Shown in pieces: positions 1 to 64,000 of a stretch of DNA of 64,000 bases. The stretch's first letter is position 1, and every line of letters starts with the position of its first letter. The notes under the pieces were generated by a model. The model searched no databases, was not told the origin of the DNA, and worked only from the letters and a program-made list of their open reading frames with translations. Position numbers and translations under genes: made by a program. Source of the DNA: a virus; the IMG/VR virus record IMGVR_UViG_3300021962_000046, positions 42,621-106,620 of that record; one strand, given 5' to 3'.

Positions 1-433
1 TTAATTGGGTTGCAGAATAGTTCTTTTTGCCAGTCCTTAGACTGCCATCTCCCAAAATTGAACCAATAACAACTTGTTCTTGTTCTTGAGTCAAATACTT
101 AGGCTGAACTTGTGCCAGAGTATCACCGATTTTAATTTCACCGGCTGGTTTTTCAATAATTTTATCATCCTCCCACACAAACATCATGTGGTTAGGTGTT
201 GCTCCAAATTGTGATACACCATTTCCCCAAGGCTTTGTAGCAGTAAATTGCAAAAATTTCTGTCCTTCTTGCAAATTACCGTTATTGTGCCAAGCAATAA
301 CTTTCTTGGGTTCTACAACACCAGTTTTGGTATTATAAGATAATACTTCAACTGGAATCTTTTGATTGACAATTTTGCCAATTTTCATGGTACTACCATC
401 TGCCAACATTACCCTGCTTGAATAATGAAAGCA
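1..433 (-). mobile_element. Intein with LAGLIDADG endonuclease start, inside UvsX (partial)
   Basis: Within the open uvsX frame, 144 residues that are not recombinase follow the motif NQIREKIGIMYG. They start with Cys1 and show intein block A features (SSRVMLADGS, then EVLSYNTKTG), block B with TPNH at intein residues 79-82, and SILGDGSLR at residues 125-133, which fits the first motif of a LAGLIDADG homing endonuclease. The C-terminal splicing blocks and C-extein lie outside the window. The insertion point is the DNA-binding L2 loop, a conserved spot favoured by inteins in RecA-family proteins. Excision and host-protein ligation are inferred, not seen. Confidence 0.88.
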
Positions 434-1117
434 CCCATACATAATTCCAATTTTTTCCCTAATTTGGTTCATAATAACAACAGAAACATTATTTTCTTCC
501 ATTACTGTATTTAATTTACGAAGCTCTTTAGAACAGATCTTGGCTCTTTCTCCAGGTTGCTCATTGGCACCCACGATTTTTTTAAACTGTTCTTTGGTAT
601 ATCCTTCAGGAAGATCAACTTCCCTGAACTCTCTGGAGCAAGGACTGACAGAGATAGAATCATAAACAATAACAATAGGCTTATCAGCATACTTTTTATT
701 TGAACGAATATGCTCGATTGCCCTATACATCACATGAAAACATTTCTCCAAAGTTTCAGGTGTGTATCTGACGATCTTGTTCAAATCGGCATGGCTTGCT
801 TTTTTAATAAAATCTTTATTAATAGCATTTTCACTATCAATAAGAATTGGAACACCACCAAGCTTTTGGCATCCAAACAGCAAGTTTGTTCCCAGTAAAG
901 ATTTAGAAGAAGCACTAGGCCCATAAATCTCAGTCAGCCTTCCACCCGGAACGCCACCATTTATGAATCTTCCTGAACAACAATAATTAATAGCTAAATT
1001 TCCTGTATCAATAAAATACTTGCTTTCTTTTTCACCCTCTCCAACAACCTCACCGCCTGTTTCATTGGCTAAGGTTGAAAAAATATCATCATCAGTTTCT
1101 TTCTTTTGACGAGCCAT
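1..1117 (-). CDS. uvsX: UvsX/RecA recombinase, 5' part, interrupted by an intein (runs off the window)
   Basis: Strand-exchange recombinase of T4-type recombination-dependent replication. The frame is open from the ATG at 1117 to the window edge (372 codons). The first 228 residues are recombinase: a Walker A variant GPSASSKS (serine where RecA has glycine, as in T4 UvsX), a Walker B-like stretch PIVIVYDSIS, and the RecA L2-region motif NQIREKIGIMYG. Directly after MYG the protein turns into a Hint-type intein beginning with Cys (codon 431-433). The rest of the recombinase must lie beyond the left edge. It is the last minus-strand gene seen, after gene 32. The recombinase call is firm; whether UvsX or cellular-type RecA is the nearer relative cannot be settled here. 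Confidence 0.93.
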   Translation of the reverse strand, partial: MARQKKETDDDIFSTLANETGGEVVGEGEKESKYFIDTGNLAINYCCSGRFINGGVPGGRLTEIYGPSASSKSLLGTNLLFGCQKLGGVPILIDSENAINKDFIKKASHADLNKIVRYTPETLEKCFHVMYRAIEHIRSNKKYADKPIVIVYDSISVSPCSREFREVDLPEGYTKEQFKKIVGANEQPGERAKICSKELRKLNTVMEENNVSVVIMNQIREKIGIMYGCFHYSSRVMLADGSTMKIGKIVNQKIPVEVLSYNTKTGVVEPKKVIAWHNNGNLQEGQKFLQFTATKPWGNGVSQFGATPNHMMFVWEDDKIIEKPAGEIKIGDTLAQVQPKYLTQEQEQVVIGSILGDGSLRTGKKNYSATQL

Positions 1118-1175
1118 AAAACACCTCTTTTGATTTGCTTGCAACCCAAATTTATAACTTAAAAATGAACACGAA

Positions 1176-1209
1176 GAGACACCCCATACATTAATGCATA
1201 GGGTGTCTC
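1176..1209 (-). terminator. Hairpin terminator after gene 32
   Basis: Stem GAGACACCC/GGGTGTCTC (9 bp) around a 16-base loop, followed on the minus strand by a T-rich stretch. It lies 12 bases after the gene 32 stop, separating it from uvsX. Confidence 0.65.
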
Positions 1210-1220
1210 AATTGATTGGA

Positions 1221-2195
1221 TTAACCGTCTGCTATTCCTTCCAAAGCTTTTTGGAAGTCATCGTCGATAACATCATCTTCTTCGGTCAAAACCTTTTTGG
1301 GCTGTACTTTCACAACCTCTTCTTTGACAGCTGCTGCCTTTTGAGTTGGTGCGGAAGTTTTCTTTTCTTCCCAATCAGAAGTTGATTCTGACTGACCACC
1401 ACTAAAGAAAACCTTAACGGCTTTCTTCACTTCAGTAACTGGCAGCAATGCTCTCAACGAATCAAGATCATGCATATTTTCAAGCCAAATCTTGATTTGC
1501 TCATCTGTTCCCAAAGGACTTGGATCTTCAAAAGATGATTGGTCATACTTGGGGTATTCCATGCCGGAAGTACCCTTCGTAATCTTCTTGACCAATCTGA
1601 AATCTCTTCCAGTTACTGGATGAGTGACATTGCCCAGCTTTTTACGACCAGTAAGCTCACTACCATTAATCGATTCAAGAATAATGGCCTGAAGAGTCTT
1701 ACCGCAGCTGAGAATCTTAGGGCCGACATTCTTTTCGACAGTACCAGTCTTGGTATTGACCTGTTGTCGGACAATCACATTCCAGTAATACCTTTCTACA
1801 GGCTTAATGCTTCTAGCCTGAGACTCCATGCGAATTTTCTCTTCGCCATGAAGGTTATTACTGATCTTCCAAAGTCTGCTGTACTCTTGGCAAACAGGAC
1901 AATCCAAATCATGATTATTGCTTGGATTAATCCATTGCAAACCTCTTGAAGGAATGTTTACTCTGCTGCGAAGGCAATGATAGGTTTTGGAATTAGGATA
2001 AGTTCCTAATGTGTGGATTCTTGTTGAGCAGAAAAGAGACTTGCCTTTTTGAGGGGGCAAAAACCTTAATAAAACATACCCGTCTTTTTCGGGCATTTTG
2101 ACATAGTTGTCCATCACATTATTTTCTTTTGCGATGGCAGAGGCTTCTAAGCCAATCTGTCCCATGTCAATATCTTCAAACTCGTAACTTGCCAT
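1221..2195 (-). CDS. 32: gp32-like single-stranded DNA-binding protein
   Basis: Helix-destabilising protein that coats single-stranded DNA and organises the replisome and UvsX/UvsY filaments. It has 324 residues, close to T4 gp32 (301). The zinc site reads H61-x12-C74 then C99-x2-C102 (CPVC), the same spacing logic as H64/C77/C87/C90 of T4. The C-terminus is acidic (EEDDVIDDDF), like the T4 tail that contacts replication partners. It starts at an ATG preceded by AACGAGGTT. A sigma70-like promoter lies 110-140 bases upstream and a hairpin terminator follows, so it may be transcribed as a single-gene unit. T4 gp32 represses its own translation; the AT-rich leader at 2196-2300 would allow this, but no pseudoknot was identified. 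Confidence 0.93.
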   Translation of the reverse strand: MASYEFEDIDMGQIGLEASAIAKENNVMDNYVKMPEKDGYVLLRFLPPQKGKSLFCSTRIHTLGTYPNSKTYHCLRSRVNIPSRGLQWINPSNNHDLDCPVCQEYSRLWKISNNLHGEEKIRMESQARSIKPVERYYWNVIVRQQVNTKTGTVEKNVGPKILSCGKTLQAIILESINGSELTGRKKLGNVTHPVTGRDFRLVKKITKGTSGMEYPKYDQSSFEDPSPLGTDEQIKIWLENMHDLDSLRALLPVTEVKKAVKVFFSGGQSESTSDWEEKKTSAPTQKAAAVKEEVVKVQPKKVLTEEDDVIDDDFQKALEGIADG

Positions 2196-2307
2196 GATGT
2201 AACCTCGTTAAAAAAGTAAAAAAGTAAAAAATTGTAAACATTGTAAATGTGTTTTCACACAAAACAAAATTTTATTAGTCATCACACACTTGTGCGACAA
2301 CATAATT

Positions 2308-2335
2308 AATATACACACTCAAGAAAATTTTTCAA
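2308..2335 (-). promoter_or_regulatory. Sigma70-like promoter for gene 32
   Basis: On the minus strand: TTGAAA (2330-2335), a 16-base spacer, TATATT (2308-2313). The -10 region shares the 13-base string TAATTAATATACA (plus-strand sense) with the uvsW promoter region at 11875-11887. Confidence 0.45.
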
Positions 2336-2736
2336 GCAGAATTTTCAGAATTATTTTCTTCTTCTTTTGCTAACTCTTCTGCTTTAACTACTTCTTCCAT
2401 CTGTTTTGTCAGTTCACTAATATGTGTTACTGTTCCCGTCTTTCCTTCTTCAATTTGCTTGTGCGCTTCCTTTCTAACTTCATCCTCTTTTACATATTCC
2501 TCTTCTAGTGCTTCCAATATTTTCATATTGTTTTCTAATCTTTCTTTTATTTCCTCCTTGCTAAGTCCAAGATTTTGTTTTTGTGCAAACTCCTTTTCAA
2601 AAGCTTGCTCTCTTGTTTTTTCATCTTTTCTTTCTTGTCTCAATGCAGTCCTGCGCTCCAAAACCTTTTTGCGAACCAACTTTTCTCTGGCTTTTCTTTT
2701 TTGAAATTTACTTTTGCTTTCACGCCTACCTGACAT
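2332..2736 (-). CDS. Small highly charged coiled-coil protein, unknown
   Basis: A 134-residue protein not recognised. The first 50 residues are strongly basic (many Lys/Arg, for example FQKRKAREKLVRKK); the rest is Glu/Lys-rich and likely one long helix or coiled coil, ending in an acidic tail. The start at 2736 was preferred over an upstream ATG because GAGAGGTT stands six bases before it. It sits between gene 32 and an unknown gene in the replication cluster, so a nucleic-acid-binding accessory role is possible but only inferred. Confidence 0.65.
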   Translation of the reverse strand: MSGRRESKSKFQKRKAREKLVRKKVLERRTALRQERKDEKTREQAFEKEFAQKQNLGLSKEEIKERLENNMKILEALEEEYVKEDEVRKEAHKQIEEGKTGTVTHISELTKQMEEVVKAEELAKEEENNSENSA

Positions 2737-2750
2737 GATCAACCTCTCAT

Positions 2751-3569
2751 TCATCTTAGTTTTGGTACAGAATCTTTTATAACACCCGACCAATTCAACC
2801 TGTCATCAACAAGACCGTTTCCACTTCTTGAATCCATTAGATCGCCACCAACCAAATTCTGATCAGCTGGGATAAAAAGCTCGTCAACAACTTTAACACG
2901 ATTGTTTGTGTCATCAATCGTATCAATCATCATCCCAATGCCATTTGAAGAAAAGGTCTCATGAAAAACAGGATATTTTTTATTATATGTAAATTTATAT
3001 GGAAATTTAACTCTGTCTTCTACTTTGCTTGGAGAAAACAAAACATACCTGAGTATTCTCTCTTGTTTTGCTTGTGGTCTATTTCTTGGATCAACTAAAT
3101 TAATATTCTGATTATGCTTCACAGGAACAAGATTTACAGCTGTAGGAGATGGCATAGGTGTATATTGACAAGTTGGTTCGCCAACAGGAATCATTGGCAC
3201 ACCATTGGATTCATCAATTTCCTCATCTGATTGAGGTAAATTTAAAATCCCAGTATTTGTAAATTTTTTATTCTTTATTATAAAATCACTTTTATTTTGT
3301 TTAAAAGTAATTTTTTTCTTCTGGAACTCATAAATTTCAACATCAAATACAAATATATCTCTTCTTGCCATCTGTTGCATGACGGCCTGTGCTAGATTTT
3401 CCAATGAAAAATCTTCATTTTGTTTACCGAAAGTTTTCTTAAGAATCTTCGGATTATCACGATCATAATCAAAAGAATCTTTCAATTTGTCGTAATAATG
3501 ATATTGAACTTCAAATCCGATGGGACACCTCTTAAAACAATCAATAAAATAATTATAGTAAATTTTCAA
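2751..3569 (-). CDS. Unknown protein in replication cluster
   Basis: A 272-residue protein with no recognised domain. Residues 1-110 are mixed charged/aromatic and look folded. A linker near residues 115-150 is rich in Pro, Ser and Thr. The C-terminal part (about 170-272) again looks like a small beta-rich domain. The start is a TTG whose last two bases lie inside the TGA stop of the dCMP deaminase, so translation is probably coupled to that gene; no clear ribosome site stands in front. Its position in a nucleotide/replication operon is the only functional hint. Confidence 0.6.
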   Translation of the reverse strand: MKIYYNYFIDCFKRCPIGFEVQYHYYDKLKDSFDYDRDNPKILKKTFGKQNEDFSLENLAQAVMQQMARRDIFVFDVEIYEFQKKKITFKQNKSDFIIKNKKFTNTGILNLPQSDEEIDESNGVPMIPVGEPTCQYTPMPSPTAVNLVPVKHNQNINLVDPRNRPQAKQERILRYVLFSPSKVEDRVKFPYKFTYNKKYPVFHETFSSNGIGMMIDTIDDTNNRVKVVDELFIPADQNLVGGDLMDSRSGNGLVDDRLNWSGVIKDSVPKLR

Positions 3570-4144
3570 TCAAAATCAGATTTATCAAGCTCAATTATTT
3601 CCACATTTGCCTTTTCAAACAAAAATCTACTACCTACCGAATAATCTTTTTCTTCTTTAAAACAATAAACTTTTTTGATACCTGCATTAATCACAAGTTT
3701 TGTGCATTCAATACAAGGCACAGGACACCATGCAAACATAACACATCCATATAAATCAGTAGAAGCATTTATAATTGCATTCGCTTCAGCATGAGCGCAA
3801 CTACATAATTCCAATCTCTTTCCAGACCCTGCCTTAATCAATTTTCTGGGACAAACCTTACAATCTGTATATTTGTCCAAAAACTCACTTTGAGTCATAG
3901 GCTTCAATTCAATTAAAGAAACCTCGTTTTCAGTAAGTTGTGGCCACACTATCTTCTGAAGATGCTCCCTGCTATCACAATGAGGAACATCTCTTGGTGG
4001 GCCATTGTAGCCCGTGCCAACTATCTTGTTGATTTTTTCATCAACAATCAATACACCTATTTTTCTTGAATAACATGGATTGGATTCTTCTCCGAGAAGT
4101 TTTGCCAAACGCATGTATTTTTTAATAAATTTATCTTTAATCAT
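3566..4144 (-). CDS. cd: Deoxycytidylate (dCMP) deaminase
   Basis: Converts dCMP to dUMP to feed thymidylate synthesis. It carries the zinc and catalytic signature CAHAEAN (His and Glu) and the PCIEC pair (PCxxC). An upstream CKVC motif and the GYNGPPRDVPHC segment fit the phage/eukaryote dCMP deaminase family, which is allosterically controlled by dCTP/dTTP. About 192 residues, normal for the family (T4 Cd: 193). The ATG at 4144 was chosen because GTGAG lies seven bases upstream; a GTG four codons earlier is also open. It overlaps its neighbours by a few bases on both sides, typical of a tightly coupled operon. Confidence 0.9.
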   Translation of the reverse strand: MIKDKFIKKYMRLAKLLGEESNPCYSRKIGVLIVDEKINKIVGTGYNGPPRDVPHCDSREHLQKIVWPQLTENEVSLIELKPMTQSEFLDKYTDCKVCPRKLIKAGSGKRLELCSCAHAEANAIINASTDLYGCVMFAWCPVPCIECTKLVINAGIKKVYCFKEEKDYSVGSRFLFEKANVEIIELDKSDFD

Positions 4145-4145
4145 A

Positions 4146-4583
4146 TTAAAACTCACTAGGGAAATTTATATCAGAATTAAGCTTGCTCATTTCCTTGCGG
4201 ATCATATGACCACGATTATGAGCATCCTCTCTAGCTGAATTAAGAGCATTTAAATGAGCATAAATCAAATCCTTGATGTACTTTGCATCAAGATACTTTT
4301 GTTTCAAATCACATACCTCTGGATCTCCTTCGGCATACAAATCAGCTGTTTTGTCACTCTTACCATCCTCTTTATAAATTTTATATTTTTCAATATATTT
4401 TTGCTTGTGTTTCTGCTCCAATGAAGCAACCCATCTGATACACCTTGCATGACCTGCACCAACATAATCGATGATACCAGAAACCTTTTCAAAAAAAGGA
4501 TTCAAGGTTGCATCCGAAAACTTGAGGTCATCGGTGTTCAATTCCCAATTCTCGTCATCAATAACAATCTTTTTAACTGGCAT
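4146..4583 (-). CDS. uvsY: UvsY-like recombination mediator (tentative)
   Basis: A 145-residue, mostly helical protein. Between residues 70 and 140 its pattern follows T4 UvsY: a Lys-rich helix, a short segment with Tyr/Glu-Gly (DLYAEGDPEV), a helix, then a C-terminal helix with RGHMIRKE, comparable to RGFAIKHI in T4 UvsY. The length is close to UvsY (137). UvsY loads UvsX onto gp32-covered DNA, and this gene lies between dCMP deaminase and gene 41, in the same cluster as uvsX and gene 32. The start at 4583 has GAGGAG seven bases upstream and overlaps the gene 41 end. The homology is judged by eye; an unrelated helical replication protein cannot be excluded. Confidence 0.55.
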   Translation of the reverse strand: MPVKKIVIDDENWELNTDDLKFSDATLNPFFEKVSGIIDYVGAGHARCIRWVASLEQKHKQKYIEKYKIYKEDGKSDKTADLYAEGDPEVCDLKQKYLDAKYIKDLIYAHLNALNSAREDAHNRGHMIRKEMSKLNSDINFPSEF

Positions 4584-6084
4584 AATCTGACTCCTCATCA
4601 AACTCTGTGAAATCCGAATCCTTTTTAACTTTCCCGTCAACTGATACTTTGTCTGCCTTTGAGGCAGCTAAGTTATGCATAGCCTTCCTGTATTCCTCTG
4701 CTGAACACTCTGTAATGTCAAGCGTTTGTTTGTTGTACTTGACGAAGAAACTAAATTTGCTACTGCCCGTTCTGTTTTTTGCCACATAAAATATACCATA
4801 ACCCGCTTCAGTTTCATTGTCTTTCTGATTTATCGACCACATACCATCCAAAGTTTTGAATTGATCATAACTAGTACCGATGACACCTTCATCTATCAGC
4901 TGATTTTCAGCAAGTTTTTTGGCTTCCTTGTTTGGCTGCATAGCTGTGAAGACACACATATTCTTCTCCCTAGCCATGCCACGCAAATCACGCATGATTA
5001 AATATTTACTTTCATGAAGCGGTATTCCCGGCTTGTCTTTCATTTCACCCGGATAATCAACTATTAACAAGTCGGGAACGAAACCCGACAATTCTAACTG
5101 GGTCAAATAAGCTTTTATATCATCAATATCTGCCTGACCTGAAGGAAATTGCTTGATGATAAAACGACTTTTATCATCGTATTCCTTGAGTATAGCATCT
5201 GTAGTTGATTGAATTATAGTCTTGTTATCCATGAGCGCATTGTGTTCAACCAGAGCAAACTGGCTGATAAAACGCTTGGCAACAGAAACCCAATCCATTT
5301 CAAGCGATATATAAACAGCCTTTTTGCCCATTTTTACATTTTCAACAGCACCTTTTGTAAGACATAAACTCTTGCCTTTACCCGGCAATCCTATCCAAGC
5401 ATAAATCTCACCACGCTTAGGCCCACCAGCAGCAATACTATTGTCAATTTTTGGAAAACCACTTGTGAATCTTTCCTCTGGGGAGACATCTTTTTGAAGC
5501 TCTTCAAACATTTGACTAATGTTGGGAAATAAATCAAAACCTAATTCAAAGTTTTTGTTTACATTCATTGCACCTTTGAATTTTTCATAAACACGAGTCC
5601 ACATTTCCTCATTTTCAGGATCTTTCTTCATCTCCTTTTGAAAATAATCAGCTGCAATACGCAAAGATTGCATTCTTGCGAAAACTAAAACCTTGTCCAA
5701 AAGAATCTTCCTTGATTCTGAATTCGGAACAAATGATTCATAAATGTTTTCAAGCTCAACTTTATAAAATGTTATTATTGATTCTTGCCTGTCCTTAATC
5801 TTGTCCAGCATCAGTTTTTCAACAATAAACTTTTCTGGAATGCCGTTGTATTCTGCAAAATAATCATAAAGTATTTTTGCGATTACAACATGGCTTTCCA
5901 TAGTGAAGTAATCTGGTTCAATCAAAGCTTTTGCTTGAACCAGAAAATGCTTGTCTGTCATCAATAAAGCAAGAATACGCCGTTGGAAATTTTCATCCCA
6001 ACGGTATTTGAGTTTTTGTGTTTCGGCTGATGCTGGGGATAAGCTGTCGATGATCTTCTTTTGTTCTTCAGAAAGACCAGACAT
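4573..6084 (-). CDS. 41: Replicative DNA helicase, gp41/DnaB family
   Basis: Hexameric 5'-3' helicase that unwinds the fork and works with the primase. It has 503 residues (T4 gp41: 475). The N-terminal helical domain (1-190) is followed by a RecA-type motor: Walker A GLPGKGKS at residues 232-239, VYISLEM after it, and a Walker B segment LLIVDYPGEM. The C-terminal tail (about 475-503) is acidic and low-complexity, as often seen where helicases contact partners. The start has GGGGGAT six bases upstream. No separate primase gene (gp61) was recognised in the window. Confidence 0.92.
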   Translation of the reverse strand: MSGLSEEQKKIIDSLSPASAETQKLKYRWDENFQRRILALLMTDKHFLVQAKALIEPDYFTMESHVVIAKILYDYFAEYNGIPEKFIVEKLMLDKIKDRQESIITFYKVELENIYESFVPNSESRKILLDKVLVFARMQSLRIAADYFQKEMKKDPENEEMWTRVYEKFKGAMNVNKNFELGFDLFPNISQMFEELQKDVSPEERFTSGFPKIDNSIAAGGPKRGEIYAWIGLPGKGKSLCLTKGAVENVKMGKKAVYISLEMDWVSVAKRFISQFALVEHNALMDNKTIIQSTTDAILKEYDDKSRFIIKQFPSGQADIDDIKAYLTQLELSGFVPDLLIVDYPGEMKDKPGIPLHESKYLIMRDLRGMAREKNMCVFTAMQPNKEAKKLAENQLIDEGVIGTSYDQFKTLDGMWSINQKDNETEAGYGIFYVAKNRTGSSKFSFFVKYNKQTLDITECSAEEYRKAMHNLAASKADKVSVDGKVKKDSDFTEFDEESDYAS

Positions 6085-6087
6085 TTT

Positions 6088-6648
6088 TTATCCCCCATAA
6101 ACCAAGTAATCGTGATCGGACAAACTAACTTGTCCACTTCTGACAGGTTTTTCTCTTGTTATCTTTTTACCAAGATTCCTCTGAGCATTCCAGATGATTT
6201 GTTTACAATATGTAAAAAATTTAGTGTCAAATATCAAACTCTTCGTTTTTTGGGGCAATTCATCTGGATTTAAATATATTAAACAAATCTTGCCCAACAA
6301 GTCTTCTTGATAATCACCAAACTTCTGCCTGTTTGCTCCATGTCGGGTTCTGTTGTGCCATAAATTTTGCAGTTCATCTATTATCATTCTCACAACATGA
6401 TTGATTTTTTTGTTTCTTAACTTCTCAAAACAAGAGTCTATGTAAACCTGCCTCTTGTAATAAGAGCCTGCACGAATAACAGATACCATCAATTCCTGAT
6501 TGAAATCATCCAGATCGAATTGATGATTGTTTGCCGAGTTCTTTCGGTTCAACTGCCAAGATGCGTAATAACACAATTGACCAAACTTCTTATCCAACAA
6601 ATTGTACTCATCTGCGTTTATTGGAAAATTCTTGTATATAGAACTCAA
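6088..6648 (-). CDS. Unknown protein, weakly sigma-factor-like
   Basis: A 186-residue protein. Residues about 20-110 recall sigma-70 region 2: a helix around LCYYASWQLNR, then DLDDFNQELMVSVIRAGSYYK, comparable to the conserved core helix of sigma factors, and a following basic/aromatic segment ending HNRTRHGANR. No region 4 is evident. The start is a TTG within the stop of the polymerase gene, with AAAGGCG upstream, so it is probably translated by coupling. It could be a second phage sigma factor or an unrelated helical DNA-binding protein. Confidence 0.5.
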   Translation of the reverse strand: MSSIYKNFPINADEYNLLDKKFGQLCYYASWQLNRKNSANNHQFDLDDFNQELMVSVIRAGSYYKRQVYIDSCFEKLRNKKINHVVRMIIDELQNLWHNRTRHGANRQKFGDYQEDLLGKICLIYLNPDELPQKTKSLIFDTKFFTYCKQIIWNAQRNLGKKITREKPVRSGQVSLSDHDYLVYGG

Positions 6649-7961
6649 TTTTTCGCCTTTCTCTTTAGTTTCTGCATTTTGTCCAAACTTTTACCAGCCA
6701 TAACCGATACGGAAAGTTTTAACTCAGGTATCAATTCTGTTTGTTTTTCCAAAATACTTCTGGCAGCCATATATGCGTCTTGCATATCTTTTTGCCTGAC
6801 TGCCAGACAATAACCATCATGAACGCTGTAAACAATCTGATACAAATTGCTACTCTGCTTGTATAATTTTACCAAAGATTCCAAACAAATCAAAGCAGCA
6901 GGTGATTGAATTGCAAAATTCCTTGCCTTATAAGATTCTTTTGAATCAAAAAATCTTTTTCTACCAAATTTGTCTTTTACAAATTCATTCTTGGATGCCA
7001 AATCTTGATGCCCCTCAACATAGTCAAAACTTTTACTAAAAGTTTTTCTTACTATATCAAAATAGATTTGTGCTTGATCGAATGATATTTCTAGATTTCT
7101 GGCAAGACCGGCTGCTGTTTGTCCATATATAATCGGCAAAAATGTTTTTTTTGCTATATCTTTTGCATTTTCGCTGGCTACATTAAACACCTTTTGAAAA
7201 ATAATCTCATAAACAGAATCAGAATTATTATTGATTATATCTTGCAACACCTCATCCTCTGCAAGACAGGCAAGAACACCTACTTCCATGCTTCGATAAT
7301 CAAATTGAAAAAAGATATGATCTTGATTTAACAATCTAAAATTCGACTTGTAATCACCCAAAGAATGCGGGTTGTAACAACGCTTCATCTCACAACTACA
7401 TGACAACCTGCCGTTTTCTTGACCCTCAATGTGATAGTTCGGATAAACCAATTGACCTATATTATCATCTATCAAACAATAACTCTCTATAGCTGGAATA
7501 ACTTCGCAAATAATCGGCTGAAAAACCTTCTTGTAAATGCTTATCAACACCTTGTTGGTAACCCATTCCTTAAAATGCCTTTCTTGCCTTGAAATTTCGC
7601 TTATAGACGATTCTTTTGCCAAATATGACTCGTACCACAATAAATCAAAAACATTCTTTAAAACGATGTTTTTGCCAGTCAGGCGGGTAAAGAGGGTGAA
7701 TATCTGTTTCCAGTCATGTCCAATCAGAGGAATGTTCTTCTTGGATACAAAAGCTTCAAATAATTTAAGGAATAAAAACACATTTTCGGAATGAAGATTC
7801 ATTTGAACCATTTTGCCAGAAATGGTTTCTATCTTGAATTTGACGAATATCTTGGATTTGCTGGTAGAATCTATTTTCTCTGGATTCCAAGAACAAAAAA
7901 TGTAACTCTCTGATTTCAATAATTCATCCAAGGATCTGCTCAAATCTTCAAGGTTGGCCAT
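6645..7961 (-). CDS. Family A DNA polymerase with degenerate exonuclease domain
   Basis: Template-directed DNA synthesis. Polymerase motifs are clear: motif A DYRSMEVGVLA, motif B AKKTFLPIIYG, motif C SVHDG (usually HDE, here Gly follows Asp). The invariant Lys of motif B is present; the position matching Phe762 of E. coli Pol I reads Leu. The first 140 residues look like a shortened 3'-5' exonuclease fold (LIGHDWKQIF, VFDLLWYESYL) without the usual DxE pair, so proofreading is probably lost. At 438 residues it is shorter than Pol I or T7 polymerase. The ATG has GAGGTG eight bases upstream. It heads the minus-strand operon containing the sigma-like gene and gene 41. Confidence 0.9.
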   Translation of the reverse strand: MANLEDLSRSLDELLKSESYIFCSWNPEKIDSTSKSKIFVKFKIETISGKMVQMNLHSENVFLFLKLFEAFVSKKNIPLIGHDWKQIFTLFTRLTGKNIVLKNVFDLLWYESYLAKESSISEISRQERHFKEWVTNKVLISIYKKVFQPIICEVIPAIESYCLIDDNIGQLVYPNYHIEGQENGRLSCSCEMKRCYNPHSLGDYKSNFRLLNQDHIFFQFDYRSMEVGVLACLAEDEVLQDIINNNSDSVYEIIFQKVFNVASENAKDIAKKTFLPIIYGQTAAGLARNLEISFDQAQIYFDIVRKTFSKSFDYVEGHQDLASKNEFVKDKFGRKRFFDSKESYKARNFAIQSPAALICLESLVKLYKQSSNLYQIVYSVHDGYCLAVRQKDMQDAYMAARSILEKQTELIPELKLSVSVMAGKSLDKMQKLKRKAKN

Positions 7962-8075
7962 CAGAAGTTCACCTCAGTTCTGTTTCCACTTAACCTAACA
8001 TAGAAGCCCCAAAAAACACAAATAAGTACTGGAAATAATAATCTACAAAATTTATCTTTTATATGTCCATACCGG

Positions 8076-8413
8076 GGGGCGGGTCTAAGGTGGTGAAGAA
8101 AAAAAATATAATAATGACTTTTTATCATTATTATGGGTTTTTTTTCGATACCACTCTAGATTTGAGATCAGTATTGCTAGTGATGTGCATCATTTGATGA
8201 TATCCTTAGCTTTACTGAATTGTGTGTTTGGGTAACACACAGTTAACTTGTCGGTTTGAGAATCCTAACCGTACATCATGTCTCAACTTGAAAAGTTTAA
8301 TTTTCAATTTGAGAACAGCCCGCCTTAATTTGGCTGATGTAGGCTCACCTAGTCTCATGCCGGTTCATTAGGTTCCCGTATTACCTAATGGGTCTAGCAG
8401 GGTGTACCGCCCC
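8076..8413. ncRNA. Candidate large structured RNA (or structured DNA element)
   Basis: A run of hairpins enclosed by a 7-bp GC-only long-range helix, GGGGCGG (8076-8082) with CCGCCCC (8407-8413). Inside: a long interrupted hairpin at 8084-8160 (TCTA/TAGA, GTGGT/ACCAC, an A8/T8 helix, then ATAATAATGA/TCATTATTAT); TGTGTGTT/AACACACA at 8221-8240; CGGTT/AACCG at 8252-8271; a 13-bp hairpin at 8283-8313 with one G-T pair; CAGCC/GGCTG at 8316-8335; ATTAGGT/ACCTAAT at 8367-8389. Coding potential is lacking. The structure could be read from either strand; the plus strand would lead into the 8601 gene. It is not a tRNA or a recognisable tmRNA. An origin of replication is an alternative. Confidence 0.5.
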
Positions 8414-8532
8414 AGCAAGGTTTATATTGCTCAAATCTCACGAATTGAACTCAGTAACTTTTCAGGCCGACAATTCGCCTTACTAGGTTACAAACAAAAT
8501 AATAACAATTATAAAAATAAAAATCAAACTAA

Positions 8533-8562
8533 TTGGCGAAAAGTCATAACTACCTGTATGAT
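8533..8562 (+). promoter_or_regulatory. Possible sigma70-like promoter for the 8601 gene
   Basis: TTGGCG (8533-8538), an 18-base spacer, TATGAT (8557-8562) with a TG extension just before the -10. It lies 38 bases before the start codon. Confidence 0.35.
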
Positions 8563-8600
8563 TTCTTTTGAGAAACATAAACTCAAAGGAAGTAAACTAA

Positions 8601-9311
8601 ATGGAAATATTCATGAAATATGAACCAGAAATAGCGATCAATTTGAATATGACCGAAGAAGAAAGCATGGCTTACTACCTGCTCTGTTTCTACATCAATA
8701 AAACCAGAGAACTTATTCCAAATTATCGCCATCCAAGAATCACAACAAAAATAGAAAAACTTAAAACTAGCCTCGCATTTAAACACATGATGAAATTTGT
8801 TCGTGAAAAAAGAAAAAAATTCAAAGATCCAAAGTATTTGGAAATTTACATACTTGCACAAATAGTCATTATGAAAAAACAACACGAAATGGGAAACAAC
8901 GCATTAGTTGATTTTCAAATGCTACATGGTGAAGGGGCAAACAGAAGGTGGGAAATCTGGAAGAAGATGTACAGAGATAAAAATATGGTTAGTGATATTA
9001 ACTATACATTCACAAAAACAAATATAGAGAATGAATTTAACAAAACCATAAATACACTCAATAAAATACTAGGTGATGATAAAAGTTTAGAAAATTATGT
9101 TACTCATGCAAACGAAATACTAACAAACATAATTATAAAAAGAATAAGTCATATGTATGTCTACTTTTCAAAGTGGATTAAGAAACTTCCAGAAGAAATA
9201 CGAGGCGAGATAAAAGACATAATCAACACAGATGCCTTGAAAACTTTTGACTTATCAGCTGTAAAAAAATGCTATGAGAAAAATTTTGAATATGAAATTA
9301 ATATGTCATGA
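8601..9311 (+). CDS. Unknown helical protein
   Basis: A 236-residue protein, not recognised. It is mainly alpha-helical and charged, with no signal peptide or membrane segment. Residues 30-70 are rich in Lys/Arg (for example KFVREKRKKFK), suggesting nucleic-acid or protein contacts. The start has AAGGAAG eight bases upstream; an in-frame ATG four codons later is an alternative. It is the first plus-strand gene after the structured intergenic region and ends 14 bases inside the convergent 9298 gene. Confidence 0.65.
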   Translation: MEIFMKYEPEIAINLNMTEEESMAYYLLCFYINKTRELIPNYRHPRITTKIEKLKTSLAFKHMMKFVREKRKKFKDPKYLEIYILAQIVIMKKQHEMGNNALVDFQMLHGEGANRRWEIWKKMYRDKNMVSDINYTFTKTNIENEFNKTINTLNKILGDDKSLENYVTHANEILTNIIIKRISHMYVYFSKWIKKLPEEIRGEIKDIINTDALKTFDLSAVKKCYEKNFEYEINMS

Positions 9312-10113
9312 ATATTTTCATCAAACAGTCAATTATCTCTTCAGGCTTTTGTCTAGGACTAAAAAGCTCATCCCATTCACTTGGGGTAGACATATAAAGC
9401 CTTGTTCTAGAAGGACTTGTGACTTCACACCCCCACGAATGTATTAATCCTTTATTCGGTTTGTATTGCATGTATATGTTAAACGATTCTGCTTTTTGGT
9501 TATTTGGTACTCCATTTCCAAAACCTCTATAGTTCATGTATATTAAATAAACATTTTCTTGAAGCTTAATTATTCCACCATATGTCATGATTGATGGGTG
9601 TTCCAACCTAATTCTCTGTGCTAATCTTAATGTCAAATCTTCAAGACCTTTGTAATTATTGTCTACTGGATCTATCGGTTCTTTTTCTATTTCAACAAGT
9701 TTTTTATACAAGTCATCAGCAAGTATTTCTTCAGATGGATCGTTGTCACCCTTGTGATCATAGTCATTAAGCAAAGGAATAACAGATTTACATACTGGAA
9801 TTAAGTTGCCACCTTCATTTTTGATGAATTTTCTAATTATTATCTTATAAGATCCTAAAGGACTTACACTTACATGCAAACCACCAGCTTCATTGCCATA
9901 TTCGACAATATTAGGCCAATTTTTTACTGGAACTTTGTTGCCTATCATGCCCAAATGGAATAAATCGTCTAGAACTAAAGTACTTCTAAGGTTTTCTATT
10001 GGTTGTTCTTCATAGAATGGAGTCTTTTTCTCAATTTTATGTTGAGGAGCAAAACCAAAAATATCTTCTGGTCTTTTTGCAAGCCATTCTTTAAACAAAC
10101 TTATTTTTTTCAT
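9298..10113 (-). CDS. Putative internal head protein with capsid-targeting-like N-terminus
   Basis: A 271-residue protein of unknown function. Its first residues, MKKISLFKEWLAKR, share the short amphipathic start seen in several proteins of this window and in T4 internal proteins (MKTYQEFIAEA). It lacks the Leu-x-Glu cleavage motif directly after, so its place in that family is less certain. The remainder looks like a globular alpha/beta domain with many aromatic residues (IYMNYRGFGNG, WGCEVTSPSRTR). The start at 10113 with GTGGGG upstream was chosen over an ATG 15 codons earlier. It diverges from the 10157 gene. Confidence 0.6.
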   Translation of the reverse strand: MKKISLFKEWLAKRPEDIFGFAPQHKIEKKTPFYEEQPIENLRSTLVLDDLFHLGMIGNKVPVKNWPNIVEYGNEAGGLHVSVSPLGSYKIIIRKFIKNEGGNLIPVCKSVIPLLNDYDHKGDNDPSEEILADDLYKKLVEIEKEPIDPVDNNYKGLEDLTLRLAQRIRLEHPSIMTYGGIIKLQENVYLIYMNYRGFGNGVPNNQKAESFNIYMQYKPNKGLIHSWGCEVTSPSRTRLYMSTPSEWDELFSPRQKPEEIIDCLMKIFMTY

Positions 10114-10156
10114 TTTCCCCACTAAATATATGATAATTCTATATATTGGAACATAC

Positions 10157-10441
10157 ATGAATAAATTTTCAATTTGGCTGGAAGAGCGTGATAATACAAT
10201 TCAAGATGTTCACACAACTACCTTGAAGAATTTTTTGGGTCTAAGTCCCCTTAAAGATTCTAGTTTCATGCAAATCCAATTAAGTGATTTTGAAAAAATG
10301 CAGGAAATCCATACAAAAATAACACATTGGAATTTCTTCACGGACAAGCTTTCTGAAGTTTCAAAAAACAAAATATACGAACTTTTAAAGAACGAAAACA
10401 CAAGGATGATAGATCTTATTGAAAATATGGAAGTCAATTAG
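10157..10441 (+). CDS. Small protein with capsid-targeting-like N-terminus
   Basis: A 94-residue protein starting MNKFSIWLEERD, which matches the capsid-targeting pattern: hydrophobic-aromatic helix, then Leu-Glu-Glu as a possible prohead-protease site. The rest is a charged helical protein of unknown function. The ATG at 10157 is preceded by TTGGAA; an upstream ATG at 10130 would overlap the divergent neighbour's leader and lacks a ribosome site. Its stop overlaps the uvsW stop from the other strand. Confidence 0.6.
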   Translation: MNKFSIWLEERDNTIQDVHTTTLKNFLGLSPLKDSSFMQIQLSDFEKMQEIHTKITHWNFFTDKLSEVSKNKIYELLKNENTRMIDLIENMEVN

Positions 10442-11853
10442 TCCTCAACTATTTTTATTTCATGACCTTGCTGCTTGAGGATTTTTATTCTCTTCATGCT
10501 GTGCTTGTATAAATACGGATTCATTTCAAACACAAAATCAATATAATTAAGACCATCTTTATCTTTTGCTGTTCTTAAGCCACGACCCATTCTTTGGATG
10601 ATGAGATGATCTGCCTGACCACCAGCAGCATTTATGAGGTTGTGGACAAAAACATTGATTCCGGTGTTGAAAATACCTTGTGTTGCTATGGCAATACATT
10701 CCTTGTCCTTTTGCAACTTCTCAATGACATACTTTCTTGTTTCATCATTATCCTTGCCTTGCACCCACAAAGCATGAGGTATCAACGCTTGCAATGCGTC
10801 ACCATGAGCCAATCTGTCAACCAATATAAGTGTTCTACCCTTAAGTTCAGTTGTTAAGCTTATAACTTTTTGATGAAAAGCATCATTCTCGACTAATCCC
10901 TTGGTGACAGCGTCAATATAAATCTCAAAATCAAGTTCGGGTTCTTTTATTTTATAAAAAGTACAATGACTCTTAGAAAGCCTACCTCTCTTTTGTAGTT
11001 CTTTTGTCGTAACAACTCCAGTTTCAGTTGATTTAATCTTGAACGGAGGGCCAAAAAAACCTTTGACATAGTATTTCTGTATTTTATCTGTTTCACCGAA
11101 TTTGAACGGAGTAGCACTTACAGCAATTCTTACGCTGCAATTTTTAAGTCTTCTATAAACACTTTTTGGTGCTGCACTCATCATGTCATGAATTTCATCA
11201 ACTAAAAGTACTTTGACTTCTGGCAAAAGATCTTCTGCTTTAGATATAGATTGAACAGTAGACACAGTAATGTCATTGGGTTCATTACTGCCACCCCATA
11301 TGCGTCCCACATTGTGTAATCCCCATTTAACATACTCTTCATAGTTTTGAATAGCTAATGTTTTTCTATTCTGAAGGACTAATGTTTTTGTGCCAGATGG
11401 CAAACATTTAAGTATGGAAAGCATGGTTAAAGATTTTCCAGCCGAAGTTGGCGCAAATATAACACCTCTTTTATTTTTAATAGCTGCATTTACAAGATCT
11501 ACTTGGTAATCTTCCAAAGTAATTGGTTGTGATTCTTTTGGCGTACAAGAATGAAGAAATGTAGAATTTATTTCTTTTATTGAAAATTCAAAAGGCAATC
11601 GTTTATCAATAATTTCAACTTCTTCATTGAAAGCCTTGCATGAAGCAAGTATCTCAGGAAGAAGTCCTGTCAAAAATTTTCCATTTTTGTCATTAAAAAA
11701 ATTAGTGTAACCATCCCATAAACGCTGTCTATATCTTGGGTTATGAAAATATCCACGATCACGGAATCTCAAATTATCAAATATAAATTTGATTAATTTG
11801 GTATTCGCAGTCTGCATTATTGAAATGTCATTTTGTAGAAGTATTCTTGTCAT
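10438..11853 (-). CDS. uvsW: UvsW-like DNA/RNA helicase
   Basis: Superfamily 2 helicase that in T4 unwinds R-loops and branched DNA and moves replication from origin to recombination mode. Motif I APTSAGKS is at about residues 134-141, motif II DEIH, motif III SATP, and motif VI QRMGRGLR near the C-terminus. Residues 1-100 form an extra N-terminal domain with RFRDRGYF and PRYRQRLWDGY, as in the double-stranded-DNA-binding part of T4 UvsW. The length (471) is near T4 UvsW (503). A sigma70-like promoter lies just upstream, so it may be transcribed apart from dda. Confidence 0.9.
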   Translation of the reverse strand: MTRILLQNDISIMQTANTKLIKFIFDNLRFRDRGYFHNPRYRQRLWDGYTNFFNDKNGKFLTGLLPEILASCKAFNEEVEIIDKRLPFEFSIKEINSTFLHSCTPKESQPITLEDYQVDLVNAAIKNKRGVIFAPTSAGKSLTMLSILKCLPSGTKTLVLQNRKTLAIQNYEEYVKWGLHNVGRIWGGSNEPNDITVSTVQSISKAEDLLPEVKVLLVDEIHDMMSAAPKSVYRRLKNCSVRIAVSATPFKFGETDKIQKYYVKGFFGPPFKIKSTETGVVTTKELQKRGRLSKSHCTFYKIKEPELDFEIYIDAVTKGLVENDAFHQKVISLTTELKGRTLILVDRLAHGDALQALIPHALWVQGKDNDETRKYVIEKLQKDKECIAIATQGIFNTGINVFVHNLINAAGGQADHLIIQRMGRGLRTAKDKDGLNYIDFVFEMNPYLYKHSMKRIKILKQQGHEIKIVED

Positions 11854-11879
11854 GATTAATCCTTGGGCAACAAATAATT

Positions 11880-11908
11880 AATATACATTATTAGACTGCC
11901 CAATACAA
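11880..11908 (-). promoter_or_regulatory. Sigma70-like promoter for uvsW
   Basis: On the minus strand: TTGTAT (11903-11908), a 17-base spacer, TATATT (11880-11885), about 27 bases before the uvsW ATG and overlapping the end of dda. The -10 surroundings share 13 bases with the gene 32 promoter. Confidence 0.4.
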
Positions 11909-12943
11909 CATTTCTTTTGCTCTGCTTGCTGCTGTGTATGCCCATCTTTCATGACTCCACAAATCACACTTTTCTTCATAAACAAGAACTTTATCCCATT
12001 CATCACCTTGGGCTTTATGGGTTGTGATCGCATAAGAATAATCAAAAAAACCAGTTTCTCTGTCTGAGTTAGCAGCTTCAAGCAGTTTTTCTTGATTGAA
12101 TTGTTTTTGATCAATTGGTATTTCGCAAAAACCATTGTCGGTTTGTATTTTCACCTTGTTCTTCTTGATGGTTTTAACCGTGCCTTGCATGCCGTTAAAA
12201 ATATTAAGGGTCTTGTTGTTTTTAAGACATATAATTCTCTCGCCTTTTACCAACACATCTTCATATCCAAGATGCTCTCTAATTCGTTTATTGAAGCTGA
12301 TTCTGGTTCTGTTAAAACCACAAATAATCTGGTCAACATCAGCAAGTAGTTCATTTTTCAATGTTTTCTTTGCAACAAGTTTGACTCTGTCATCTGAAGA
12401 ATATTCAATCGCAGAATTTCCTTTTCTCAAAAAGTCAGCAAACTTTGCAATGCTATTGGCATTTCGGTGAATGGTTTCCAGTTTGTAATGAGGCTTCTTC
12501 ATCAGATTGAAGGACGAGCCTACTGGTTCTAATTGACCATGATCACCGAAGAAGACAACTGGCAAATCAAAAGACATAATGTCAGAAAATAATTCCTCGC
12601 TTATCATACTTGCTTCATCTATAAAAAATCCTCTGAAATCTATCTTGTTTTTAGGTTTCAAATAAAATTTAGGATTTCCTTTATAATCTTCTTCAACATG
12701 ATATATTGTTGAATGGATTGTAGCTGCGTCACCTATGCCTTTTTTACGCAAAACATTTGCAGCTTTGCCTGTGAATGCACAAACGGCAAAGTTTGGGTAT
12801 GCGTTAGTAAGTTCGGAAAGACAAGTACTTTTACCAGAACCAGCGTATCCACCGATACAAATAAACTGCTTGTTTTGTATTTCTTTTTTGATTGATGACA
12901 ATAAGTGATTTTGTTCTTCGGTAAGAATTGGTTTCTTTTCCAT
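11891..12943 (-). CDS. dda: Dda-like 5'-3' DNA helicase
   Basis: Superfamily 1B helicase of the RecD/Dda type, which in T4 helps start replication and strips proteins from DNA. Walker A GYAGSGKS is at residues 32-39, followed by AFTGKAAN (motif Ia), FFIDEASM (motif II), FFGDHGQL (motif III), AITTHKAQGDEW (motif V) and AYTAASRAKE (motif VI). At 350 residues it is shorter than T4 Dda (439). The ATG at 12943 was chosen because MEKKPILTEEQ begins the family-like part and GGAG lies upstream; the open frame reaches 79 codons further upstream but that stretch does not look coding. It diverges from the 59-residue gene. Confidence 0.88.
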   Translation of the reverse strand: MEKKPILTEEQNHLLSSIKKEIQNKQFICIGGYAGSGKSTCLSELTNAYPNFAVCAFTGKAANVLRKKGIGDAATIHSTIYHVEEDYKGNPKFYLKPKNKIDFRGFFIDEASMISEELFSDIMSFDLPVVFFGDHGQLEPVGSSFNLMKKPHYKLETIHRNANSIAKFADFLRKGNSAIEYSSDDRVKLVAKKTLKNELLADVDQIICGFNRTRISFNKRIREHLGYEDVLVKGERIICLKNNKTLNIFNGMQGTVKTIKKNKVKIQTDNGFCEIPIDQKQFNQEKLLEAANSDRETGFFDYSYAITTHKAQGDEWDKVLVYEEKCDLWSHERWAYTAASRAKEMLYWAV

Positions 12944-13026
12944 ACAAATGTATCTCCAAAAAGTGTTCAGCCTATGTAAATAATGTTGTTCGGATGTGAT
13001 TAAACCACATTTGGGGGTACAAGCAA

Positions 13027-13206
13027 ATGTTAAATGAAGAATTGGCAGAAGTAGTTCGAATGGTAACGGTACTAGACGATAAAGTAGATAATCTAACCAA
13101 CAGGCAAAAAGATCTTTTCGAAAAATTAAATAGATCAATTTATAGAACGGAAAGATTTTTAGAAAAAACGGAAACTCCAAAAGATATAGCAGCTACAAAA
13201 AACTAA
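13027..13206 (+). CDS. Small coiled-coil protein
   Basis: A 59-residue protein beginning MLNEELAEVVRM. It has a heptad-like pattern with many Leu, Val, Glu and Lys, suggesting a short coiled coil or helical hairpin. The ATG has GGGGG nine bases upstream. The gene fills the space between divergent dda and the convergent 13203 gene, whose stop it overlaps. No family was recognised. Confidence 0.6.
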   Translation: MLNEELAEVVRMVTVLDDKVDNLTNRQKDLFEKLNRSIYRTERFLEKTETPKDIAATKN

Positions 13207-13649
13207 TTCTTTCCTCGTTTTTTAGCCTGTAGATAGAATATAAAGCTATTCCTGTTTCCGGGGACAAAGCTTTTTGGTGATTGCCTATAAGCAACCATCA
13301 ATTTTGTTTCTGGGTTTTCATAAGAAATAAAATCTTTTAATCTACTTAAAACAGTTGTGATAAATTCCTTACTACCAGTAATTCTGATGCCATCTTCTTG
13401 AATTGTTGAGCCTTTGTGATCATATTCTATTGGTTTGAAATTCAAAGGTATACTCGGTTGTACACCCTTCCAAAAAGACATAATATCTTCTTTGCCAGCT
13501 TTCCAAGGTTTTATTTTTAACTTTGGAGATTTTGGTTTTTCCGGTTGTGCTGTTTGTGGTGATGCTGGGCTGGAAACAACCGGATTGGTTGTTGGAACAA
13601 CAGGAGCATCAACTTCATTTAATTTTTTCCATTCAGCAAAGTTTTTCAT
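13203..13649 (-). CDS. Putative internal head protein (capsid-targeting N-terminus)
   Basis: A 148-residue protein. It starts MKNFAEWKKLNEVDAP; Leu-Asn-Glu followed by Val fits the T4 prohead protease rule (Leu or Ile, any, Glu, cut), so about 11 residues could be removed. A Pro/Ser/Thr-rich linker (16-45) leads to a basic domain (about 46-148, pI clearly high) with KIKPWKAG and YRQSPKSFVPGNRNS. This resembles T4 internal proteins in layout: targeting peptide plus a small basic body. The neighbouring divergent 13698 gene ends its own start region with the same LNEVDAP string, suggesting a shared targeting cassette. Confidence 0.65.
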   Translation of the reverse strand: MKNFAEWKKLNEVDAPVVPTTNPVVSSPASPQTAQPEKPKSPKLKIKPWKAGKEDIMSFWKGVQPSIPLNFKPIEYDHKGSTIQEDGIRITGSKEFITTVLSRLKDFISYENPETKLMVAYRQSPKSFVPGNRNSFIFYLQAKKRGKN

Positions 13650-13671
13650 GTAAATATTTATTCGTTTGATT

Positions 13672-13679
13672 GATAAATA
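13672..13679 (+). promoter_or_regulatory. Late-promoter-like box GATAAATA
   Basis: GATAAATA 19 bases before the TTG start of the 13698 gene. It differs by one base from the T4 late promoter TATAAATA read by gp55. Confidence 0.45.
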
Positions 13680-13697
13680 TTATGGGAGAATAAAAAA

Positions 13698-14012
13698 TTG
13701 ATTACATTTCAAAAGTTTTTAGAAACCTACATTTTGAACGAGGTAGATGCACCACCAGCTGGTGCTGCGCCTCCACCTGACGCAGCAGCTGGTGCTGGTG
13801 CTGCGCCTCCACCTGATCTGGGAGGAGGCTTAGGTGGAGCATTGGGAGGCGCACCACCCGGAGGGGCACCTGACTTAGGAGGTGGCTTGGGTGGAGCAGT
13901 AGGTGCTGGTGATGCTGGTGGTCAACCAAATACAAATGTCAAGATTTATAATTTCTGGGATGCCACAAAAGCACATTTTGACAAATTCAAACCAGAGAAT
14001 CAAAAAAAATAA
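13698..14012 (+). CDS. Gly/Pro/Ala-rich protein with capsid-targeting N-terminus
   Basis: A 104-residue protein starting at a TTG with GGGAG nine bases upstream. The first 16 residues (MITFQKFLETYILNEV) match the capsid-targeting pattern and contain Leu-Asn-Glu before Val, a likely prohead-protease site. Residues 17-77 are low-complexity Pro/Ala/Gly with repeated APPPD and LGGGLGG strings; the last 25 are a charged segment around NFWDATKAHFDKF. The sequence shares ILNEVDAPP-like residues with the divergent 13203 gene. Probably an internal or scaffold-like virion component; function unknown. Confidence 0.6.
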   Translation: MITFQKFLETYILNEVDAPPAGAAPPPDAAAGAGAAPPPDLGGGLGGALGGAPPGGAPDLGGGLGGAVGAGDAGGQPNTNVKIYNFWDATKAHFDKFKPENQKK

Positions 14013-14047
14013 TTGAAAAAAATTTAAAGTTTTATATGATTTAATCT

Positions 14048-14563
14048 ATGGAAGAAATCATATTTAACAGAAAATTTTGTATGCCATCTCCTTACACATT
14101 TGAGATGCGTCCAGTCGCAGATTTAATTCAAAAGTACATAAAAAAAGATTGGATTGTAGTTGATCCATTTGCAGGCAAAAGCGAAATAGCAACATATAGA
14201 AACGATTTGGCACATAGTGGCAAACATGCGGTAGAGTGGTTGTCAGATTTGGTTAACAATAATGTACATGCTGATGCCGTTTTGCTAGACCCACCTTATA
14301 GTCCAAGACAAATAGCGGAAGTTTATAAATCGGTTGGATTGAAGGTTTCAGGAACTGATACACAAAATGCAAAGTTGTATAGCGATTGCAGACTTTTACT
14401 TGATAAAATTTTGAAACCAAATGGCATAGCCATGTCTTTTGGTTGGAGTTCAAATGGATTTGGAAAGAAGTACAATTACAGGATGTTGGAAATACTTTTG
14501 GTTCCGCATGGTGGCGCACACAACGATACAATTTGCATCGTTGAGAAAAAAGTGAGGGATTAA
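14048..14563 (+). CDS. Small DNA N6-adenine methyltransferase-like protein
   Basis: A 171-residue Rossmann-type methyltransferase. Motif I is VDPFAGKSEIA near residue 38 and the catalytic motif is LDPPYSP (DPPY class), which transfers a methyl group to adenine N6 (or cytosine N4). There is no evident DNA-recognition domain, and no restriction nuclease stands beside it, so it is an orphan. Possible roles are protecting phage DNA from host restriction or methylating RNA or protein instead. It overlaps the gene 47 start by one base, so the two are co-translated. Confidence 0.78.
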   Translation: MEEIIFNRKFCMPSPYTFEMRPVADLIQKYIKKDWIVVDPFAGKSEIATYRNDLAHSGKHAVEWLSDLVNNNVHADAVLLDPPYSPRQIAEVYKSVGLKVSGTDTQNAKLYSDCRLLLDKILKPNGIAMSFGWSSNGFGKKYNYRMLEILLVPHGGAHNDTICIVEKKVRD

Positions 14564-15648
14564 TGTCAAAGTTCCTTTTGTTTTCTGATATTCATGTGCA
14601 TCCCCACAAGAGAAGTCAAAACAGACTTTTTGATTGTTTGAAAGCACTTGATTGGTGTTTGGAAAAAGCAGTTGAAAATTCAGTTGATGCTGTGATGTTT
14701 GGTGGCGATCTTCTGCATGATAGGCAGAAGATTGATAGTCAAACTTATGTTGAGGTGTTCAAGGTCTTAGAAAAGTATCAAAAAGAAAAATTTAAAGTTT
14801 ACTTATTGGTTGGCAACCATGACATGTGGTTTGCCAGCGCATGGTCTGTAGCAAGCGTTTATCCATTCAAATCTTTGAGCAATTTTGAAGTAATAGACAA
14901 AACAACTTCATTTGATGTTTGTGGTGTTGAATGGCATTTCATGCCTTACACACATCATCCAATAGAAGAGCTTGAAAAATTACCTCAGTCAAACATCAAA
15001 AACAGCTACTTATTGGGACATCTTTCCATCGATGGAGCGAAGTTGAATTCTGCTGGATCAATTGCTGATGTTGTAATAGAACATGATGGAGAAATGGTTA
15101 AGGTAAACAGAAATTTGTTTACCAAATACAAACATGTTTTTCTCGGGCATTATCACAGCTCTCAAAAACTTACTCCGACAATTGAGTACATCGGAAGTCC
15201 TCTTCAATTGTCGTATGGTGAAGCTGGAGAGAAAAAACACATCATCATCCTTGATTCAGACACAAACGAAAGAACTTATATAGAGAATGATTTTAGCCCA
15301 AGGCACTATTACATCGAACAAAGCCGTGTCGATGACATCAATGAGATTGTTGGCGAAAAGCATTTGAAAGATGCTTTCATAACTGTTTTGGCTGACGATT
15401 TAACAGACAAAAATATCAAAAAGGAAATAGAAACTTTAGTTGAATCACATGGATTGCAAGGTGTTCAAATCAAGCAAAAAAAATCAAAAGATGATGAGCA
15501 TGTCATTTTAGATGCCAAGGAAATATTGATAGATGAAGACAAGATGCTTGAAAAATATGTTGATCAAGTGAATATGGACAAGCTAGAAAAAAAATTATTA
15601 CTTGATATTGGACATCAAATTATAAATTTCAGTAAATCAGAAGAATAA
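14563..15648 (+). CDS. 47: gp47-like recombination nuclease subunit (SbcD/Mre11 family)
   Basis: Metallophosphoesterase subunit that, with gp46, resects DNA ends for recombination and degrades host DNA. Phosphoesterase motifs in order: FSDIHVHPH (about 7-15), GGDLLHDR (about 47-54), VGNHDMW (about 86), LGHLS, LGHYHSS (about 190). It has 361 residues (T4 gp47: 339), with a C-terminal acidic/basic helical part expected to dock on gp46. The partner gene 46 follows after the inserted cargo gene 15752-16123, so the pair is split here, unlike a plain 47-46 operon. Confidence 0.92.
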   Translation: MSKFLLFSDIHVHPHKRSQNRLFDCLKALDWCLEKAVENSVDAVMFGGDLLHDRQKIDSQTYVEVFKVLEKYQKEKFKVYLLVGNHDMWFASAWSVASVYPFKSLSNFEVIDKTTSFDVCGVEWHFMPYTHHPIEELEKLPQSNIKNSYLLGHLSIDGAKLNSAGSIADVVIEHDGEMVKVNRNLFTKYKHVFLGHYHSSQKLTPTIEYIGSPLQLSYGEAGEKKHIIILDSDTNERTYIENDFSPRHYYIEQSRVDDINEIVGEKHLKDAFITVLADDLTDKNIKKEIETLVESHGLQGVQIKQKKSKDDEHVILDAKEILIDEDKMLEKYVDQVNMDKLEKKLLLDIGHQIINFSKSEE

Positions 15649-15651
15649 TAT

Positions 15652-15679
15652 TTGATTTTTTGTGTGTTGTGTGTAGAAT
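15652..15679 (+). promoter_or_regulatory. Sigma70-like promoter of the cargo gene
   Basis: TTGATT (15652-15657), a 16-base spacer, TAGAAT (15674-15679), in the gap between gene 47 and the small secreted-protein gene. It resembles a host vegetative promoter rather than the phage late box. Confidence 0.5.
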
Positions 15680-15685
15680 CATCCT

Positions 15686-15725
15686 GTCTGCAAGTCAGAC
15701 CTTGGCGCATCGGAAGTACCGATGC
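15686..15725 (+). promoter_or_regulatory. Two-hairpin 5' leader
   Basis: GTCTG/CAGAC (15686-15700) and GCATCGG/CCGATGC (15707-15725, 5-base loop) lie between the promoter and the ATG at 15752. They could stabilise the mRNA or regulate translation; no known riboswitch was recognised. Confidence 0.4.
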
Positions 15726-15751
15726 ATATCACGGAAGATTGGGGTTGTGAA

Positions 15752-16123
15752 ATGAATATGAAGAATCTTGTTGCTGTTGCTGTTGTTGCTGTTTTAGCTG
15801 CACAATCTTTTGCTGGGCCTTTCGGGCTATTCAGCAGAAAAAGCTATAACAACAATAGTGGCAACACAACGAATAATCAGACATACTATTATGACAACTC
15901 TGAGTTGTATTCTGCCCAAGGAGTTGCGAACAGAATGGCCCGTTTGCTTCGGATGCAGCATCTGGGAAACCCAACAGGAGGCTATGAGGGTGTGGGCATG
16001 AGCGCACATTCCCCCCAAGCTGCAATCCAAAATTGCTGCTATTATGGCCGAAGGCCTCTCCGTGACAGCGGTGTAGCGCAGGGCGCAAACGGCATGTGGT
16101 ATGCATGTTGCCGATACAACTAA
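15752..16123 (+). CDS. Secreted cysteine-rich host-like protein (cargo gene)
   Basis: A 123-residue protein with a clear signal peptide: MNMKNL, a Val/Ala-rich core, cut expected after QSFA. The mature part has an Asn/Tyr/Ser-rich segment (30-60), then a compact C-terminal domain with GYEGVGMSAHSP, IQNCCYYGRRP and WYACCRYN. This pattern recalls small secreted proteins I associate with Planctomycetes genomes (reminiscent of, but shorter than, CAP/SCP proteins). The gene is wedged between genes 47 and 46 with its own promoter and strong terminator, the usual arrangement of a host-derived 'moron'. It probably acts in the host envelope; function unknown. GGGG lies upstream of the ATG. Confidence 0.7.
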   Translation: MNMKNLVAVAVVAVLAAQSFAGPFGLFSRKSYNNNSGNTTNNQTYYYDNSELYSAQGVANRMARLLRMQHLGNPTGGYEGVGMSAHSPQAAIQNCCYYGRRPLRDSGVAQGANGMWYACCRYN

Positions 16124-16146
16124 GATAAAGTAAAAATTAAATTTGA

Positions 16147-16183
16147 ACAAAACCCCGTTGTAAAAGACGGGGTTTTGTTTTTT
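16147..16183 (+). terminator. Strong intrinsic terminator
   Basis: ACAAAACCCCGT (16147-16158) pairs with ACGGGGTTTTGT (16167-16178), 12 bp, followed by a T run. It ends the cargo gene transcript before gene 46. Confidence 0.9.
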
Positions 16184-16233
16184 AAACATTTTATGTTATT
16201 CTTCTTAAATCAGTTTTGTATAGGAGTTCAAAC

Positions 16234-18267
16234 ATGAAAAAGATTGATTTCAAAAAGATCAAAGCAGAAAATTTTGTTTGTTTTGGCGACAAGGGAATTG
16301 AAATAAATTTTCAAAAGTATGGCAATATAGTTTTGATAAAAGGGAAAAATCTGGATACCGCACTTAGTGAATCAACTAGTGAAGCGAAAATATCAAGTAA
16401 TGGTTGTGGCAAATCAAGTATTCCAGAAATACTTGTTTATGGCTTGTTTGGCAAAACCATCAAAAAACCCAAGAAGATATCTCATAAAGACTTGCTGAAT
16501 CACACTACTGGCAAAAAGATGCGTGTTGAAATTGAATGGGATCAATACAAAGTTTTGAGAACACGAAAACCAGATGGATTGCGTTTATGGAAAAGTGCCG
16601 AAGGAATTTGGGACGATACAACAGAAATCACCTTGGGCACTATGGCTTCAACTCAAAAGAGCATTGAAGATATCCTAGGTCTTTCTTATGAGACATTTGT
16701 CAACATAGTCATTTTTACCGATGATAATAGTTCTTCCTTTTTAGAATGCGATGCAGCTGAGAAAAGACAGATAGTAGAAAATTTATTATCGCTTGAAAAA
16801 TACAGAACTTACAATGAATCAGCCAAGAAACTTCTTAAAGAACACAAGGATAAAATAAAATCCTTGGACAAGGATATTGAACATGAAACAAGATTGCTAC
16901 AAGAAATAAACAATCAATCCGTCAGATATGCATCCTCAAAAACAGAATGGGAAAAAAATAAGAAACAAGAAATAAAAAACACAGAACTTTTGATCGAACA
17001 ACTAAAAAGCAAAATTGAAAATTATAAAGTTGATAATAAACCACTTATAGAATATGAAAATTCTCAAAAATTAATTCCCGAAATAGAACAAAAACTTCTC
17101 AAATTGGAAGAAGTTTTAAAGACAACCAATGATGTGATAGCAGAACAAGAATCCAAAATTTCCGAGATTGTTGATGAACAATCAAAAATAAAAGCTGATG
17201 TTTTATCTTTTGAAAATGAAAAGAAAAATCTGTTGGAACAAGGAAAGAAACTGGCTGCTGTTGTTGAAAAAATAAAAAAGTTGGAACCCGGAGTAACTTG
17301 TGATCATTGTTTTTCAATTGTTGATTCATCCAACTATGCAAAAATAGAGGAACAACATCAGCACGAACTTAAAAATTGTCGTGAAGCATATAAAGCGGTC
17401 GAATCACAATTAAAAGATAAAAAAGATAGTCTTAATACTTTGACAGAACAAGCAACAAAACTGCAAACGGAAAAATTGGATAAGAAGACAAAGGTGTCCG
17501 AATTAATTAAAACAGATGGTATTTTGAGGAAAAAATTGAATCAAATATTGGCTATGGAGAAGCCAATATTAAATGATGAGCATACTGCCCTTTTGATATC
17601 ATTGGAAACCCTTCAAAAACAGCTTTTAACGAAGGAAGAGGAGGCTAGAGGCTCTTCGCCCTACGATGATCTAATTGTTGAAAATATGACCAAAAAAGAG
17701 GCCCAAAATGAGGTCTTGAAAACGAAGACAGAAGAGGTCAAGAAACTGAATGATTTGACAAAATATTATGATTATTGGACGGTGGCGTTTGGTGATGCTG
17801 GTATTCGTCGTTACATAATTGACGAAATTATTCCAGCATTGAATAAGAATATTGAATATTGGCTGCAATTTTTGATTGACAACAAGTTATCGATTACTTT
17901 CAACAATGAATTGGAGGAGCATATTGAAAAATATCCTTCTGATGGAAATCCCTACATTTACGAGGTTTTAAGCAATGGTCAAAGAAGAAGGATTAATTTG
18001 GCATTAAGTCAGGCTTTTGCTCATGTGATGAGTTTGAATACTGGTAAATTTCCAAGCCTTGTATTTTTGGACGAGGTTACTACTAATATCGATCAAATAG
18101 GTGTTCAAGGAATTTATAAAATGATTTGTGAAATTTCTAAAGAAAAACAAGTTTTTGTTACAACCCATGATCAAGATTTACTAGAATTACTTAACGGCTG
18201 TGAAAACATAGGACTTACGATGAAAAATGGAATATCTACACTTGATTTTTTTGAGTATAAATTATAA
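16234..18267 (+). CDS. 46: gp46-like recombination ATPase (SbcC/Rad50 family)
   Basis: ABC-type ATPase partner of gp47 for DNA-end resection. Walker A NGCGKSS at residues 56-62 follows an N-terminal beta region. Two long coiled-coil arms (about 190-350 and 370-530) flank a zinc hook CDHC near residue 355. The signature motif LSNGQRRRINLALSQA and Walker B LVFLDEV follow, then a TTHD switch His. It has 677 residues, longer than T4 gp46 (560) through longer arms. The ATG at 16234 has TAGGAG eight bases upstream. Confidence 0.93.
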   Translation: MKKIDFKKIKAENFVCFGDKGIEINFQKYGNIVLIKGKNLDTALSESTSEAKISSNGCGKSSIPEILVYGLFGKTIKKPKKISHKDLLNHTTGKKMRVEIEWDQYKVLRTRKPDGLRLWKSAEGIWDDTTEITLGTMASTQKSIEDILGLSYETFVNIVIFTDDNSSSFLECDAAEKRQIVENLLSLEKYRTYNESAKKLLKEHKDKIKSLDKDIEHETRLLQEINNQSVRYASSKTEWEKNKKQEIKNTELLIEQLKSKIENYKVDNKPLIEYENSQKLIPEIEQKLLKLEEVLKTTNDVIAEQESKISEIVDEQSKIKADVLSFENEKKNLLEQGKKLAAVVEKIKKLEPGVTCDHCFSIVDSSNYAKIEEQHQHELKNCREAYKAVESQLKDKKDSLNTLTEQATKLQTEKLDKKTKVSELIKTDGILRKKLNQILAMEKPILNDEHTALLISLETLQKQLLTKEEEARGSSPYDDLIVENMTKKEAQNEVLKTKTEEVKKLNDLTKYYDYWTVAFGDAGIRRYIIDEIIPALNKNIEYWLQFLIDNKLSITFNNELEEHIEKYPSDGNPYIYEVLSNGQRRRINLALSQAFAHVMSLNTGKFPSLVFLDEVTTNIDQIGVQGIYKMICEISKEKQVFVTTHDQDLLELLNGCENIGLTMKNGISTLDFFEYKL

Positions 18268-18330
18268 AATTTCCTCACATCCAAGTAGATAAGTTTTTTA
18301 AAGAAACCAAAATCAGAAAGAGGCTAACAG

Positions 18331-20787
18331 ATGTTCAGTTATGAGTCTGCGTTCAATGCTTGTGTTGAATATTTTGAAGGTGATGAATTAGCTGCCAAAG
18401 TTTTTTTGGACAAGTATGCTTTGAAAGATGTTAATGGAAACTTATTAGAGAAAACACCTGTTGATATGCATCACAGGATTGCCAAGGAATTCGCAAGAAT
18501 TGAAAGCAAGAAATTCAAGAATCCTCTGACAGAAGAAGAGGTTTTTGGGCTTCTGGATCATTTCAAATATGTTGTGCCTCAAGGTTCACCGATGTTTGGA
18601 ATCGGTAACAACCATCAGATTATCAGCTTGTCAAATTGTTATGTTGTGGAATCTCCTGTTGACAGCTATGCGGGAATCATGCGAGTTGATGAGACACTCG
18701 CACAGATCAGCAAGAGAAGAGGTGGTGTGGGTGTAGACATTTCAAATCTAAGACCAGCTAATGCACCAGTAAAAAATGCTGCCAGAAGCAGTACTGGCAT
18801 TACTTCTTGGATGGAAAGGTACTCCAATACCATTCGTGAAGTAGGTCAAAGTGGTCGCCGTGGCGCATTGATGTTGTCCATCAATGTTGCACACAAAGAT
18901 GTTGAGAATTTTATTACTGTTAAAAATGATGACACCAAAGTCACAGGAGCAAATGTTTCTGTGCTATTGAGTGACGAGTTTTTAAAAGCCGTCGAGAATG
19001 ACGAAGATTTTCGTCTTCGTTTTCCCGTTGATGCTCCACCTAGTGACAATGATAAAGTTGTCAAGGCAAGAGATTTGTGGAAGAAGATTATCCATAATGC
19101 ATGGTTGAGAGCAGAGCCCGGATTGTTGTTCTGGGATAAAGTAACCAAGTACAATGCAGTAGACTGCTATGCAGAAGAGGGTTATAAAACTATATCAACC
19201 AACCCTTGTTCGGAATTGCCATTGTGCAGCTACGATAGCTGCCGTTTGATGGTATTGAATTTGTTTAGTTATGTTGTCAATCCATTTACCAAGGATGCAT
19301 ATTTTGATTATGATCTTTTCTCAAAACATGGAGAAATTCTACAGAGATTGATGGATGATATGATTGACATGGAACTTGAAAAAGTTCATCAAATCATAGA
19401 GAAAATCAAAAAAGACCCAGAAGATAAAATTATCAAACAGCGTGAGCTTGAACTGTGGAAAACTGTTTATGATAAATGCGAAAATGGCAGAAGAACAGGA
19501 ACTGGTATTACAGCATTGGGTGATACTTTAGCTGCCTTGAATGTTGGATATGGAACCAAGGAAAGTATTGAAATTACTGGCAAAATAATGAGTACATTAT
19601 GCTTGTCAAGCTTCAGGGCAAGTTGTGATATGGCCAAGGAAATTGGAGCATTCCCAATATGGAAATGGGAAAAAGAAAAGGATTCCGAATTTCTTTTGAT
19701 GATTAAAGAAAAAGATCCACAACTTTATTCAGATATTTCAAAATATGGTCGTAGAAATATCGCTAACTTAACGATTGCTCCTACGGGTAGTGTGTCGATC
19801 ATGACACAAACTACTTCTGGTATTGAACCATTGTTTATGCTTAATCCATACACAAGAAGGAAGAAGGTTAATCCTACTGACAAGAATGTGCGAGTTGACT
19901 TCAAAGACCAGAATGGTGATTGTTGGCAAGAGTTTGAGGTTATTCACCCTAAAGTTGCCATGTGGAGAACAGTTAGTGGCAACACTAATCTCCAAGAATC
20001 ACCTTGGCATGGGTATTGTGCAGAGGACATAGATTGGGTTGCAGCAGTTGAACTTCAAGCTGAAGCTCAGAAATATATTGACCATGCTATATCAAAGACA
20101 GTAAATCTGCCAGAAGATGTAACTGAAGAACAAGTTGCCAAAATATATGAGGCTGCTTGGAAATTTGGTTGCAAAGGTATGACAGTATATCGAAAGAATT
20201 GTCGCACAGGTGTGCTAGTAGAAAAACCTAAAAAAGAAGAAAAGAAAGATAATCATAAGATCCAGAAAAATGACGCACCAAAGCGTCCTTCTAGCATTGA
20301 AGCTGAGGTTTACTTCCCGATCATCAAGGGAGAACCTTATTATGTTATTGTGGGACTTTTTGGCAACGATCCTTATGAAGTTTTTGCAGGCTTGAATTCT
20401 CAAGATGGAAACGCCATCATCAAGAAAACACACACAAGAGGAAAACTTCAAAAGAAAGCTAGAGGCAAGTATGTTTTTGTTGCTGATGGAGAAGTATCTT
20501 GTGATTTAACCAACATCAATAACCATGAAAATGGTGATGCCTTATGCAGAATGTTAAGTACTGCTTTGAGGCATGGTGCTGATATTAGTTTTGTTGTTCA
20601 TCAACTTGAAAAAACTGAAGGTGATTTGGCATCGCTAGGAAAAGTTCTTGCCAGAACACTCAAGAAATATATTAAAGATGGCACCAAGGTTCATGGCGAG
20701 GAATGTCCAGAATGCAAAGGAACAAACATACAAAGAGATGATGGATGTGTTGTATGTAGAGATTGCGGTTGGACAAAGTGTGGTTAA
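18331..20787 (+). CDS. nrdJ: Class II (adenosylcobalamin-dependent) ribonucleotide reductase
   Basis: Makes deoxyribonucleotides using a B12-derived radical, without oxygen and without a separate radical subunit. The 818-residue chain has the ten-stranded barrel core: SNCYVVESP (N-terminal redox Cys), GGVGVDISNLRP, NPCSELPL (active-site Asn-Cys-x-Glu near residue 293), and APTGSVSIMTQTTSGIEP. A C-terminal domain (about 650-770, FPIIKGEPYYVIVGLFGNDP) and a terminal zinc ribbon (CPECKG, CVVCRDCG) are typical of NrdJ rather than T4 NrdA. No small subunit is present nearby. AGAGG precedes the ATG, and a terminator follows. The host or medium must supply cobalamin. Confidence 0.92.
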   Translation: MFSYESAFNACVEYFEGDELAAKVFLDKYALKDVNGNLLEKTPVDMHHRIAKEFARIESKKFKNPLTEEEVFGLLDHFKYVVPQGSPMFGIGNNHQIISLSNCYVVESPVDSYAGIMRVDETLAQISKRRGGVGVDISNLRPANAPVKNAARSSTGITSWMERYSNTIREVGQSGRRGALMLSINVAHKDVENFITVKNDDTKVTGANVSVLLSDEFLKAVENDEDFRLRFPVDAPPSDNDKVVKARDLWKKIIHNAWLRAEPGLLFWDKVTKYNAVDCYAEEGYKTISTNPCSELPLCSYDSCRLMVLNLFSYVVNPFTKDAYFDYDLFSKHGEILQRLMDDMIDMELEKVHQIIEKIKKDPEDKIIKQRELELWKTVYDKCENGRRTGTGITALGDTLAALNVGYGTKESIEITGKIMSTLCLSSFRASCDMAKEIGAFPIWKWEKEKDSEFLLMIKEKDPQLYSDISKYGRRNIANLTIAPTGSVSIMTQTTSGIEPLFMLNPYTRRKKVNPTDKNVRVDFKDQNGDCWQEFEVIHPKVAMWRTVSGNTNLQESPWHGYCAEDIDWVAAVELQAEAQKYIDHAISKTVNLPEDVTEEQVAKIYEAAWKFGCKGMTVYRKNCRTGVLVEKPKKEEKKDNHKIQKNDAPKRPSSIEAEVYFPIIKGEPYYVIVGLFGNDPYEVFAGLNSQDGNAIIKKTHTRGKLQKKARGKYVFVADGEVSCDLTNINNHENGDALCRMLSTALRHGADISFVVHQLEKTEGDLASLGKVLARTLKKYIKDGTKVHGEECPECKGTNIQRDDGCVVCRDCGWTKCG

Positions 20788-20793
20788 AAACAA

Positions 20794-20827
20794 AAAGAAA
20801 ACCCCGCCACTTGGCGGGGTTTTCTTT
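20794..20827 (+). terminator. Strong intrinsic terminator after nrdJ
   Basis: AAAGAAAACCCCGCC pairs with GGCGGGGTTTTCTTT (15 bp, loop ACTT); the 3' arm itself is T-rich. The symmetrical A/T arms could stop transcription in both directions. Confidence 0.9.
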
Positions 20828-20836
20828 TTACAAAAC

Positions 20837-20844
20837 CATAAATA
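20837..20844 (+). promoter_or_regulatory. Late-promoter-like box CATAAATA
   Basis: CATAAATA just downstream of the nrdJ terminator and 39 bases before the start of the 20883 internal-protein candidate. One base from TATAAATA. Confidence 0.45.
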
Positions 20845-20882
20845 CACTATAATTAAATGCTGTCATAATGACACGGGGTTTT

Positions 20883-21386
20883 ATGGGTTACATTAAAAAC
20901 TTTAGTTTCAAAAATTTTTTTCTCAGAGAAGATGCCAACTTCTTCAAAGAACAAATTGCAGAAATAATGCAAACACTTCAAAATATGTTAGATGGCATGA
21001 AAAGCATGGGTGCTGAGGAATTTGTTGAAGATGCAAAAACCGTAACCAGCAAGATCAGAGGGATTATTCAAGGTAGCTGGGTGGGACAAAAAGAAAACAT
21101 AGAAAAACTTCAAAGGATAGGAGTTTATCTATGCAAAGCTTTGGATGAGAATGATGATTTGGAAATGGCTGTTAGAAGTTCTTTGGAATCAATAAAAAAT
21201 GAAATAATCAAAACTCTAGCTGGTCCTGTGAATCAACTTGGTGTTGATTCTGAAGAGCAGCAAGCTGAAGAACCCGTGGAGGAACCAGTATCAGAACCTG
21301 AAGTACAAGGCAAACCATCTGCTGTTTCAGGTTTTTCAAATGCTGGCGCACCACCTTTGGGTATGCCTCCGAATCAATCGATTTAA
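20883..21386 (+). CDS. Putative internal head protein (capsid-targeting N-terminus)
   Basis: A 167-residue protein. The start MGYIKNFSFKNFFLREDANF carries the Phe-rich amphipathic segment followed by Leu-Arg-Glu before Asp, a fit to the prohead-protease rule. The middle (30-120) is helical with Met/Lys/Glu; the tail (125-167) is acidic and Pro-rich. The ATG at 20883 was preferred to one five codons earlier because CGGGG lies four bases upstream. A late-promoter-like box is in place. It is followed without a gap by the amidotransferase. Confidence 0.6.
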   Translation: MGYIKNFSFKNFFLREDANFFKEQIAEIMQTLQNMLDGMKSMGAEEFVEDAKTVTSKIRGIIQGSWVGQKENIEKLQRIGVYLCKALDENDDLEMAVRSSLESIKNEIIKTLAGPVNQLGVDSEEQQAEEPVEEPVSEPEVQGKPSAVSGFSNAGAPPLGMPPNQSI

Positions 21387-21387
21387 T

Positions 21388-22296
21388 ATGTGTGGAATAC
21401 TTGGGTTTATAGGTGAAAGTAAATATCCTGAGATCACGGAAGCTTTGATAACAAAGTTATTCGTAAATACACGAATCCGTGGTACTGATGCAAGTGGTTA
21501 TTATTGTGTCACAAATTTTAAAGAAAAAAACATTTTTTACTACAAACAACCAATTTCATCTAATTTGTTTGTCAATAAAGAAGAATATAAAAATATATGG
21601 AACAATAAGATTAATTTAGGCATATTCCATTGCAGAGCAGCATCAAGTGGTGTGGGAATTCCAGCTGAAAATGTAAATAATCATCCATTCATAAGTACTG
21701 ATTTCAAAACTGCTTTGATACACAATGGTCTTATTGCCAAAGAAGATTATGAAAATCTACTTGGTTCTTACGAGGTTGAAAGCAAATGTGATTCTGAAAT
21801 AGTTTTGCGACTGCTGGAACAAAAGAAAGATAAAATTGACTGTGTAAGAGATTTTTTATCTTATTCTGAAAAAAGTTATTTCGCTATCGCAGCAGCATTT
21901 GTAACAGACAGTACAAGAAGTTTGATATTGGGTAGAAATATTCATAGACCTTTGATAATAATAGATTTGAGAAAAACACTAGGTCAAATTATATTTGCAT
22001 CTACTATTGATTTGTTTGTGAAAACAGTTGACGAGTTGTCTGCTGAATACCAATCTTACTTTATGCCTTTGATGATTTATGAATTAAAAAAAGATTTTAT
22101 CTATAAACTAGATTTAGAAAAAGATAACAACATTATTTTCTCAGAATACAAATCCAAGAAGCAAAATGTTGAAAAGAAAAAACCTGTTGTGTTTAAAAAC
22201 ATAGAAAATATGGAATCTGATTTTAAATTAATATCTTCACTAATTCCTTATGAAAATTTATTTGTAAAAAATCAAGCATTTGAATCTTCTGTTTGA
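21388..22296 (+). CDS. Class II glutamine amidotransferase domain protein
   Basis: N-terminal-nucleophile glutaminase: MCGILGFIG gives Cys at position 2 once Met is removed. Further family motifs are RIRGTDASGYY, FHCRAASSG, LIHNGL and SEIVLRLLE. It has 302 residues, so only the glutaminase half found in GlmS, PurF or AsnB is clear. The last 100 residues are Lys/Glu-rich and not a synthase domain. It would release ammonia from glutamine for an unknown acceptor, maybe in sugar or base modification. The ATG follows the previous stop by one base. Confidence 0.82.
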   Translation: MCGILGFIGESKYPEITEALITKLFVNTRIRGTDASGYYCVTNFKEKNIFYYKQPISSNLFVNKEEYKNIWNNKINLGIFHCRAASSGVGIPAENVNNHPFISTDFKTALIHNGLIAKEDYENLLGSYEVESKCDSEIVLRLLEQKKDKIDCVRDFLSYSEKSYFAIAAAFVTDSTRSLILGRNIHRPLIIIDLRKTLGQIIFASTIDLFVKTVDELSAEYQSYFMPLMIYELKKDFIYKLDLEKDNNIIFSEYKSKKQNVEKKKPVVFKNIENMESDFKLISSLIPYENLFVKNQAFESSV

Positions 22297-22829
22297 AGGA
22301 AAAAAGAATCTTCTAGCTCCAACAGGTATTCAAGTGCAACGCCTGTCCATTGTTTGTAAATGATTTTGTATTTGAACTCTCTTCCAGATAATTCTTCTGA
22401 AAATACGAAAGCCATCCAGGGTTTTCTGGATCTTTTCCAACAAAGCATAGGTTTTCTGCCACATCTTTTGGCATCATCCAATGCTTGTTCAAAGAAAGTC
22501 TCAAGATCTCTAGAACCAGTAACAAAAACTGCGCCAAGGTCGATATTGTCGTAACCACCCTTGCTTTCGATGGCAAATTTAAAGTTCTTTGGAACAACAA
22601 TATCACCAGAAAATACTTCGGCAGCATGTTTTGGAAGATTAGCTTGACTCCATCTGGCACCAGAACCAACTGTTCTACTGAAACTTTTCTTAAACCTATC
22701 GGTAAGAATCTTAGTTAATTCAAGTTCGGTGCGATTGCCCTTTTTCTTGCCATTAATTTTTTTCTTAGGTTTATTTTTAGAGATATCATCAATGTGATAA
22801 TCTTCATCTAAATCATCATAATTATCCAT
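22272..22829 (-). CDS. PD-(D/E)XK nuclease-like protein (possible junction resolvase)
   Basis: A 185-residue protein. Residues 1-35 are charged and low-complexity with a Lys-rich stretch (KPKKKINGKKKG). The core has an N-terminal helix with Glu (RTELELTK), then GDIVVP, and a strand ending ESKGG: Asp, about 12 residues, then Glu-x-Lys, the metal-binding pattern of the PD-(D/E)XK fold as in archaeal Hjc resolvases. Branched DNA made during recombination is a plausible substrate; a repair or packaging nuclease is also possible. It overlaps the amidotransferase end by 25 bases, tail to tail. Confidence 0.65.
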   Translation of the reverse strand: MDNYDDLDEDYHIDDISKNKPKKKINGKKKGNRTELELTKILTDRFKKSFSRTVGSGARWSQANLPKHAAEVFSGDIVVPKNFKFAIESKGGYDNIDLGAVFVTGSRDLETFFEQALDDAKRCGRKPMLCWKRSRKPWMAFVFSEELSGREFKYKIIYKQWTGVALEYLLELEDSFFLQTEDSNA

Positions 22830-22847
22830 GTAGTAATATAGTGTGTA

Positions 22848-24188
22848 TCAAATAAAGTCACTTAAAATAAAAATATTGGAGTTTTCTGGTAAGTAGTTCT
22901 TTTTGATGTTTTCGATAGTCATTTTATTGGCATCAACAAACCAATACCAATTTTCAGGTTTTTTAGGAGATACAAGATCTCCATAACCATCAGTCATGAC
23001 AAAAACGGTTGGGTATTTTTTGTAATTTGTTTTTTCTATGTCATCGTTTATTATTTTAAAACTTGTACCACCACCTCCATACAATTGTCTTGATTTAATT
23101 GTTGTGCCATAAATTTCTGTGTCAAAGCAAAATAAATTAACATTGAATCGTCTTTTAGGCAGCGATTCAGCAGCAGCAAAAAAACGATCTGCCAAGTGAC
23201 TGCAAGATGCACTAGTGTCCAAATAAAAATAGACATCTATTTTTGTTTCATTTAAAGACCAATTTTCAACATCCATTTCGCTAGGTAAAAACATATTTTC
23301 ACAATCAATTAAAGTAAATCTTCTATGCTTTCTTGCCCATTGATCGTAAGGTGAATCATCACAACTCATTTGTTTGGATGTCCATTTTTTTATTACTGTT
23401 TCCCATTTTTTCTTTTGTTTGATGATTGTTTTTTGTGGGAAAATAAGCTTTCCACCAGCACCCTTGCCAGCTTGCAATCCATTTTCAATTTCTTTTTGAT
23501 GTTTTTTGTATAGTTTTTCTATACCTTCTTTTTCTTCATCTGTCAGCAAGTCATTCAATTCATTTACAGCGTTAGAAAAATCATTGGATTCATCCATGTG
23601 TGAATGGTCATCGAGAGTTTTAGGCGTACTTTTTTCTGAGGATTTACCGTCAGAACCTTCACCATTTTTGTTTTTTTGAGATTCATTTTTTGCTTGTCTA
23701 AGAATTAAATTATAATAATATTCAGCTGTTTGATCGTTACTAATTGGAAATCCATTTACCTTTTGTTCTTTGAAAACAGTATCGACCCAACAAAGTTCTT
23801 CTGCACCTTCTATATTATCTCTTATGAAGCCAAATTGATTTATCAACATGTGATTTACAGTAACATCCATAGCCATGTTAGAGATAAGTTTGTTTTCGCA
23901 ATCTTTAAATCTAAATCCATGATTGAATAGAACATGGAGAGCTTCATGGCTTATGACAAATAATTTTTTATAATCGCTGCACTTTTGCCAAAAAACAGGA
24001 TTGAAATAAAAGCCAACATAATTTCCAGTTTTATTAAAAATAACACAGGCTGTTTCGATGGAATTAGTGAAAAAAGGCTTGCCTAACTGCCATATCTTAT
24101 AAAAAAGAGAATGATGATCTTCTAGTAAAAAGCAAATGGATTCCCATTCCTTTTTACCCATAGCTTCAGCAGACTTAAAAGCTTCCAT
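22848..24188 (-). CDS. VWA-like metallopeptidase-domain protein
   Basis: A 446-residue protein of the DUF2201-like type. A zinc metallopeptidase motif HEALH is at residues 81-85, with further His at 90. A hydrophilic middle (about 170-260) is Asn/Lys/Ser-rich. The C-terminal von Willebrand A-like domain has DTSAS near residue 330 (DxSxS metal site), GGGGTSF and MTDG. The stop of the MoxR-type ATPase gene overlaps its start, making a two-gene unit. Such ATPase/VWA pairs act in bacteria as chaperone-like or metal-insertion systems. Its role in the phage is unknown. Confidence 0.8.
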   Translation of the reverse strand: MEAFKSAEAMGKKEWESICFLLEDHHSLFYKIWQLGKPFFTNSIETACVIFNKTGNYVGFYFNPVFWQKCSDYKKLFVISHEALHVLFNHGFRFKDCENKLISNMAMDVTVNHMLINQFGFIRDNIEGAEELCWVDTVFKEQKVNGFPISNDQTAEYYYNLILRQAKNESQKNKNGEGSDGKSSEKSTPKTLDDHSHMDESNDFSNAVNELNDLLTDEEKEGIEKLYKKHQKEIENGLQAGKGAGGKLIFPQKTIIKQKKKWETVIKKWTSKQMSCDDSPYDQWARKHRRFTLIDCENMFLPSEMDVENWSLNETKIDVYFYLDTSASCSHLADRFFAAAESLPKRRFNVNLFCFDTEIYGTTIKSRQLYGGGGTSFKIINDDIEKTNYKKYPTVFVMTDGYGDLVSPKKPENWYWFVDANKMTIENIKKNYLPENSNIFILSDFI

Positions 24189-25660
24189 CAGACTCTCACT
24201 ATCTTTTTATAGATTTCTGACTGTGCTAATTTTGCAAACATGTTTGAATACTCAGAAGACCTCTTTATCAATTCTTCTATGATTGATTTTGATCCTTGTG
24301 GTTTGTTTCTGTTTAAAACATGTAGGCAATAATTAATCATGCCTGCAAGTTTATCGAATTTTGGCTGTACAATAGTGCTTGCCCAAGAGCAATTTACAAA
24401 CATACAGACAATATCCAGAGCTAATGATGCATCTTTGTCACTCATGTCGTTAGAAAACACAGATTTCAATTTGTTAAAAACTGACTCTCTTTTGGAAGGA
24501 TTATTGTATTCAGTAGCACTCATAGATGAATGCAATGTTTTGATAGTGTTGCTGGTGTCTAGATCAACTGAACTCTTGTTGTGAAAAAAGGATTGTTCTG
24601 CTTTTTCCAAGGGTATTTCATTTATATTCTCAACGCTGGAACTATTCTCATTAAATGCTCTTCTTATCTTCTTAACCAACTTGGTATTAGAACCAGCAGA
24701 TAAAATGTCACGCATGATTTGTTTAAACTCATCATTCTCTTTATGTTTGTTAAATACAAATCTTGATATCTTGTCGTTTTCTGACATCAAAGTCACAAGC
24801 TTTTCTTTTGGAATTAATGGTACAAAAAATTCCATAATATCACTTTTTTCAATAATATATTTTATTGAAGAATTGTAGTTATTATCATTTGCTATGAATA
24901 ATTTAGCAGAAGCCACATCACCACTCTTCATTAAATCACGCAGTTTAATATCAATTGGCCCGTTTCTCAAAGCCATCATCAGCTTTGAGATGTTTGAAGA
25001 TTTGGGAAGAATATCTTCTGGATGACCACCAGAGGCGTATTCCTCAAGAGCATATTCCAATCTTCTGGGGGAAACTTTATCTTTCTCTTCATCTGGCAAG
25101 CCATCCCACCATTCGATGCCAGCCATGCCGATTTCTGGTTCAAATCTTTTGACAAACCATTCTCTGTTTGGCTTGTATGGAATCTGTGCGTGAATATGAA
25201 AACGATCCTTTTGAGCAGGGTCGAGCTTTTCTACATCATAAGTATCATCGTCATCTGGATTGATTGCTGCCCATATGACTTTTAAATTAGGAAAAACCAA
25301 ACCATTAATTGATTTAAATTGCAGCAGTTCCATAACTGCATTTCTTACTTTTTTGGGACTTCTGTTAAATTCGTCGAAAAATATTGCTTCTACTTTTCCA
25401 GATGCAAGGCTCTTAGGTCTTACCAATTCCAAAAATGTGTTGCCATTTTCATCTCTTGTTTCTTTGGGAACACCTATTAAATCAACCCACGGATCAAGTG
25501 TTGAAGTGCTGAAATACAAGAATGTTTTGTTTAATTCCAAACCATTTCTTTCAAAACAAGACTTGATTTGAGCAGTCTTACCAACACCAGCTTTACCTAT
25601 AAACAGAACATTTCTTCTGTTCTTGAACCATTTGTCCAATTTATCATCATTGATTTGCAT
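24188..25660 (-). CDS. MoxR-type AAA+ ATPase
   Basis: A 490-residue protein. Walker A GKAGVGKT is at residues 22-29, Walker B AIFFDEFNR with the Asn-Arg that follows in MoxR proteins, a sensor segment VIWAAINPDDDD, and an arginine-finger-like AQKDRFH. The second half (270-490) is helical and specific to this protein. It is joined to the VWA metallopeptidase gene by a stop/start overlap, matching the known MoxR-VWA gene pairs of bacteria, where the ATPase remodels targets chosen by the VWA partner. The 85-base region upstream probably holds the promoter. Confidence 0.85.
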   Translation of the reverse strand: MQINDDKLDKWFKNRRNVLFIGKAGVGKTAQIKSCFERNGLELNKTFLYFSTSTLDPWVDLIGVPKETRDENGNTFLELVRPKSLASGKVEAIFFDEFNRSPKKVRNAVMELLQFKSINGLVFPNLKVIWAAINPDDDDTYDVEKLDPAQKDRFHIHAQIPYKPNREWFVKRFEPEIGMAGIEWWDGLPDEEKDKVSPRRLEYALEEYASGGHPEDILPKSSNISKLMMALRNGPIDIKLRDLMKSGDVASAKLFIANDNNYNSSIKYIIEKSDIMEFFVPLIPKEKLVTLMSENDKISRFVFNKHKENDEFKQIMRDILSAGSNTKLVKKIRRAFNENSSSVENINEIPLEKAEQSFFHNKSSVDLDTSNTIKTLHSSMSATEYNNPSKRESVFNKLKSVFSNDMSDKDASLALDIVCMFVNCSWASTIVQPKFDKLAGMINYCLHVLNRNKPQGSKSIIEELIKRSSEYSNMFAKLAQSEIYKKIVRV

Positions 25661-25745
25661 GGAAAAACCCAGCTAGTATTTTTGTGAGTGTAATTGCACA
25701 CACAATTTCTCAAGCATTAAAATATAACACTTTTTCTGCTGTTTA

Positions 25746-26492
25746 TCAAGCGAAGATTTGCAGTTGGTTTCTTTCCGAGATGTAAATATTATCGCCTAGA
25801 TCCAATTCAAACCAGACATCATAAATTCCAACTTCTAGTTCATTTGTATCAAGCATGTAATAACCAAATTTCATTTCACGAAGTTCAACGGTTGCCTTAT
25901 CAACGATTAGTCTCAAGTCTTCTTCTGGGGGCAAACATTTTCCACATCTTTGTTCAATAGAAATTTTCAAATTACCAACGATAGCAAGGTTCTCGTAGTA
26001 TCTTTGAAGATCAGTTCCCTTGGGAACATTTGGGGTTACTTCAATAATTAAATAACGCTTGCTGCCTTTTCTGAGTCTGGATGGACGAAAAACAAAATTA
26101 AAGTCATATACCACAGGAATCGGTGTGGCATACCAAAGATCTGGATAAAGCTTGAACAAATTGGCAATTTGGCTTGTTTCTTGATAAACATCTTCAAAAT
26201 CACAATACCAAATATCTGTATAGTTTCCTATAGTGAAAACATTTTCTTCAGTCTGCAAATCAACATAGTATTTACCAGTACCATCTTGTACTATTTGTGT
26301 TGGTGAAATTGTAGTTATCAGAGTTCTTCCATTAACATCAGTTGGCTTGGCACCATCATTTAATTTATAAATTTCAATCTTCTGAATTGAATTTACATTG
26401 GCAAAATTATTGCTGTTGTAAAAGAAAAGTCGTAGTCTAACAATGTCACCAACTACTGGATTTTGATATCTTTCTTTTAATACAGCTGCCAT
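25746..26492 (-). CDS. Probable virion structural protein, unknown
   Basis: A 248-residue protein, not recognised. It is beta-rich with many Tyr, Val, Ile and aromatic residues, and its layout suggests two or three small beta domains (about 1-100, 110-180, 185-248). No signal peptide. It lies four bases after the gp51-like frame and next to the gp26-type gene, so a baseplate or tail part is the likeliest role. A pair of Cys (RCGKCLPPEED) sits near residue 180. Confidence 0.6.
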   Translation of the reverse strand: MAAVLKERYQNPVVGDIVRLRLFFYNSNNFANVNSIQKIEIYKLNDGAKPTDVNGRTLITTISPTQIVQDGTGKYYVDLQTEENVFTIGNYTDIWYCDFEDVYQETSQIANLFKLYPDLWYATPIPVVYDFNFVFRPSRLRKGSKRYLIIEVTPNVPKGTDLQRYYENLAIVGNLKISIEQRCGKCLPPEEDLRLIVDKATVELREMKFGYYMLDTNELEVGIYDVWFELDLGDNIYISERNQLQIFA

Positions 26493-26495
26493 TTT

Positions 26496-26726
26496 TTACC
26501 TTCTTTTTGCTGATGCCTTGCGTTTTTCTTTTTCCATTTCTTCGTGTTCTTTGTTCTTCTGCTCAATGAACCTTTCAATAAGAAACTTTCTTTCATGTAT
26601 TTGCAGGCGCATGCAATCAAAGCGATTCATATGCATATGATACTGGAAAAAGAAAATCTCTTCAGCCAAGTTTTTCCACAGAATTAAACTTGGCTCTTCT
26701 CCTTCCTTTTGCGCCGTGGGAAGAAA
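26496..26726 (-). CDS. 51: gp51-like extension reached by -1 frameshift (or separate small ORF)
   Basis: A frame open without stops from the slippery site at 26726-26732 to the stop at 26496, in the -1 frame relative to the gp26-type gene. It encodes 76 residues, with an Ala/Glu/Pro-rich start overlapping the end of that gene, then a helical, aromatic part (AEEIFFFQYHMHMNRFDC, IHERKFLIERFIEQK) and a basic Lys/Glu tail. No ATG lies near the overlap; the first is at 26636 with a poor ribosome site (46 residues). This is the arrangement of tail-assembly chaperone pairs such as lambda G/GT and of gp26/gp51-type genes. Expression as a fusion is inferred. Confidence 0.65.
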   Translation of the reverse strand, partial: FLPTAQKEGEEPSLILWKNLAEEIFFFQYHMHMNRFDCMRLQIHERKFLIERFIEQKNKEHEEMEKEKRKASAKRR

Positions 26727-27736
26727 AAATTTGCTTCAAGAGGAAGTTCGATTTCAAATTCTTCACTAGACATAGGAGAAACAATTGTAACCTTGGTATC
26801 GACACCAAAAGGAGGATCATTAACAACGCTTCTAATGTAAGAAAGGTCTTGGATTGGAAGACTTCTAAGAATGGTTTGAATTTCATTTTTTGCTGTGATG
26901 TTACCAATTGATTCAACTAACTGACTGGTTCTGAAAATCAAAGTGTCATCACTTGCTTGATCTCCGAATTGACGAAGTCTTCTTTCACGATATTCTTGAA
27001 GTTCAGTTTCATCCCTGCCCTTGGACAATCTGTAGGTAAATTTCAGATTGCTTTTTGGCAAAACATCCGTCATGTCACTTAATGAAAAATCATCTGGGCA
27101 AACATCCACAGGAAGACTGTTCAAGTCAATAGTGGTGCTGAACTTACGATCATTTTCTGGATCTTTTACTTCTACTTCATAATCTGGGCCATAAGAAATA
27201 CCACGAAGATAAATCAAAAGATAAGTTCTATCAGCAGACAATAAGTTTTCTGGCTTGAAGTTTTCTTTTATACATCTACTAAAAATCATATTGATTGCTT
27301 GACCCTTCTTAACAAATCTTGGTGTAGCCAAAATTTGTTCCTCTTCACCAGTCATAGGTCTAATGTGAATTTTTCCATCAGCAGGGCCGTCAGACCCATC
27401 ATAAAACTTACCCATAGAAGGAAGCGTGATTTCCTCGTAAACCTCCGAATGACCTTTAAGGCTATCGAGAATAGATTGCAATTCAGATGAGTTGGAATTG
27501 CCGGGATTCATTTTGTTGAAAGGTAAATTAGGATTGCCCATCATAGGATTGGGCATGGGAGGAGGAGGTGCAAAACCGGGAGGAGCTTGTGGTTGCACAG
27601 GAGGCATGCCACCATTTTGTTGTTGAAGCTTTTCGAGGAATTCTTTTGGAACATTTCCTGAAAACTTGATGGGTGTTTCGCCCCCCGCTCCGGGGATGCC
27701 TTCAGGTCTTTGTGGCTTAAAAACATCGTCGCTCAT
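26684..27736 (-). CDS. 26: gp26-type baseplate hub / tail-assembly protein
   Basis: A 350-residue protein. Residues 1-90 are Pro/Gly/Asn-rich linker (MPPVQPQAPPGFAPPPP). The folded part (about 95-330) has FYDGSDGPADGKIHIRPMTGEEEQIL, followed by CIKENFKPENLLSADRTYLLIYLRGISYGPDYEV, which matches the gp26-like hub protein family of T4-like phages as I remember it. The end is basic (PRRKRKEKSQ). Near its 3' end is the heptamer A-AAT-TTT in the right phase for a -1 shift into the gp51-like frame. GGGAG precedes the ATG. Confidence 0.8.
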   Translation of the reverse strand: MSDDVFKPQRPEGIPGAGGETPIKFSGNVPKEFLEKLQQQNGGMPPVQPQAPPGFAPPPPMPNPMMGNPNLPFNKMNPGNSNSSELQSILDSLKGHSEVYEEITLPSMGKFYDGSDGPADGKIHIRPMTGEEEQILATPRFVKKGQAINMIFSRCIKENFKPENLLSADRTYLLIYLRGISYGPDYEVEVKDPENDRKFSTTIDLNSLPVDVCPDDFSLSDMTDVLPKSNLKFTYRLSKGRDETELQEYRERRLRQFGDQASDDTLIFRTSQLVESIGNITAKNEIQTILRSLPIQDLSYIRSVVNDPPFGVDTKVTIVSPMSSEEFEIELPLEANFFFPRRKRKEKSQV

Positions 27737-27771
27737 ATTTTTCTCCCTTTAATTCAGCATTATAATAGTAT

Positions 27772-28140
27772 ATGATTTTAATTTTAACCATCAACAATGT
27801 AGAAAAAATAATTTTTAATGATAAAAAAATTTTTGATGTAATACCAAGCTATCGTTACATCTATGAAACATGGTTGATGTCTGTAAGAGTTCCTTTTTTG
27901 AAAAACATGGGTCAAAAAGCTTTGTATGATTTCATAATGACCATCAATGATGATGACATTGAAAAGATAAGCTTATACCTAGGAAAGGAGATTAAAGTAA
28001 TCCGTGGTGATCTAAAAAAAGTAAATTATTTCGATACCACTATAAATTCATTTGAATTTGATATAAAAGAAGACTTTAATTTTACAGACATTTGTATTTA
28101 TAGGCGTGGTGAAAATATTAAGGTGCTTTCATGGAAATAA
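27772..28140 (+). CDS. Unknown small protein
   Basis: A 122-residue protein with no recognised family. It is an alpha/beta mix, starts with strand-like MILILTINNVEKIIF and has no membrane segment or signal peptide. No ribosome site is visible before the ATG, which lies 35 bases from the divergent gp26-type start. The stop overlaps the start of the 28131 gene, so the two are translationally coupled. Confidence 0.6.
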   Translation: MILILTINNVEKIIFNDKKIFDVIPSYRYIYETWLMSVRVPFLKNMGQKALYDFIMTINDDDIEKISLYLGKEIKVIRGDLKKVNYFDTTINSFEFDIKEDFNFTDICIYRRGENIKVLSWK

Positions 28141-28466
28141 ATTGGTTTTTAAATTCATTGATCTGGGTTTTTGGCTGTATCGGTATGACGCAGATTATAG
28201 TTGAAGGTGCCATTTTCATTCCTGTAAAAGAATTTCTAAAGAAGTTCATGCCGTCTTTTTTCATGAAAATGATGGATTGCTATCAATGTTGTGGTTTTTG
28301 GTGTGGCGTATTTATGACAAGCATTTATATTCTGCCTAATTTTGAAAATTACTACGAGTTGGCCAAGATTTTTGTTGGAGGGTGTGCTTCATCTTTTCTT
28401 TCCTCTTTTGTTTCTGTTTTACTAGTTTATTTAGAAGCTAATACCCTTTTGAGAAATGGAGATTAA
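28131..28466 (+). CDS. Small membrane protein, DUF1360-like
   Basis: A 111-residue protein with hydrophobic segments at about residues 5-30, 50-70 and 80-103 that look membrane-spanning. Between the first two lies CYQCCGFWCG, the Cys-x-x-Cys...Trp pattern of DUF1360-type membrane proteins, which occur in bacteria and T4-like phages. It should sit in the host inner membrane; function unknown. It overlaps the preceding gene by ten bases and precedes the 28470 gene by three. Confidence 0.7.
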   Translation: MEINWFLNSLIWVFGCIGMTQIIVEGAIFIPVKEFLKKFMPSFFMKMMDCYQCCGFWCGVFMTSIYILPNFENYYELAKIFVGGCASSFLSSFVSVLLVYLEANTLLRNGD

Positions 28467-28469
28467 AAT

Positions 28470-28847
28470 ATGGCTAAAATTAATCTTTTAGATATAAAAA
28501 ATGCTTTAAAAGATCCTAATTTTAGGGAAACACTACCGCCTTCCTTGAAACCAGACCTTGACAAGGTCATGGCAAATCCAAATTGTTCATGCAACATGAA
28601 GTTGTATCAAAAGATTATGCAAGAAGCACCAGATGCGGTAAAAGCCTTTTTTCCTCAAAAAGAGTATGAAGCACCTGCTGAGGAAGTAAAGCAAATAATG
28701 CAAAATAACTGGACAGTAATCAATTGTAGTATTGGTGAACTTGAAGGCAGGTTGAAGTCATTGACACCGGGAAGAAAACAAGTTGCAATGTCCAGATGGG
28801 AAGATCAAGTAACAGTAATTGTCAATGATTTGGATGTAGTTTTTTAG
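28470..28847 (+). CDS. Unknown small protein
   Basis: A 125-residue soluble protein starting MAKINLLDIKNALKD. A conserved-looking Cys pair stands at NPNCSCNMKLY, and the C-terminal half has alternating strand-like segments (WTVINCSIGELEGRL, QVTVIVNDLDVVF). GAAATGGAGATTAAA before the ATG supplies a ribosome site. Third gene of a four-gene plus-strand run; not recognised. Confidence 0.6.
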   Translation: MAKINLLDIKNALKDPNFRETLPPSLKPDLDKVMANPNCSCNMKLYQKIMQEAPDAVKAFFPQKEYEAPAEEVKQIMQNNWTVINCSIGELEGRLKSLTPGRKQVAMSRWEDQVTVIVNDLDVVF

Positions 28848-28868
28848 TAAAATTTAAATATATAATTC

Positions 28869-29720
28869 ATGGAAATTAATTTTCGTGAATTCTTTTTGGG
28901 TTCTTACAAAAAAGATTTAAATGTTTTAAAAATAGATAGCTTTCTGAAGGCAATTCAGAAAGCTAAAAATCTTTTGTTGAAAAGTCTTCATCTTTATGAA
29001 AATATAAATGAAGATGTTTGGGACATGATAGACAATTTTGAAAACAACATACTGAGAAACAAAAGATTTCAACAGTACATGTTGGATAATTATCAAGCAA
29101 AAATAATCAAAGATACAATTGAAGAACCAGATGGATTCAAGCGTTCCAAGGGTGGTGAGAGTGTAGGCTATTTCTTTAAAAACAATATAGTTGTTAAGTT
29201 TTTATATTCTGGCGACTACATGGATGAGATGAATATAGCCAATACAATTGCTGGCAAAGTAGAAACAGTACCAGTTCTGGATGTTATGTTTGCAAAGAAT
29301 TCTGTCACGCAAGAAGAATTTCCAATTATTATCATGAAGAAATTGGAGACATCACCAATTGAAAGAAGTGGCACTATCAAGGTGGCATCCTCAATAATAT
29401 CAGATTGGTGTCTAAATGTTCAGCAAAAAATAATTGAAAAACCAGAAATCGAGATAGAAGAAATAAAAGATCTATTAAGTTTTGAAAAAATAGTGGAAAT
29501 AAAAAAACCTTCAAAAACATTGCAGCAAGCCATGCAAGACATCCTCACCATAGTTAATGATGTTTACAACGAAACAGGCTATGTTATAGGTGGAGATTAT
29601 TCACAAGGACAAAATCTTGGGGTTGCTGCAAAGTCTAAAAAAATTCAAACATTTGATTTAGGCAGAGGAATAAAACATAGATCTCAAGAAACTAAGTCAA
29701 TAAAGACAATTACTTTTTAA
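28869..29720 (+). CDS. Kinase-like protein with targeting-like N-terminus (tentative)
   Basis: A 283-residue protein starting MEINFREFFLGSYKKD, similar to but weaker than the capsid-targeting starts in this window (no Leu-x-Glu). The body recalls a reduced protein-kinase/aminoglycoside-kinase fold: NNIVVKFLY (possible ATP-binding Lys), EMNIANTIAG with a Glu in the next helix, IIIMKKLE (hinge-like), then GGDYSQGQNLGV and TFDLG, which resemble the HGDxxxxN catalytic loop and DFG. The catalytic loop lacks the expected His and shows other changes, so activity is doubtful. It may be an inactive kinase-fold internal protein. Confidence 0.6.
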   Translation: MEINFREFFLGSYKKDLNVLKIDSFLKAIQKAKNLLLKSLHLYENINEDVWDMIDNFENNILRNKRFQQYMLDNYQAKIIKDTIEEPDGFKRSKGGESVGYFFKNNIVVKFLYSGDYMDEMNIANTIAGKVETVPVLDVMFAKNSVTQEEFPIIIMKKLETSPIERSGTIKVASSIISDWCLNVQQKIIEKPEIEIEEIKDLLSFEKIVEIKKPSKTLQQAMQDILTIVNDVYNETGYVIGGDYSQGQNLGVAAKSKKIQTFDLGRGIKHRSQETKSIKTITF

Positions 29721-30462
29721 CTTCTGCCATACGCATATTGTTCATAATATTGTTTATTTTATCAATCATACTTTCTGGATATTCTTTATATTTTTTAATC
29801 CACATAGGATATTCATCATATATGTCCCGTTTTTGACCAGCATATAACGCATTTTTATAAATTTTCAAAGCATCCATATACTTTTTCATGTCAAGAAGCA
29901 TATCTCCCCACAAACACCAAAGCTCAGACATTTCAGGTTTATATGCCAAGCAAACAGTTAAATGCTCTATTGCTTTTGAACTGTTTTTCATTTTGAAATA
30001 ATAAGTCAAAGCAAGATAGTATTTTATAAATACAAAATCTGGACTTAAAACACTATTATAGAAAATCCATTTTTCTGCCTCTAATAAAAACTTCTCCCAT
30101 TCTTGTTTCTGAAAAAAACTAGAAACTTTTTTGTTAATGACAGGTTGTTTTATATTGGTTTTTGTTTTCAATATAGTTGGAGAATTGCCATAACCATCGC
30201 TCGATACAAAATCATTTCTTTTAATTATCCACTCAGAGTCTGTTACTGACACTATGTTTGATGCAGTCTTGAAATCCAAAAATCTTATCTCTTCATCGCC
30301 ATTTAAAAATAACATTTTTGATACATTGTTTTCTATCATAATCTGACTTATTTTTTGTTCTTCTTGTTCTATATTTTCAAAAATATAGTCAGCAAATTTT
30401 TCATAATATTCTTTATTATCAGCTATTTTTAGTACTATTGCTGTTTTGTAAATCTGAGACAT
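29710..30462 (-). CDS. TPR-repeat protein
   Basis: A 250-residue protein. The N-terminal 125 residues form an alpha/beta domain of unknown type (VSVTDSEWIIKRNDF). The C-terminal part (about 130-230) has tetratricopeptide-like repeats: WIFYNSVLSPDFVFIKYYLAL, SKAIEHLTVCLAYKPEMSELW, and MDALKIYKNALYAG with the usual small/aromatic positions. TPRs mediate protein-protein contacts. It converges on the 28869 gene with an 11-base overlap. Role unknown. Confidence 0.65.
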   Translation of the reverse strand: MSQIYKTAIVLKIADNKEYYEKFADYIFENIEQEEQKISQIMIENNVSKMLFLNGDEEIRFLDFKTASNIVSVTDSEWIIKRNDFVSSDGYGNSPTILKTKTNIKQPVINKKVSSFFQKQEWEKFLLEAEKWIFYNSVLSPDFVFIKYYLALTYYFKMKNSSKAIEHLTVCLAYKPEMSELWCLWGDMLLDMKKYMDALKIYKNALYAGQKRDIYDEYPMWIKKYKEYPESMIDKINNIMNNMRMAEVKK

Positions 30463-30586
30463 GTGAAAATACTTCTGATTGAAATTTTAAATTTTGCTTA
30501 GATAATTCTATACTAATATCGTTGAGCAAATAAAATTTTTCTGGATTAAGTAAATATTCCAATAAAAAGTTTATTACTTGTTTCAT
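30419..30586 (-). CDS. Possible 55-residue protein upstream of the TPR gene
   Basis: ATG at 30586 opens 55 codons starting MKQVINFLLEYLLNPEKFYL, with reasonable composition, and overlaps the TPR start by 44 bases in another frame. No ribosome site is visible, so this may be chance. Otherwise the 150-base gap 30463-30612 holds only AT-rich sequence. Confidence 0.3.
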   Translation of the reverse strand: MKQVINFLLEYLLNPEKFYLLNDISIELSKQNLKFQSEVFSHVSDLQNSNSTKNS

Positions 30587-30612
30587 ATATTGAATTTAGT
30601 TTTTGGAGGAAA

Positions 30613-31152
30613 ATGTCTACAGAGTACCTTAACAATAAAGCTTTCGAGACAATTATAATTAAGTTTCAGGAATCAAAAAGAAACAGACAAAAATATAAAA
30701 TACTTAAAAAAGACCATGATATACAAAGCGCAGTATTCGCATTAAACAAAATGTCTTTAAAAACACCAGATTGGCTCACCAAAGAGAATCATGTAAAAAT
30801 TGAAGAGGAATACTTGGAAGCACAATCAATCCTTGCAGAAGCTTTTTATACTCTATCACAAAATATTGTTAGATATGCAAAATTTTCTAATATTGATGAA
30901 GATGATGCTGTTCAAGAAGGTGTGCTGATTTGTTTTGAAAGAGCAGAGAAATTTGACCCAGAAAAGGGCAAGGCATTCAATTACATGACTACCTGTATAC
31001 TTAATCATTTTAGACAACTATGGAGAACTGCCAAAAACTATAATGAATTGAAAAAGAAATATAAAGAAATATTCCAAGCAACTATTGACTCAGCCATGCT
31101 TCCAAGAAGAAAAGAAAAGAAAGTAAATTATAATCCAAATAATTTAAGATAA
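30613..31152 (+). CDS. 55: gp55-like late-transcription sigma factor
   Basis: Directs host RNA polymerase to late promoters in T4-like phages. The 179-residue protein has a sigma-70 region-2 core: IDEDDAVQEGVLICFERAEKFDPEKGKAFNYMTTCILNHFRQLWR, which fits region 2.1-2.4 and closely follows T4 gp55. Region 4 is absent, as in gp55, whose -35 role is replaced by gp33 and the sliding clamp. The C-terminus is basic. GGAGG lies four bases before the ATG. It agrees with TATAAATA-type boxes elsewhere in the window. Confidence 0.88.
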   Translation: MSTEYLNNKAFETIIIKFQESKRNRQKYKILKKDHDIQSAVFALNKMSLKTPDWLTKENHVKIEEEYLEAQSILAEAFYTLSQNIVRYAKFSNIDEDDAVQEGVLICFERAEKFDPEKGKAFNYMTTCILNHFRQLWRTAKNYNELKKKYKEIFQATIDSAMLPRRKEKKVNYNPNNLR

Positions 31153-31189
31153 ATTTGATATTTTAAATTAAAAACATATAATATAACAT

Positions 31190-31429
31190 ATGAAAAAGAA
31201 TTTTTTAGAAATATTAGAAAAGCAAGAAATAATTGAATTGCTTGAAAAAAGAGGTTTTGCAAAAGCAATAGATGCATTGCTGACAAATGAAAACAAGGTC
31301 TACACTAAAAAAGGTAGGCTTAATAAAAGTGGTGCATGTAGGGTTCTTGGATTGAAGCCCAAAGAACTAGATGAATTCTTGGCAAAATGCAGAGAAGCTA
31401 TATCAGCACATGAATTCTTGGAAAATTAA
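31190..31429 (+). CDS. Small helix-turn-helix-like protein next to gp55
   Basis: A 79-residue basic protein. Residues 38-75 (YTKKGRLNKSGACRVLGLKPKELDEFL) have the look of a helix-turn-helix with a Gly at the turn, related in style to sigma region 4 or small phage regulators. It follows gp55 after 37 bases, so a job in late transcription (for example a gp33-like co-activator) is possible. T4 gp33 is longer (112) and no direct similarity was recognised. Confidence 0.55.
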   Translation: MKKNFLEILEKQEIIELLEKRGFAKAIDALLTNENKVYTKKGRLNKSGACRVLGLKPKELDEFLAKCREAISAHEFLEN

Positions 31430-31941
31430 CAGTTGCTTTCTTGTATCAAATAAGCTCTGTCGAATCTAAGAGTTAGATCTATTTTCATTATGTCGTTTGT
31501 TCCCATGTCTACTTCGCCAAAATTGACTTCCTGTGGCCAAGCATTCTCATAAGTCCAACTTTCCAAAGCAACACCACACCCATCATACATGGTTATTGTT
31601 GCATTCTTTTTAAATCCACCAGTAGAAGACCTATAAATTCCTGTTTTAGGATTATAAAACTGCAAAATCCAATTGTAAACAGGATTTAAAATAGGTTCAT
31701 TTTTGTATGTATCGTCATACAAAGTGACAGACATGGATTTGTAATCGATTTTACCCGGAAAATATATTTGTTCACTCAGATGTTGAACATCCAATTCTTT
31801 AAAACTGTAGCTAGGCCTTGCAGCTTTCTGTGGTAATTTTGCCCTTACACCAGTACCAACAATACCATCTATGAAAAAAAGAAATCTAAATGTACTTTTG
31901 TAGGTTGCATCAAAATTTGGAAAACTCATGTTTATTGGCAT
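31426..31941 (-). CDS. 19: Tail tube protein, gp19-like (copy 1)
   Basis: Inner tube of the contractile tail. The 171-residue protein has the gp19 pattern: RFLFFIDGI start strand, a central ISVTLYDDT-like segment (MSVTLYDDTYKNE), VYNWILQFYNPKTG, TMYDGCG, and the closing strand IDLTLRFDRAY. It is a clear paralog of the 32035 gene (MPIxM start, YNWI, LYDGCG, WPQxVNFG shared). A TATAAATA box and a hairpin separate it from that copy, so it can be expressed independently. One copy may build the tube and the other a tip or end protein. Confidence 0.85.
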   Translation of the reverse strand: MPINMSFPNFDATYKSTFRFLFFIDGIVGTGVRAKLPQKAARPSYSFKELDVQHLSEQIYFPGKIDYKSMSVTLYDDTYKNEPILNPVYNWILQFYNPKTGIYRSSTGGFKKNATITMYDGCGVALESWTYENAWPQEVNFGEVDMGTNDIMKIDLTLRFDRAYLIQESNC

Positions 31942-31963
31942 GATTACATCCTATGAATGTTTT

Positions 31964-31971
31964 TATTTATA
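31964..31971 (-). promoter_or_regulatory. T4-type late promoter TATAAATA
   Basis: Exact TATAAATA on the minus strand, 23 bases before the tail tube ATG at 31941 and just after the hairpin ending the upstream tube gene. Matches the T4 gp55 -10 consensus. Confidence 0.65.
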
Positions 31972-31977
31972 TATGCG

Positions 31978-32009
31978 ACAAGGGGGATAGTTGTTGCTAT
32001 CCCCCTTGT
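31978..32009 (-). terminator. Strong hairpin between the two tail tube genes
   Basis: ACAAGGGGGATAG pairs with CTATCCCCCTTGT (13 bp, loop TTGTTG). On the minus strand it lies 26 bases after the 32035 gene stop; the following bases are not a T-run, so termination may be partial. Confidence 0.7.
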
Positions 32010-32034
32010 AAAATAGTTTTTAGAAAATATTTTA

Positions 32035-32640
32035 TTAGGCCAATGCGCCGATAGAAACACCATCGCATTGTCTGTTGCAGTAAGGTGTAACCTTCGCACC
32101 GCAAACTGGATTGGCTTCCCATCTTGCGAACTGATAACGCAAGGTAACTTCGATGGTGGATTCCTCATTGTTGGTGTAATCCAAGTCACCAAAGTTAACG
32201 CTTTGTGGCCAGCATTGGATTAAATACCAGTTTTCCAACCAATCACCGCAACCATCATACAATGTAAGAACACCAGTAGCTGTGTAGTCAATAGTTCTAG
32301 TATTCATCGTTGGGTTGTTACGAGAATTTGGTGTGAAGAAGTTGTAAACACTAGCAATCCAGTTGTAAACATTTAGTGTTGTGTCTGTTCTTGTTGGTGT
32401 TACATCAATCCAAGTAACAGTAATTGTTTCAAATGTGGCCTTGCCGGGAATAAACATTTTACCATGTAAAAAGTTTAGTTCTGTTTCTTCGATAGTCACA
32501 TTTGGTCTTGCGGCTACTTTGACGAAATCAGGTGGAATTACAGAACCGCCAGCACCGATGACGCTGAATGTCCACCTAAACTTCCTCTTAAAGCCGATAT
32601 CGGGATTACCAAGTCTCCCTATACCCATTTGTATTGGCAT
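32035..32640 (-). CDS. 19: Tail tube protein, gp19-like (copy 2)
   Basis: A 201-residue gp19-family protein, longer than its neighbour through a C-terminal Cys-rich segment (PVCGAKVTPYCNRQCDG). Shared features: RFTWSV-like start strand (FRWTFSVIG), VYNWIASVYNF, LYDGCGDWLENW, CWPQSVNFGDLDY and the closing strand EVTLRYQFARW. It follows the sheath gene directly (31 bases), the T4 order 18-19. GGAG lies upstream of the ATG. The Cys tail is unusual for a tube protein and may bind metal or form disulfides after release. Confidence 0.88.
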   Translation of the reverse strand: MPIQMGIGRLGNPDIGFKRKFRWTFSVIGAGGSVIPPDFVKVAARPNVTIEETELNFLHGKMFIPGKATFETITVTWIDVTPTRTDTTLNVYNWIASVYNFFTPNSRNNPTMNTRTIDYTATGVLTLYDGCGDWLENWYLIQCWPQSVNFGDLDYTNNEESTIEVTLRYQFARWEANPVCGAKVTPYCNRQCDGVSIGALA

Positions 32641-32670
32641 ATTATTTCTCCTTCTATTTAAAAATATCTA

Positions 32671-35046
32671 TTAAGCAAGTACCTCGGTATTTTCATTGAA
32701 TGTTCCTGTACGATGCAAGGAGAATTCAATGAAGATGAATTCGGCTGCACGGACTGGTTGGACACCAATTCTGGCTCTCATTTCATTTCTGTCAATCACA
32801 TCTGGTGGATTCAAGTCTTCATCGCACTTGATGATGTAGTCATAAATTCCTTGATTTATCTTAACTGGATCAATAATTCTTTGAGCCAAAGTTACAAATC
32901 TTTCTCTTAGTTGAGCGGTGTGTGGCTCAAACAATAGAGATTGGGACACATTCTTGACAGCCTTTTCAATATAGAACAACATTCTTCTAACATTGATTCT
33001 GTCTAGAGCGGTTGGTCTTCTCTGCAAAGTCTTCTGACCCCAAATTACAAAGTTGGAAGAACCAGCATAAGAAATAATTGGATTGATGGCATTGCCGTTG
33101 CCATACATCTGGTCTTTTTCCAAAGCTGTTGGTTTGTCTTGTACACCAAGAACACCGGGGCAAACACCACGGGTCAAACCAGCTGGAGCAAACCAAGGGA
33201 AAGCAATGCTGTCAGAACGAGCGATTGTGGCAAGAACAGAACCACTAGGTGGAGCAAAGACATTTAAGCCGTTGTAACCATCTCTAATGGCAACCCAAGG
33301 CCAGTAAAGAGCAGCGAAATCGCTGTCTAGCTTCCTGTTGTTTAGTGGGTGAACACCATTCTGCCATTGAATGATTTCTTTTGGTGAGAAATTAGATGGT
33401 GGATCAATAATAGCCAAGCAATCTTGGCGATACTGTTCGCAAACAATAATCATATTTTCGATGACTCTTGTAGCAGAACGACCGGGAGCAGCCAACAAGT
33501 CAATGTTTAACTGGTCTGGTTCGCTGAATGCATATAGTCCTGTATAAGCTACTGGACTACCGATGATTAAATCATCTTGTGCATCTGGATCTTCTGGCAA
33601 ACCATCGGAGCCACCAGCAAGAAGAACAGGAGCGTCTAGTGGTGCAGGAGGTGCTGAAACATTAGTATTATCAACGGCTCTAATCCAATCGCTTACCAAG
33701 TTAATATAAGTTACAAAATAGTATCTTGAAGCTGGATCTTTAGTTAGATCACCCCATTGTTCGACAGGATTGCCTTCGTTGTATACTAAAATATTGAAAG
33801 TACCACCAACATTTTCAGTAACTTGAATTGATGTCACATTACCTTCAATGCCAGCACTATCTGCCGTTATTGTCATGCTTATGTCACCAGCTGTGTTAGC
33901 TGTGCCGGTGACTACACCAAGGCTGGCAGTTGTGCCACTTGATGATCCTTTAGGGGAATCACCAGTAACAAAATTGTAAGTACTGTTATTCGTTAATCCT
34001 AGAGCAATTACACCTGTGCTTGCTTTCTTGACTGAAAGTCTCGCACCTTTACCAGCATCAATTGTCTTAATGTCAACAAAGTCACCGTTTGCAACAAACT
34101 CGAAACCACCAACTGGAATGGCATTGTTTAGAGCAGTTATAAGGGCTGCTGTGTTAACCTGTGCTGCTTTCAAGCCATCCAAATCCAGAGTTTGAACTAT
34201 TCCATCGATAGATGTGTTTTCTGTACCATCTACAACAACTTGTAGATTCAAAGGACCGCTAAAAGCTGTAAAGTCCCAGTCACCAGCAGCGTGGTAAGCA
34301 TCAACAGGATAGTAATCCTTATCACCTGACAATAAGGCTGGTGTCATTCCTGTACCAAGACCAACAACTGAGTTTGGTCCCATTAGATTGTTGTTTACAG
34401 ATACATATTCAATAGTTGACTGAGTGCCATAAGCCCAAACAGATTCAACAGCAAGATATTCATCAGAAGCTGTGTCAATGTAAACTGAGAATTTAATACC
34501 ATCAACAGAAAAATCTAGTTGTTCGTTTAATTCTGCAACAAGTTCAGAGGCCGATTTGGTAACTGAAGTAGCTGGAGATACTGGGCCTAAAACAGTCAAT
34601 GTTTTTGAAGCTTCAACACCATTTAACTTCCATTTGAAGAACTGGTCTTCAGAAAATGTAAATGGTCCAGCTTCATCACCAATTGCTTTAATCAAACCAC
34701 CGGCAGCCAATAAGTCAACACTAGCAACTTGTGCTGCATCTGGACTTAGTTGGTCAACATCACCAACACGAACAACATAGACTGAGTTACTTGTAATCAA
34801 AGCCTGTTGTGCAGCATAGATTAGGTAAGGATCAGTTGTTGCTGGATGAGGATTGCCAAACTTGAGGGCAAGCTCAGGAAGTGTGGAAACAAGGGTGGGT
34901 GTATTGAATGGTCCCTTGGAAGCAAATCCAACTAGTCCTATGTTTTGCAAAGTTGGAGTAGTAGCTGTATATGTTAAGTCCCTTTCAGTTATTCTGACTG
35001 AGGGGCTTATTGTGTTGGAAGGTGGGAAACCTTTTAATATTGCCAT
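32671..35046 (-). CDS. 18: Contractile tail sheath protein, gp18-like
   Basis: Forms the contractile sheath around the tail tube. The 791-residue protein starts with ERDLTY and GLVGFASKGPFNTPTLV, and has a C-terminal sheath domain with YGNGNAINPIISYAGSSNFVIWGQKTL, RINVRRMLFYIEKAV, and AEFIFIEFSLHRTGTF, the best-conserved part of T4-like sheaths. A variable central insert (about 110-480) contains Gly/Ser/Thr/Val-rich beta domains that may be exposed on the virion. T4 gp18 is 659 residues, so this one carries extra surface domains. CAGGAG precedes the ATG. Confidence 0.93.
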   Translation of the reverse strand: MAILKGFPPSNTISPSVRITERDLTYTATTPTLQNIGLVGFASKGPFNTPTLVSTLPELALKFGNPHPATTDPYLIYAAQQALITSNSVYVVRVGDVDQLSPDAAQVASVDLLAAGGLIKAIGDEAGPFTFSEDQFFKWKLNGVEASKTLTVLGPVSPATSVTKSASELVAELNEQLDFSVDGIKFSVYIDTASDEYLAVESVWAYGTQSTIEYVSVNNNLMGPNSVVGLGTGMTPALLSGDKDYYPVDAYHAAGDWDFTAFSGPLNLQVVVDGTENTSIDGIVQTLDLDGLKAAQVNTAALITALNNAIPVGGFEFVANGDFVDIKTIDAGKGARLSVKKASTGVIALGLTNNSTYNFVTGDSPKGSSSGTTASLGVVTGTANTAGDISMTITADSAGIEGNVTSIQVTENVGGTFNILVYNEGNPVEQWGDLTKDPASRYYFVTYINLVSDWIRAVDNTNVSAPPAPLDAPVLLAGGSDGLPEDPDAQDDLIIGSPVAYTGLYAFSEPDQLNIDLLAAPGRSATRVIENMIIVCEQYRQDCLAIIDPPSNFSPKEIIQWQNGVHPLNNRKLDSDFAALYWPWVAIRDGYNGLNVFAPPSGSVLATIARSDSIAFPWFAPAGLTRGVCPGVLGVQDKPTALEKDQMYGNGNAINPIISYAGSSNFVIWGQKTLQRRPTALDRINVRRMLFYIEKAVKNVSQSLLFEPHTAQLRERFVTLAQRIIDPVKINQGIYDYIIKCDEDLNPPDVIDRNEMRARIGVQPVRAAEFIFIEFSLHRTGTFNENTEVLA

Positions 35047-35063
35047 ATTCTATCTCCTGTGAC

Positions 35064-35270
35064 TTAAATATTAGTTACTTCCCTAGTCGATATAAGACCA
35101 GATCGTTCTGCTTGCTCTATATATATTGTTACTCTCTCATCTTCTAAAAGAAATTTATTTTTTTTATTTCCAATAGCTGGAAGATTTAGTGTTGTGAATG
35201 TTTTTGGTGCGAGTTTAGACTTGATTACAAGCTGTACTGGATATTTTTGTAAATTTGTAATCTCAATCAT
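35064..35270 (-). CDS. Small protein between gp15 and sheath genes
   Basis: A 68-residue, beta-strand-like protein (MIEITNLQKYPVQLVIKS start). Not recognised. Its ATG overlaps the gp15 stop, with AGAGGAA upstream, and the sheath gene follows after 17 bases. Co-location suggests a minor tail component or assembly factor. Confidence 0.6.
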   Translation of the reverse strand: MIEITNLQKYPVQLVIKSKLAPKTFTTLNLPAIGNKKNKFLLEDERVTIYIEQAERSGLISTREVTNI

Positions 35271-36328
35271 TTTAGTTCCTCTACCGCTGTTTCCAATCTG
35301 GAAAGTACTTCGCTTACTTTCAGGTCATCAACATCATTCACAATTTCTGTCTTGGTTTTCAGGACAGCCTTGCTTCTGACTATGGGTTGTGCAACATATG
35401 ATTCGGCAGTCATTCCAAATTGAAATTTGATAACCCTTAATGCAGCATCACCGGGTTCTACTTCCAAATTGTTTGCTACAGAATCAAGTCGGACTGCAAC
35501 TTCCCACAATGACCCTCTCACCTTTATATATGCAAGAGTGCTAAATTTAGTGACAACTTGCTCAACTATTTGGTTCATGTCCTCTAAATTCATAGTCCAT
35601 GCATAAAGTGTGTATCCAACATCAACTGGAATGCCTCTGGCAACACCAAAAACCGTGTCTCTTTCGTATTTTTCATTTGAAGTGAAAGATGGCTTGCCAT
35701 TTTTTAAATCTCTAATGTAGTGCAAAGCCTTGTGATAGGTGTATCTTGCCGTGTTTATCGAATATTCAGTACTACTAATGGCAAGCATCGGAAGTCTTAT
35801 TCTGTCAACAACAAGTGTCTCATCTTTTCTCACATTATCTTGTACAACAGCTGCCACCGCTCTCTCTTGAGTGGCCCAAATTATAGGAACTTGATGTGCT
35901 TTTCCATCTTCATCAATAATAACAATATCACGAAATAAATCCATTACAGCTTCATCGGTTGAGCGTAATGATTTTGAATAACGATAAATTGTGTTTCTGT
36001 TTGGATTTTGCAAATCATTTACAATGCTGCCTTTTTGCATTGGATCGCAATTGTTGGCACTACCCAAATTTATTTTTTTTGTCAGTATGTCATCCATCCA
36101 ACTTGTCGCAGCATCAACATGCATATTGTTCTGATTGTCCGGTGGTTGCTCACACATTCCGGGTGGTGGATCAATATTCTCAGACCTGCCCAAAATACTT
36201 TGATCTGGACATGTGTTTAAGTTTTTTTCGTAACCGTTTGGATTTGGGCCTATTGGAAGCATATAAGTATAATACTCTACTGGAGTTAATTTTTGTGGAA
36301 AAACATGAAATAAGCTACAGAAGTACAT
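35267..36328 (-). CDS. 15: gp15-like tail sheath stabiliser/terminator
   Basis: Caps the head-proximal end of the tail. The 353-residue protein has VPIIWATQERAVAAVVQD (gp15: VPITYASKEHFM), RIRLPMLAIS, and VGYTLYAWTMNLEDMNQIVEQVVTKFST, which follows the T4 gp15 stretch around DDMFQIVEQILPYF. The start MYFCSLFHVFP recalls the MFGYFY-type start of gp15. Residues 25-110 form an Asn/Pro-rich insert. It precedes the small 35064 gene and the sheath, the T4 region 15-18. Its 5' end overlaps that of the plus-strand 36295 gene by 34 bases. An ATG at 36262 is an alternative start. Confidence 0.75.
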   Translation of the reverse strand: MYFCSLFHVFPQKLTPVEYYTYMLPIGPNPNGYEKNLNTCPDQSILGRSENIDPPPGMCEQPPDNQNNMHVDAATSWMDDILTKKINLGSANNCDPMQKGSIVNDLQNPNRNTIYRYSKSLRSTDEAVMDLFRDIVIIDEDGKAHQVPIIWATQERAVAAVVQDNVRKDETLVVDRIRLPMLAISSTEYSINTARYTYHKALHYIRDLKNGKPSFTSNEKYERDTVFGVARGIPVDVGYTLYAWTMNLEDMNQIVEQVVTKFSTLAYIKVRGSLWEVAVRLDSVANNLEVEPGDAALRVIKFQFGMTAESYVAQPIVRSKAVLKTKTEIVNDVDDLKVSEVLSRLETAVEELK

Positions 36329-37074
36329 CTCATGTTCATACTTTGGAAAAAATTAAATTACAAATACCCGGATGGGCTGGAAATTCTAAGGAATATGGTG
36401 AAGGAAAAAAATCACAACCGTGGCATTGCAAGCCTTTTGTTGACGCATCAACATATGGTTTGGAACTTGTGTATCCATTTAAAACCAAAGCCATAATTAA
36501 AAATGAAAATGGCAAAATAATAATTGATGCTGATTGGAAATCAGAAGGGATAGATAAAAGTCCTATAGGAGTATTTTCAGATGGTTTTTACGGCATGTCC
36601 AGCTGTATGGATATTAAAGTCCAAGAAGACATGGTAATCAGAATCGAACCACATCCCAAATATTATACAGATGAATCTTATACAACTCCATTGCCTGTGC
36701 CGGGACATTTGCAAACAAACTGGTGGTCTAGTTTATTTTTCGTGGTATTCAAAATACCAGAAGTTGGAAAATGTCATGTTTTTAAATTTGGAGAACCTTA
36801 TGCACAAATATTGATTTTGCCGAAAAGCACTTCATATGAAATTAAAAAAATGTCAATTTGTGAAATAGAACAAAGAAAAAAACAAAGTGAAAATATTGAT
36901 CTTTTAAGAAATAAAATTTGCAAAAAATACAAAAATGAAAATGGAGATATATTTGATGACAGATATAAGAAAATAGCAAACAGTAAAAAAGAGCTATCTA
37001 AAATAATTGACGATGAATTGAAAATTAAAAAAATAAAATTAGTGTATGTAAAAAAACGCTGCCCAAAACAATGA
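36295..37074 (+). CDS. DUF6065-like protein
   Basis: A 259-residue protein. The motifs PWHCKPFVDASTYGLELVYPF, PVPGHLQTNWWSSLFFVVFK and GEPYAQILILPK fit a family I remember as DUF6065, found in phages and marine bacteria, function unknown. The C-terminal 60 residues are Lys-rich and helical. The GTG at 36295 (TGGAG nine bases upstream) was chosen; the frame is open much further upstream but only as a shadow of gp15. A TTG at 36340 would avoid the overlap with gp15 but has no ribosome site. Confidence 0.68.
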   Translation: MEKHEISYRSTSHVHTLEKIKLQIPGWAGNSKEYGEGKKSQPWHCKPFVDASTYGLELVYPFKTKAIIKNENGKIIIDADWKSEGIDKSPIGVFSDGFYGMSSCMDIKVQEDMVIRIEPHPKYYTDESYTTPLPVPGHLQTNWWSSLFFVVFKIPEVGKCHVFKFGEPYAQILILPKSTSYEIKKMSICEIEQRKKQSENIDLLRNKICKKYKNENGDIFDDRYKKIANSKKELSKIIDDELKIKKIKLVYVKKRCPKQ

Positions 37075-37088
37075 GCAGCGTTTTTTTT
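37051..37088. terminator. Bidirectional terminator
   Basis: AAAAAACGCTGC pairs with GCAGCGTTTTTT, flanked by A and T runs, between the convergent 36295 and 37098 genes. It overlaps the stop of the former. Confidence 0.88.
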
Positions 37089-37097
37089 GTTTGTTAA

Positions 37098-37649
37098 TTA
37101 AGCTAATGGGGCGGGTGCTGGAGGTGCAGCACCACCAGCTTGAGCAGCGTTTTCAGCATCGTTAGCAGCTTGCATTCCTTCAAGGCCGCCAACCAAACCT
37201 TGACCTTGAGGCATAGCTGGAGGTGCGCCCATTTCGTCGCTCATACCCTCTTCACCTTGCTCTGGCTCCATATCTTGACGACCAGAAATCTTGTTAACCA
37301 AGCTGGAAACTTGATTAATGGCATCAGCTAATTGACTGGAATCTTCTTGTCCTTCTGATTGATCCATGCTTGAAAGATTAGGAAGCATCTTGCGAATGGA
37401 TTCCAAAGCGGAATCAACCATAGAAAGATCAAGTTCTCCTTCGCTGGCAGAAAGATTAGACATACTGTCGCCAGAAGGTTGAGGAGCAGGGGCTGCTGGT
37501 GCCATAGGAGCAGCTGGTGCAGCTGGAGCAACAGCGGGTGGTTGTGGAGGCGCAGCAGCTGCTGGGGCTGGAGGAACAACTCCAGTCATATCTTCCTCAA
37601 GAAGTTGCTTCGCTTTTAATTTTTGGTAAAATTCAAAAAAGTTTTTCAT
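37098..37649 (-). CDS. Pro/Ala-rich putative internal or scaffold protein
   Basis: A 183-residue protein starting MKNFFEFYQKLKAKQLLEEDM: a Phe-rich amphipathic start with Leu-Glu-Glu before Asp, matching the capsid-targeting/prohead-protease pattern. Residues 22-65 are Pro/Ala repeats; the middle (70-125) is a helical acidic segment with SMVDSALESIRKMLPNLSSM; the end is Gly/Ala/Pro-rich and acidic. Low-complexity, acidic and helical composition fits scaffold-like or internal head proteins. AAAGGTG precedes the ATG. Confidence 0.6.
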   Translation of the reverse strand: MKNFFEFYQKLKAKQLLEEDMTGVVPPAPAAAAPPQPPAVAPAAPAAPMAPAAPAPQPSGDSMSNLSASEGELDLSMVDSALESIRKMLPNLSSMDQSEGQEDSSQLADAINQVSSLVNKISGRQDMEPEQGEEGMSDEMGAPPAMPQGQGLVGGLEGMQAANDAENAAQAGGAAPPAPAPLA

Positions 37650-37658
37650 AAAACACCT

Positions 37659-38192
37659 TTAAACAATTTTATAATCAACATCTTGAGATTTGTTAATAGA
37701 AGTGCCTCCCACAGCATCTTCTTGGAATCTCTGACATATTAATTGTATGCGAACTACGCCATACATTTTCATCTCGCCAGTCTTCCTCTCAATTATTACC
37801 CAATTTTCTTTCAAGAAAGGAGTGAACAATCTTGAACCAATTTTTGGAACATGACCTAAATCACGCAAAACAGCACGATAATTCAATTCAAATATCATCT
37901 CATCTGGCGAATCTATTCCAAAAGCTGTTTGCATGTTTTGACTTGGAACAGGCTCATAAAAGCAGTAAAGTTGAACAGGATGAGGACTGTACATCTTCGT
38001 TCTGCTTTCAAGATAAATCGGGTCTACATTATTTGTGTCTATGAAAAGCTCATAATAAAAAATCGGTGATCCACCAATTTTTATTGCTTCTTCGTCCCAT
38101 ATGTGAAACAAATCATGTTCTGGCAAGCCATCGTCAAATTGCTGCCTAGACCCAGTTACTGCATAAGGTCGCCCATTTAAGCCATATATCAT
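37659..38192 (-). CDS. Probable head-tail connector or neck-region protein
   Basis: About 177 residues, beta-rich with many aromatics. The segment VPKIGSRLFTPFLKENWVIIERKTGEMKMYGVVRIQLICQRFQED has the pattern of gp14-type neck proteins (flat entry loop, hydrophobic strand, then KLTCELF-like strand), but the similarity is loose. The ATG at 38192 (MIYGLNGRPYAV) was preferred to one at 38216; neither has a clear ribosome site. Its neighbours are virion or internal proteins. Confidence 0.55.
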   Translation of the reverse strand: MIYGLNGRPYAVTGSRQQFDDGLPEHDLFHIWDEEAIKIGGSPIFYYELFIDTNNVDPIYLESRTKMYSPHPVQLYCFYEPVPSQNMQTAFGIDSPDEMIFELNYRAVLRDLGHVPKIGSRLFTPFLKENWVIIERKTGEMKMYGVVRIQLICQRFQEDAVGGTSINKSQDVDYKIV

Positions 38193-38206
38193 ATGATATT
38201 TATGTT

Positions 38207-39595
38207 TTAAACACATTTATTTTTAGACATAAGTTCAGCAACATCTGGCAAATAAGAACTTAGTGTTTTAAATTCCTCGACACATTCAGCAGATTGCAAA
38301 GTTAATGCTCTGCATAAAAGAACATTATAAGATTCCATTTTATTGTAAAATCTCGCATTCGGGAATTCAAAATTAACAAATTTATCAATCAGATTTTCTG
38401 CTTTTTCCTCGTCAGATGAACCAGCAATCATGAAAACATCGCTTCTCTCGCATCTTCTGCCACCAGCTAATAAAAGTTCTGCGTATGATTTGTTGGCAAA
38501 GTCTTTTAGACCGTGTTTGGTTGGCATCATGTTGACTATGGAGGCCTTATCCATCCCACACTTCACAAGTTTTTCAATGCACATATGTGCCATAGTTTTT
38601 AGAACAACAGTCGCAAAAGTTTCTCCCATACCAACCTGTGACCTTATATAATTCTGTAACTTTGAATCACCTTTCTTCAATCTTGTTTCAAAGAAAACCC
38701 TTAATAAATCACTCGTCTTCAATACAGGATTTTTTGTTCCACCAACTGTCTTGCCTTTTGATAATTCATCAATAAGTTTTTTTTGCAAAGGACCGAATTC
38801 AGTATTGAGATTTTCCATCAAGAATTTTGACATGTAATAGACCAAAAGATCTATCTTCATTTGCTCAGAATCCAAAGATTCTTCGCCTATTTTTCTAAGA
38901 TTAGAACTAATGTTTTGCTCAGATATCTCTTTTTGTTTCTTAAATATTTTAAAAACACAACTAGTGATAGCATTTTGCAACGGGCCAGAAGCTATATCCG
39001 TAAACTCAGATCTGTGTTTTATCTCACTTGCTGCTATTCCTAAACCAGCTTCCAATGGTGAGTCATCCATCTCAGGCGTTTGGAAACCAGTTGCCATCGA
39101 ACTTTCTTGTCTCTTGATGTTTCTAATAATTCCATTCATTTTAGATATAAAAATATATTTTATCATGCTCCATAAATCATTGATTACACCACCATAGGTG
39201 TCTCTTTTTTGTGAATCCAAATATTCTAAATAGTCATTGAATTTTTTGTATTCATCAAAAACCCATTTATCTCCATTTTTTACAAGATCTCTCCACGCTT
39301 TTTCTTCAAATTTAGATAAAGCTTGTGTTGTATACTTGTTTCCAAAACTTGTGGTAAGCTCTACATCTTTGAAGTGATTATAGAAAGATTCAGGCATTTC
39401 AGTATGACCAGCCAAGCTTAGGATTTCAGCTTTTTGTGGCTTAGTCAAAAATTTGGGTTCATTGTTGGATTTTTCAATAATACCATTCAACATAGGTTTC
39501 AAATAATTATCATAAACCTTGTCAAGGTTTTCCTTAAGCATTCCTTTTGCTTCTTTTAGCAAAACCCATTCTCTGAAAGTATTATTTGATGTCAT
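38207..39595 (-). CDS. Putative internal head protein, 462 residues
   Basis: Unknown helical protein. The start MTSNNTFREWVLLKEAKG has the amphipathic motif followed by Leu-Lys-Glu before Ala, an excellent fit to the prohead-protease rule. The body contains long helices with many Lys, Glu, Ser and Leu (for example MATGFQTPEMDDSPLEAGLG, RRCERSDVFMIAGSSDEEKA). No enzyme motif was recognised. Size and start suggest an internal or ejected virion protein, like the large internal proteins of other T4-like phages. Confidence 0.62.
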   Translation of the reverse strand: MTSNNTFREWVLLKEAKGMLKENLDKVYDNYLKPMLNGIIEKSNNEPKFLTKPQKAEILSLAGHTEMPESFYNHFKDVELTTSFGNKYTTQALSKFEEKAWRDLVKNGDKWVFDEYKKFNDYLEYLDSQKRDTYGGVINDLWSMIKYIFISKMNGIIRNIKRQESSMATGFQTPEMDDSPLEAGLGIAASEIKHRSEFTDIASGPLQNAITSCVFKIFKKQKEISEQNISSNLRKIGEESLDSEQMKIDLLVYYMSKFLMENLNTEFGPLQKKLIDELSKGKTVGGTKNPVLKTSDLLRVFFETRLKKGDSKLQNYIRSQVGMGETFATVVLKTMAHMCIEKLVKCGMDKASIVNMMPTKHGLKDFANKSYAELLLAGGRRCERSDVFMIAGSSDEEKAENLIDKFVNFEFPNARFYNKMESYNVLLCRALTLQSAECVEEFKTLSSYLPDVAELMSKNKCV

Positions 39596-39612
39596 ATTGT
39601 TGGAACCTAATA

Positions 39613-40017
39613 TTAACCTAAATTAATTGTTGGCAAAATAGCAATTGTTCCACCGCTTGATGGCAGATTGTAAGGAGCATTTGTGAATCTTTCTATCCAC
39701 AAAAGTTCTCCATTCGCAAGAGATGTAACATAATAGCCACAAACTACAGCAGTTGTGGTAAAAGAGAATGTTTGTTCTGCATATGCTGCCTGTGAAACAC
39801 CGCTAGTTTCACCAATACTCCATGAGCTACTTGCAAGTGTTGCAGGGGCATAACCTGTACTGGTAGCAACTTCTGTTATATTAGCCAAAGTTGTATTTGG
39901 CCCCGGTGTTAGATTCAAGTCACTAAAAAGTCTCAAAACAGTATTGCTAGAAGATTGTGTGCCTAATAATCTCTGCAATTGAGAAATTTCTGCTACTGTT
40001 GGTACTACTAAAGCCAT
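39613..40017 (-). CDS. Virion protein, beta-rich, unknown
   Basis: A 134-residue protein starting MALVVPTVAEISQLQRLLGTQ, with SWSIGETSGVSQAAYAEQTFSFT and GYYVTSLANGELLWIERF. Similar small beta proteins are common in tailed phages of environmental samples, as I remember them, and are thought to be structural (fibre tip or decoration). Gly/Ser/Thr/Ala-rich with no Cys-rich or membrane parts. Its exact location is unknown. Confidence 0.55.
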   Translation of the reverse strand: MALVVPTVAEISQLQRLLGTQSSSNTVLRLFSDLNLTPGPNTTLANITEVATSTGYAPATLASSSWSIGETSGVSQAAYAEQTFSFTTTAVVCGYYVTSLANGELLWIERFTNAPYNLPSSGGTIAILPTINLG

Positions 40018-40042
40018 TTTTCCTCCAAATTATTGGAACATT

Positions 40043-40738
40043 ATGTTCCTATGGACATTCAATCAGGTTTACACTATATATAATAATATTGTGGTAATTA
40101 AAAATAAAAACGGCACAGAATACAAACTCAGAAGCCCAAACCCTATCATGATTCAACAAGATTTGTGGGAAAATTTTGAAATTCATAATATGGATTTCAA
40201 ATCAGAAATATACGAAGCAAGCAACTCTCAACAACAAAAACGCAAATCGCCCAAAATAAGTTTGGGTCAAACTCACACAGCAGAAGATGAGCAAACACCA
40301 GAAATAATAAAAACAGTTGTTGCACCAAAAAAAGAAATAGAAATAAAAACAACTACGCCAGAACCAAAAATAGAAAAAACAAATGAAGAAGAAAATGTTA
40401 TTAGACCAACAAAAATAAATGCAAAACTACAGAACTATCCTAAAACAATTCTTCATTGTTTGCCTTCGATAACCAAGGTTTTTGTTGACGAGCTTTATCA
40501 AGATAAAACAATAAAAATAAGTTATGGAGAAAAATTCACATTAGAAGCGATATTGATCGAAGAATCTGATATGAATCTTGTTTTTTGGACTCATCTTGAA
40601 AATATATCAAAACAATCAATAGTTTATCCAAAAAATCGTGATAAAAGATGGTGGCGTGTTCAAGAAGTTAAAAAAGCACCAGAAGGTTATTTCCTGAATT
40701 GCATGCCGTCAGAGACACATCCAAGTTTTGTCGAATGA
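40043..40738 (+). CDS. Unknown protein with charged linker
   Basis: A 231-residue protein. Residues 1-50 form an N-terminal alpha/beta part, 55-130 a low-complexity Lys/Glu/Thr/Pro linker, and 130-231 a folded C-terminal domain with ILHCLPSITKVFVDELYQ and RDKRWWRVQEVKKAPEGYFLNCMPSE. The first part is short and may be a fragment; nothing was recognised. The ATG is preceded by TTGGAA. Confidence 0.58.
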   Translation: MFLWTFNQVYTIYNNIVVIKNKNGTEYKLRSPNPIMIQQDLWENFEIHNMDFKSEIYEASNSQQQKRKSPKISLGQTHTAEDEQTPEIIKTVVAPKKEIEIKTTTPEPKIEKTNEEENVIRPTKINAKLQNYPKTILHCLPSITKVFVDELYQDKTIKISYGEKFTLEAILIEESDMNLVFWTHLENISKQSIVYPKNRDKRWWRVQEVKKAPEGYFLNCMPSETHPSFVE

Positions 40739-40742
40739 CTGA

Positions 40743-40991
40743 TCAGTCTGGTATTTCAATATCTGTAACCAAACCATGCTGTTTCAAAGCTTCTTTGTGA
40801 TCGCTTGCGGATTTAAGATATCCTTTTTTAAAGACCTCTGCCAAGAAAAAATTAAATATTTCAAGTTCTTTTTCGTTTGATAACGCAAAACTTAATTTAA
40901 AAAAAAGTGGTTGATACAAATTTGCTCTGTCACCAAGAAAATTTTTTGCAAATTCAATAATCTTTTGTGTTTTCAAATTCTCTTCACTCAT
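40743..40991 (-). CDS. Small helical protein
   Basis: An 82-residue protein starting MSEENLKTQKIIEFAKNFL. Mainly helical, with no recognised motif. Its ATG overlaps the stop of the 905-residue gene, so it is probably translated with it. Confidence 0.55.
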   Translation of the reverse strand: MSEENLKTQKIIEFAKNFLGDRANLYQPLFFKLSFALSNEKELEIFNFFLAEVFKKGYLKSASDHKEALKQHGLVTDIEIPD

Positions 40992-43705
40992 GGTGTCGTC
41001 AACCCCCTCTTAGAAATTTCACCATTTAATTTTTCCATGTTATTGGTATATGATTGAAACACTCTAGGACTGAAACGCTTTTTGTTCTCATCGAAAGTAT
41101 CCATGATATCCTTGATTATTTTATGCAGTTCCAAAAGTTTTTTGTCATCGAGATAATCAATCAAAAGCAGTCCTGTCTCTACTCTCTTGAAAATTTCTCC
41201 AATAGCTCCTTTTTCGCCTTTTTTGATTCTTTTGTGAATCTCATTAGCTTCTTTTACAAAAGGATCATGTTTGGCCCTAATCGCAACAACATCTGTTTTG
41301 AATTTCTCTTTTTCAGCAGCACCAGATATGCTGTTTTGCAAATCGGTAAAAAGTTTTAAACTATGGATAGCTCTGGGATTTTTATCAATTTCAGCATTAA
41401 ATTTGGCAAGGGTGTCTTTGTATTGTGTCTGTGACATAGTTGGCATTTCCAATACACCACCAGCCCTTTTTAATTTTGCACCATCTGGTGGACTAGAAGC
41501 GTGTGCAGCCTGTCTGCTAACATTTCGAGTATTAATTGCAGCATTAAAATCAAGTTTGCCTTTGTTGTATAATTCTTGCGCCCCTGTTGTCAATTCATCA
41601 ACACCGATCTTGATTTTCGCCTTTTTAATCTGGTTCAAAATACTTGTTGCTTCATTTTGCAACAGTTGAACAAAAGCTGCATTGTCTAAATGCGAATTAT
41701 CTCTAACCAATCTGTGCAAAAGTGCATCTGATTGAGAAAGTATATCAGCTGGCGATGCGGTTTTGTTTGTATGCTGATTGTAAATCACATAAAGCTTTTT
41801 GATGATTTCAAAAATGTTCAATAAGTCTTGTGACATATTGTAAACATTTTTTCTCAAAGCCTGCAAAGTACCTTTGGCAGCAGTAGTGCCTACCGCTTCA
41901 CTAGCGTGTAGATTATTGATGTAATCATCAATCACGGTGTTTAGATCATATTCATATGAGCAAACACCAGCATCACCACGATGTCTTTGAACACAATGGC
42001 TAAATTCATCGGAAAATGCGAATTCAGAACGCATTCTTCTTGAGCCAGCTATTATGTGTTGGTCAACAAATCTATCCAACTCCTTGACTAGAAGAATATC
42101 CAAAACATTCAAATTTACACCAGTTTTTGTGAATAAATTTGGTTGATCCAAATTATCAAGAATTTTAATTTTACACAATTTATGCAATGAATCCTTGCTT
42201 CTTAATAAAACTAATTTTGGTGTTAATGTAGACTTTTTGTCTTTTATACTTTCTGTTGTCAAAAATCTCGTTATGTATTTGTCGATGTAATCATCTAGGT
42301 TGAATTTCTTGGAATTGAATAAAGTATTGAACCTATTTGTGAATCTTGGATCATCGACATGTAAGAAATTAGTCTCTGGACTCATTCTTGTACCTTCAAA
42401 ACTACCAGAAGTTCTTACATTGCTTCCCTGACGGACAACATCACCCGGAGCAGGTATCCTGTACATCTTGCGATTGATATGCAATTCTGGGTCATAGTAC
42501 TCCCTTCCTCTAAGATCAGGATGACCTGCACCCATACTCAAATATTCTTGACCATCAACATATCGATATCTGTTTGTGCTTAAAAGAACGGGATTTTCGA
42601 CCTCAGTTGGAGTTTCAACTCCATCAACAATTTTTCTGATTGTTTGTTTTTTATGCTTCATCAACAAAGGTGATTTGTTGTTTATTGTGTATCTTGTGAA
42701 AACACCCTTGGAGTCTGCGACCAATGATATCTCAGGACGATCACCAGATAAATCTGTAATATAACCTCTGTTTATTGCATCTCGCAAATCCTCAAGGGCT
42801 CGGCTTCTTGCAATTGATCTTACTTCATCAGTTGAATAACCAGCACCTAAATCAGCATCACGGAGATGAGTCTTTGTGGCAACTTCAATAAAAGGTTCTG
42901 GAGAGAATTCATCTTTGAATTTACCAGCGGGAGCTATCACTCCAGCATCATATTCTTTCTTTTCAGTTGCATTAGGCTCAACTAAACCATGAGCAATATT
43001 TGAAAGATGACTCTTTAAACGCTCACGAATAGTACCACTTGTCGGAAAAGTAAGACCATCTGTAACAAGAATATTTTCTTTCTTCTCATTTCCAGCAGCA
43101 TCACGGCTTGTTTTCTGAATCAACTGAGGATTAGACAGATCAAAACCGTCATTCCGTCCGGGTGTTCCTTCAAGCCTTCTTGCAAGTTGAGCAACCATAG
43201 GATTGGCTCTTACAATGGTAACATTCCTACCAGATTTTGAAGGTCGGCCAGCACCTATAAATTCAAAATCAACATCTTTGTTGAATCTTTCAAGTTTTTC
43301 TGTATCTGGAGGCACTTCTCTTTCAGCTTGCATCTTGGCTTTGCCATAAGCAGCTTTTCTTGAGAAGTGTTCAATCTCTTCTTGAGAAAGGTTGGGGTTT
43401 GTTTTTATCTTGTTTTTTATTTCATTATAAAATTTCTTGTAGTCTCTTCTGACTATAGGAGAACGCTTTTCATCAAGACCAATAAGATACTCATAAAGAT
43501 ATTTGTTATATCTTTGATATAATGCTTGAATCCAGTCTTTGCTGTCGAATTGATTCAAAAACCGAATATCTTCAGGTGTCATTTCAACAACACCCTTGTA
43601 AACAGAGTTAAATGAAGCTTCATTCAAAATATTTTGTTCTGAATTATTCTCTGTTTCTATCAATAAATTAAGGAATTTTGTATGCAAAGATTTTAATCCT
43701 GTCAT
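40988..43705 (-). CDS. Large putative internal virion protein, 905 residues
   Basis: Unknown. The start (MTGLKSLHTKFLNLL) and an ILNEAS segment (residues 26-31) give Leu-Asn-Glu before Ala, a good prohead-protease site. The body has Arg/Lys-rich parts with repeated Asp-Arg and His, for example SHCVQRHRGDAGVC, YRYVDGQEYLSMGAGHPDLRG and a long helical C-terminal third (LDDKKLLELHKIIKDIMD). No Walker, ADP-ribosyltransferase (R-S-E) or peptidase signature was confirmed. It is the largest non-fibre gene here and a good candidate for a protein injected with the DNA. Confidence 0.6.
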   Translation of the reverse strand: MTGLKSLHTKFLNLLIETENNSEQNILNEASFNSVYKGVVEMTPEDIRFLNQFDSKDWIQALYQRYNKYLYEYLIGLDEKRSPIVRRDYKKFYNEIKNKIKTNPNLSQEEIEHFSRKAAYGKAKMQAEREVPPDTEKLERFNKDVDFEFIGAGRPSKSGRNVTIVRANPMVAQLARRLEGTPGRNDGFDLSNPQLIQKTSRDAAGNEKKENILVTDGLTFPTSGTIRERLKSHLSNIAHGLVEPNATEKKEYDAGVIAPAGKFKDEFSPEPFIEVATKTHLRDADLGAGYSTDEVRSIARSRALEDLRDAINRGYITDLSGDRPEISLVADSKGVFTRYTINNKSPLLMKHKKQTIRKIVDGVETPTEVENPVLLSTNRYRYVDGQEYLSMGAGHPDLRGREYYDPELHINRKMYRIPAPGDVVRQGSNVRTSGSFEGTRMSPETNFLHVDDPRFTNRFNTLFNSKKFNLDDYIDKYITRFLTTESIKDKKSTLTPKLVLLRSKDSLHKLCKIKILDNLDQPNLFTKTGVNLNVLDILLVKELDRFVDQHIIAGSRRMRSEFAFSDEFSHCVQRHRGDAGVCSYEYDLNTVIDDYINNLHASEAVGTTAAKGTLQALRKNVYNMSQDLLNIFEIIKKLYVIYNQHTNKTASPADILSQSDALLHRLVRDNSHLDNAAFVQLLQNEATSILNQIKKAKIKIGVDELTTGAQELYNKGKLDFNAAINTRNVSRQAAHASSPPDGAKLKRAGGVLEMPTMSQTQYKDTLAKFNAEIDKNPRAIHSLKLFTDLQNSISGAAEKEKFKTDVVAIRAKHDPFVKEANEIHKRIKKGEKGAIGEIFKRVETGLLLIDYLDDKKLLELHKIIKDIMDTFDENKKRFSPRVFQSYTNNMEKLNGEISKRGLTTP

Positions 43706-43758
43706 GTTATCTCCGTTTTTATTATATAGAATAATATTGAGTAATTAATACATAGGGT

Positions 43759-44628
43759 ATGTCAGATTATTTATACTTGAAAAGACCAACTAGAGAAGTT
43801 GCGAATTGTGAAAAGGGATACAACCTTGGTGTTTCAGATCCCTTGGACATTTCCAAACTAGGGCCAAGACCAAATCGTGGCAAAATCAGAGGACAGCTTA
43901 AAGACTATGTTCTTTTGATGCTTGGGGCTCCTGTAGTTCAAATTGAACTAGATGAACAACAACTTGATGCTGCCGTAGATCTTTCTTTGCAAATTTTAGA
44001 AGAATGGGCACCTAGAGAATATTTTCAATATTATGTGTTCAACACTATTCCCGGCCAAAGCATCTATTCAATGCCACCCGACATTGGTTACATAAGAAAT
44101 GTTTTCTATAAGGAAACAGGAACCTTCGCATTTCAATCAAGTGATTTAGGAGGTGCAATACCTGTAGAATACTTTTATCCAGGTGGTTCTTATGCGAGCA
44201 TACAAGGTGGACTAATCGATCCAGTACAACCAATATGGGGTCGTGGAGGAGAGTGGAGTTTATATAAGGGGTACGAGCAAATGTACTCCAGATTAGCTTC
44301 AAATCTTGGTGGATGGGAATTTTATGGTGGTTATCAAAATATAAAAATTTATCCAATACCCTATAGAGTTCACAGAGTCGTTGTTCATTACATTCAAAAA
44401 AATAATGATTGGGGAAGAGTTCAACAGGTAATGCAAGAAGGAGCTTTGGCCTTTGCAAAAATTATGTTGGGAAGAATTAGAAGTAAGATTAAGAACCCAC
44501 CGGGGCCAAATGGTGGTGTACAGCTTGATGGTGATACTTTGCTTCAAGAGGGCATACAGGAAAAGAAAGATTGGGAAGAAAGATTAATTACTAGATATGG
44601 TGATGTACTTGGGCCTACCCTTGATTGA
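43759..44628 (+). CDS. 13: gp13-like neck protein
   Basis: Head completion (neck) protein at the head-tail joint. The 289-residue protein has the family signature near residues 45-80: GQLKDYVLLMLGAPVVQIELDEQQLDAAVDLSLQILEEW, the LKDYVxxxLGAPVVxIEVDEDQLxxAIxxAL pattern of T4-like gp13. The middle is Gly/Tyr-rich (GGWEFYGGYQNIKIYPIPYRVH) and the C-terminus is helical. It is the first gene of a long plus-strand run leading to the fibres. Confidence 0.82.
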   Translation: MSDYLYLKRPTREVANCEKGYNLGVSDPLDISKLGPRPNRGKIRGQLKDYVLLMLGAPVVQIELDEQQLDAAVDLSLQILEEWAPREYFQYYVFNTIPGQSIYSMPPDIGYIRNVFYKETGTFAFQSSDLGGAIPVEYFYPGGSYASIQGGLIDPVQPIWGRGGEWSLYKGYEQMYSRLASNLGGWEFYGGYQNIKIYPIPYRVHRVVVHYIQKNNDWGRVQQVMQEGALAFAKIMLGRIRSKIKNPPGPNGGVQLDGDTLLQEGIQEKKDWEERLITRYGDVLGPTLD

Positions 44629-44634
44629 TAAATA
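44627..44634 (+). promoter_or_regulatory. Late-promoter-like box GATAAATA
   Basis: GATAAATA overlapping the end of gp13, 46 bases before the ATG of the 44680 gene. One base from TATAAATA. Confidence 0.42.
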
Positions 44635-44679
44635 TATTTTTTGTATAAATTAAATTTTTAACATCAAAAAGAGGCTTTC

Positions 44680-44877
44680 ATGAAATTTTTAGAATACATT
44701 GAAAGAAGAGAAAAAATACTATTAGAGAGAAAAAAGAAAAAGAAATGGATTCAAAAGGCTATCAAACATCCCGGCAGATGTGCAGACATGGGTAGTGCAG
44801 ACTGCCCAGAAGGAAGTCCGCAATATAATTTAGCTATGAGATTCAAGTCTGGCGAATTCAGCAAAAAGTCTAATTAA
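44680..44877 (+). CDS. Small basic protein with targeting-like start
   Basis: A 65-residue protein starting MKFLEYIERREKILLERKKKKK, then KHPGRCADMGSADCPEGSPQYNLAMRFKSGE. The first part shares the amphipathic start; ILLER contains Leu-Leu-Glu before Arg, a weak cleavage match. The CADMGSADC/PEGSPQYNLAMRFK segment looks conserved and could bind metal (two Cys). GAGG precedes the ATG. Probably a small virion protein. Confidence 0.58.
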   Translation: MKFLEYIERREKILLERKKKKKWIQKAIKHPGRCADMGSADCPEGSPQYNLAMRFKSGEFSKKSN

Positions 44878-44899
44878 TTTTCAAATTAGTCCTTGTATC

Positions 44900-44907
44900 T
44901 ATAAATA
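44900..44907 (+). promoter_or_regulatory. T4-type late promoter TATAAATA
   Basis: Exact TATAAATA, 41 bases before the ATG of the 44948 gene, at the head of the fibre gene cluster. Confidence 0.6.
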
Positions 44908-44947
44908 GATTTATATCTATATTAGGCTATTTAATAAAGGTGTTTGA

Positions 44948-45394
44948 ATGGCTGATTTAAACAAGGGCTTGCCCATAGTTGTATCTGATGAAAATCTCAG
45001 TAACTTTGCTGAGATTTCAAGTATTGTGCCATTGCCTACTGCTGTAGGCTTAGTAGTCAGAGATGCAACACAAGGCAGTAAGACTAGTGCTGAAAGCAGA
45101 CCAGTAGTAATAGCATCTGATCAACAAGTTGCAAGAAATACTGTAACAATAAATCAAGCAAGTGTAACAAGCACACCAACCGCTCTTCCAAATACAGCAA
45201 TTCAGTTGTCTTGCACTATAAAAGCACACAATAGCAATACAGAATCTGTTTATATAGGTTTGGGAAATACCTTAAGTGCAACAAATGGTTTTGAACTTGG
45301 GCCTGGAGAAAGCCTTACGATACCAGCAAGCAATTTGAATTTAATTTATCATTTTGCTAATGGCACTCAAAGAATCTCTTATATTGGTGTTTAA
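44948..45394 (+). CDS. Small beta-rich virion protein (fibre cluster)
   Basis: A 148-residue protein starting MADLNKGLPIVVSDENLSN. The part RPVVIASDQQVARNTV and the later VYIGLGNTLSATNGFELGPGESLTI have the look of a small beta-sandwich phage domain seen in tail or decoration proteins. No membrane or signal segment. It ends three bases before the giant fibre gene and probably belongs to the same structure. Confidence 0.6.
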   Translation: MADLNKGLPIVVSDENLSNFAEISSIVPLPTAVGLVVRDATQGSKTSAESRPVVIASDQQVARNTVTINQASVTSTPTALPNTAIQLSCTIKAHNSNTESVYIGLGNTLSATNGFELGPGESLTIPASNLNLIYHFANGTQRISYIGV

Positions 45395-45396
45395 AG

Positions 45397-48300
45397 ATGA
45401 TAATAGGACAAACAAACCACAATCCAGGTTTAACACAAGCTGTAGCAGATAAAAGATATTTTTCAATATCTTCTGGAGTGATATTATCTGGTGAATTGAT
45501 AGCTGGTTCTGGATTATTTTTTAATAGTGGAAATTATGATGGTCTTTTAGATACAGTCATTTCAATATCAAGCGGTGGCATATTAGGTTACATGCTGAAT
45601 AATAATTCTATTCAAGCAGGCAACAGTAATATAACTATTGCCAGAAATTCTTCTGGAAATGTTTTAATAAGTGCGGTTGTTAGTGGAATAGGCGGTGTAA
45701 GCCAACCTTTATCTGCTTTTAACGGTTTGTCTTTTGCAAGTGGAAATTTTTATGACGGATTTTCAGGAAATTTAATTGGTTTACAGTCAGGAGGTATTGG
45801 CAGCGGACTTATTGCTAGTGGAAGTATATTAAATTATCATCTAGGATCTGGTGTAATAGTAATAAATTCTGGCAAGATAGTTTCTGGAGCCACTTTTGAA
45901 TTAACTGTTGGTAGTGGACTGGCATTTGTTAATGGAAATGTTTATAACCCAAGTGTTGGCACCAATTTCATCGGAATTGCTTCTGGATTTAAATTAGTTG
46001 GATCTGGCACTATTGCTAGTGGAAATTTTGTTTCAGGTTTTGACCAAATAACAATAAACAATACCACAATAAAACTAGGTGGTTCTGGAACTATTTCTGC
46101 TTTAACACCAAATTCATTGAGTAATGGTTCAGGAATTGCTTCATTTACCTTCAATGGATCATCTGGTGCTACCGTTTCCATAGCCTCTGGTGGCATATTA
46201 GATACCATGATAGGTTCTGGTGCTGTTACTAGCGGTCGTGTAGGAATTGGTGCTGTAAATAATTTTAATATATCTAGTGGTACTATTGCAAATGATAAAC
46301 TTGCAAACTCTTCAATAACAATCAATGGATCTCAAACTGCACTTGGTGGAGCTTATAACAACGCAACATTAACATTTGGTTCTGGTCTTACTGGTGGTTC
46401 TTACAATGGTTCTGGTGCTGTTACTATTAATATTGGTTCTGGTGGTATTGTTTCTGGAATGCTTGGCAATCAAGTTGTCAATGTAAACAACATCAATAAC
46501 AATACTTTGATCAACAACCATGTTGCTAGTGGTTTATCATTCTTTGGCTCTGGTGTCGTAAATTCAGGCAGCATAGCTAGTGGGTTTAGTCTAGTTAGTT
46601 CTGGTAGTATTACTAGTGGTTCAATAGCCTCTGGTGCTACCTTTGGATTGTCTGTTGGAAGTGGATTGGCTTTTGCTAGTGGAGATATTTACAATCCAAC
46701 TGCTGGAACTAATTTTATTGGAATTGCCTCTGGATTTAAACTAGTCGGTTCTGGTACTGTTACTAGTGGTTCAATAGCTTCCGGCAGCATTTCAAGTGGC
46801 TTGTTGGCTTCTGGTTTCAATCAAATCACAATTAACAACACAACAATATTATTGGGTGGTTCTGGGACTATTTCTGCTTCAACACCAAATTCATTGAGTA
46901 ATGGCGTTGGAATTGAGCCATTTACTTTCAATGGATCATCTGGTGCTACTGTGGCAATAGCTTCTGGTGGTGTTACTAGTGGACTTGTTGCTTCAGGTCA
47001 AATTGGAATAAATCATCTTGCTTCTGGTGTTGTTCAAAACTTTATTAGTGGTGGCATAACAATAAATGGTGCAATTACACCTATTGGTAGTTCTTACAAT
47101 AATGCAACATTAACTATTGGTACTGGTCTTACTGGTGGCTCCTACAATGGTTCTGGAGCAGTTACAATAGCAGTTGGTTCTGGAGCTATTGTTTCTGGAT
47201 TGCTTGGTAATCAAGTAGTCAATGTAAATAACATAACTAACAACACTTTGATCAACAACCATGTTGCTAGTGGTTTGACATTTGTTGGTTCTGGGAGTGT
47301 AGTTAGTGGAAGCGTAGCTTCTGGAACAATCACAATAAACGAATTGGGATCTGGTCTTTCTCAATCAAATGCTCTTAGTTTTTCAAACTCATTTAATTTC
47401 AGTATTTCGGGAACTGCTAGTTATAATCCTCGTATTGCTTCAGGAACTTTATCGATAGCTTCTGGTGGCATAGTTTCTGGAATGCTTGGAGACAATAGTG
47501 TAATTAGTGGCAGCATAGCTTCTGGTCAAATTGGTGGTTTTCACATACTAAGTGGTCTTGTAAAAGCAGGTAGTAATGTTACCGTTGCAGTTGACGCAAC
47601 AAACACTTATACAATAAGTGCTACTGTAAGTGGTGGTTTAGCAGTAGAAGCATTAACTGTAAATAGTGGTCTTGTTTTAGCTAGTGGTACTTCTTTTAAT
47701 GGTTCGATTGCAAATACTATTGGTATTGCTTCTGGTGGTGTAATATCCAATTTAATAGCCGATAATGCAATTACAACTAGCAAGGTAGCCTCTGGTGCTA
47801 TTGGAACCAACGAAATAGCTAGTGGTTCAGTAACAGCAAATCATATTGCTTCAGGCGCAATTATCTCTGTTGACATTGCTGACAATGCTGTTGTAAGTGG
47901 AAAAATAGCATCTTTTGCAATAATAAACGATAACATTTCTAGTGGAACAATTGCTAATGACAAATTAGTAAATTCTTCAATAACAATCAATGGTGCTTCA
48001 ACTGCACTAGGTGCTGCTTATAACAACGCAACACTAACAATTGGCACAGGTTTAACTGGTGGATCTTATAATGGTTCTGGTGCTGTAACTATAGCCATTG
48101 GTTCTGGTGGTGTTACTAGTGGTCTTATTGCTTCAGGTCAAATTGGAATAAATCATCTTGCCTCTGGTGTTGTTCAAAACTTCATTAGTGGTGGAATCAC
48201 AATCAATGGTGCAGTAACACCTATTGGCAGTTCCTATAACAATTCAACATTAACAATCGGTACTGGTCTTACTGGTGGTTCATATAATGGTTCAGGTGCT

Positions 48301-50220
48301 GTAACCATCGCTATTGGTTCTGGTGCCATCGTAAGTGGATTGCTTGGAAGTGGATCAGTCGTAGTTAACAATATAGGTTCTGGTCAATTAATTAACGATC
48401 ACATTGCGAGTGGTTTGACATTTGTTGGTTCTGGTAGTGTAGTTAGTGGAAGCGTGGCTTCTGGAACAATCACAATATACAATATAGGTTCTGGTCTTAC
48501 ACTAGTTGGTTCTGGAAGTATATTATCTGGAACACTTGCTCCTGGTGCTACTTTTGAATTAAGTGTTGGTAGCGGATTAGCTTTTGGTAGTGGAAATGTT
48601 TTCAATCCTAGTGTTGGAAATAACTTTATTGGTATTTCTTCTGGTGGTATTGTACCAAACCATATAGGTTCTGGATTTGCACTAGTTGGTTCTGGCACGA
48701 TAGTAATCAACAACATATCGTCTGGGTTCACACTTGTTGGTTCAGGTAGTGTAATTAGTGGAAGCGTGGCTTCTGGAACAATCACGATAAATGAGTTGGG
48801 ATCTGGTCTTTATCAATTAAATGATCTTAGTTTTTCAAACTCATTTAATTTCAGTATATCTGGATCTACTAGTTATAATCCTCGTAGTGCTTCAGGGACT
48901 TTATCTATAGCTTCTGGGGGTATTACTTCAGGAATGCTTGGAGATAATGTTGTAAATGTAAACAATATAGGTTCTGGTCAAGTAATAAACAATCATATTG
49001 CTAGTGGATTGAAATTCGTCGGTTCTGGCTCCGTAATAAGTGGAAGTATTGCTTCTGGAACAGTAACAATAAATGAAATAGCTTCTGGTGCTGTGCTTGC
49101 AAACAATCTAAGTTTCTCCAGCAGTTTTCAATTTGCAACTGTTTCTGGCACTATTGGCTACAATCCGTTGGCTGCTTCTGGAAGTCTTGCGATTGCAACT
49201 GCTGGTATTACTAGTGGTTTAATCGGTAGCGATGCTGTTTTGAGTGGAAATGTTGGTTCTGGGCAGATTGTTGGTTGGCATATTGCTAGTGGTCTTGTAA
49301 AAGCTGGTAGTAATGTTACTGTTTCTGTTGATGGAAATAATACATACACAATAGATGCCACTATAAGCGGTGGTGTTGCCATAGCAAGGCTAAATGTAAA
49401 TAGTGGTCTTGTTTTAGCTAGCGGTACTTTTTTTAATGGGAATTCAGAAAATACGATAGGACTCGCTTCTGGTGGTGTCGTATTAAACAATATTGCTAGT
49501 GGTTTTACCCTAGTTGGTTCTGGTTCAGTAATTAGTGGTAGCATCGCTTCTGGTACGATCACAATAAATGAATTAGTTTCTGGAACACTATTTAATGTTC
49601 GTGATGCAGCAAGCGGAAGACTTATAACGAGTTTACAATCTGGAACCAATAATGCACAAGCCCATTCCGGCTTAACATATGATGGGCAATTATTAAAACT
49701 TATATCTACTAGTGGTGGTGCAAATGTAATACAGGTCGAAGGCGTAAATGGCAATCTACTAACAATAACAGACAATCCTACTGGGAGTATTTTATCTGTA
49801 GAGGATATTAGCAACAATCCTATATTTGTGGTCAATTCAGAAGGTGATAGGGGTTACACAAGTACTTTTTCTGCTTTTAAAACAGGCATTACTGGAAGTG
49901 GTGAAATATTCAAAGTGCCTACCTCTGCTGGCAATGCAATTTATTATGATTATTATTTGATTAGTACAACAGGATCTCAGAGAGCAGGTAGTGTTGTTGC
50001 AACATGGATTTATAATGTAGTTTCTGGTGCTTTGACAGCATCAGGAATAGTGTATACAGATACAAGTACTGTTGATTTAAATGGCGATACATCTTCAATA
50101 AATTTGAATCCTTTATTTACAAATTATTCTGGAAACATAAATTCTGGTTATATTTCTCTTTTTGCAAACATTGTTGATGCAACGACTTGGACAATAAAAA
50201 TTGGAGCAAGAGTGATCTAA
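45397..50220 (+). CDS. Giant repetitive tail fibre protein, 1607 residues
   Basis: Receptor-recognition fibre. After a short N-terminus (MIIGQTNHNPGLTQAVADKRYFS, a likely virion-attachment part) about 1400 residues consist of a Gly/Ser/Ala/Ile/Val repeat whose core is SGxIASGxI..., with a larger ~100-residue module containing SYNNATLTIGTGLTGGSYNGSG repeated many times. This composition suggests a long beta-helical or triple-stranded shaft. The C-terminus ends TIKIGARVI, nearly the same as the end of the 52064 fibre. Repeated DNA segments inside may drive length variation. No enzyme motif was seen. Start codon ATG follows the previous stop by two bases. Confidence 0.85.
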   Translation: MIIGQTNHNPGLTQAVADKRYFSISSGVILSGELIAGSGLFFNSGNYDGLLDTVISISSGGILGYMLNNNSIQAGNSNITIARNSSGNVLISAVVSGIGGVSQPLSAFNGLSFASGNFYDGFSGNLIGLQSGGIGSGLIASGSILNYHLGSGVIVINSGKIVSGATFELTVGSGLAFVNGNVYNPSVGTNFIGIASGFKLVGSGTIASGNFVSGFDQITINNTTIKLGGSGTISALTPNSLSNGSGIASFTFNGSSGATVSIASGGILDTMIGSGAVTSGRVGIGAVNNFNISSGTIANDKLANSSITINGSQTALGGAYNNATLTFGSGLTGGSYNGSGAVTINIGSGGIVSGMLGNQVVNVNNINNNTLINNHVASGLSFFGSGVVNSGSIASGFSLVSSGSITSGSIASGATFGLSVGSGLAFASGDIYNPTAGTNFIGIASGFKLVGSGTVTSGSIASGSISSGLLASGFNQITINNTTILLGGSGTISASTPNSLSNGVGIEPFTFNGSSGATVAIASGGVTSGLVASGQIGINHLASGVVQNFISGGITINGAITPIGSSYNNATLTIGTGLTGGSYNGSGAVTIAVGSGAIVSGLLGNQVVNVNNITNNTLINNHVASGLTFVGSGSVVSGSVASGTITINELGSGLSQSNALSFSNSFNFSISGTASYNPRIASGTLSIASGGIVSGMLGDNSVISGSIASGQIGGFHILSGLVKAGSNVTVAVDATNTYTISATVSGGLAVEALTVNSGLVLASGTSFNGSIANTIGIASGGVISNLIADNAITTSKVASGAIGTNEIASGSVTANHIASGAIISVDIADNAVVSGKIASFAIINDNISSGTIANDKLVNSSITINGASTALGAAYNNATLTIGTGLTGGSYNGSGAVTIAIGSGGVTSGLIASGQIGINHLASGVVQNFISGGITINGAVTPIGSSYNNSTLTIGTGLTGGSYNGSGAVTIAIGSGAIVSGLLGSGSVVVNNIGSGQLINDHIASGLTFVGSGSVVSGSVASGTITIYNIGSGLTLVGSGSILSGTLAPGATFELSVGSGLAFGSGNVFNPSVGNNFIGISSGGIVPNHIGSGFALVGSGTIVINNISSGFTLVGSGSVISGSVASGTITINELGSGLYQLNDLSFSNSFNFSISGSTSYNPRSASGTLSIASGGITSGMLGDNVVNVNNIGSGQVINNHIASGLKFVGSGSVISGSIASGTVTINEIASGAVLANNLSFSSSFQFATVSGTIGYNPLAASGSLAIATAGITSGLIGSDAVLSGNVGSGQIVGWHIASGLVKAGSNVTVSVDGNNTYTIDATISGGVAIARLNVNSGLVLASGTFFNGNSENTIGLASGGVVLNNIASGFTLVGSGSVISGSIASGTITINELVSGTLFNVRDAASGRLITSLQSGTNNAQAHSGLTYDGQLLKLISTSGGANVIQVEGVNGNLLTITDNPTGSILSVEDISNNPIFVVNSEGDRGYTSTFSAFKTGITGSGEIFKVPTSAGNAIYYDYYLISTTGSQRAGSVVATWIYNVVSGALTASGIVYTDTSTVDLNGDTSSINLNPLFTNYSGNINSGYISLFANIVDATTWTIKIGARVI

Positions 50221-51983
50221 TGGTTGTTACAGTACGGGGCAGAGGTGTATTTAGAGGAAATCACACAATTACACCAATACTTCCTCCATTTATTCCAACT
50301 AGTACAACAACTACATCTACAACGACTAGTACTACAACACCCACACCTACAACAACAACTACTACTACTAGCACATCAACAACGACAACTACTAGTACTA
50401 GTACCACTACATCTACAACGACTAGTACTACAACACCCACACCTACTACGACAACAACTACTAGTACAAGCACATCAACAACTACTAGTACAAGCACATC
50501 AACAACTACTAGTACAAGCACAACAACGACAGGTGCGCCTTCTCCTGTAGATCCTACTCTGCAAATCTGGTATGATGGATCAGATGTAAATCAATTCGTT
50601 CCTTCGCCAACAAATGGTTCAACTATTACGCAATGGAAAGACAAGTCTGCTGCTGCTCACAATGCAAATTCATCCGGGGGTGCTTCAACAAGGCCGATAT
50701 ATAACACAAACATACAAAACAGTTTGTCAGCGGTAAATTTTGATGGTGTGGCCAGAAAAGCTACTATAAATCCTTTTAATGATTTGCGAAATTTATCACA
50801 AGCAACATTAATATGGGTTGGAAAAACGACAAATGCCTCTGCAACACAGCAAATGGCTCAGATGGGCATAGGAAGCACGATTGTAAATGACTTCGGTTTA
50901 AGCACTTCAGCAAATAAATTTAATATTTCAATGGCTGGTGGTTTAGCTGTATCAGATTATACTACAAACACGACTTTCCATATTCACACAGTTTTATATG
51001 ATGGAACACAATCTACAAATGCAGAAAAATTAATCTATAGAATTGATGGTGTACAAAGAACACTAACATTCAGTTCAAATATTGGAACGCTAACTTCATC
51101 CTCAACAGATATTATGTATCTTGGATGTACTGCTTCAGAAACCAACTTCTTTACTGGATATATGGGCGAAGTTTTGATTTACACAACAAAACTTACAAGC
51201 CAACAAATATTCAGTACTGAGGGATGGTTGGCAACAAAATGGAATATAAGCACTACCACCACTACGACAACTACCACAACTACCACTACTACCACTACGA
51301 CAACTACACCATCACCAGTCTCAACAAATTTAGTGTTGTACTATGATCCAAGCAATAGTTCTAGCTATCCTGGTTCTGGAACAACCATAAATGATTTATC
51401 AGGAAATAATTTGAATGGAACCTTGTCTAATATTACATTCACAAATCCCTATTTTTCATTAAATGGTTCTTCTTCACAAGTCGGTAGAGCAGATAGTGCC
51501 TTGCTTGAACCGGGTACAGGCGATTGGACTATGGAAGCATGGGCATATTTTAATAACTTTGCTACGAGTACTGTTGTTGTGGGTAAATTCAATCCGGGGG
51601 GTGTTAGTGCCAATGTTTCTTATTCTATTCGCACAACCACATCTGGTGGTTTGTTTGCCCAATATGGAAATGGAATTACAATTGTAAATTCTGTTAATTA
51701 TACGCTTTCTACAAATCAATGGTATCATATTGTTTTTGTTTGGACTAATATTGCTGAAAACACTATTAAATTGTATATTAATGGTGTTTATCAATCTCAA
51801 GCTACACATACTTTTACAAGTTTATTAAACACTACGACAGGACTTTATTTAGGGTCATACAATAATGGTGAATACGCACAATATTTAAATGGAAGACTAG
51901 GAATAGTAAGATTGTACAACATAGCACTATCAGCTAGCGAAGTTACACAGAATTATCAGAGTTCTTACTTAAAATATACATAA
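50220..51983 (+). CDS. Adhesin with two lectin-like domains and Thr-rich linkers
   Basis: A 587-residue protein. Residues about 20-115 are a Thr/Ser linker (TTTTTST repeats). Two concanavalin-A/LamG-like domains follow: about 118-345 (LQIWYDGSDVNQF, HIHTVLYDG, FTGYMGEVLIYTTKLT) and about 370-587 (NLVLYYDPSNSSSYPG, WTMEAWAYFNN, WYHIVFVWTN, NGRLGIVRLYNIALS). A second Thr linker of about 20 residues joins them. LamG domains bind glycans, so this is probably a receptor-binding fibre tip. The ATG overlaps the preceding fibre stop (TAATG), suggesting translational coupling. Confidence 0.82.
   Translation: MVVTVRGRGVFRGNHTITPILPPFIPTSTTTTSTTTSTTTPTPTTTTTTTSTSTTTTTSTSTTTSTTTSTTTPTPTTTTTTSTSTSTTTSTSTSTTTSTSTTTTGAPSPVDPTLQIWYDGSDVNQFVPSPTNGSTITQWKDKSAAAHNANSSGGASTRPIYNTNIQNSLSAVNFDGVARKATINPFNDLRNLSQATLIWVGKTTNASATQQMAQMGIGSTIVNDFGLSTSANKFNISMAGGLAVSDYTTNTTFHIHTVLYDGTQSTNAEKLIYRIDGVQRTLTFSSNIGTLTSSSTDIMYLGCTASETNFFTGYMGEVLIYTTKLTSQQIFSTEGWLATKWNISTTTTTTTTTTTTTTTTTTTPSPVSTNLVLYYDPSNSSSYPGSGTTINDLSGNNLNGTLSNITFTNPYFSLNGSSSQVGRADSALLEPGTGDWTMEAWAYFNNFATSTVVVGKFNPGGVSANVSYSIRTTTSGGLFAQYGNGITIVNSVNYTLSTNQWYHIVFVWTNIAENTIKLYINGVYQSQATHTFTSLLNTTTGLYLGSYNNGEYAQYLNGRLGIVRLYNIALSASEVTQNYQSSYLKYT
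50297..50532 (+). repeat. Thr-codon DNA repeats (first linker)
   Basis: Near-repeats built from ACTACTAGTAC and ACAACAAC-type units encode the first Thr/Ser linker. Units such as ACTAGTACAAGCACATCAAC recur three times at the end. Simple-sequence repeats like these can change length by slippage. Confidence 0.8.
51251..51308 (+). repeat. Thr-codon DNA repeats (second linker)
   Basis: ACTACCACC/ACTACGACA units coding about 19 Thr in a row between the two lectin domains. Confidence 0.8.
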
Positions 51984-52039
51984 TTTTTTAATGAGGAAGT
52001 AAAAAATAGAATGTTTTAATAAAAGATTCGACAAAATAA

Positions 52040-52047
52040 GATAAATA
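52040..52047 (+). promoter_or_regulatory. Late-promoter-like box GATAAATA
   Basis: GATAAATA 17 bases before the ATG of the 52064 fibre gene. Confidence 0.48.
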
Positions 52048-52063
52048 TTGAAAAGGTGATAGC

Positions 52064-53629
52064 ATGGCACATGAATTTGTATCAAGAAATGGTATAGTAA
52101 TAGAAAATAATGGATTATTAAAATTTACTACATCTGGTAGTGTTAATACAGTAAATTTACAAGCACCAGAAGGTGCTGCGAGTGGTAATTATACACTAAT
52201 ACTTCCTAGTTTCTTAGGTGGAAGTGGACAAACTTTAAAATTACAGAATGGGGTATTGAATTTTTCTAGTGTGCTATCTTCTGGAGATGTTAGTTCAGGA
52301 TACATTGGAAACAATGCAGTATTAAGTGGCAGCATTGCATCCGGGCAGATTACTGGTTTTCATATTGTTAGTGGTTTTATAACCGCTGGTTCAAACACCT
52401 CCGTAACTTATGCTAATGGTAATTACACAATAAATGCTACAGTAAGTGGTGGTGTAGCAGTAGAAGCATTAACTGTAACTAGTGGTCTTGTTCTGGCTAG
52501 TGGTACTTCTTTTAATGGTTCGATTGCAAACACTATCGGAATAGCATCTGGTGGAGTAATATCGAATTTAATAGCCGATAATGCTGTTGTGTCTGGCAAG
52601 GTAGCTTCCGGTTCTATCGGAACCAATGAAATAGCCAGCGGTTCAGTAACAGCAAATCATATTGCTTCAGGCGCAATCATTGCTGTTGACATCGCTGACA
52701 ATGCTGTTGTAAGCGGAAAAATAGCAAATTTTGCAATAATAAACGATAATATTACTAGTGGAACTATTGCTAATGATAAATTAGCAAACTCTTCAATATC
52801 AATCAATGGTGCTAGTACTGCACTAGGCGCATCTTATAACAACGCAGCACTAACCATTGGTGCTGGTCTTACTGGTGGGTCTTACAACGGTTCTGGTGCT
52901 GTTACTATAGCTCTTGCTTCTGGTGGTGTTGTACCAAACAACATAGGTTCAGGATTTGCTCTAGTTGGTTCTGGAACAATTGTAATTAACAATATAGCAT
53001 CTGGTTTTACACTTGTTGGTTCTGGTTCAGTAGTTAGTGGAAGTATAGCATCTGGCTCAATTACAATCAATGAATTAGTATCTGGAACAGTATTTACTGT
53101 TTTAAATGCAGCAAGTGGCAGAGTAATAACCAGTCTTGTGTCCGGTAGTAATACTGCTCAAGCACAGTCAAATATTACATATGATGGCTCAAATTTTAGT
53201 ATCAATTCAACTACCAGCGGGGCTTTAGCTTTTAGTGTAAACACATCATCTGGTTCTATACCAACAGTATTTGCTGTATCAACAGAAGGATATATAAAAA
53301 CTAATTCAGCTTTATATTCAGGACAAACTACTACATTTAACCCTATTTTACTCAGAAAAACAGCTGGGGATTCTGCTTTCTTTGATTATTTTGCAAAAAA
53401 TACTGCTAGTGGTTTCAGCAGAGCAGGTAGTATAATAGTAGGATGGGATGCTGCTCAAAATTTACTTGAATATAATGAATACAGCACAACAGATATAAGT
53501 GGACCAACAGTTGATTTGACATTCGGCGCATCACTTCCAGCAACGGGAACTACTTCTGGATATGTTACACTCACAGCAAATATTGCTGGAGGAACATGGA
53601 ACTTAAAAATTGGTGCCAGAGTAATATAA
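52064..53629 (+). CDS. Repetitive tail fibre protein, 521 residues
   Basis: Smaller relative of the 45397 fibre. N-terminus MAHEFVSRNGIVIENNGLLKF is shared in style with the 53769 gene (MPHEFIAKNGLIVANNGQLKL), probably the attachment domain. Residues 90-340 are ASGxI repeats, including a segment of over 100 residues almost identical to one in the 45397 gene (NLIADNAVVSGKVASG, then SYNNAALTIGAGLTGG). The C-terminal domain (about 380-521) ends NLKIGARVI, as in the large fibre. A strong terminator follows. The shared blocks point to gene conversion between fibres. Confidence 0.85.
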   Translation: MAHEFVSRNGIVIENNGLLKFTTSGSVNTVNLQAPEGAASGNYTLILPSFLGGSGQTLKLQNGVLNFSSVLSSGDVSSGYIGNNAVLSGSIASGQITGFHIVSGFITAGSNTSVTYANGNYTINATVSGGVAVEALTVTSGLVLASGTSFNGSIANTIGIASGGVISNLIADNAVVSGKVASGSIGTNEIASGSVTANHIASGAIIAVDIADNAVVSGKIANFAIINDNITSGTIANDKLANSSISINGASTALGASYNNAALTIGAGLTGGSYNGSGAVTIALASGGVVPNNIGSGFALVGSGTIVINNIASGFTLVGSGSVVSGSIASGSITINELVSGTVFTVLNAASGRVITSLVSGSNTAQAQSNITYDGSNFSINSTTSGALAFSVNTSSGSIPTVFAVSTEGYIKTNSALYSGQTTTFNPILLRKTAGDSAFFDYFAKNTASGFSRAGSIIVGWDAAQNLLEYNEYSTTDISGPTVDLTFGASLPATGTTSGYVTLTANIAGGTWNLKIGARVI

Positions 53630-53651
53630 AGTAGTTTTTAAATTTTTCCAT

Positions 53652-53690
53652 AAATATAAAACCCCCATTTTATATGGGGGTTTTATATTT
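53652..53690 (+). terminator. Strong intrinsic terminator in fibre cluster
   Basis: AAATATAAAACCCCCAT pairs with ATGGGGGTTTTATATTT (17 bp, loop TTTAT), ending the 52064 transcript; the 3' arm is T-rich. Confidence 0.88.
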
Positions 53691-53768
53691 AAAAAGGATA
53701 ATATTATTTTATATTAAAATACTAGATAATGTAACAAATTCCCTTTTGGATAGTGAAAAAAGGAAATC

Positions 53769-56700
53769 ATGCCACACGAATTTATAGCAAAAAACGGTCT
53801 TATTGTAGCCAACAATGGTCAATTAAAATTAACAGATCAATCTGGCACAGCCTCTGTAAACTTACAATCACCACAATTTTTATCTGGTGGTGCAAATTAT
53901 AGTTTAATTTTACCACCATCTTTGGGTGCTAGTGGACAAACATTAAAATTAATGAATTCAAATGGTGATTTGAGCTTTTCAAACATATTATTGTCTGGAA
54001 GTATTGTTTCTGGTTTCATTGGAAACGATGCAGTAGCAAGCGGCAACATCGGTTCAGGCCAGATTGGAATAAATCATCTTGCTTCTGGTGTTGTTCAAAA
54101 CTTTATTAGTGGTGGCATAACGATAAATGGTGCAATTACACCTATTGGTAGTTCTTACAATAATGCAACATTAACTATTAGTACTGGTCTTACTGGTGGT
54201 TCCTACAATGGTTCTGGAGCAGTTACAATTGCTATCGGCTCTGGTGGTGTCACTAGTGGCTTAATTGCTTCTGGTCAAGTCGGTGCTTTCCATATTGGTG
54301 ACAATAGTATTACAAGTGGGAAAATTGCTTCTGGTCAAGTAAGTAATTTTGCTTTAGGTTCTGGCGTAGTAACAAGTGGTCAAATAGGTATTGCAGCAGT
54401 CAACAACCTCAATATCAATAGTGGTACTGTTGCAAATGACAAACTTGTTAATTCATCAATAACAATTAATGGAACAAGTGTCGCTCTGGGTGGAAATGTA
54501 ACAATATCTTCTGTTTTGACAAGCGGTCAGGTAACAAGCGGTTATTTAGGAAATGCCTCTGTTGTTAGCGGAAGCATTGCATCTGGTTCAATTTCTTCAC
54601 AACACCTTGGTGTAGCTTCTGGAATCATGGATTTTAGTCAATTGACATATGATCCAGATATCAATGGTTTTTCTTGGGAATACCCAAAAACAACAGCCGC
54701 TAAAGTTAAGAATGGTACTGGAGCGATAATATCAGGATTTGCTGTTGTTTATATTAGTGGTGCGGTTGGTTCGACACCATCAGTTGGTTTAGCTATTGCT
54801 AATTCTGATTCTTTTAGTCTTGCAACATTTGGTGTAGCGACAGCAAACATAAGTGCGAATTCTGAAGGTCAGGTTGTAACTCAAGGTATATTAAGAAATG
54901 TAAACACAACCGCATTCAATGCTGGAGATACTCTTTGGTTAAGTCCAACTGTTCCAGGTGGTGTACAAACTGCAAAACCACAAGCACCAGACCATTTGGT
55001 TCTAGTTGGATGGGTATTAGATTCTGCAAGCAATGGAAAAATTGAAGTTAATATTCAAAATGGATATGAATTATATGAATTGCATGATGTCAGAATAATT
55101 TCTGGAAGTTTAAGTTCTGGTCAAGTTTTGCAATGGAGTTCTGGAGTTTGGTGGAATCAATCATTTATTGCTGGATCAAACAATTTGGGTAGTGGCGTTG
55201 TAATTTCTGGAAAAATCGGAAATAATGCAGTATCAAGTGGTAATATAGCTTCTGGTCAAATTGGAAGTAGTCATATTGCTTCTGGTGCTGTAGTAAGTGG
55301 GCAAATTGGAATTGCTGCTGTTAATAACATTAATCTTTTTAATTCTTCAATATCAATTAATGGAAGTAGCACCTCACTTGGCAGTTCTTATAATAACGCA
55401 ACATTGACATTTGGATCTGGTCTTGAAACTGGTTCTTACAACGGTTCTGGTGCTGTTACTGTTAATATTGGTTCTGGAAAAATTATAAATACATTTATAG
55501 GTTCCGGTTTAACTTTAGTTGGTTCTGGTTCTGTAAATAGTGGTTCTTTGGCTTCTGGTTTTAGCGAAATAACAATCAATAATACAAGAATATTATTAGG
55601 AAGTTCTGGAACTATTTCTAGTGTAACGCCAAATTCATTAACAAACGGTACTGGAATAGCATCTTTTAGTTTTAATGGATCTTCTGTAGCTAGCGTGTCA
55701 ATTGCTTCTGGTGGTGTATCAAGTGGCTTGTTGGCAAATAATGCTGTTGTTAGTGGTAGTATTGGTTCTGGTCAGATCGGTGGTTTTCATATAATTAGTG
55801 GACTTGTAAAAGCTGGTAGTAATGTCAGCGTAACAGTAGATGGAACAAACACTTATACAATTAATGCTACTGTAAGCGGTGGTGTTGCAGTAGAACCTTT
55901 GACTGTAAATAGTGGTCTTGTTTTAGCTAATGGTACTTCTTTTAATGGTTCTGTTGCAAATACTATTGGAATCGCTTCTGGTGGTGTAATATCCAATTTA
56001 ATAGCCGATAATGCTGTTACAAGTGATAAAATAGCTTCTGGTCAAGTTACTGGAAGTAAGATCGCTGCAACTACTGTTGCTAATGCAAACCTTGTAAACT
56101 CTACAATATCAATCAATGGTGTAAGTACTGCACTAGGTGCATCTTATAATAACTCAACACTAACAATCGGTACTGGTCTTACTGGCGGTTCTTACAATGG
56201 CTCTGGTGCTGTTACTATTGCTGTTGGTTCTGGTGCTATTGTTAGTGGACTTTTGGGTGATAATAGCGTTTCAACAAATGCCATTGCTTCTGGTCAGGTT
56301 ACTGGAAGTAAGATCGCTGCAACTACTGTTGCTAATGCAAACTTGGTTAATTCTTCAATATCAATAAATGGTGCCAGTACTGCACTAGGTGCTTCTTATA
56401 ACAATGCAACACTAACTATTGGTACTGGCCTTACTGGCGGTTCTTACAATGGTTCTGGTGCTGTTACTATTGCTGTTGGTTCTGGTGCCATCGTTAGTGG
56501 ACTGTTAGGTGATAATAGCGTTTCAACAAACGCCATCGCTTCTGGTCAAGTTACTGGAAGTAAGATCGCTGCTTCAACTATTACTGGAACAAATATTGCA
56601 AACACTACTGTTGCCAATGCAAACCTTGTCAACTCCTCAATATCAATCAATGGTGCTTCAACTGCACTAGGTGCTTCTTATAACAATGCAACACTAACTA

Positions 56701-58097
56701 TTGGTACTGGCCTTACTGGCGGTTCTTACAATGGTTCTGGTGCTGTTACTATTGCTGTTGGTTCTGGTGCCATCGTTAGTGGACTAATTGGTAACTTTGC
56801 AGTTAACAATTTGAATATTACTAGTGGTACTGTTGCAAACGATAAACTTGCAAACTCTTCAATAACAATCAATGGTGCCCTTGTTTCTCTTGGTGGATCA
56901 ACTACCATAAATGCAAATACGAACAACACACTATCTACAGCTAGTGGATTGCTGGGTGGTCCATTCAATGGCTCTGCTGCTGTCACTATTGGTATTGCTT
57001 CTGGTGGTATCGTTAGTCAAATGCTTGGTTCTGGTGCTGTTACTAGTGGTGCAATTGCATCTGGTCAGGTTGGAACTAATAGTATTGCTGCTGCCAGTAT
57101 TCTTTCTGGTCAAATCGGTGCGAATGTCATCGGTAGTCCTCATATCCTTGCTGGTAGTATCGCAAACGCAAGCCTTGCCAACTCTACAGTAACTATTGCC
57201 GGTAGCAGTACTTCTCTAGGTGGATCTTGGGCAGCACAAGCATTAACTACAGCTTCAGGTTTGTTGGCTGGTACATTTTATCCTAGCGGTGCTTTAACTA
57301 TCGGTATTGCTTCTGGCGGTCTTGTTACAGCAATGTTTGGTTCGGGAGCAATTCAAAGTGGAGCCATAGCAGCTAGTCAGATTGTAAAGAGAATAACCGC
57401 TGGTGCTGGTATAGCTGTTACAGCAAATACAGATGATGTTCAAGTATCTGCGATAAATGCCGGAACCGTTACAACAGTAAGTGTTACTAGCACAAACGGT
57501 TTTGCTGGAACTGTTGCAAATGCATCTTCCACACCAGCAATCACTATTTCTACAACAATATCTGGTTTGTTGATAGGAAATTCAACCTCGATAGCAAATG
57601 CGACACAAATAACTTATAATCCTACTGGAACTATATTTAGAGCGACAGCAGCTGGTACTACTGATATTCCTTTGGTTGCCAGAGGAGTTGCATCACAAAC
57701 TGGAAGTTTGCAGGAATGGCAAAGTAGTGCAGGCACAGCATTGGCGACGATGGATGCAAATGGCAATTTCTCTGCTGTTAGCAAGAGTTTTTATATTGAT
57801 CACCCAAGTAAACCGGGAATGAAACTTCGCCATGTTTGTGTTGAAGCTCCTACTGCTGATGTTTATATAAGAGGAAAATCAACATCTAAAACAATAGAAC
57901 TACCAAGTTATTGGGAAAATTTAGTCGATATGGACAGTCTGACAGTATTGCTAACACCTGTAGAAAAACAACAAAATATTTATGTTAAAAATATAGATAA
58001 AATGATGGTTTACATAGAAGGTGATGATAGTCCTATTTACAACTATGTTATTTTTGCAGAAAGAATAGACATACCCAAAGTTGTGGTTGAGGAGTAA
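53769..58097 (+). CDS. Giant repetitive tail fibre protein, 1442 residues
   Basis: Third long fibre. The N-terminus resembles the 52064 fibre. Repeats fill about 80-260 and 470-1200, including three near-identical tandem modules (DNA 56107-56786). Between them (about 290-460) is a non-repetitive domain with TYDPDINGFSWEYPK, VYISGAVGSTPSVGLA and HLVLVGWVLD, a fold seen in other phage tail proteins. The C-terminal 110 residues (SFYIDHPSKPGMKLRHVCVEAP, ELPSYWENLVDMDSLTVLLTP) match the C-terminal domain of fibres in T4-like cyanophages and similar marine phages, as I remember it. AAAGGAAATC precedes the ATG. Confidence 0.85.
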   Translation: MPHEFIAKNGLIVANNGQLKLTDQSGTASVNLQSPQFLSGGANYSLILPPSLGASGQTLKLMNSNGDLSFSNILLSGSIVSGFIGNDAVASGNIGSGQIGINHLASGVVQNFISGGITINGAITPIGSSYNNATLTISTGLTGGSYNGSGAVTIAIGSGGVTSGLIASGQVGAFHIGDNSITSGKIASGQVSNFALGSGVVTSGQIGIAAVNNLNINSGTVANDKLVNSSITINGTSVALGGNVTISSVLTSGQVTSGYLGNASVVSGSIASGSISSQHLGVASGIMDFSQLTYDPDINGFSWEYPKTTAAKVKNGTGAIISGFAVVYISGAVGSTPSVGLAIANSDSFSLATFGVATANISANSEGQVVTQGILRNVNTTAFNAGDTLWLSPTVPGGVQTAKPQAPDHLVLVGWVLDSASNGKIEVNIQNGYELYELHDVRIISGSLSSGQVLQWSSGVWWNQSFIAGSNNLGSGVVISGKIGNNAVSSGNIASGQIGSSHIASGAVVSGQIGIAAVNNINLFNSSISINGSSTSLGSSYNNATLTFGSGLETGSYNGSGAVTVNIGSGKIINTFIGSGLTLVGSGSVNSGSLASGFSEITINNTRILLGSSGTISSVTPNSLTNGTGIASFSFNGSSVASVSIASGGVSSGLLANNAVVSGSIGSGQIGGFHIISGLVKAGSNVSVTVDGTNTYTINATVSGGVAVEPLTVNSGLVLANGTSFNGSVANTIGIASGGVISNLIADNAVTSDKIASGQVTGSKIAATTVANANLVNSTISINGVSTALGASYNNSTLTIGTGLTGGSYNGSGAVTIAVGSGAIVSGLLGDNSVSTNAIASGQVTGSKIAATTVANANLVNSSISINGASTALGASYNNATLTIGTGLTGGSYNGSGAVTIAVGSGAIVSGLLGDNSVSTNAIASGQVTGSKIAASTITGTNIANTTVANANLVNSSISINGASTALGASYNNATLTIGTGLTGGSYNGSGAVTIAVGSGAIVSGLIGNFAVNNLNITSGTVANDKLANSSITINGALVSLGGSTTINANTNNTLSTASGLLGGPFNGSAAVTIGIASGGIVSQMLGSGAVTSGAIASGQVGTNSIAAASILSGQIGANVIGSPHILAGSIANASLANSTVTIAGSSTSLGGSWAAQALTTASGLLAGTFYPSGALTIGIASGGLVTAMFGSGAIQSGAIAASQIVKRITAGAGIAVTANTDDVQVSAINAGTVTTVSVTSTNGFAGTVANASSTPAITISTTISGLLIGNSTSIANATQITYNPTGTIFRATAAGTTDIPLVARGVASQTGSLQEWQSSAGTALATMDANGNFSAVSKSFYIDHPSKPGMKLRHVCVEAPTADVYIRGKSTSKTIELPSYWENLVDMDSLTVLLTPVEKQQNIYVKNIDKMMVYIEGDDSPIYNYVIFAERIDIPKVVVEE
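56107..56786 (+). repeat. Tandem ~246/285-bp repeat modules in a fibre gene
   Basis: Unit starts at about 56107, 56353 and 56638; units share most bases (each encodes SYNNxTLTIGTGLTGGSYNG and then AVGSGAIVSGL). The second is longer by 39 bases, in frame. Similar units recur near 63600 in the last gene and in the 45397 and 52064 genes. Confidence 0.8.
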
Positions 58098-58104
58098 ATC
58101 ATAA

Positions 58105-60114
58105 ATGGCAAATATAACAATATTTCCAGCTGCTTCAGGCACATACACACCTAATGCTTCAGGTCTTCCAAACATAGAATTAGACCACGGGGTAGTTGTT
58201 GGAAAAACAAATATTTCTGTTGATGTAAATGGATTAGTTTTTGATAGAGCAGGCATACCAGCTGGTGGCATTACTGAACTACAAATATTTAATTCTGGGG
58301 AAATCAATGCTGGTTATGTTTATGGTAGTGGTGGAAATGCAACATTTGCAATAAGAACTCAAACCAACCGTACAGCCCTGAATATCAACAGGGCTTCCGG
58401 TGCTGTTGCTGATTTTTTAAGAGTTATAAATAGCGGAAACAATTTTGTTGCAGGATTCAATAGTTCTGGAACATTTTCTGGAAATGCACAAACTGTAACA
58501 TCTTTTCAAAATTCAAGATTGATAAATAGTGGAAGTTTTGATGGAACAGGAAATATTGTTGTAAAATCTTTGCCTTATGCGTCATTTTATGCTGATGGAT
58601 TAGATCTCGCCTTTCAAACATTTGATGGTTCTACAAGCGGACAAAGGTTTAATGTTACAGACATAAGATATGAGAAATTACAAGCAAATTCTGTAACAAT
58701 TGGAAGTACGAATTCTATTCTTAATTTTGGTCAGTTTAGTGGATCTAACTATATATCTGGATTATTAGGCATACAATCTACATATTTTGCAGGTATTTTA
58801 AGTGGAGATTGTTCAAGAGCAGCGTTATTAGTCGGTGGTGGTCTTATAAATGGAAATAGTTTTATTGGCGATCAAAATATAACCATCACGGCAGCAACAA
58901 ATAATAATTTATCTTTTGGTAGCGGATTTCAAACCGATACATGGAACGGATCAACTCCAAAAACTTTGAGTATTACAAGTGGAAACATATCGAGCTTTCT
59001 TTTGGGAAGCGGTTCTGTAACAAGTGGTTCTTTGGGAAGTGGTTCCATAGGTTTTGAAAGCACACTTCAAAATCTAGCATTTAGCGGTCATTTTGGCACA
59101 GCAGCGGTTGTTTCTGGAAATCTTGCATCCGGTGCTGTTGGTTCAATAGAGATAGGTAGTGCTTCTATTTTACCTCAAAATATCTCATCCGGTGTAGCAG
59201 CTTACGCTGGATTTAGATATCCGAACAATTTTAGATTATCTATTCAAAGTGGTGTTTCTGTACCAACACAAGACATAACATCTGGGGGTGGCGTTTATTT
59301 GGTTCCCACAGCGGGAGGTCAAATATCACTTTTTGATCAAACTACAAGCACATGGTCATTGTTTCCCATTTCTGGTCAAGTAACAGGTCTTTTTGGAAGT
59401 GGAATACTGGCACCTTATTCTATAAATGATATTTATGTTTATTATAATTATACTGGTGCTTCTTCTGGCAGATTATCTCTTTTTTTATCACAATGGACTT
59501 ACAATAGCGGAAGAGGTGCAGCAAGCAATGTTGCAGATAGAGATGGAATACTTGTTTACAACGGTTTCCCTCAATACAGATATGTTGGGAGTTTTGCAAC
59601 ACAAGAAACCATATCTCCGGGTTATGTGAGAGTTGAAGACTCTGCTGCAAAAAGACATGTATATAGTGCTTACAATCAAGTTCCAAGAGTTTTGTCAAAT
59701 ACAGTAAGTGGTCTTTCACAAGCTGTATTGGTTGTCGCATCTCCCAATCCTACAACTACTAGTCCAACGGTAGAAATTTTGTCACCTTTTGCAAATCTTC
59801 CTGTTAATTATTCTATGTATATTAAATTTATATATGGGGATTGTCCTTTTGCATACAGCCTTCAACCATATACCAGCATAAGAACAACCAGCGGTACAGC
59901 GGTTGCGGTTGGTGTAGTTTACAATAACTCATCACAAGAGGATATCGTTAGAAGCACTAGCAGATATGCTAATTTAAATACACAGGAGCAAAGAACTCTA
60001 GCTGGAGTAAATATTTATCAACCATATGTGAACTGTGGAAATCCAACTCCTACTGGGTCGCAAACAGTTGGTGTTGGATCGGGAAATACTGTAACTGGAA
60101 CATTTAATATGTAA
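58105..60114 (+). CDS. Tail fibre protein, 669 residues (paralog of next gene)
   Basis: Fibre or receptor-binding protein. N-terminal 100 residues include NIELDHGVVVGKTNISVD. A middle with SxxFDGTGNIVVKSL and TAATNNNLSFGSGF is followed by a domain (about 370-480) with YPNNFRLSIQSGVSV and QISLFDQTTSTWSLFPISG, shared with the 60125 gene. Residues about 440-560 hold an RLSLFLSQWTYNSGRG and YRYVGSF pattern common in fibre tips of environmental phages. No enzyme motif. The gene follows the 53769 stop after seven bases. Confidence 0.8.
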   Translation: MANITIFPAASGTYTPNASGLPNIELDHGVVVGKTNISVDVNGLVFDRAGIPAGGITELQIFNSGEINAGYVYGSGGNATFAIRTQTNRTALNINRASGAVADFLRVINSGNNFVAGFNSSGTFSGNAQTVTSFQNSRLINSGSFDGTGNIVVKSLPYASFYADGLDLAFQTFDGSTSGQRFNVTDIRYEKLQANSVTIGSTNSILNFGQFSGSNYISGLLGIQSTYFAGILSGDCSRAALLVGGGLINGNSFIGDQNITITAATNNNLSFGSGFQTDTWNGSTPKTLSITSGNISSFLLGSGSVTSGSLGSGSIGFESTLQNLAFSGHFGTAAVVSGNLASGAVGSIEIGSASILPQNISSGVAAYAGFRYPNNFRLSIQSGVSVPTQDITSGGGVYLVPTAGGQISLFDQTTSTWSLFPISGQVTGLFGSGILAPYSINDIYVYYNYTGASSGRLSLFLSQWTYNSGRGAASNVADRDGILVYNGFPQYRYVGSFATQETISPGYVRVEDSAAKRHVYSAYNQVPRVLSNTVSGLSQAVLVVASPNPTTTSPTVEILSPFANLPVNYSMYIKFIYGDCPFAYSLQPYTSIRTTSGTAVAVGVVYNNSSQEDIVRSTSRYANLNTQEQRTLAGVNIYQPYVNCGNPTPTGSQTVGVGSGNTVTGTFNM

Positions 60115-60124
60115 AGAGGGATAC

Positions 60125-62125
60125 ATGCCACAAAATATAAAAATAAACCCACAAGCAGTACCACCAACAATTCAATTTAATGGTTCTGGAGCTTCTAATC
60201 CTGTTACTTTAAGTGCAGAAGCAGATGGCAGTTTAAAATTCACTTCACCAGATGGTCTTAATTTTCAAATTCAATCATCTGGACTTTTGGTCATGGGATC
60301 TGGAAATGTAACATCTGGTGCCCAAGTAAATATATTTGCTGCATCTGGAAGAACAGCACTAAGTGTTTTTGGTGGAGGAATAAATCCAGATTTAATACAG
60401 TTTAGGGACAACAACAGCAATGTTATTGCGACAATAACTTCTAGTGGATCTTTCACAGGAAACGCCTCTACAGCAACAAGATTGCAAACAGCAAGATTGA
60501 TTAATAGTGGTTCTTTTGATGGAACCTCAGATATCACAATTAAATCAGCATTATATTTCCCTTTGATAGCAGGTTCTGGAATTCAAGCAATTTCATATGA
60601 TGGAACAACATCTGGAATTTTAAACATTGCACAATCTGGAATTACAGTTGGCATGTTACAAACACCAAACATCACCTTGGGAAGCACAGATGTAAGACTT
60701 GGCTCTGGTGTCACATTTATAAGTGGCATGGTGTCTGTTCAGTCAACTTATTTCAGAGGAACTTTGTCTGGAGATGCCACAACAGCAACAAGGTTGATTA
60801 CACCAAGATTAATTAATAGTGGTTCTTTTGATGGTAGTGCAAATATAACCATAACTGCAAATACTCCTCAAGCTCTCATTTTTGGTTCTGGTTTATCATA
60901 TTCTCTTGATTCTTTTGATGGTTCTGTTGCAAAAACTGCAAGTGTTGCTAGCGGTGGAATAATTAGTTTGATGCTTGCTAATAATGCAGTAGTAAGTGGA
61001 AAAATAGCAAGCGGTGCGGTTAACAGATTTTCCGTAAGTTCTGGATTTATACAAAGTGGTGTAACTGGAAACGCAGGTATAGTTTCAGGAAATATAGCAT
61101 CTGGAGCTATTGGTCCGAATGTTATTGGTCAAGGTGTTTTAACTGTAGATAAGTTTGCCTCTGGAACATTAGACACAGTAGGATACAAATATCCTAATAA
61201 TACAAGATTGACATTGCAAAGCGGTTCACCAGTACAAAATGTTGACATAAGTGGAAGTGCTAATGTTTTCTTGGAACAATATGAAGGAAACCAAGTATCT
61301 TTATACAACAATGTTACTGGTGCATGGCAAATATATACAATTTCTGGCTCAACATCGCTTGCAGCAAGTGCTGCATCTGGTGGAGGCTTTTTAGCTGGAA
61401 CTGTCAGGGACATATTTGCATATGCAATATCTGGTGGTGTTACATCTGGAAGAGTTGCTATGGACTGGGGTCCACCTTGGACAAACTATGCAACAAGACC
61501 AACAACTGGTATATTAAATGTATTAAATGGTGTTTATGTTCAATCTGGTGATTTTTCAAGAAGATATTTGGGAACAGCTGCTATTTTGCCATCTAGTGGA
61601 TATGGGGTTTGGAGTGGTGGCACTCTTTCGGGTACAACATACCCATCCCATCTTGGTGTAAACAATAACCTAGTCAACACTTTAGATAGAAGATTGTTGT
61701 ATAATGTAAACACGCTTCCATTTAATTACAACAGATTCAATCCAATTCCAAATGGTCAAACAGCAAATACATTTTATCCGTGGCATGCCGAAAGTTCAAT
61801 ATACTATGTGCAAGGCTTGGATACACAACCAGTAACATTTGGTGGTTATACTGCTATTGGCCCACAAGCTGCTGGAAGTGTCGCCGGATCGATCTATCCA
61901 ATCGTAGTATCTGGCTTTGCTAATATTAGTGGTTATTATCAACCTGTGCCAGTACAGGCTGGACAAGACTGGTTTACGACAACTAACTTTTATTGCAATC
62001 TTTCAACAATATCTTATAAGCCTTCTATAGGACTTACTTCACAATACTACAGAGTTTTTGCTGCGGCTTCTGCGGTAAATTATTCAATTTATCAAAAATA
62101 TATTGCTGGAACTATTTATGTTTAA
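60125..62125 (+). CDS. Tail fibre protein, 666 residues (paralog of previous gene)
   Basis: Same layout as the 58105 gene: SGSFDGTSDITIKSALYFPL, an ASGxI mid-part (about 270-350), then YPNNTRLTLQSGSPV with QVSLYNNVTGAWQIYTISG, and a tip with RVAMDWGPPWTNYATRP and FSRRYLGTAAI. The C-terminal 100 residues differ from the paralog, fitting divergence of receptor-contact regions. Eleven bases separate it from the previous stop; AGAGGG precedes the ATG. Confidence 0.8.
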   Translation: MPQNIKINPQAVPPTIQFNGSGASNPVTLSAEADGSLKFTSPDGLNFQIQSSGLLVMGSGNVTSGAQVNIFAASGRTALSVFGGGINPDLIQFRDNNSNVIATITSSGSFTGNASTATRLQTARLINSGSFDGTSDITIKSALYFPLIAGSGIQAISYDGTTSGILNIAQSGITVGMLQTPNITLGSTDVRLGSGVTFISGMVSVQSTYFRGTLSGDATTATRLITPRLINSGSFDGSANITITANTPQALIFGSGLSYSLDSFDGSVAKTASVASGGIISLMLANNAVVSGKIASGAVNRFSVSSGFIQSGVTGNAGIVSGNIASGAIGPNVIGQGVLTVDKFASGTLDTVGYKYPNNTRLTLQSGSPVQNVDISGSANVFLEQYEGNQVSLYNNVTGAWQIYTISGSTSLAASAASGGGFLAGTVRDIFAYAISGGVTSGRVAMDWGPPWTNYATRPTTGILNVLNGVYVQSGDFSRRYLGTAAILPSSGYGVWSGGTLSGTTYPSHLGVNNNLVNTLDRRLLYNVNTLPFNYNRFNPIPNGQTANTFYPWHAESSIYYVQGLDTQPVTFGGYTAIGPQAAGSVAGSIYPIVVSGFANISGYYQPVPVQAGQDWFTTTNFYCNLSTISYKPSIGLTSQYYRVFAAASAVNYSIYQKYIAGTIYV

Positions 62126-62134
62126 AATTGAATG

Positions 62135-62142
62135 GATAAATA
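62135..62142 (+). promoter_or_regulatory. Late-promoter-like box GATAAATA
   Basis: GATAAATA 17 bases before the ATG at 62159, the same spacing as at the 52064 gene. Confidence 0.48.
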
Positions 62143-62158
62143 AGACAAAGGTGAAAAA

Positions 62159-64000
62159 ATGGCTTTAAATTATGATAATTTTGGTTATTTGATGTATAAA
62201 GTAAATCAAATAGCTCCTCTTTTAACTATGTCTCATACGGGAAGTGGTAATTATTCCATAAATTACGCCCCAACAACGACTTCTGGGCAAATTAACTCAG
62301 CAACCCAACTTATATCAAGTGGACGAGATCTTTATGTTGCTATGAGCAACAAATTAATTGAATTATCATCAGGATACTATACATTCAAAAATTCAAATTA
62401 TAATACATTTTCTGGTTATTTTTATCCTTTAAATGATGAGTCAATATCTGATTTATCAAGTACATATTCTTTATCAAAAGATAGAGCGCAATTTGGATTG
62501 TCGCCATATCCGGTAACAGACTCAAGTGGATTACAACAAAATTTATCTTTTTCTAATTTAACAAATTTATATTTAAATGTAACAAATGCTGATAGTTATG
62601 CCAAGCAAGCTTTATCTAGTGGTAATATGGCTGTTACTAGCGCAACAACAGTAACTCAAGCTTTAGCTGTAAACAATCCTTTAGTATTAAATTGCCTTGA
62701 AGTTGCAGATATTTCTTCTGTAAGTCTTGCGACTTATCAAGGTTTTGTTTTCAGAACTGCCAATAGTTCTATGGGTTCGTTGAAAACCCTATCGTTAAAA
62801 CTCAAACAGTTTAGTGGAACAACAAAAACTTCAGTAACATTAAGGTTTAAACTATTAGAATCTGGAAATGAATATGATATTGTTGGTTATCCTAGAACAA
62901 CATGGACAAACAGCACCAAAGCAAATGTTGATTTTGATGTGAGTATTTTCACACCAAATAATATAGGTGATAACACAATAACGATAATAAACACCGAATC
63001 TTTTACTGTTGAGGCTGTCACAAATGCTGGATTATCAAGTCCCACATCAATTTTTGAACATATGTCTTGGTATAATACTTCAAATTTTATAAATTATAGT
63101 TTAACAGCATACACTATTTATCAAACACCCACAACCTCTCCTCCAGCAACAACAACAACTCCAATACCTGCTGGTAGTTTGGGATCTGGTTCTGTATCTA
63201 GCGGAAATATAGCAGCAAGTTCTATCATGAGTGGGAATATTGCTTCTGGCCAAATTGGCACAAGTCATATTGCTGCTTCAGCAATTACAAATGCGAATTT
63301 ACAAAATAGTTCTATTATGATTAATGGAAATTCAATATCATTAGGTGGTTCTGGTTCAGTAAGTGCAACAATTTCTGGTACGCTTACATTTGGCTCTGGA
63401 TTTGCAGCCGGTTCATTTAATGGTGCAAATAATACAACAATTAATATTGGTAGTGGATCTATAATAAATTCATTTTTGGCAAATTCTTCTGTAACAAGTG
63501 GCAACATTGCTTCTGGTCAAATAGGAGGAAACCATATAGCTGCAAGTAGTGTTGCAAATGCAAACCTTGCCAATAGTTCAGTAACAATTAATGGTGCAAG
63601 TACTGCACTAGGTGCTTCTTATAACAATGCAGCATTAACAATCGGTACTGGATTAACTGGCGGGTCTTACAATGGTTCTGGTGCTGTCACTATTGCCATC
63701 GGTTCTGGTGCCATCGTTAGTGGACTGCTAGGTGATAATAGCGTTTCAACAAATGCCATCGCTTCCGGTCAAGTTACTGGTGCCAAAATAGCTGCAAGTA
63801 CTATTGCAAACGCTAACCTTGCCAATTCTTCGGTAACGATTGGCTCCACATCAGTAAGCCTAGGTTCAACTGCTACAACCTTGGCTGGCTTAACTAGTGT
63901 TGCTGCTACTACATTTACTGGTGCTTTAACTGGTAATGCTAGTACTGCAACTACACTTCAAACTGCAAGAAGCATCAATGGTACAAGTTTTAATGGATCT
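62159..64000 (+). CDS. Repetitive tail fibre protein, 5' part (runs off the window)
   Basis: Open from the ATG at 62159 (AGGTG seven bases upstream) to the window end, 614 codons. The first 330 residues are non-repetitive: an N-terminal part (MALNYDNFGYLMYKVNQIAP), then a beta-rich segment with SLKLKQFSGTTKTSVTLRFKLL. After a Thr/Pro linker (TTSPPATTTTPIPAG) the familiar ASGxI repeats start, including SYNNAALTIGTGLTGGSYNG and GLLGDNSVSTNAIASG, almost the same as in the 53769 fibre. The end and any tip domain lie beyond the window. Confidence 0.85.
   Translation, partial: MALNYDNFGYLMYKVNQIAPLLTMSHTGSGNYSINYAPTTTSGQINSATQLISSGRDLYVAMSNKLIELSSGYYTFKNSNYNTFSGYFYPLNDESISDLSSTYSLSKDRAQFGLSPYPVTDSSGLQQNLSFSNLTNLYLNVTNADSYAKQALSSGNMAVTSATTVTQALAVNNPLVLNCLEVADISSVSLATYQGFVFRTANSSMGSLKTLSLKLKQFSGTTKTSVTLRFKLLESGNEYDIVGYPRTTWTNSTKANVDFDVSIFTPNNIGDNTITIINTESFTVEAVTNAGLSSPTSIFEHMSWYNTSNFINYSLTAYTIYQTPTTSPPATTTTPIPAGSLGSGSVSSGNIAASSIMSGNIASGQIGTSHIAASAITNANLQNSSIMINGNSISLGGSGSVSATISGTLTFGSGFAAGSFNGANNTTINIGSGSIINSFLANSSVTSGNIASGQIGGNHIAASSVANANLANSSVTINGASTALGASYNNAALTIGTGLTGGSYNGSGAVTIAIGSGAIVSGLLGDNSVSTNAIASGQVTGAKIAASTIANANLANSSVTIGSTSVSLGSTATTLAGLTSVAATTFTGALTGNASTATTLQTARSINGTSFNGS

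What the first reader, a model, noticed from the sequence alone, without database searches (positions are those of the whole stretch)
26496..26735. Probable programmed -1 frameshift (A-AAT-TTT) fusing gp26-type and gp51-like frames
The heptamer AAATTTT at 26726-26732 is in exact X-XXY-YYZ phase with the gp26-type gene (codons GCA AAT TTT). The -1 frame is open from there for 76 codons past the zero-frame stop and encodes a helical gp51/GT-like tail. No good start codon exists for a separate protein. Known: tail assembly chaperones of many phages use this device. A purine-rich AGGAAGGAG, which can act as an internal Shine-Dalgarno stimulator, lies downstream in the overlap rather than 10-14 bases upstream, so the stimulator is unclear.
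Basis: partly seen in the sequence, partly recalled or inferred. Interest (0 to 1): 0.75.

Follow-up and report, generated by a model that had tools for sequence, protein, structure and literature searches.

The report
Frameshifted tail-assembly chaperone of T4-type phage
A gene of a large tailed phage almost certainly makes two proteins, a short tail-assembly chaperone and a longer form made when some ribosomes slip back one base at the run TTTTTTC; this is a known phage device, here traced through a wide family of T4-related phages.

Summary
The 350-aa gene at 26684-27736(-) is a T4 gp26-type protein (PF12322). A -1 frame overlaps its last 52 bases, runs 62 codons past its stop, and encodes a helical gp51-like tail. 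Shifting gives a 413-aa fusion. In 63 distinct relatives the -1 frame has 0 stops in 4575 codons, against 291 and 257 in the other frames. Both give the same fusion. No upstream Shine-Dalgarno or conserved RNA structure was found, and the downstream AGGAAGGAG is probably not a stimulator. The same heptamer lies at the gp26/gp51 junction in 76 of 77 cyanophage-type loci. In two other branches a homologous tail lies in the +1 (equal to -2) frame. In T4, gp51 is an in-frame gp26+tail fusion. gp26/gp51 as T4-like tail-assembly chaperones is published (Vladimirov 2022, known here only through papers that cite it). So this is a well-supported new member of a known kind. Expression and chaperone function are inferred, not shown.

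The parts
26684..27736 (-). Zero-frame ORF, 350 aa, T4 gp26-type protein (short product, TAC-N / G-like)
   Evidence: PF12322 E=3e-13, above the gathering score; phrog_150 baseplate hub E=1e-17; translation
26723..26729 (-). Slippery heptamer T_TTT_TTC, the most likely -1 shift site
   Evidence: in phase; T_TTT_TTC in 57 of 61 and C_TTT_TTC in 4 of 61 distinct sites; same heptamer in 76 of 77 cyanophage-type loci
26726..26732 (-).
   Evidence: 40 of 61 distinct sites
26496..26735 (-). -1 frame ORF (stop to stop, stop included), gp51-like helical extension
   Evidence: no stop in 4575 codons over 63 relatives; helices 15-33, 38-42 and 46-78 of 79 aa, mean pLDDT 86.5
26499..26723 (-). Part of the -1 frame translated after the shift (75 codons); fusion of 413 aa in all
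26684..26686 (-). Zero-frame stop codon TAA
26667..26669 (-). TTG, the only possible start in the -1 frame before the conserved helix; judged not used
   Evidence: 26 of 63 relatives have no ATG/GTG/TTG in that stretch
26699..26707 (-). AGGAAGGAG, purine-rich stretch encoding part of the RRKKK patch; probably not a frameshift stimulator
   Evidence: position; no conserved structure of note with it
25746..26492 (-). Next gene, 248 aa, unknown; starts 3 bases after the -1 frame's stop codon
31426..31941 (-). Tail tube protein (context)
   Evidence: phrog_4542 E=8e-25
32035..32640 (-). Second tail tube protein (context)
   Evidence: phrog_4542 E=2e-26
32671..35046 (-). Tail sheath protein (context)
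   Evidence: phrog_23 E=7.5e-74

Best explanation
The locus is a tail-assembly chaperone gene of the T4 gp26/gp51 kind. Most ribosomes read the zero frame and make the 350-aa short protein. A minority slip back one base at U_UUU_UUC (26723-26729): the tRNA-Phe pair on UUU-UUC re-pairs on UUU-UUU. They then read 75 codons of the -1 frame and make a 413-aa protein with a C-terminal helical gp51 domain. By analogy with lambda gpG/gpGT, the shared domain would hold the tape measure or hub proteins, and the extension on the rarer long form would recruit the tail tube subunit. Shown by computation: gene identity, frames, conservation of the site and of the -1 frame, and homology of the tail across branches. 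Inferred: that the shift happens, its efficiency, and the chaperone function.
For: gp26 family match. All relatives examined in this branch keep the -1 frame, mostly at 50-65% protein identity to the window. T_TTT_TTC is kept at high divergence although Phe codons elsewhere in these genes are 59% TTT and 41% TTC; TTT-TTC stands at the site in all distinct loci. No stops in the -1 frame against 291 and 257. Third-position variability in the -1 frame after the stop is 1.47 bits, against 0.94 and 0.67 for positions 1 and 2, a coding signature. 26 of 63 relatives have no start codon for a separate protein. The same heptamer at the same junction is found in 76 of 77 cyanophage-type loci, 16 of which have no start codon near it, and in Aeromonas phage 65. 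T4 gp51 is an in-frame version of the same fusion. In SP-15 and Flavobacterium phage immuto the pair lies directly between tail tube and tape measure genes; in LIS04 the annotated gp26 does.
Against: No expression data. No upstream Shine-Dalgarno enrichment (best match 3.21 against 3.19 in controls) and no conserved downstream structure of note, so a stimulator is not identified. Four of 61 distinct sites have C_UUU_UUC, a weaker site in the P position. No tape measure gene was identified beside the pair in this window. No solved structure matches the model. The direct profile match of this branch's tail to cyanophage or T4 gp51 is not significant; the link is indirect.
Confidence: 0.9

Rival explanations
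1. Two separate proteins: the gp51-like protein is translated on its own from an internal or re-initiation start (TTG at 26669 in the window) by ribosomes that finish the gp26 frame.
For: 52 of 77 cyanophage-type loci have ATG as the first possible start close to the gp26 stop codon, mostly five bases after the start of that codon, so re-initiation could add to the product there; some relatives of the window have ATG at the start of the conserved helix.
Against: 26 of 63 close relatives have no ATG/GTG/TTG between the site and the conserved helix; 16 of 77 cyanophage-type loci have none near the junction. The -1 frame is conserved right up to the slip site, including in the overlap. Synonymous freedom at the Phe codons is lost.
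Confidence: 0.05
2. Transcriptional slippage on the T run inserts one base, giving the same fusion from an edited mRNA.
For: The site is a run of six T.
Against: Six T, and only five in the C_TTT_TTC relatives, is short for polymerase slippage in bacteria (own knowledge). The strict phase and the C after the T run fit tandem tRNA slippage.
Confidence: 0.04
3. The overlap is a broken gene or a sequencing error in a single original fusion gene.
For: In T4 the fusion exists in one frame.
Against: The same frame relation occurs in 63 distinct loci from many metagenomes.
Confidence: 0.01

Closest known systems
T4-like tail-assembly chaperones gp26/gp51 (Vladimirov, Gautam and Davidson 2022, Virology 566:9; not held, known through PMC10274946 and PMC12846349)
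   Same: Same protein families: short gp26-type protein and long form with a gp51 tail. Poly-T slip sites in T4-like short-chaperone genes are cited as known.
   Different: T4 itself carries two genes, short gp26 and an in-frame long gp51; here one gene makes both by frameshift.
Lambda gpG/gpGT and other long-tailed phage chaperones
   Different: No sequence or fold match to a solved gpG-type protein was found; different slip site from lambda's (own knowledge).
Vandenendeviridae chaperone locus, phage Adele (PMC12846349)
   Same: A -1 frame open through the whole locus and an invariant poly-T motif (GTTTTT).
   Different: Different phage family; homology to this gene not tested.
gp26-type genes of phages Mel-JY01, immuto, SP-15 and LIS04
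   Same: Homologous short protein and homologous tail (profile match 97%, E about 3e-11).
   Different: The tail is in the +1 (or -2) frame: 66 of 75 distinct Mel-JY01-type loci, with TTT TTT TGG/TAC CCT in 68 of 74.

Membership tests
Phage tail-assembly chaperone pair made by programmed frameshift (G/GT type) | Second ORF overlaps the end of the first in another frame and is conserved | tested here: met
Phage tail-assembly chaperone pair made by programmed frameshift (G/GT type) | Conserved slip site near the end of the first ORF | tested here: met
Phage tail-assembly chaperone pair made by programmed frameshift (G/GT type) | Lies between tail tube and tape measure genes | tested here: inconclusive
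   Window: tube and sheath genes 4-8 kb upstream on the same strand, with other genes between; no tape measure identified. In SP-15, LIS04 and immuto the gene has exactly this position.
Phage tail-assembly chaperone pair made by programmed frameshift (G/GT type) | Both products made, short in excess, absent from the virion, binding tape measure and tube proteins | not testable with these tools
   needs expression and binding data
T4_baseplate / gp26 family (PF12322, phrog_150) | Profile match above the curated score | tested here: met
   50.3 bits against 24.5; phrog_150 E=1e-17
gp51 hub assembly catalyst (phrog_634) | Profile match of the C-terminal tail | tested here: inconclusive
   No direct match. 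Linked indirectly: window tail to +1-class tails 97%, +1-class to cyanophage gp51 90.5%, cyanophage gp51 to T4 gp51 93.4%.
Programmed -1 ribosomal frameshift site | In-phase X_XXY_YYZ heptamer | tested here: met
   T_TTT_TTC, and overlapping A_AAT_TTT
Programmed -1 ribosomal frameshift site | Stimulator: upstream Shine-Dalgarno-like sequence or downstream RNA structure (usual, not required) | tested here: inconclusive
   No upstream enrichment; mean fold z -0.5 (60 nt) and -1.5 (110 nt); one weak consensus helix only. None found, but absence is not proof.

The most novel reading that the evidence does not exclude
One homologous chaperone family keeps the same two-form protein output while changing how it is made: -1 slippage at U_UUU_UUC (this branch, cyanophages, Aeromonas phage 65), +1 or -2 shifting at UUU_UUU_UGG/UAC_CCU (Mel-JY01 and immuto branch) or after the FF motif (SP-15 branch), and gene duplication with an in-frame fusion in T4. 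The T4 half is published; whether the +1/-2 branches and the huge-phage-like branch are already described I could not check.
Probability: 0.6. Interest if true: 0.5.

Novelty: new member of a known kind. Interest (0 to 1): 0.38.

Why it matters
The review PMC5009743 names T4 as the exception to frameshifted tail chaperones. The data here place T4 inside a family that mostly does frameshift and show that one deeply conserved heptamer, U_UUU_UUC, marks the junction across far-apart branches. It also corrects gene calls: the gp51-like part is usually unannotated or called as a separate short gene. The switch between -1 and +1/-2 shifting within one family is a natural system for studying how shift direction changes.

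Tried and rejected
AGGAAGGAG as a stimulator: downstream, coding for RRKKK, only a weak consensus helix. The window RNA folds into a hairpin there (-28.8 kcal/mol, z -1.6), but relatives fold differently. Pfam Tma16 match of the tail (E=3e-5): judged a chance match of charged helices. Fold searches of the gp26 model (PDB) and of the tail (viral library) gave nothing with E<=0.001; weak tail matches include three annotated tail-assembly chaperones (E 1.3-7), not evidence. Searching with a 12-sequence gp26 alignment failed, too diverse.

Full report
What is there. The minus-strand ORF 26684-27736 encodes 350 aa and matches PF12322 (T4_baseplate) at 50.3 bits against a cut-off of 24.5, and phrog_150 'baseplate hub' at E=1e-17. 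Near its end the codons read GAA GCA AAT TTT TTC TTC CCA CGG CGC. The -1 frame is open from 26735 to its stop at 26496-26498. The fusion is 413 aa. Either heptamer gives the same protein...EANFFLPTAQKEG.... The window is part of a 106,620-base virus record. The closest named record is the uncultured 595-kb phage LR756511.1.

More than chance. The heptamers alone are not evidence: AAATTTT occurs 73 times and TTTTTTC 54 times in the window, near expectation. The comparison is evidence. Scans of IMG/VR gave about 80 relatives. All of them have the tail in the -1 frame (one contig ends inside it). Among 61 distinct sites, 57 have T_TTT_TTC and 4 have C_TTT_TTC; A_AAT_TTT is in 40. Elsewhere in these genes Phe is TTT 59% of the time, yet the two Phe codons at the site read TTT TTC in every distinct site. 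Downstream of the site, over 63 distinct loci, the -1 frame has 0 stops in 4575 codons, the zero frame 291 and the +1 frame 257. After the zero-frame stop, codon-position variability in the -1 frame is 0.94, 0.67 and 1.47 bits, the pattern of coding sequence; in the overlap the third position is held down (0.73), as expected where two frames are used. These sequences are related, so the counts are not independent events, but divergence is mostly 35-50% at the protein level.

Not a separate gene. In 26 of 63 loci there is no ATG, GTG or TTG between the slip site and the conserved helix; the window has only a TTG at 26667-26669.

Stimulators. Shine-Dalgarno-like matches upstream are no better than in control stretches (3.21 against 3.19). 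Downstream folding is only mildly stronger than shuffles (mean z -0.54 for 60 nt, -1.47 for 110 nt). The alignment fold finds one weak eight-pair helix between the RKKK purines and the EIFFF pyrimidines, -2.95 kcal/mol. The shift may work without a strong stimulator.

The wider family. In cyanophage-type loci, 76 of 77 distinct gp26 genes carry in-phase T_TTT_TTC next to the stop codon, with gp51 in the -1 frame; 16 of the 77 have no start codon near the junction. Aeromonas phage 65 has T_TTT_TTC, phage C48C1 T_TTT_TTT and Rhizobium phage N34 T_TTT_TTG at the same place. Because many cyanophages also have an ATG five bases after the start of the gp26 stop codon, re-initiation may add to the output there.

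T4 itself. gp26 and gp51 are separate genes on opposite strands. Both match PF12322 over its full length (8.8e-64 and 3.9e-52) and each other at E=2e-6. gp51 also covers phrog_150 to its C-terminal end and matches phrog_634, the family of cyanophage gp51. So T4 gp51 is the in-frame long form and gp26 the short form. PMC10274946, citing Vladimirov 2022, says that some T4-like phages carry one short gene and one longer fusion gene. PMC12846349 cites the same paper for poly-T slip sites in T4-like short-chaperone genes. The paper is not held, so its exact scope is unknown to me. In T4, gp51 is needed for assembly but absent from the particle, and both proteins are listed as hub assembly chaperones (PMC3004832).

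Other shift directions. In Mel-JY01-type loci the tail is in the +1 (or -2) frame in 66 of 75, with TTT TTT TGG CCT in 48 and TTT TTT TAC CCT in 20 of 74. Stops after the site number 5 in the +1 frame against 405 and 179 in the others, out of 3700 codons. SP-15-type loci are +1 in 6 of 6. The tails are homologous to the window's -1 tail: profile probability 97.3% and 97.2%, E about 3e-11. Window tail to cyanophage or T4 gp51 is not significant directly, but the +1 tails link to cyanophage tails (90.5%) and cyanophage tails to T4 gp51 (93.4%).

Context and function. Tail sheath (32671-35046), two tail tube genes (31426-31941, 32035-32640) and a sheath stabilizer (35267-36328) lie on the same strand upstream. 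In SP-15 and immuto the order is sheath, tube, gp26, gp51-like frame, tape measure, the position of lambda G and T (own knowledge). AlphaFold2 models: gp26 core confident (pLDDT mostly 85-97 from residue 81), tail a long helical hairpin. No solved structure matches. Chaperone function therefore rests on family, position and the two-form logic, not on fold or experiment.

Conclusion. A programmed -1 frameshift in a T4-type tail-assembly chaperone gene is very likely (0.9). It is a new member of a known kind. The elements that may be new are the exact conserved heptamer in this branch, its spread across branches and the change of shift direction within the family.

Noticed in passing
L203-L282, L009, L014 (Mel-JY01-type gp26 genes): gp51-like tail in the +1 (or -2) frame with near-invariant TTT TTT TGG CCT or TTT TTT TAC CCT; +1 and -2 cannot be told apart from sequence.
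   Followed up: partly
L275, gp26 end: A member of the +1 class with TTC TTC TGG CCT whose homologous tail is in the -1 frame instead: a possible recent switch of shift direction.
   Followed up: no
L159, gp26 end: The single cyanophage-type gp26 of 77 without the slip site or a gp51 frame behind it.
   Followed up: no
L101:3803-4429 (T4 gp26): Weak match of T4 gp26 to phrog_1140, baseplate hub distal subunit (E=9e-4): T4 gp28 may be a further distant relative.
   Followed up: no
window 31426-31941 and 32035-32640 (-): Two neighbouring tail tube proteins of the same family (phrog_4542), suggesting a duplicated tube gene.
   Followed up: no
window 22848-25660 (-): AAA ATPase and a DUF2201 putative metallopeptidase as a gene pair just downstream of the tail chaperone locus.
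   Followed up: no
window 26496-26735 (-): The -1 tail scores above the Pfam cut-off for Tma16 (24.3 against 22.7 bits), probably a chance match of charged helices that could mislead annotation.
   Followed up: partly
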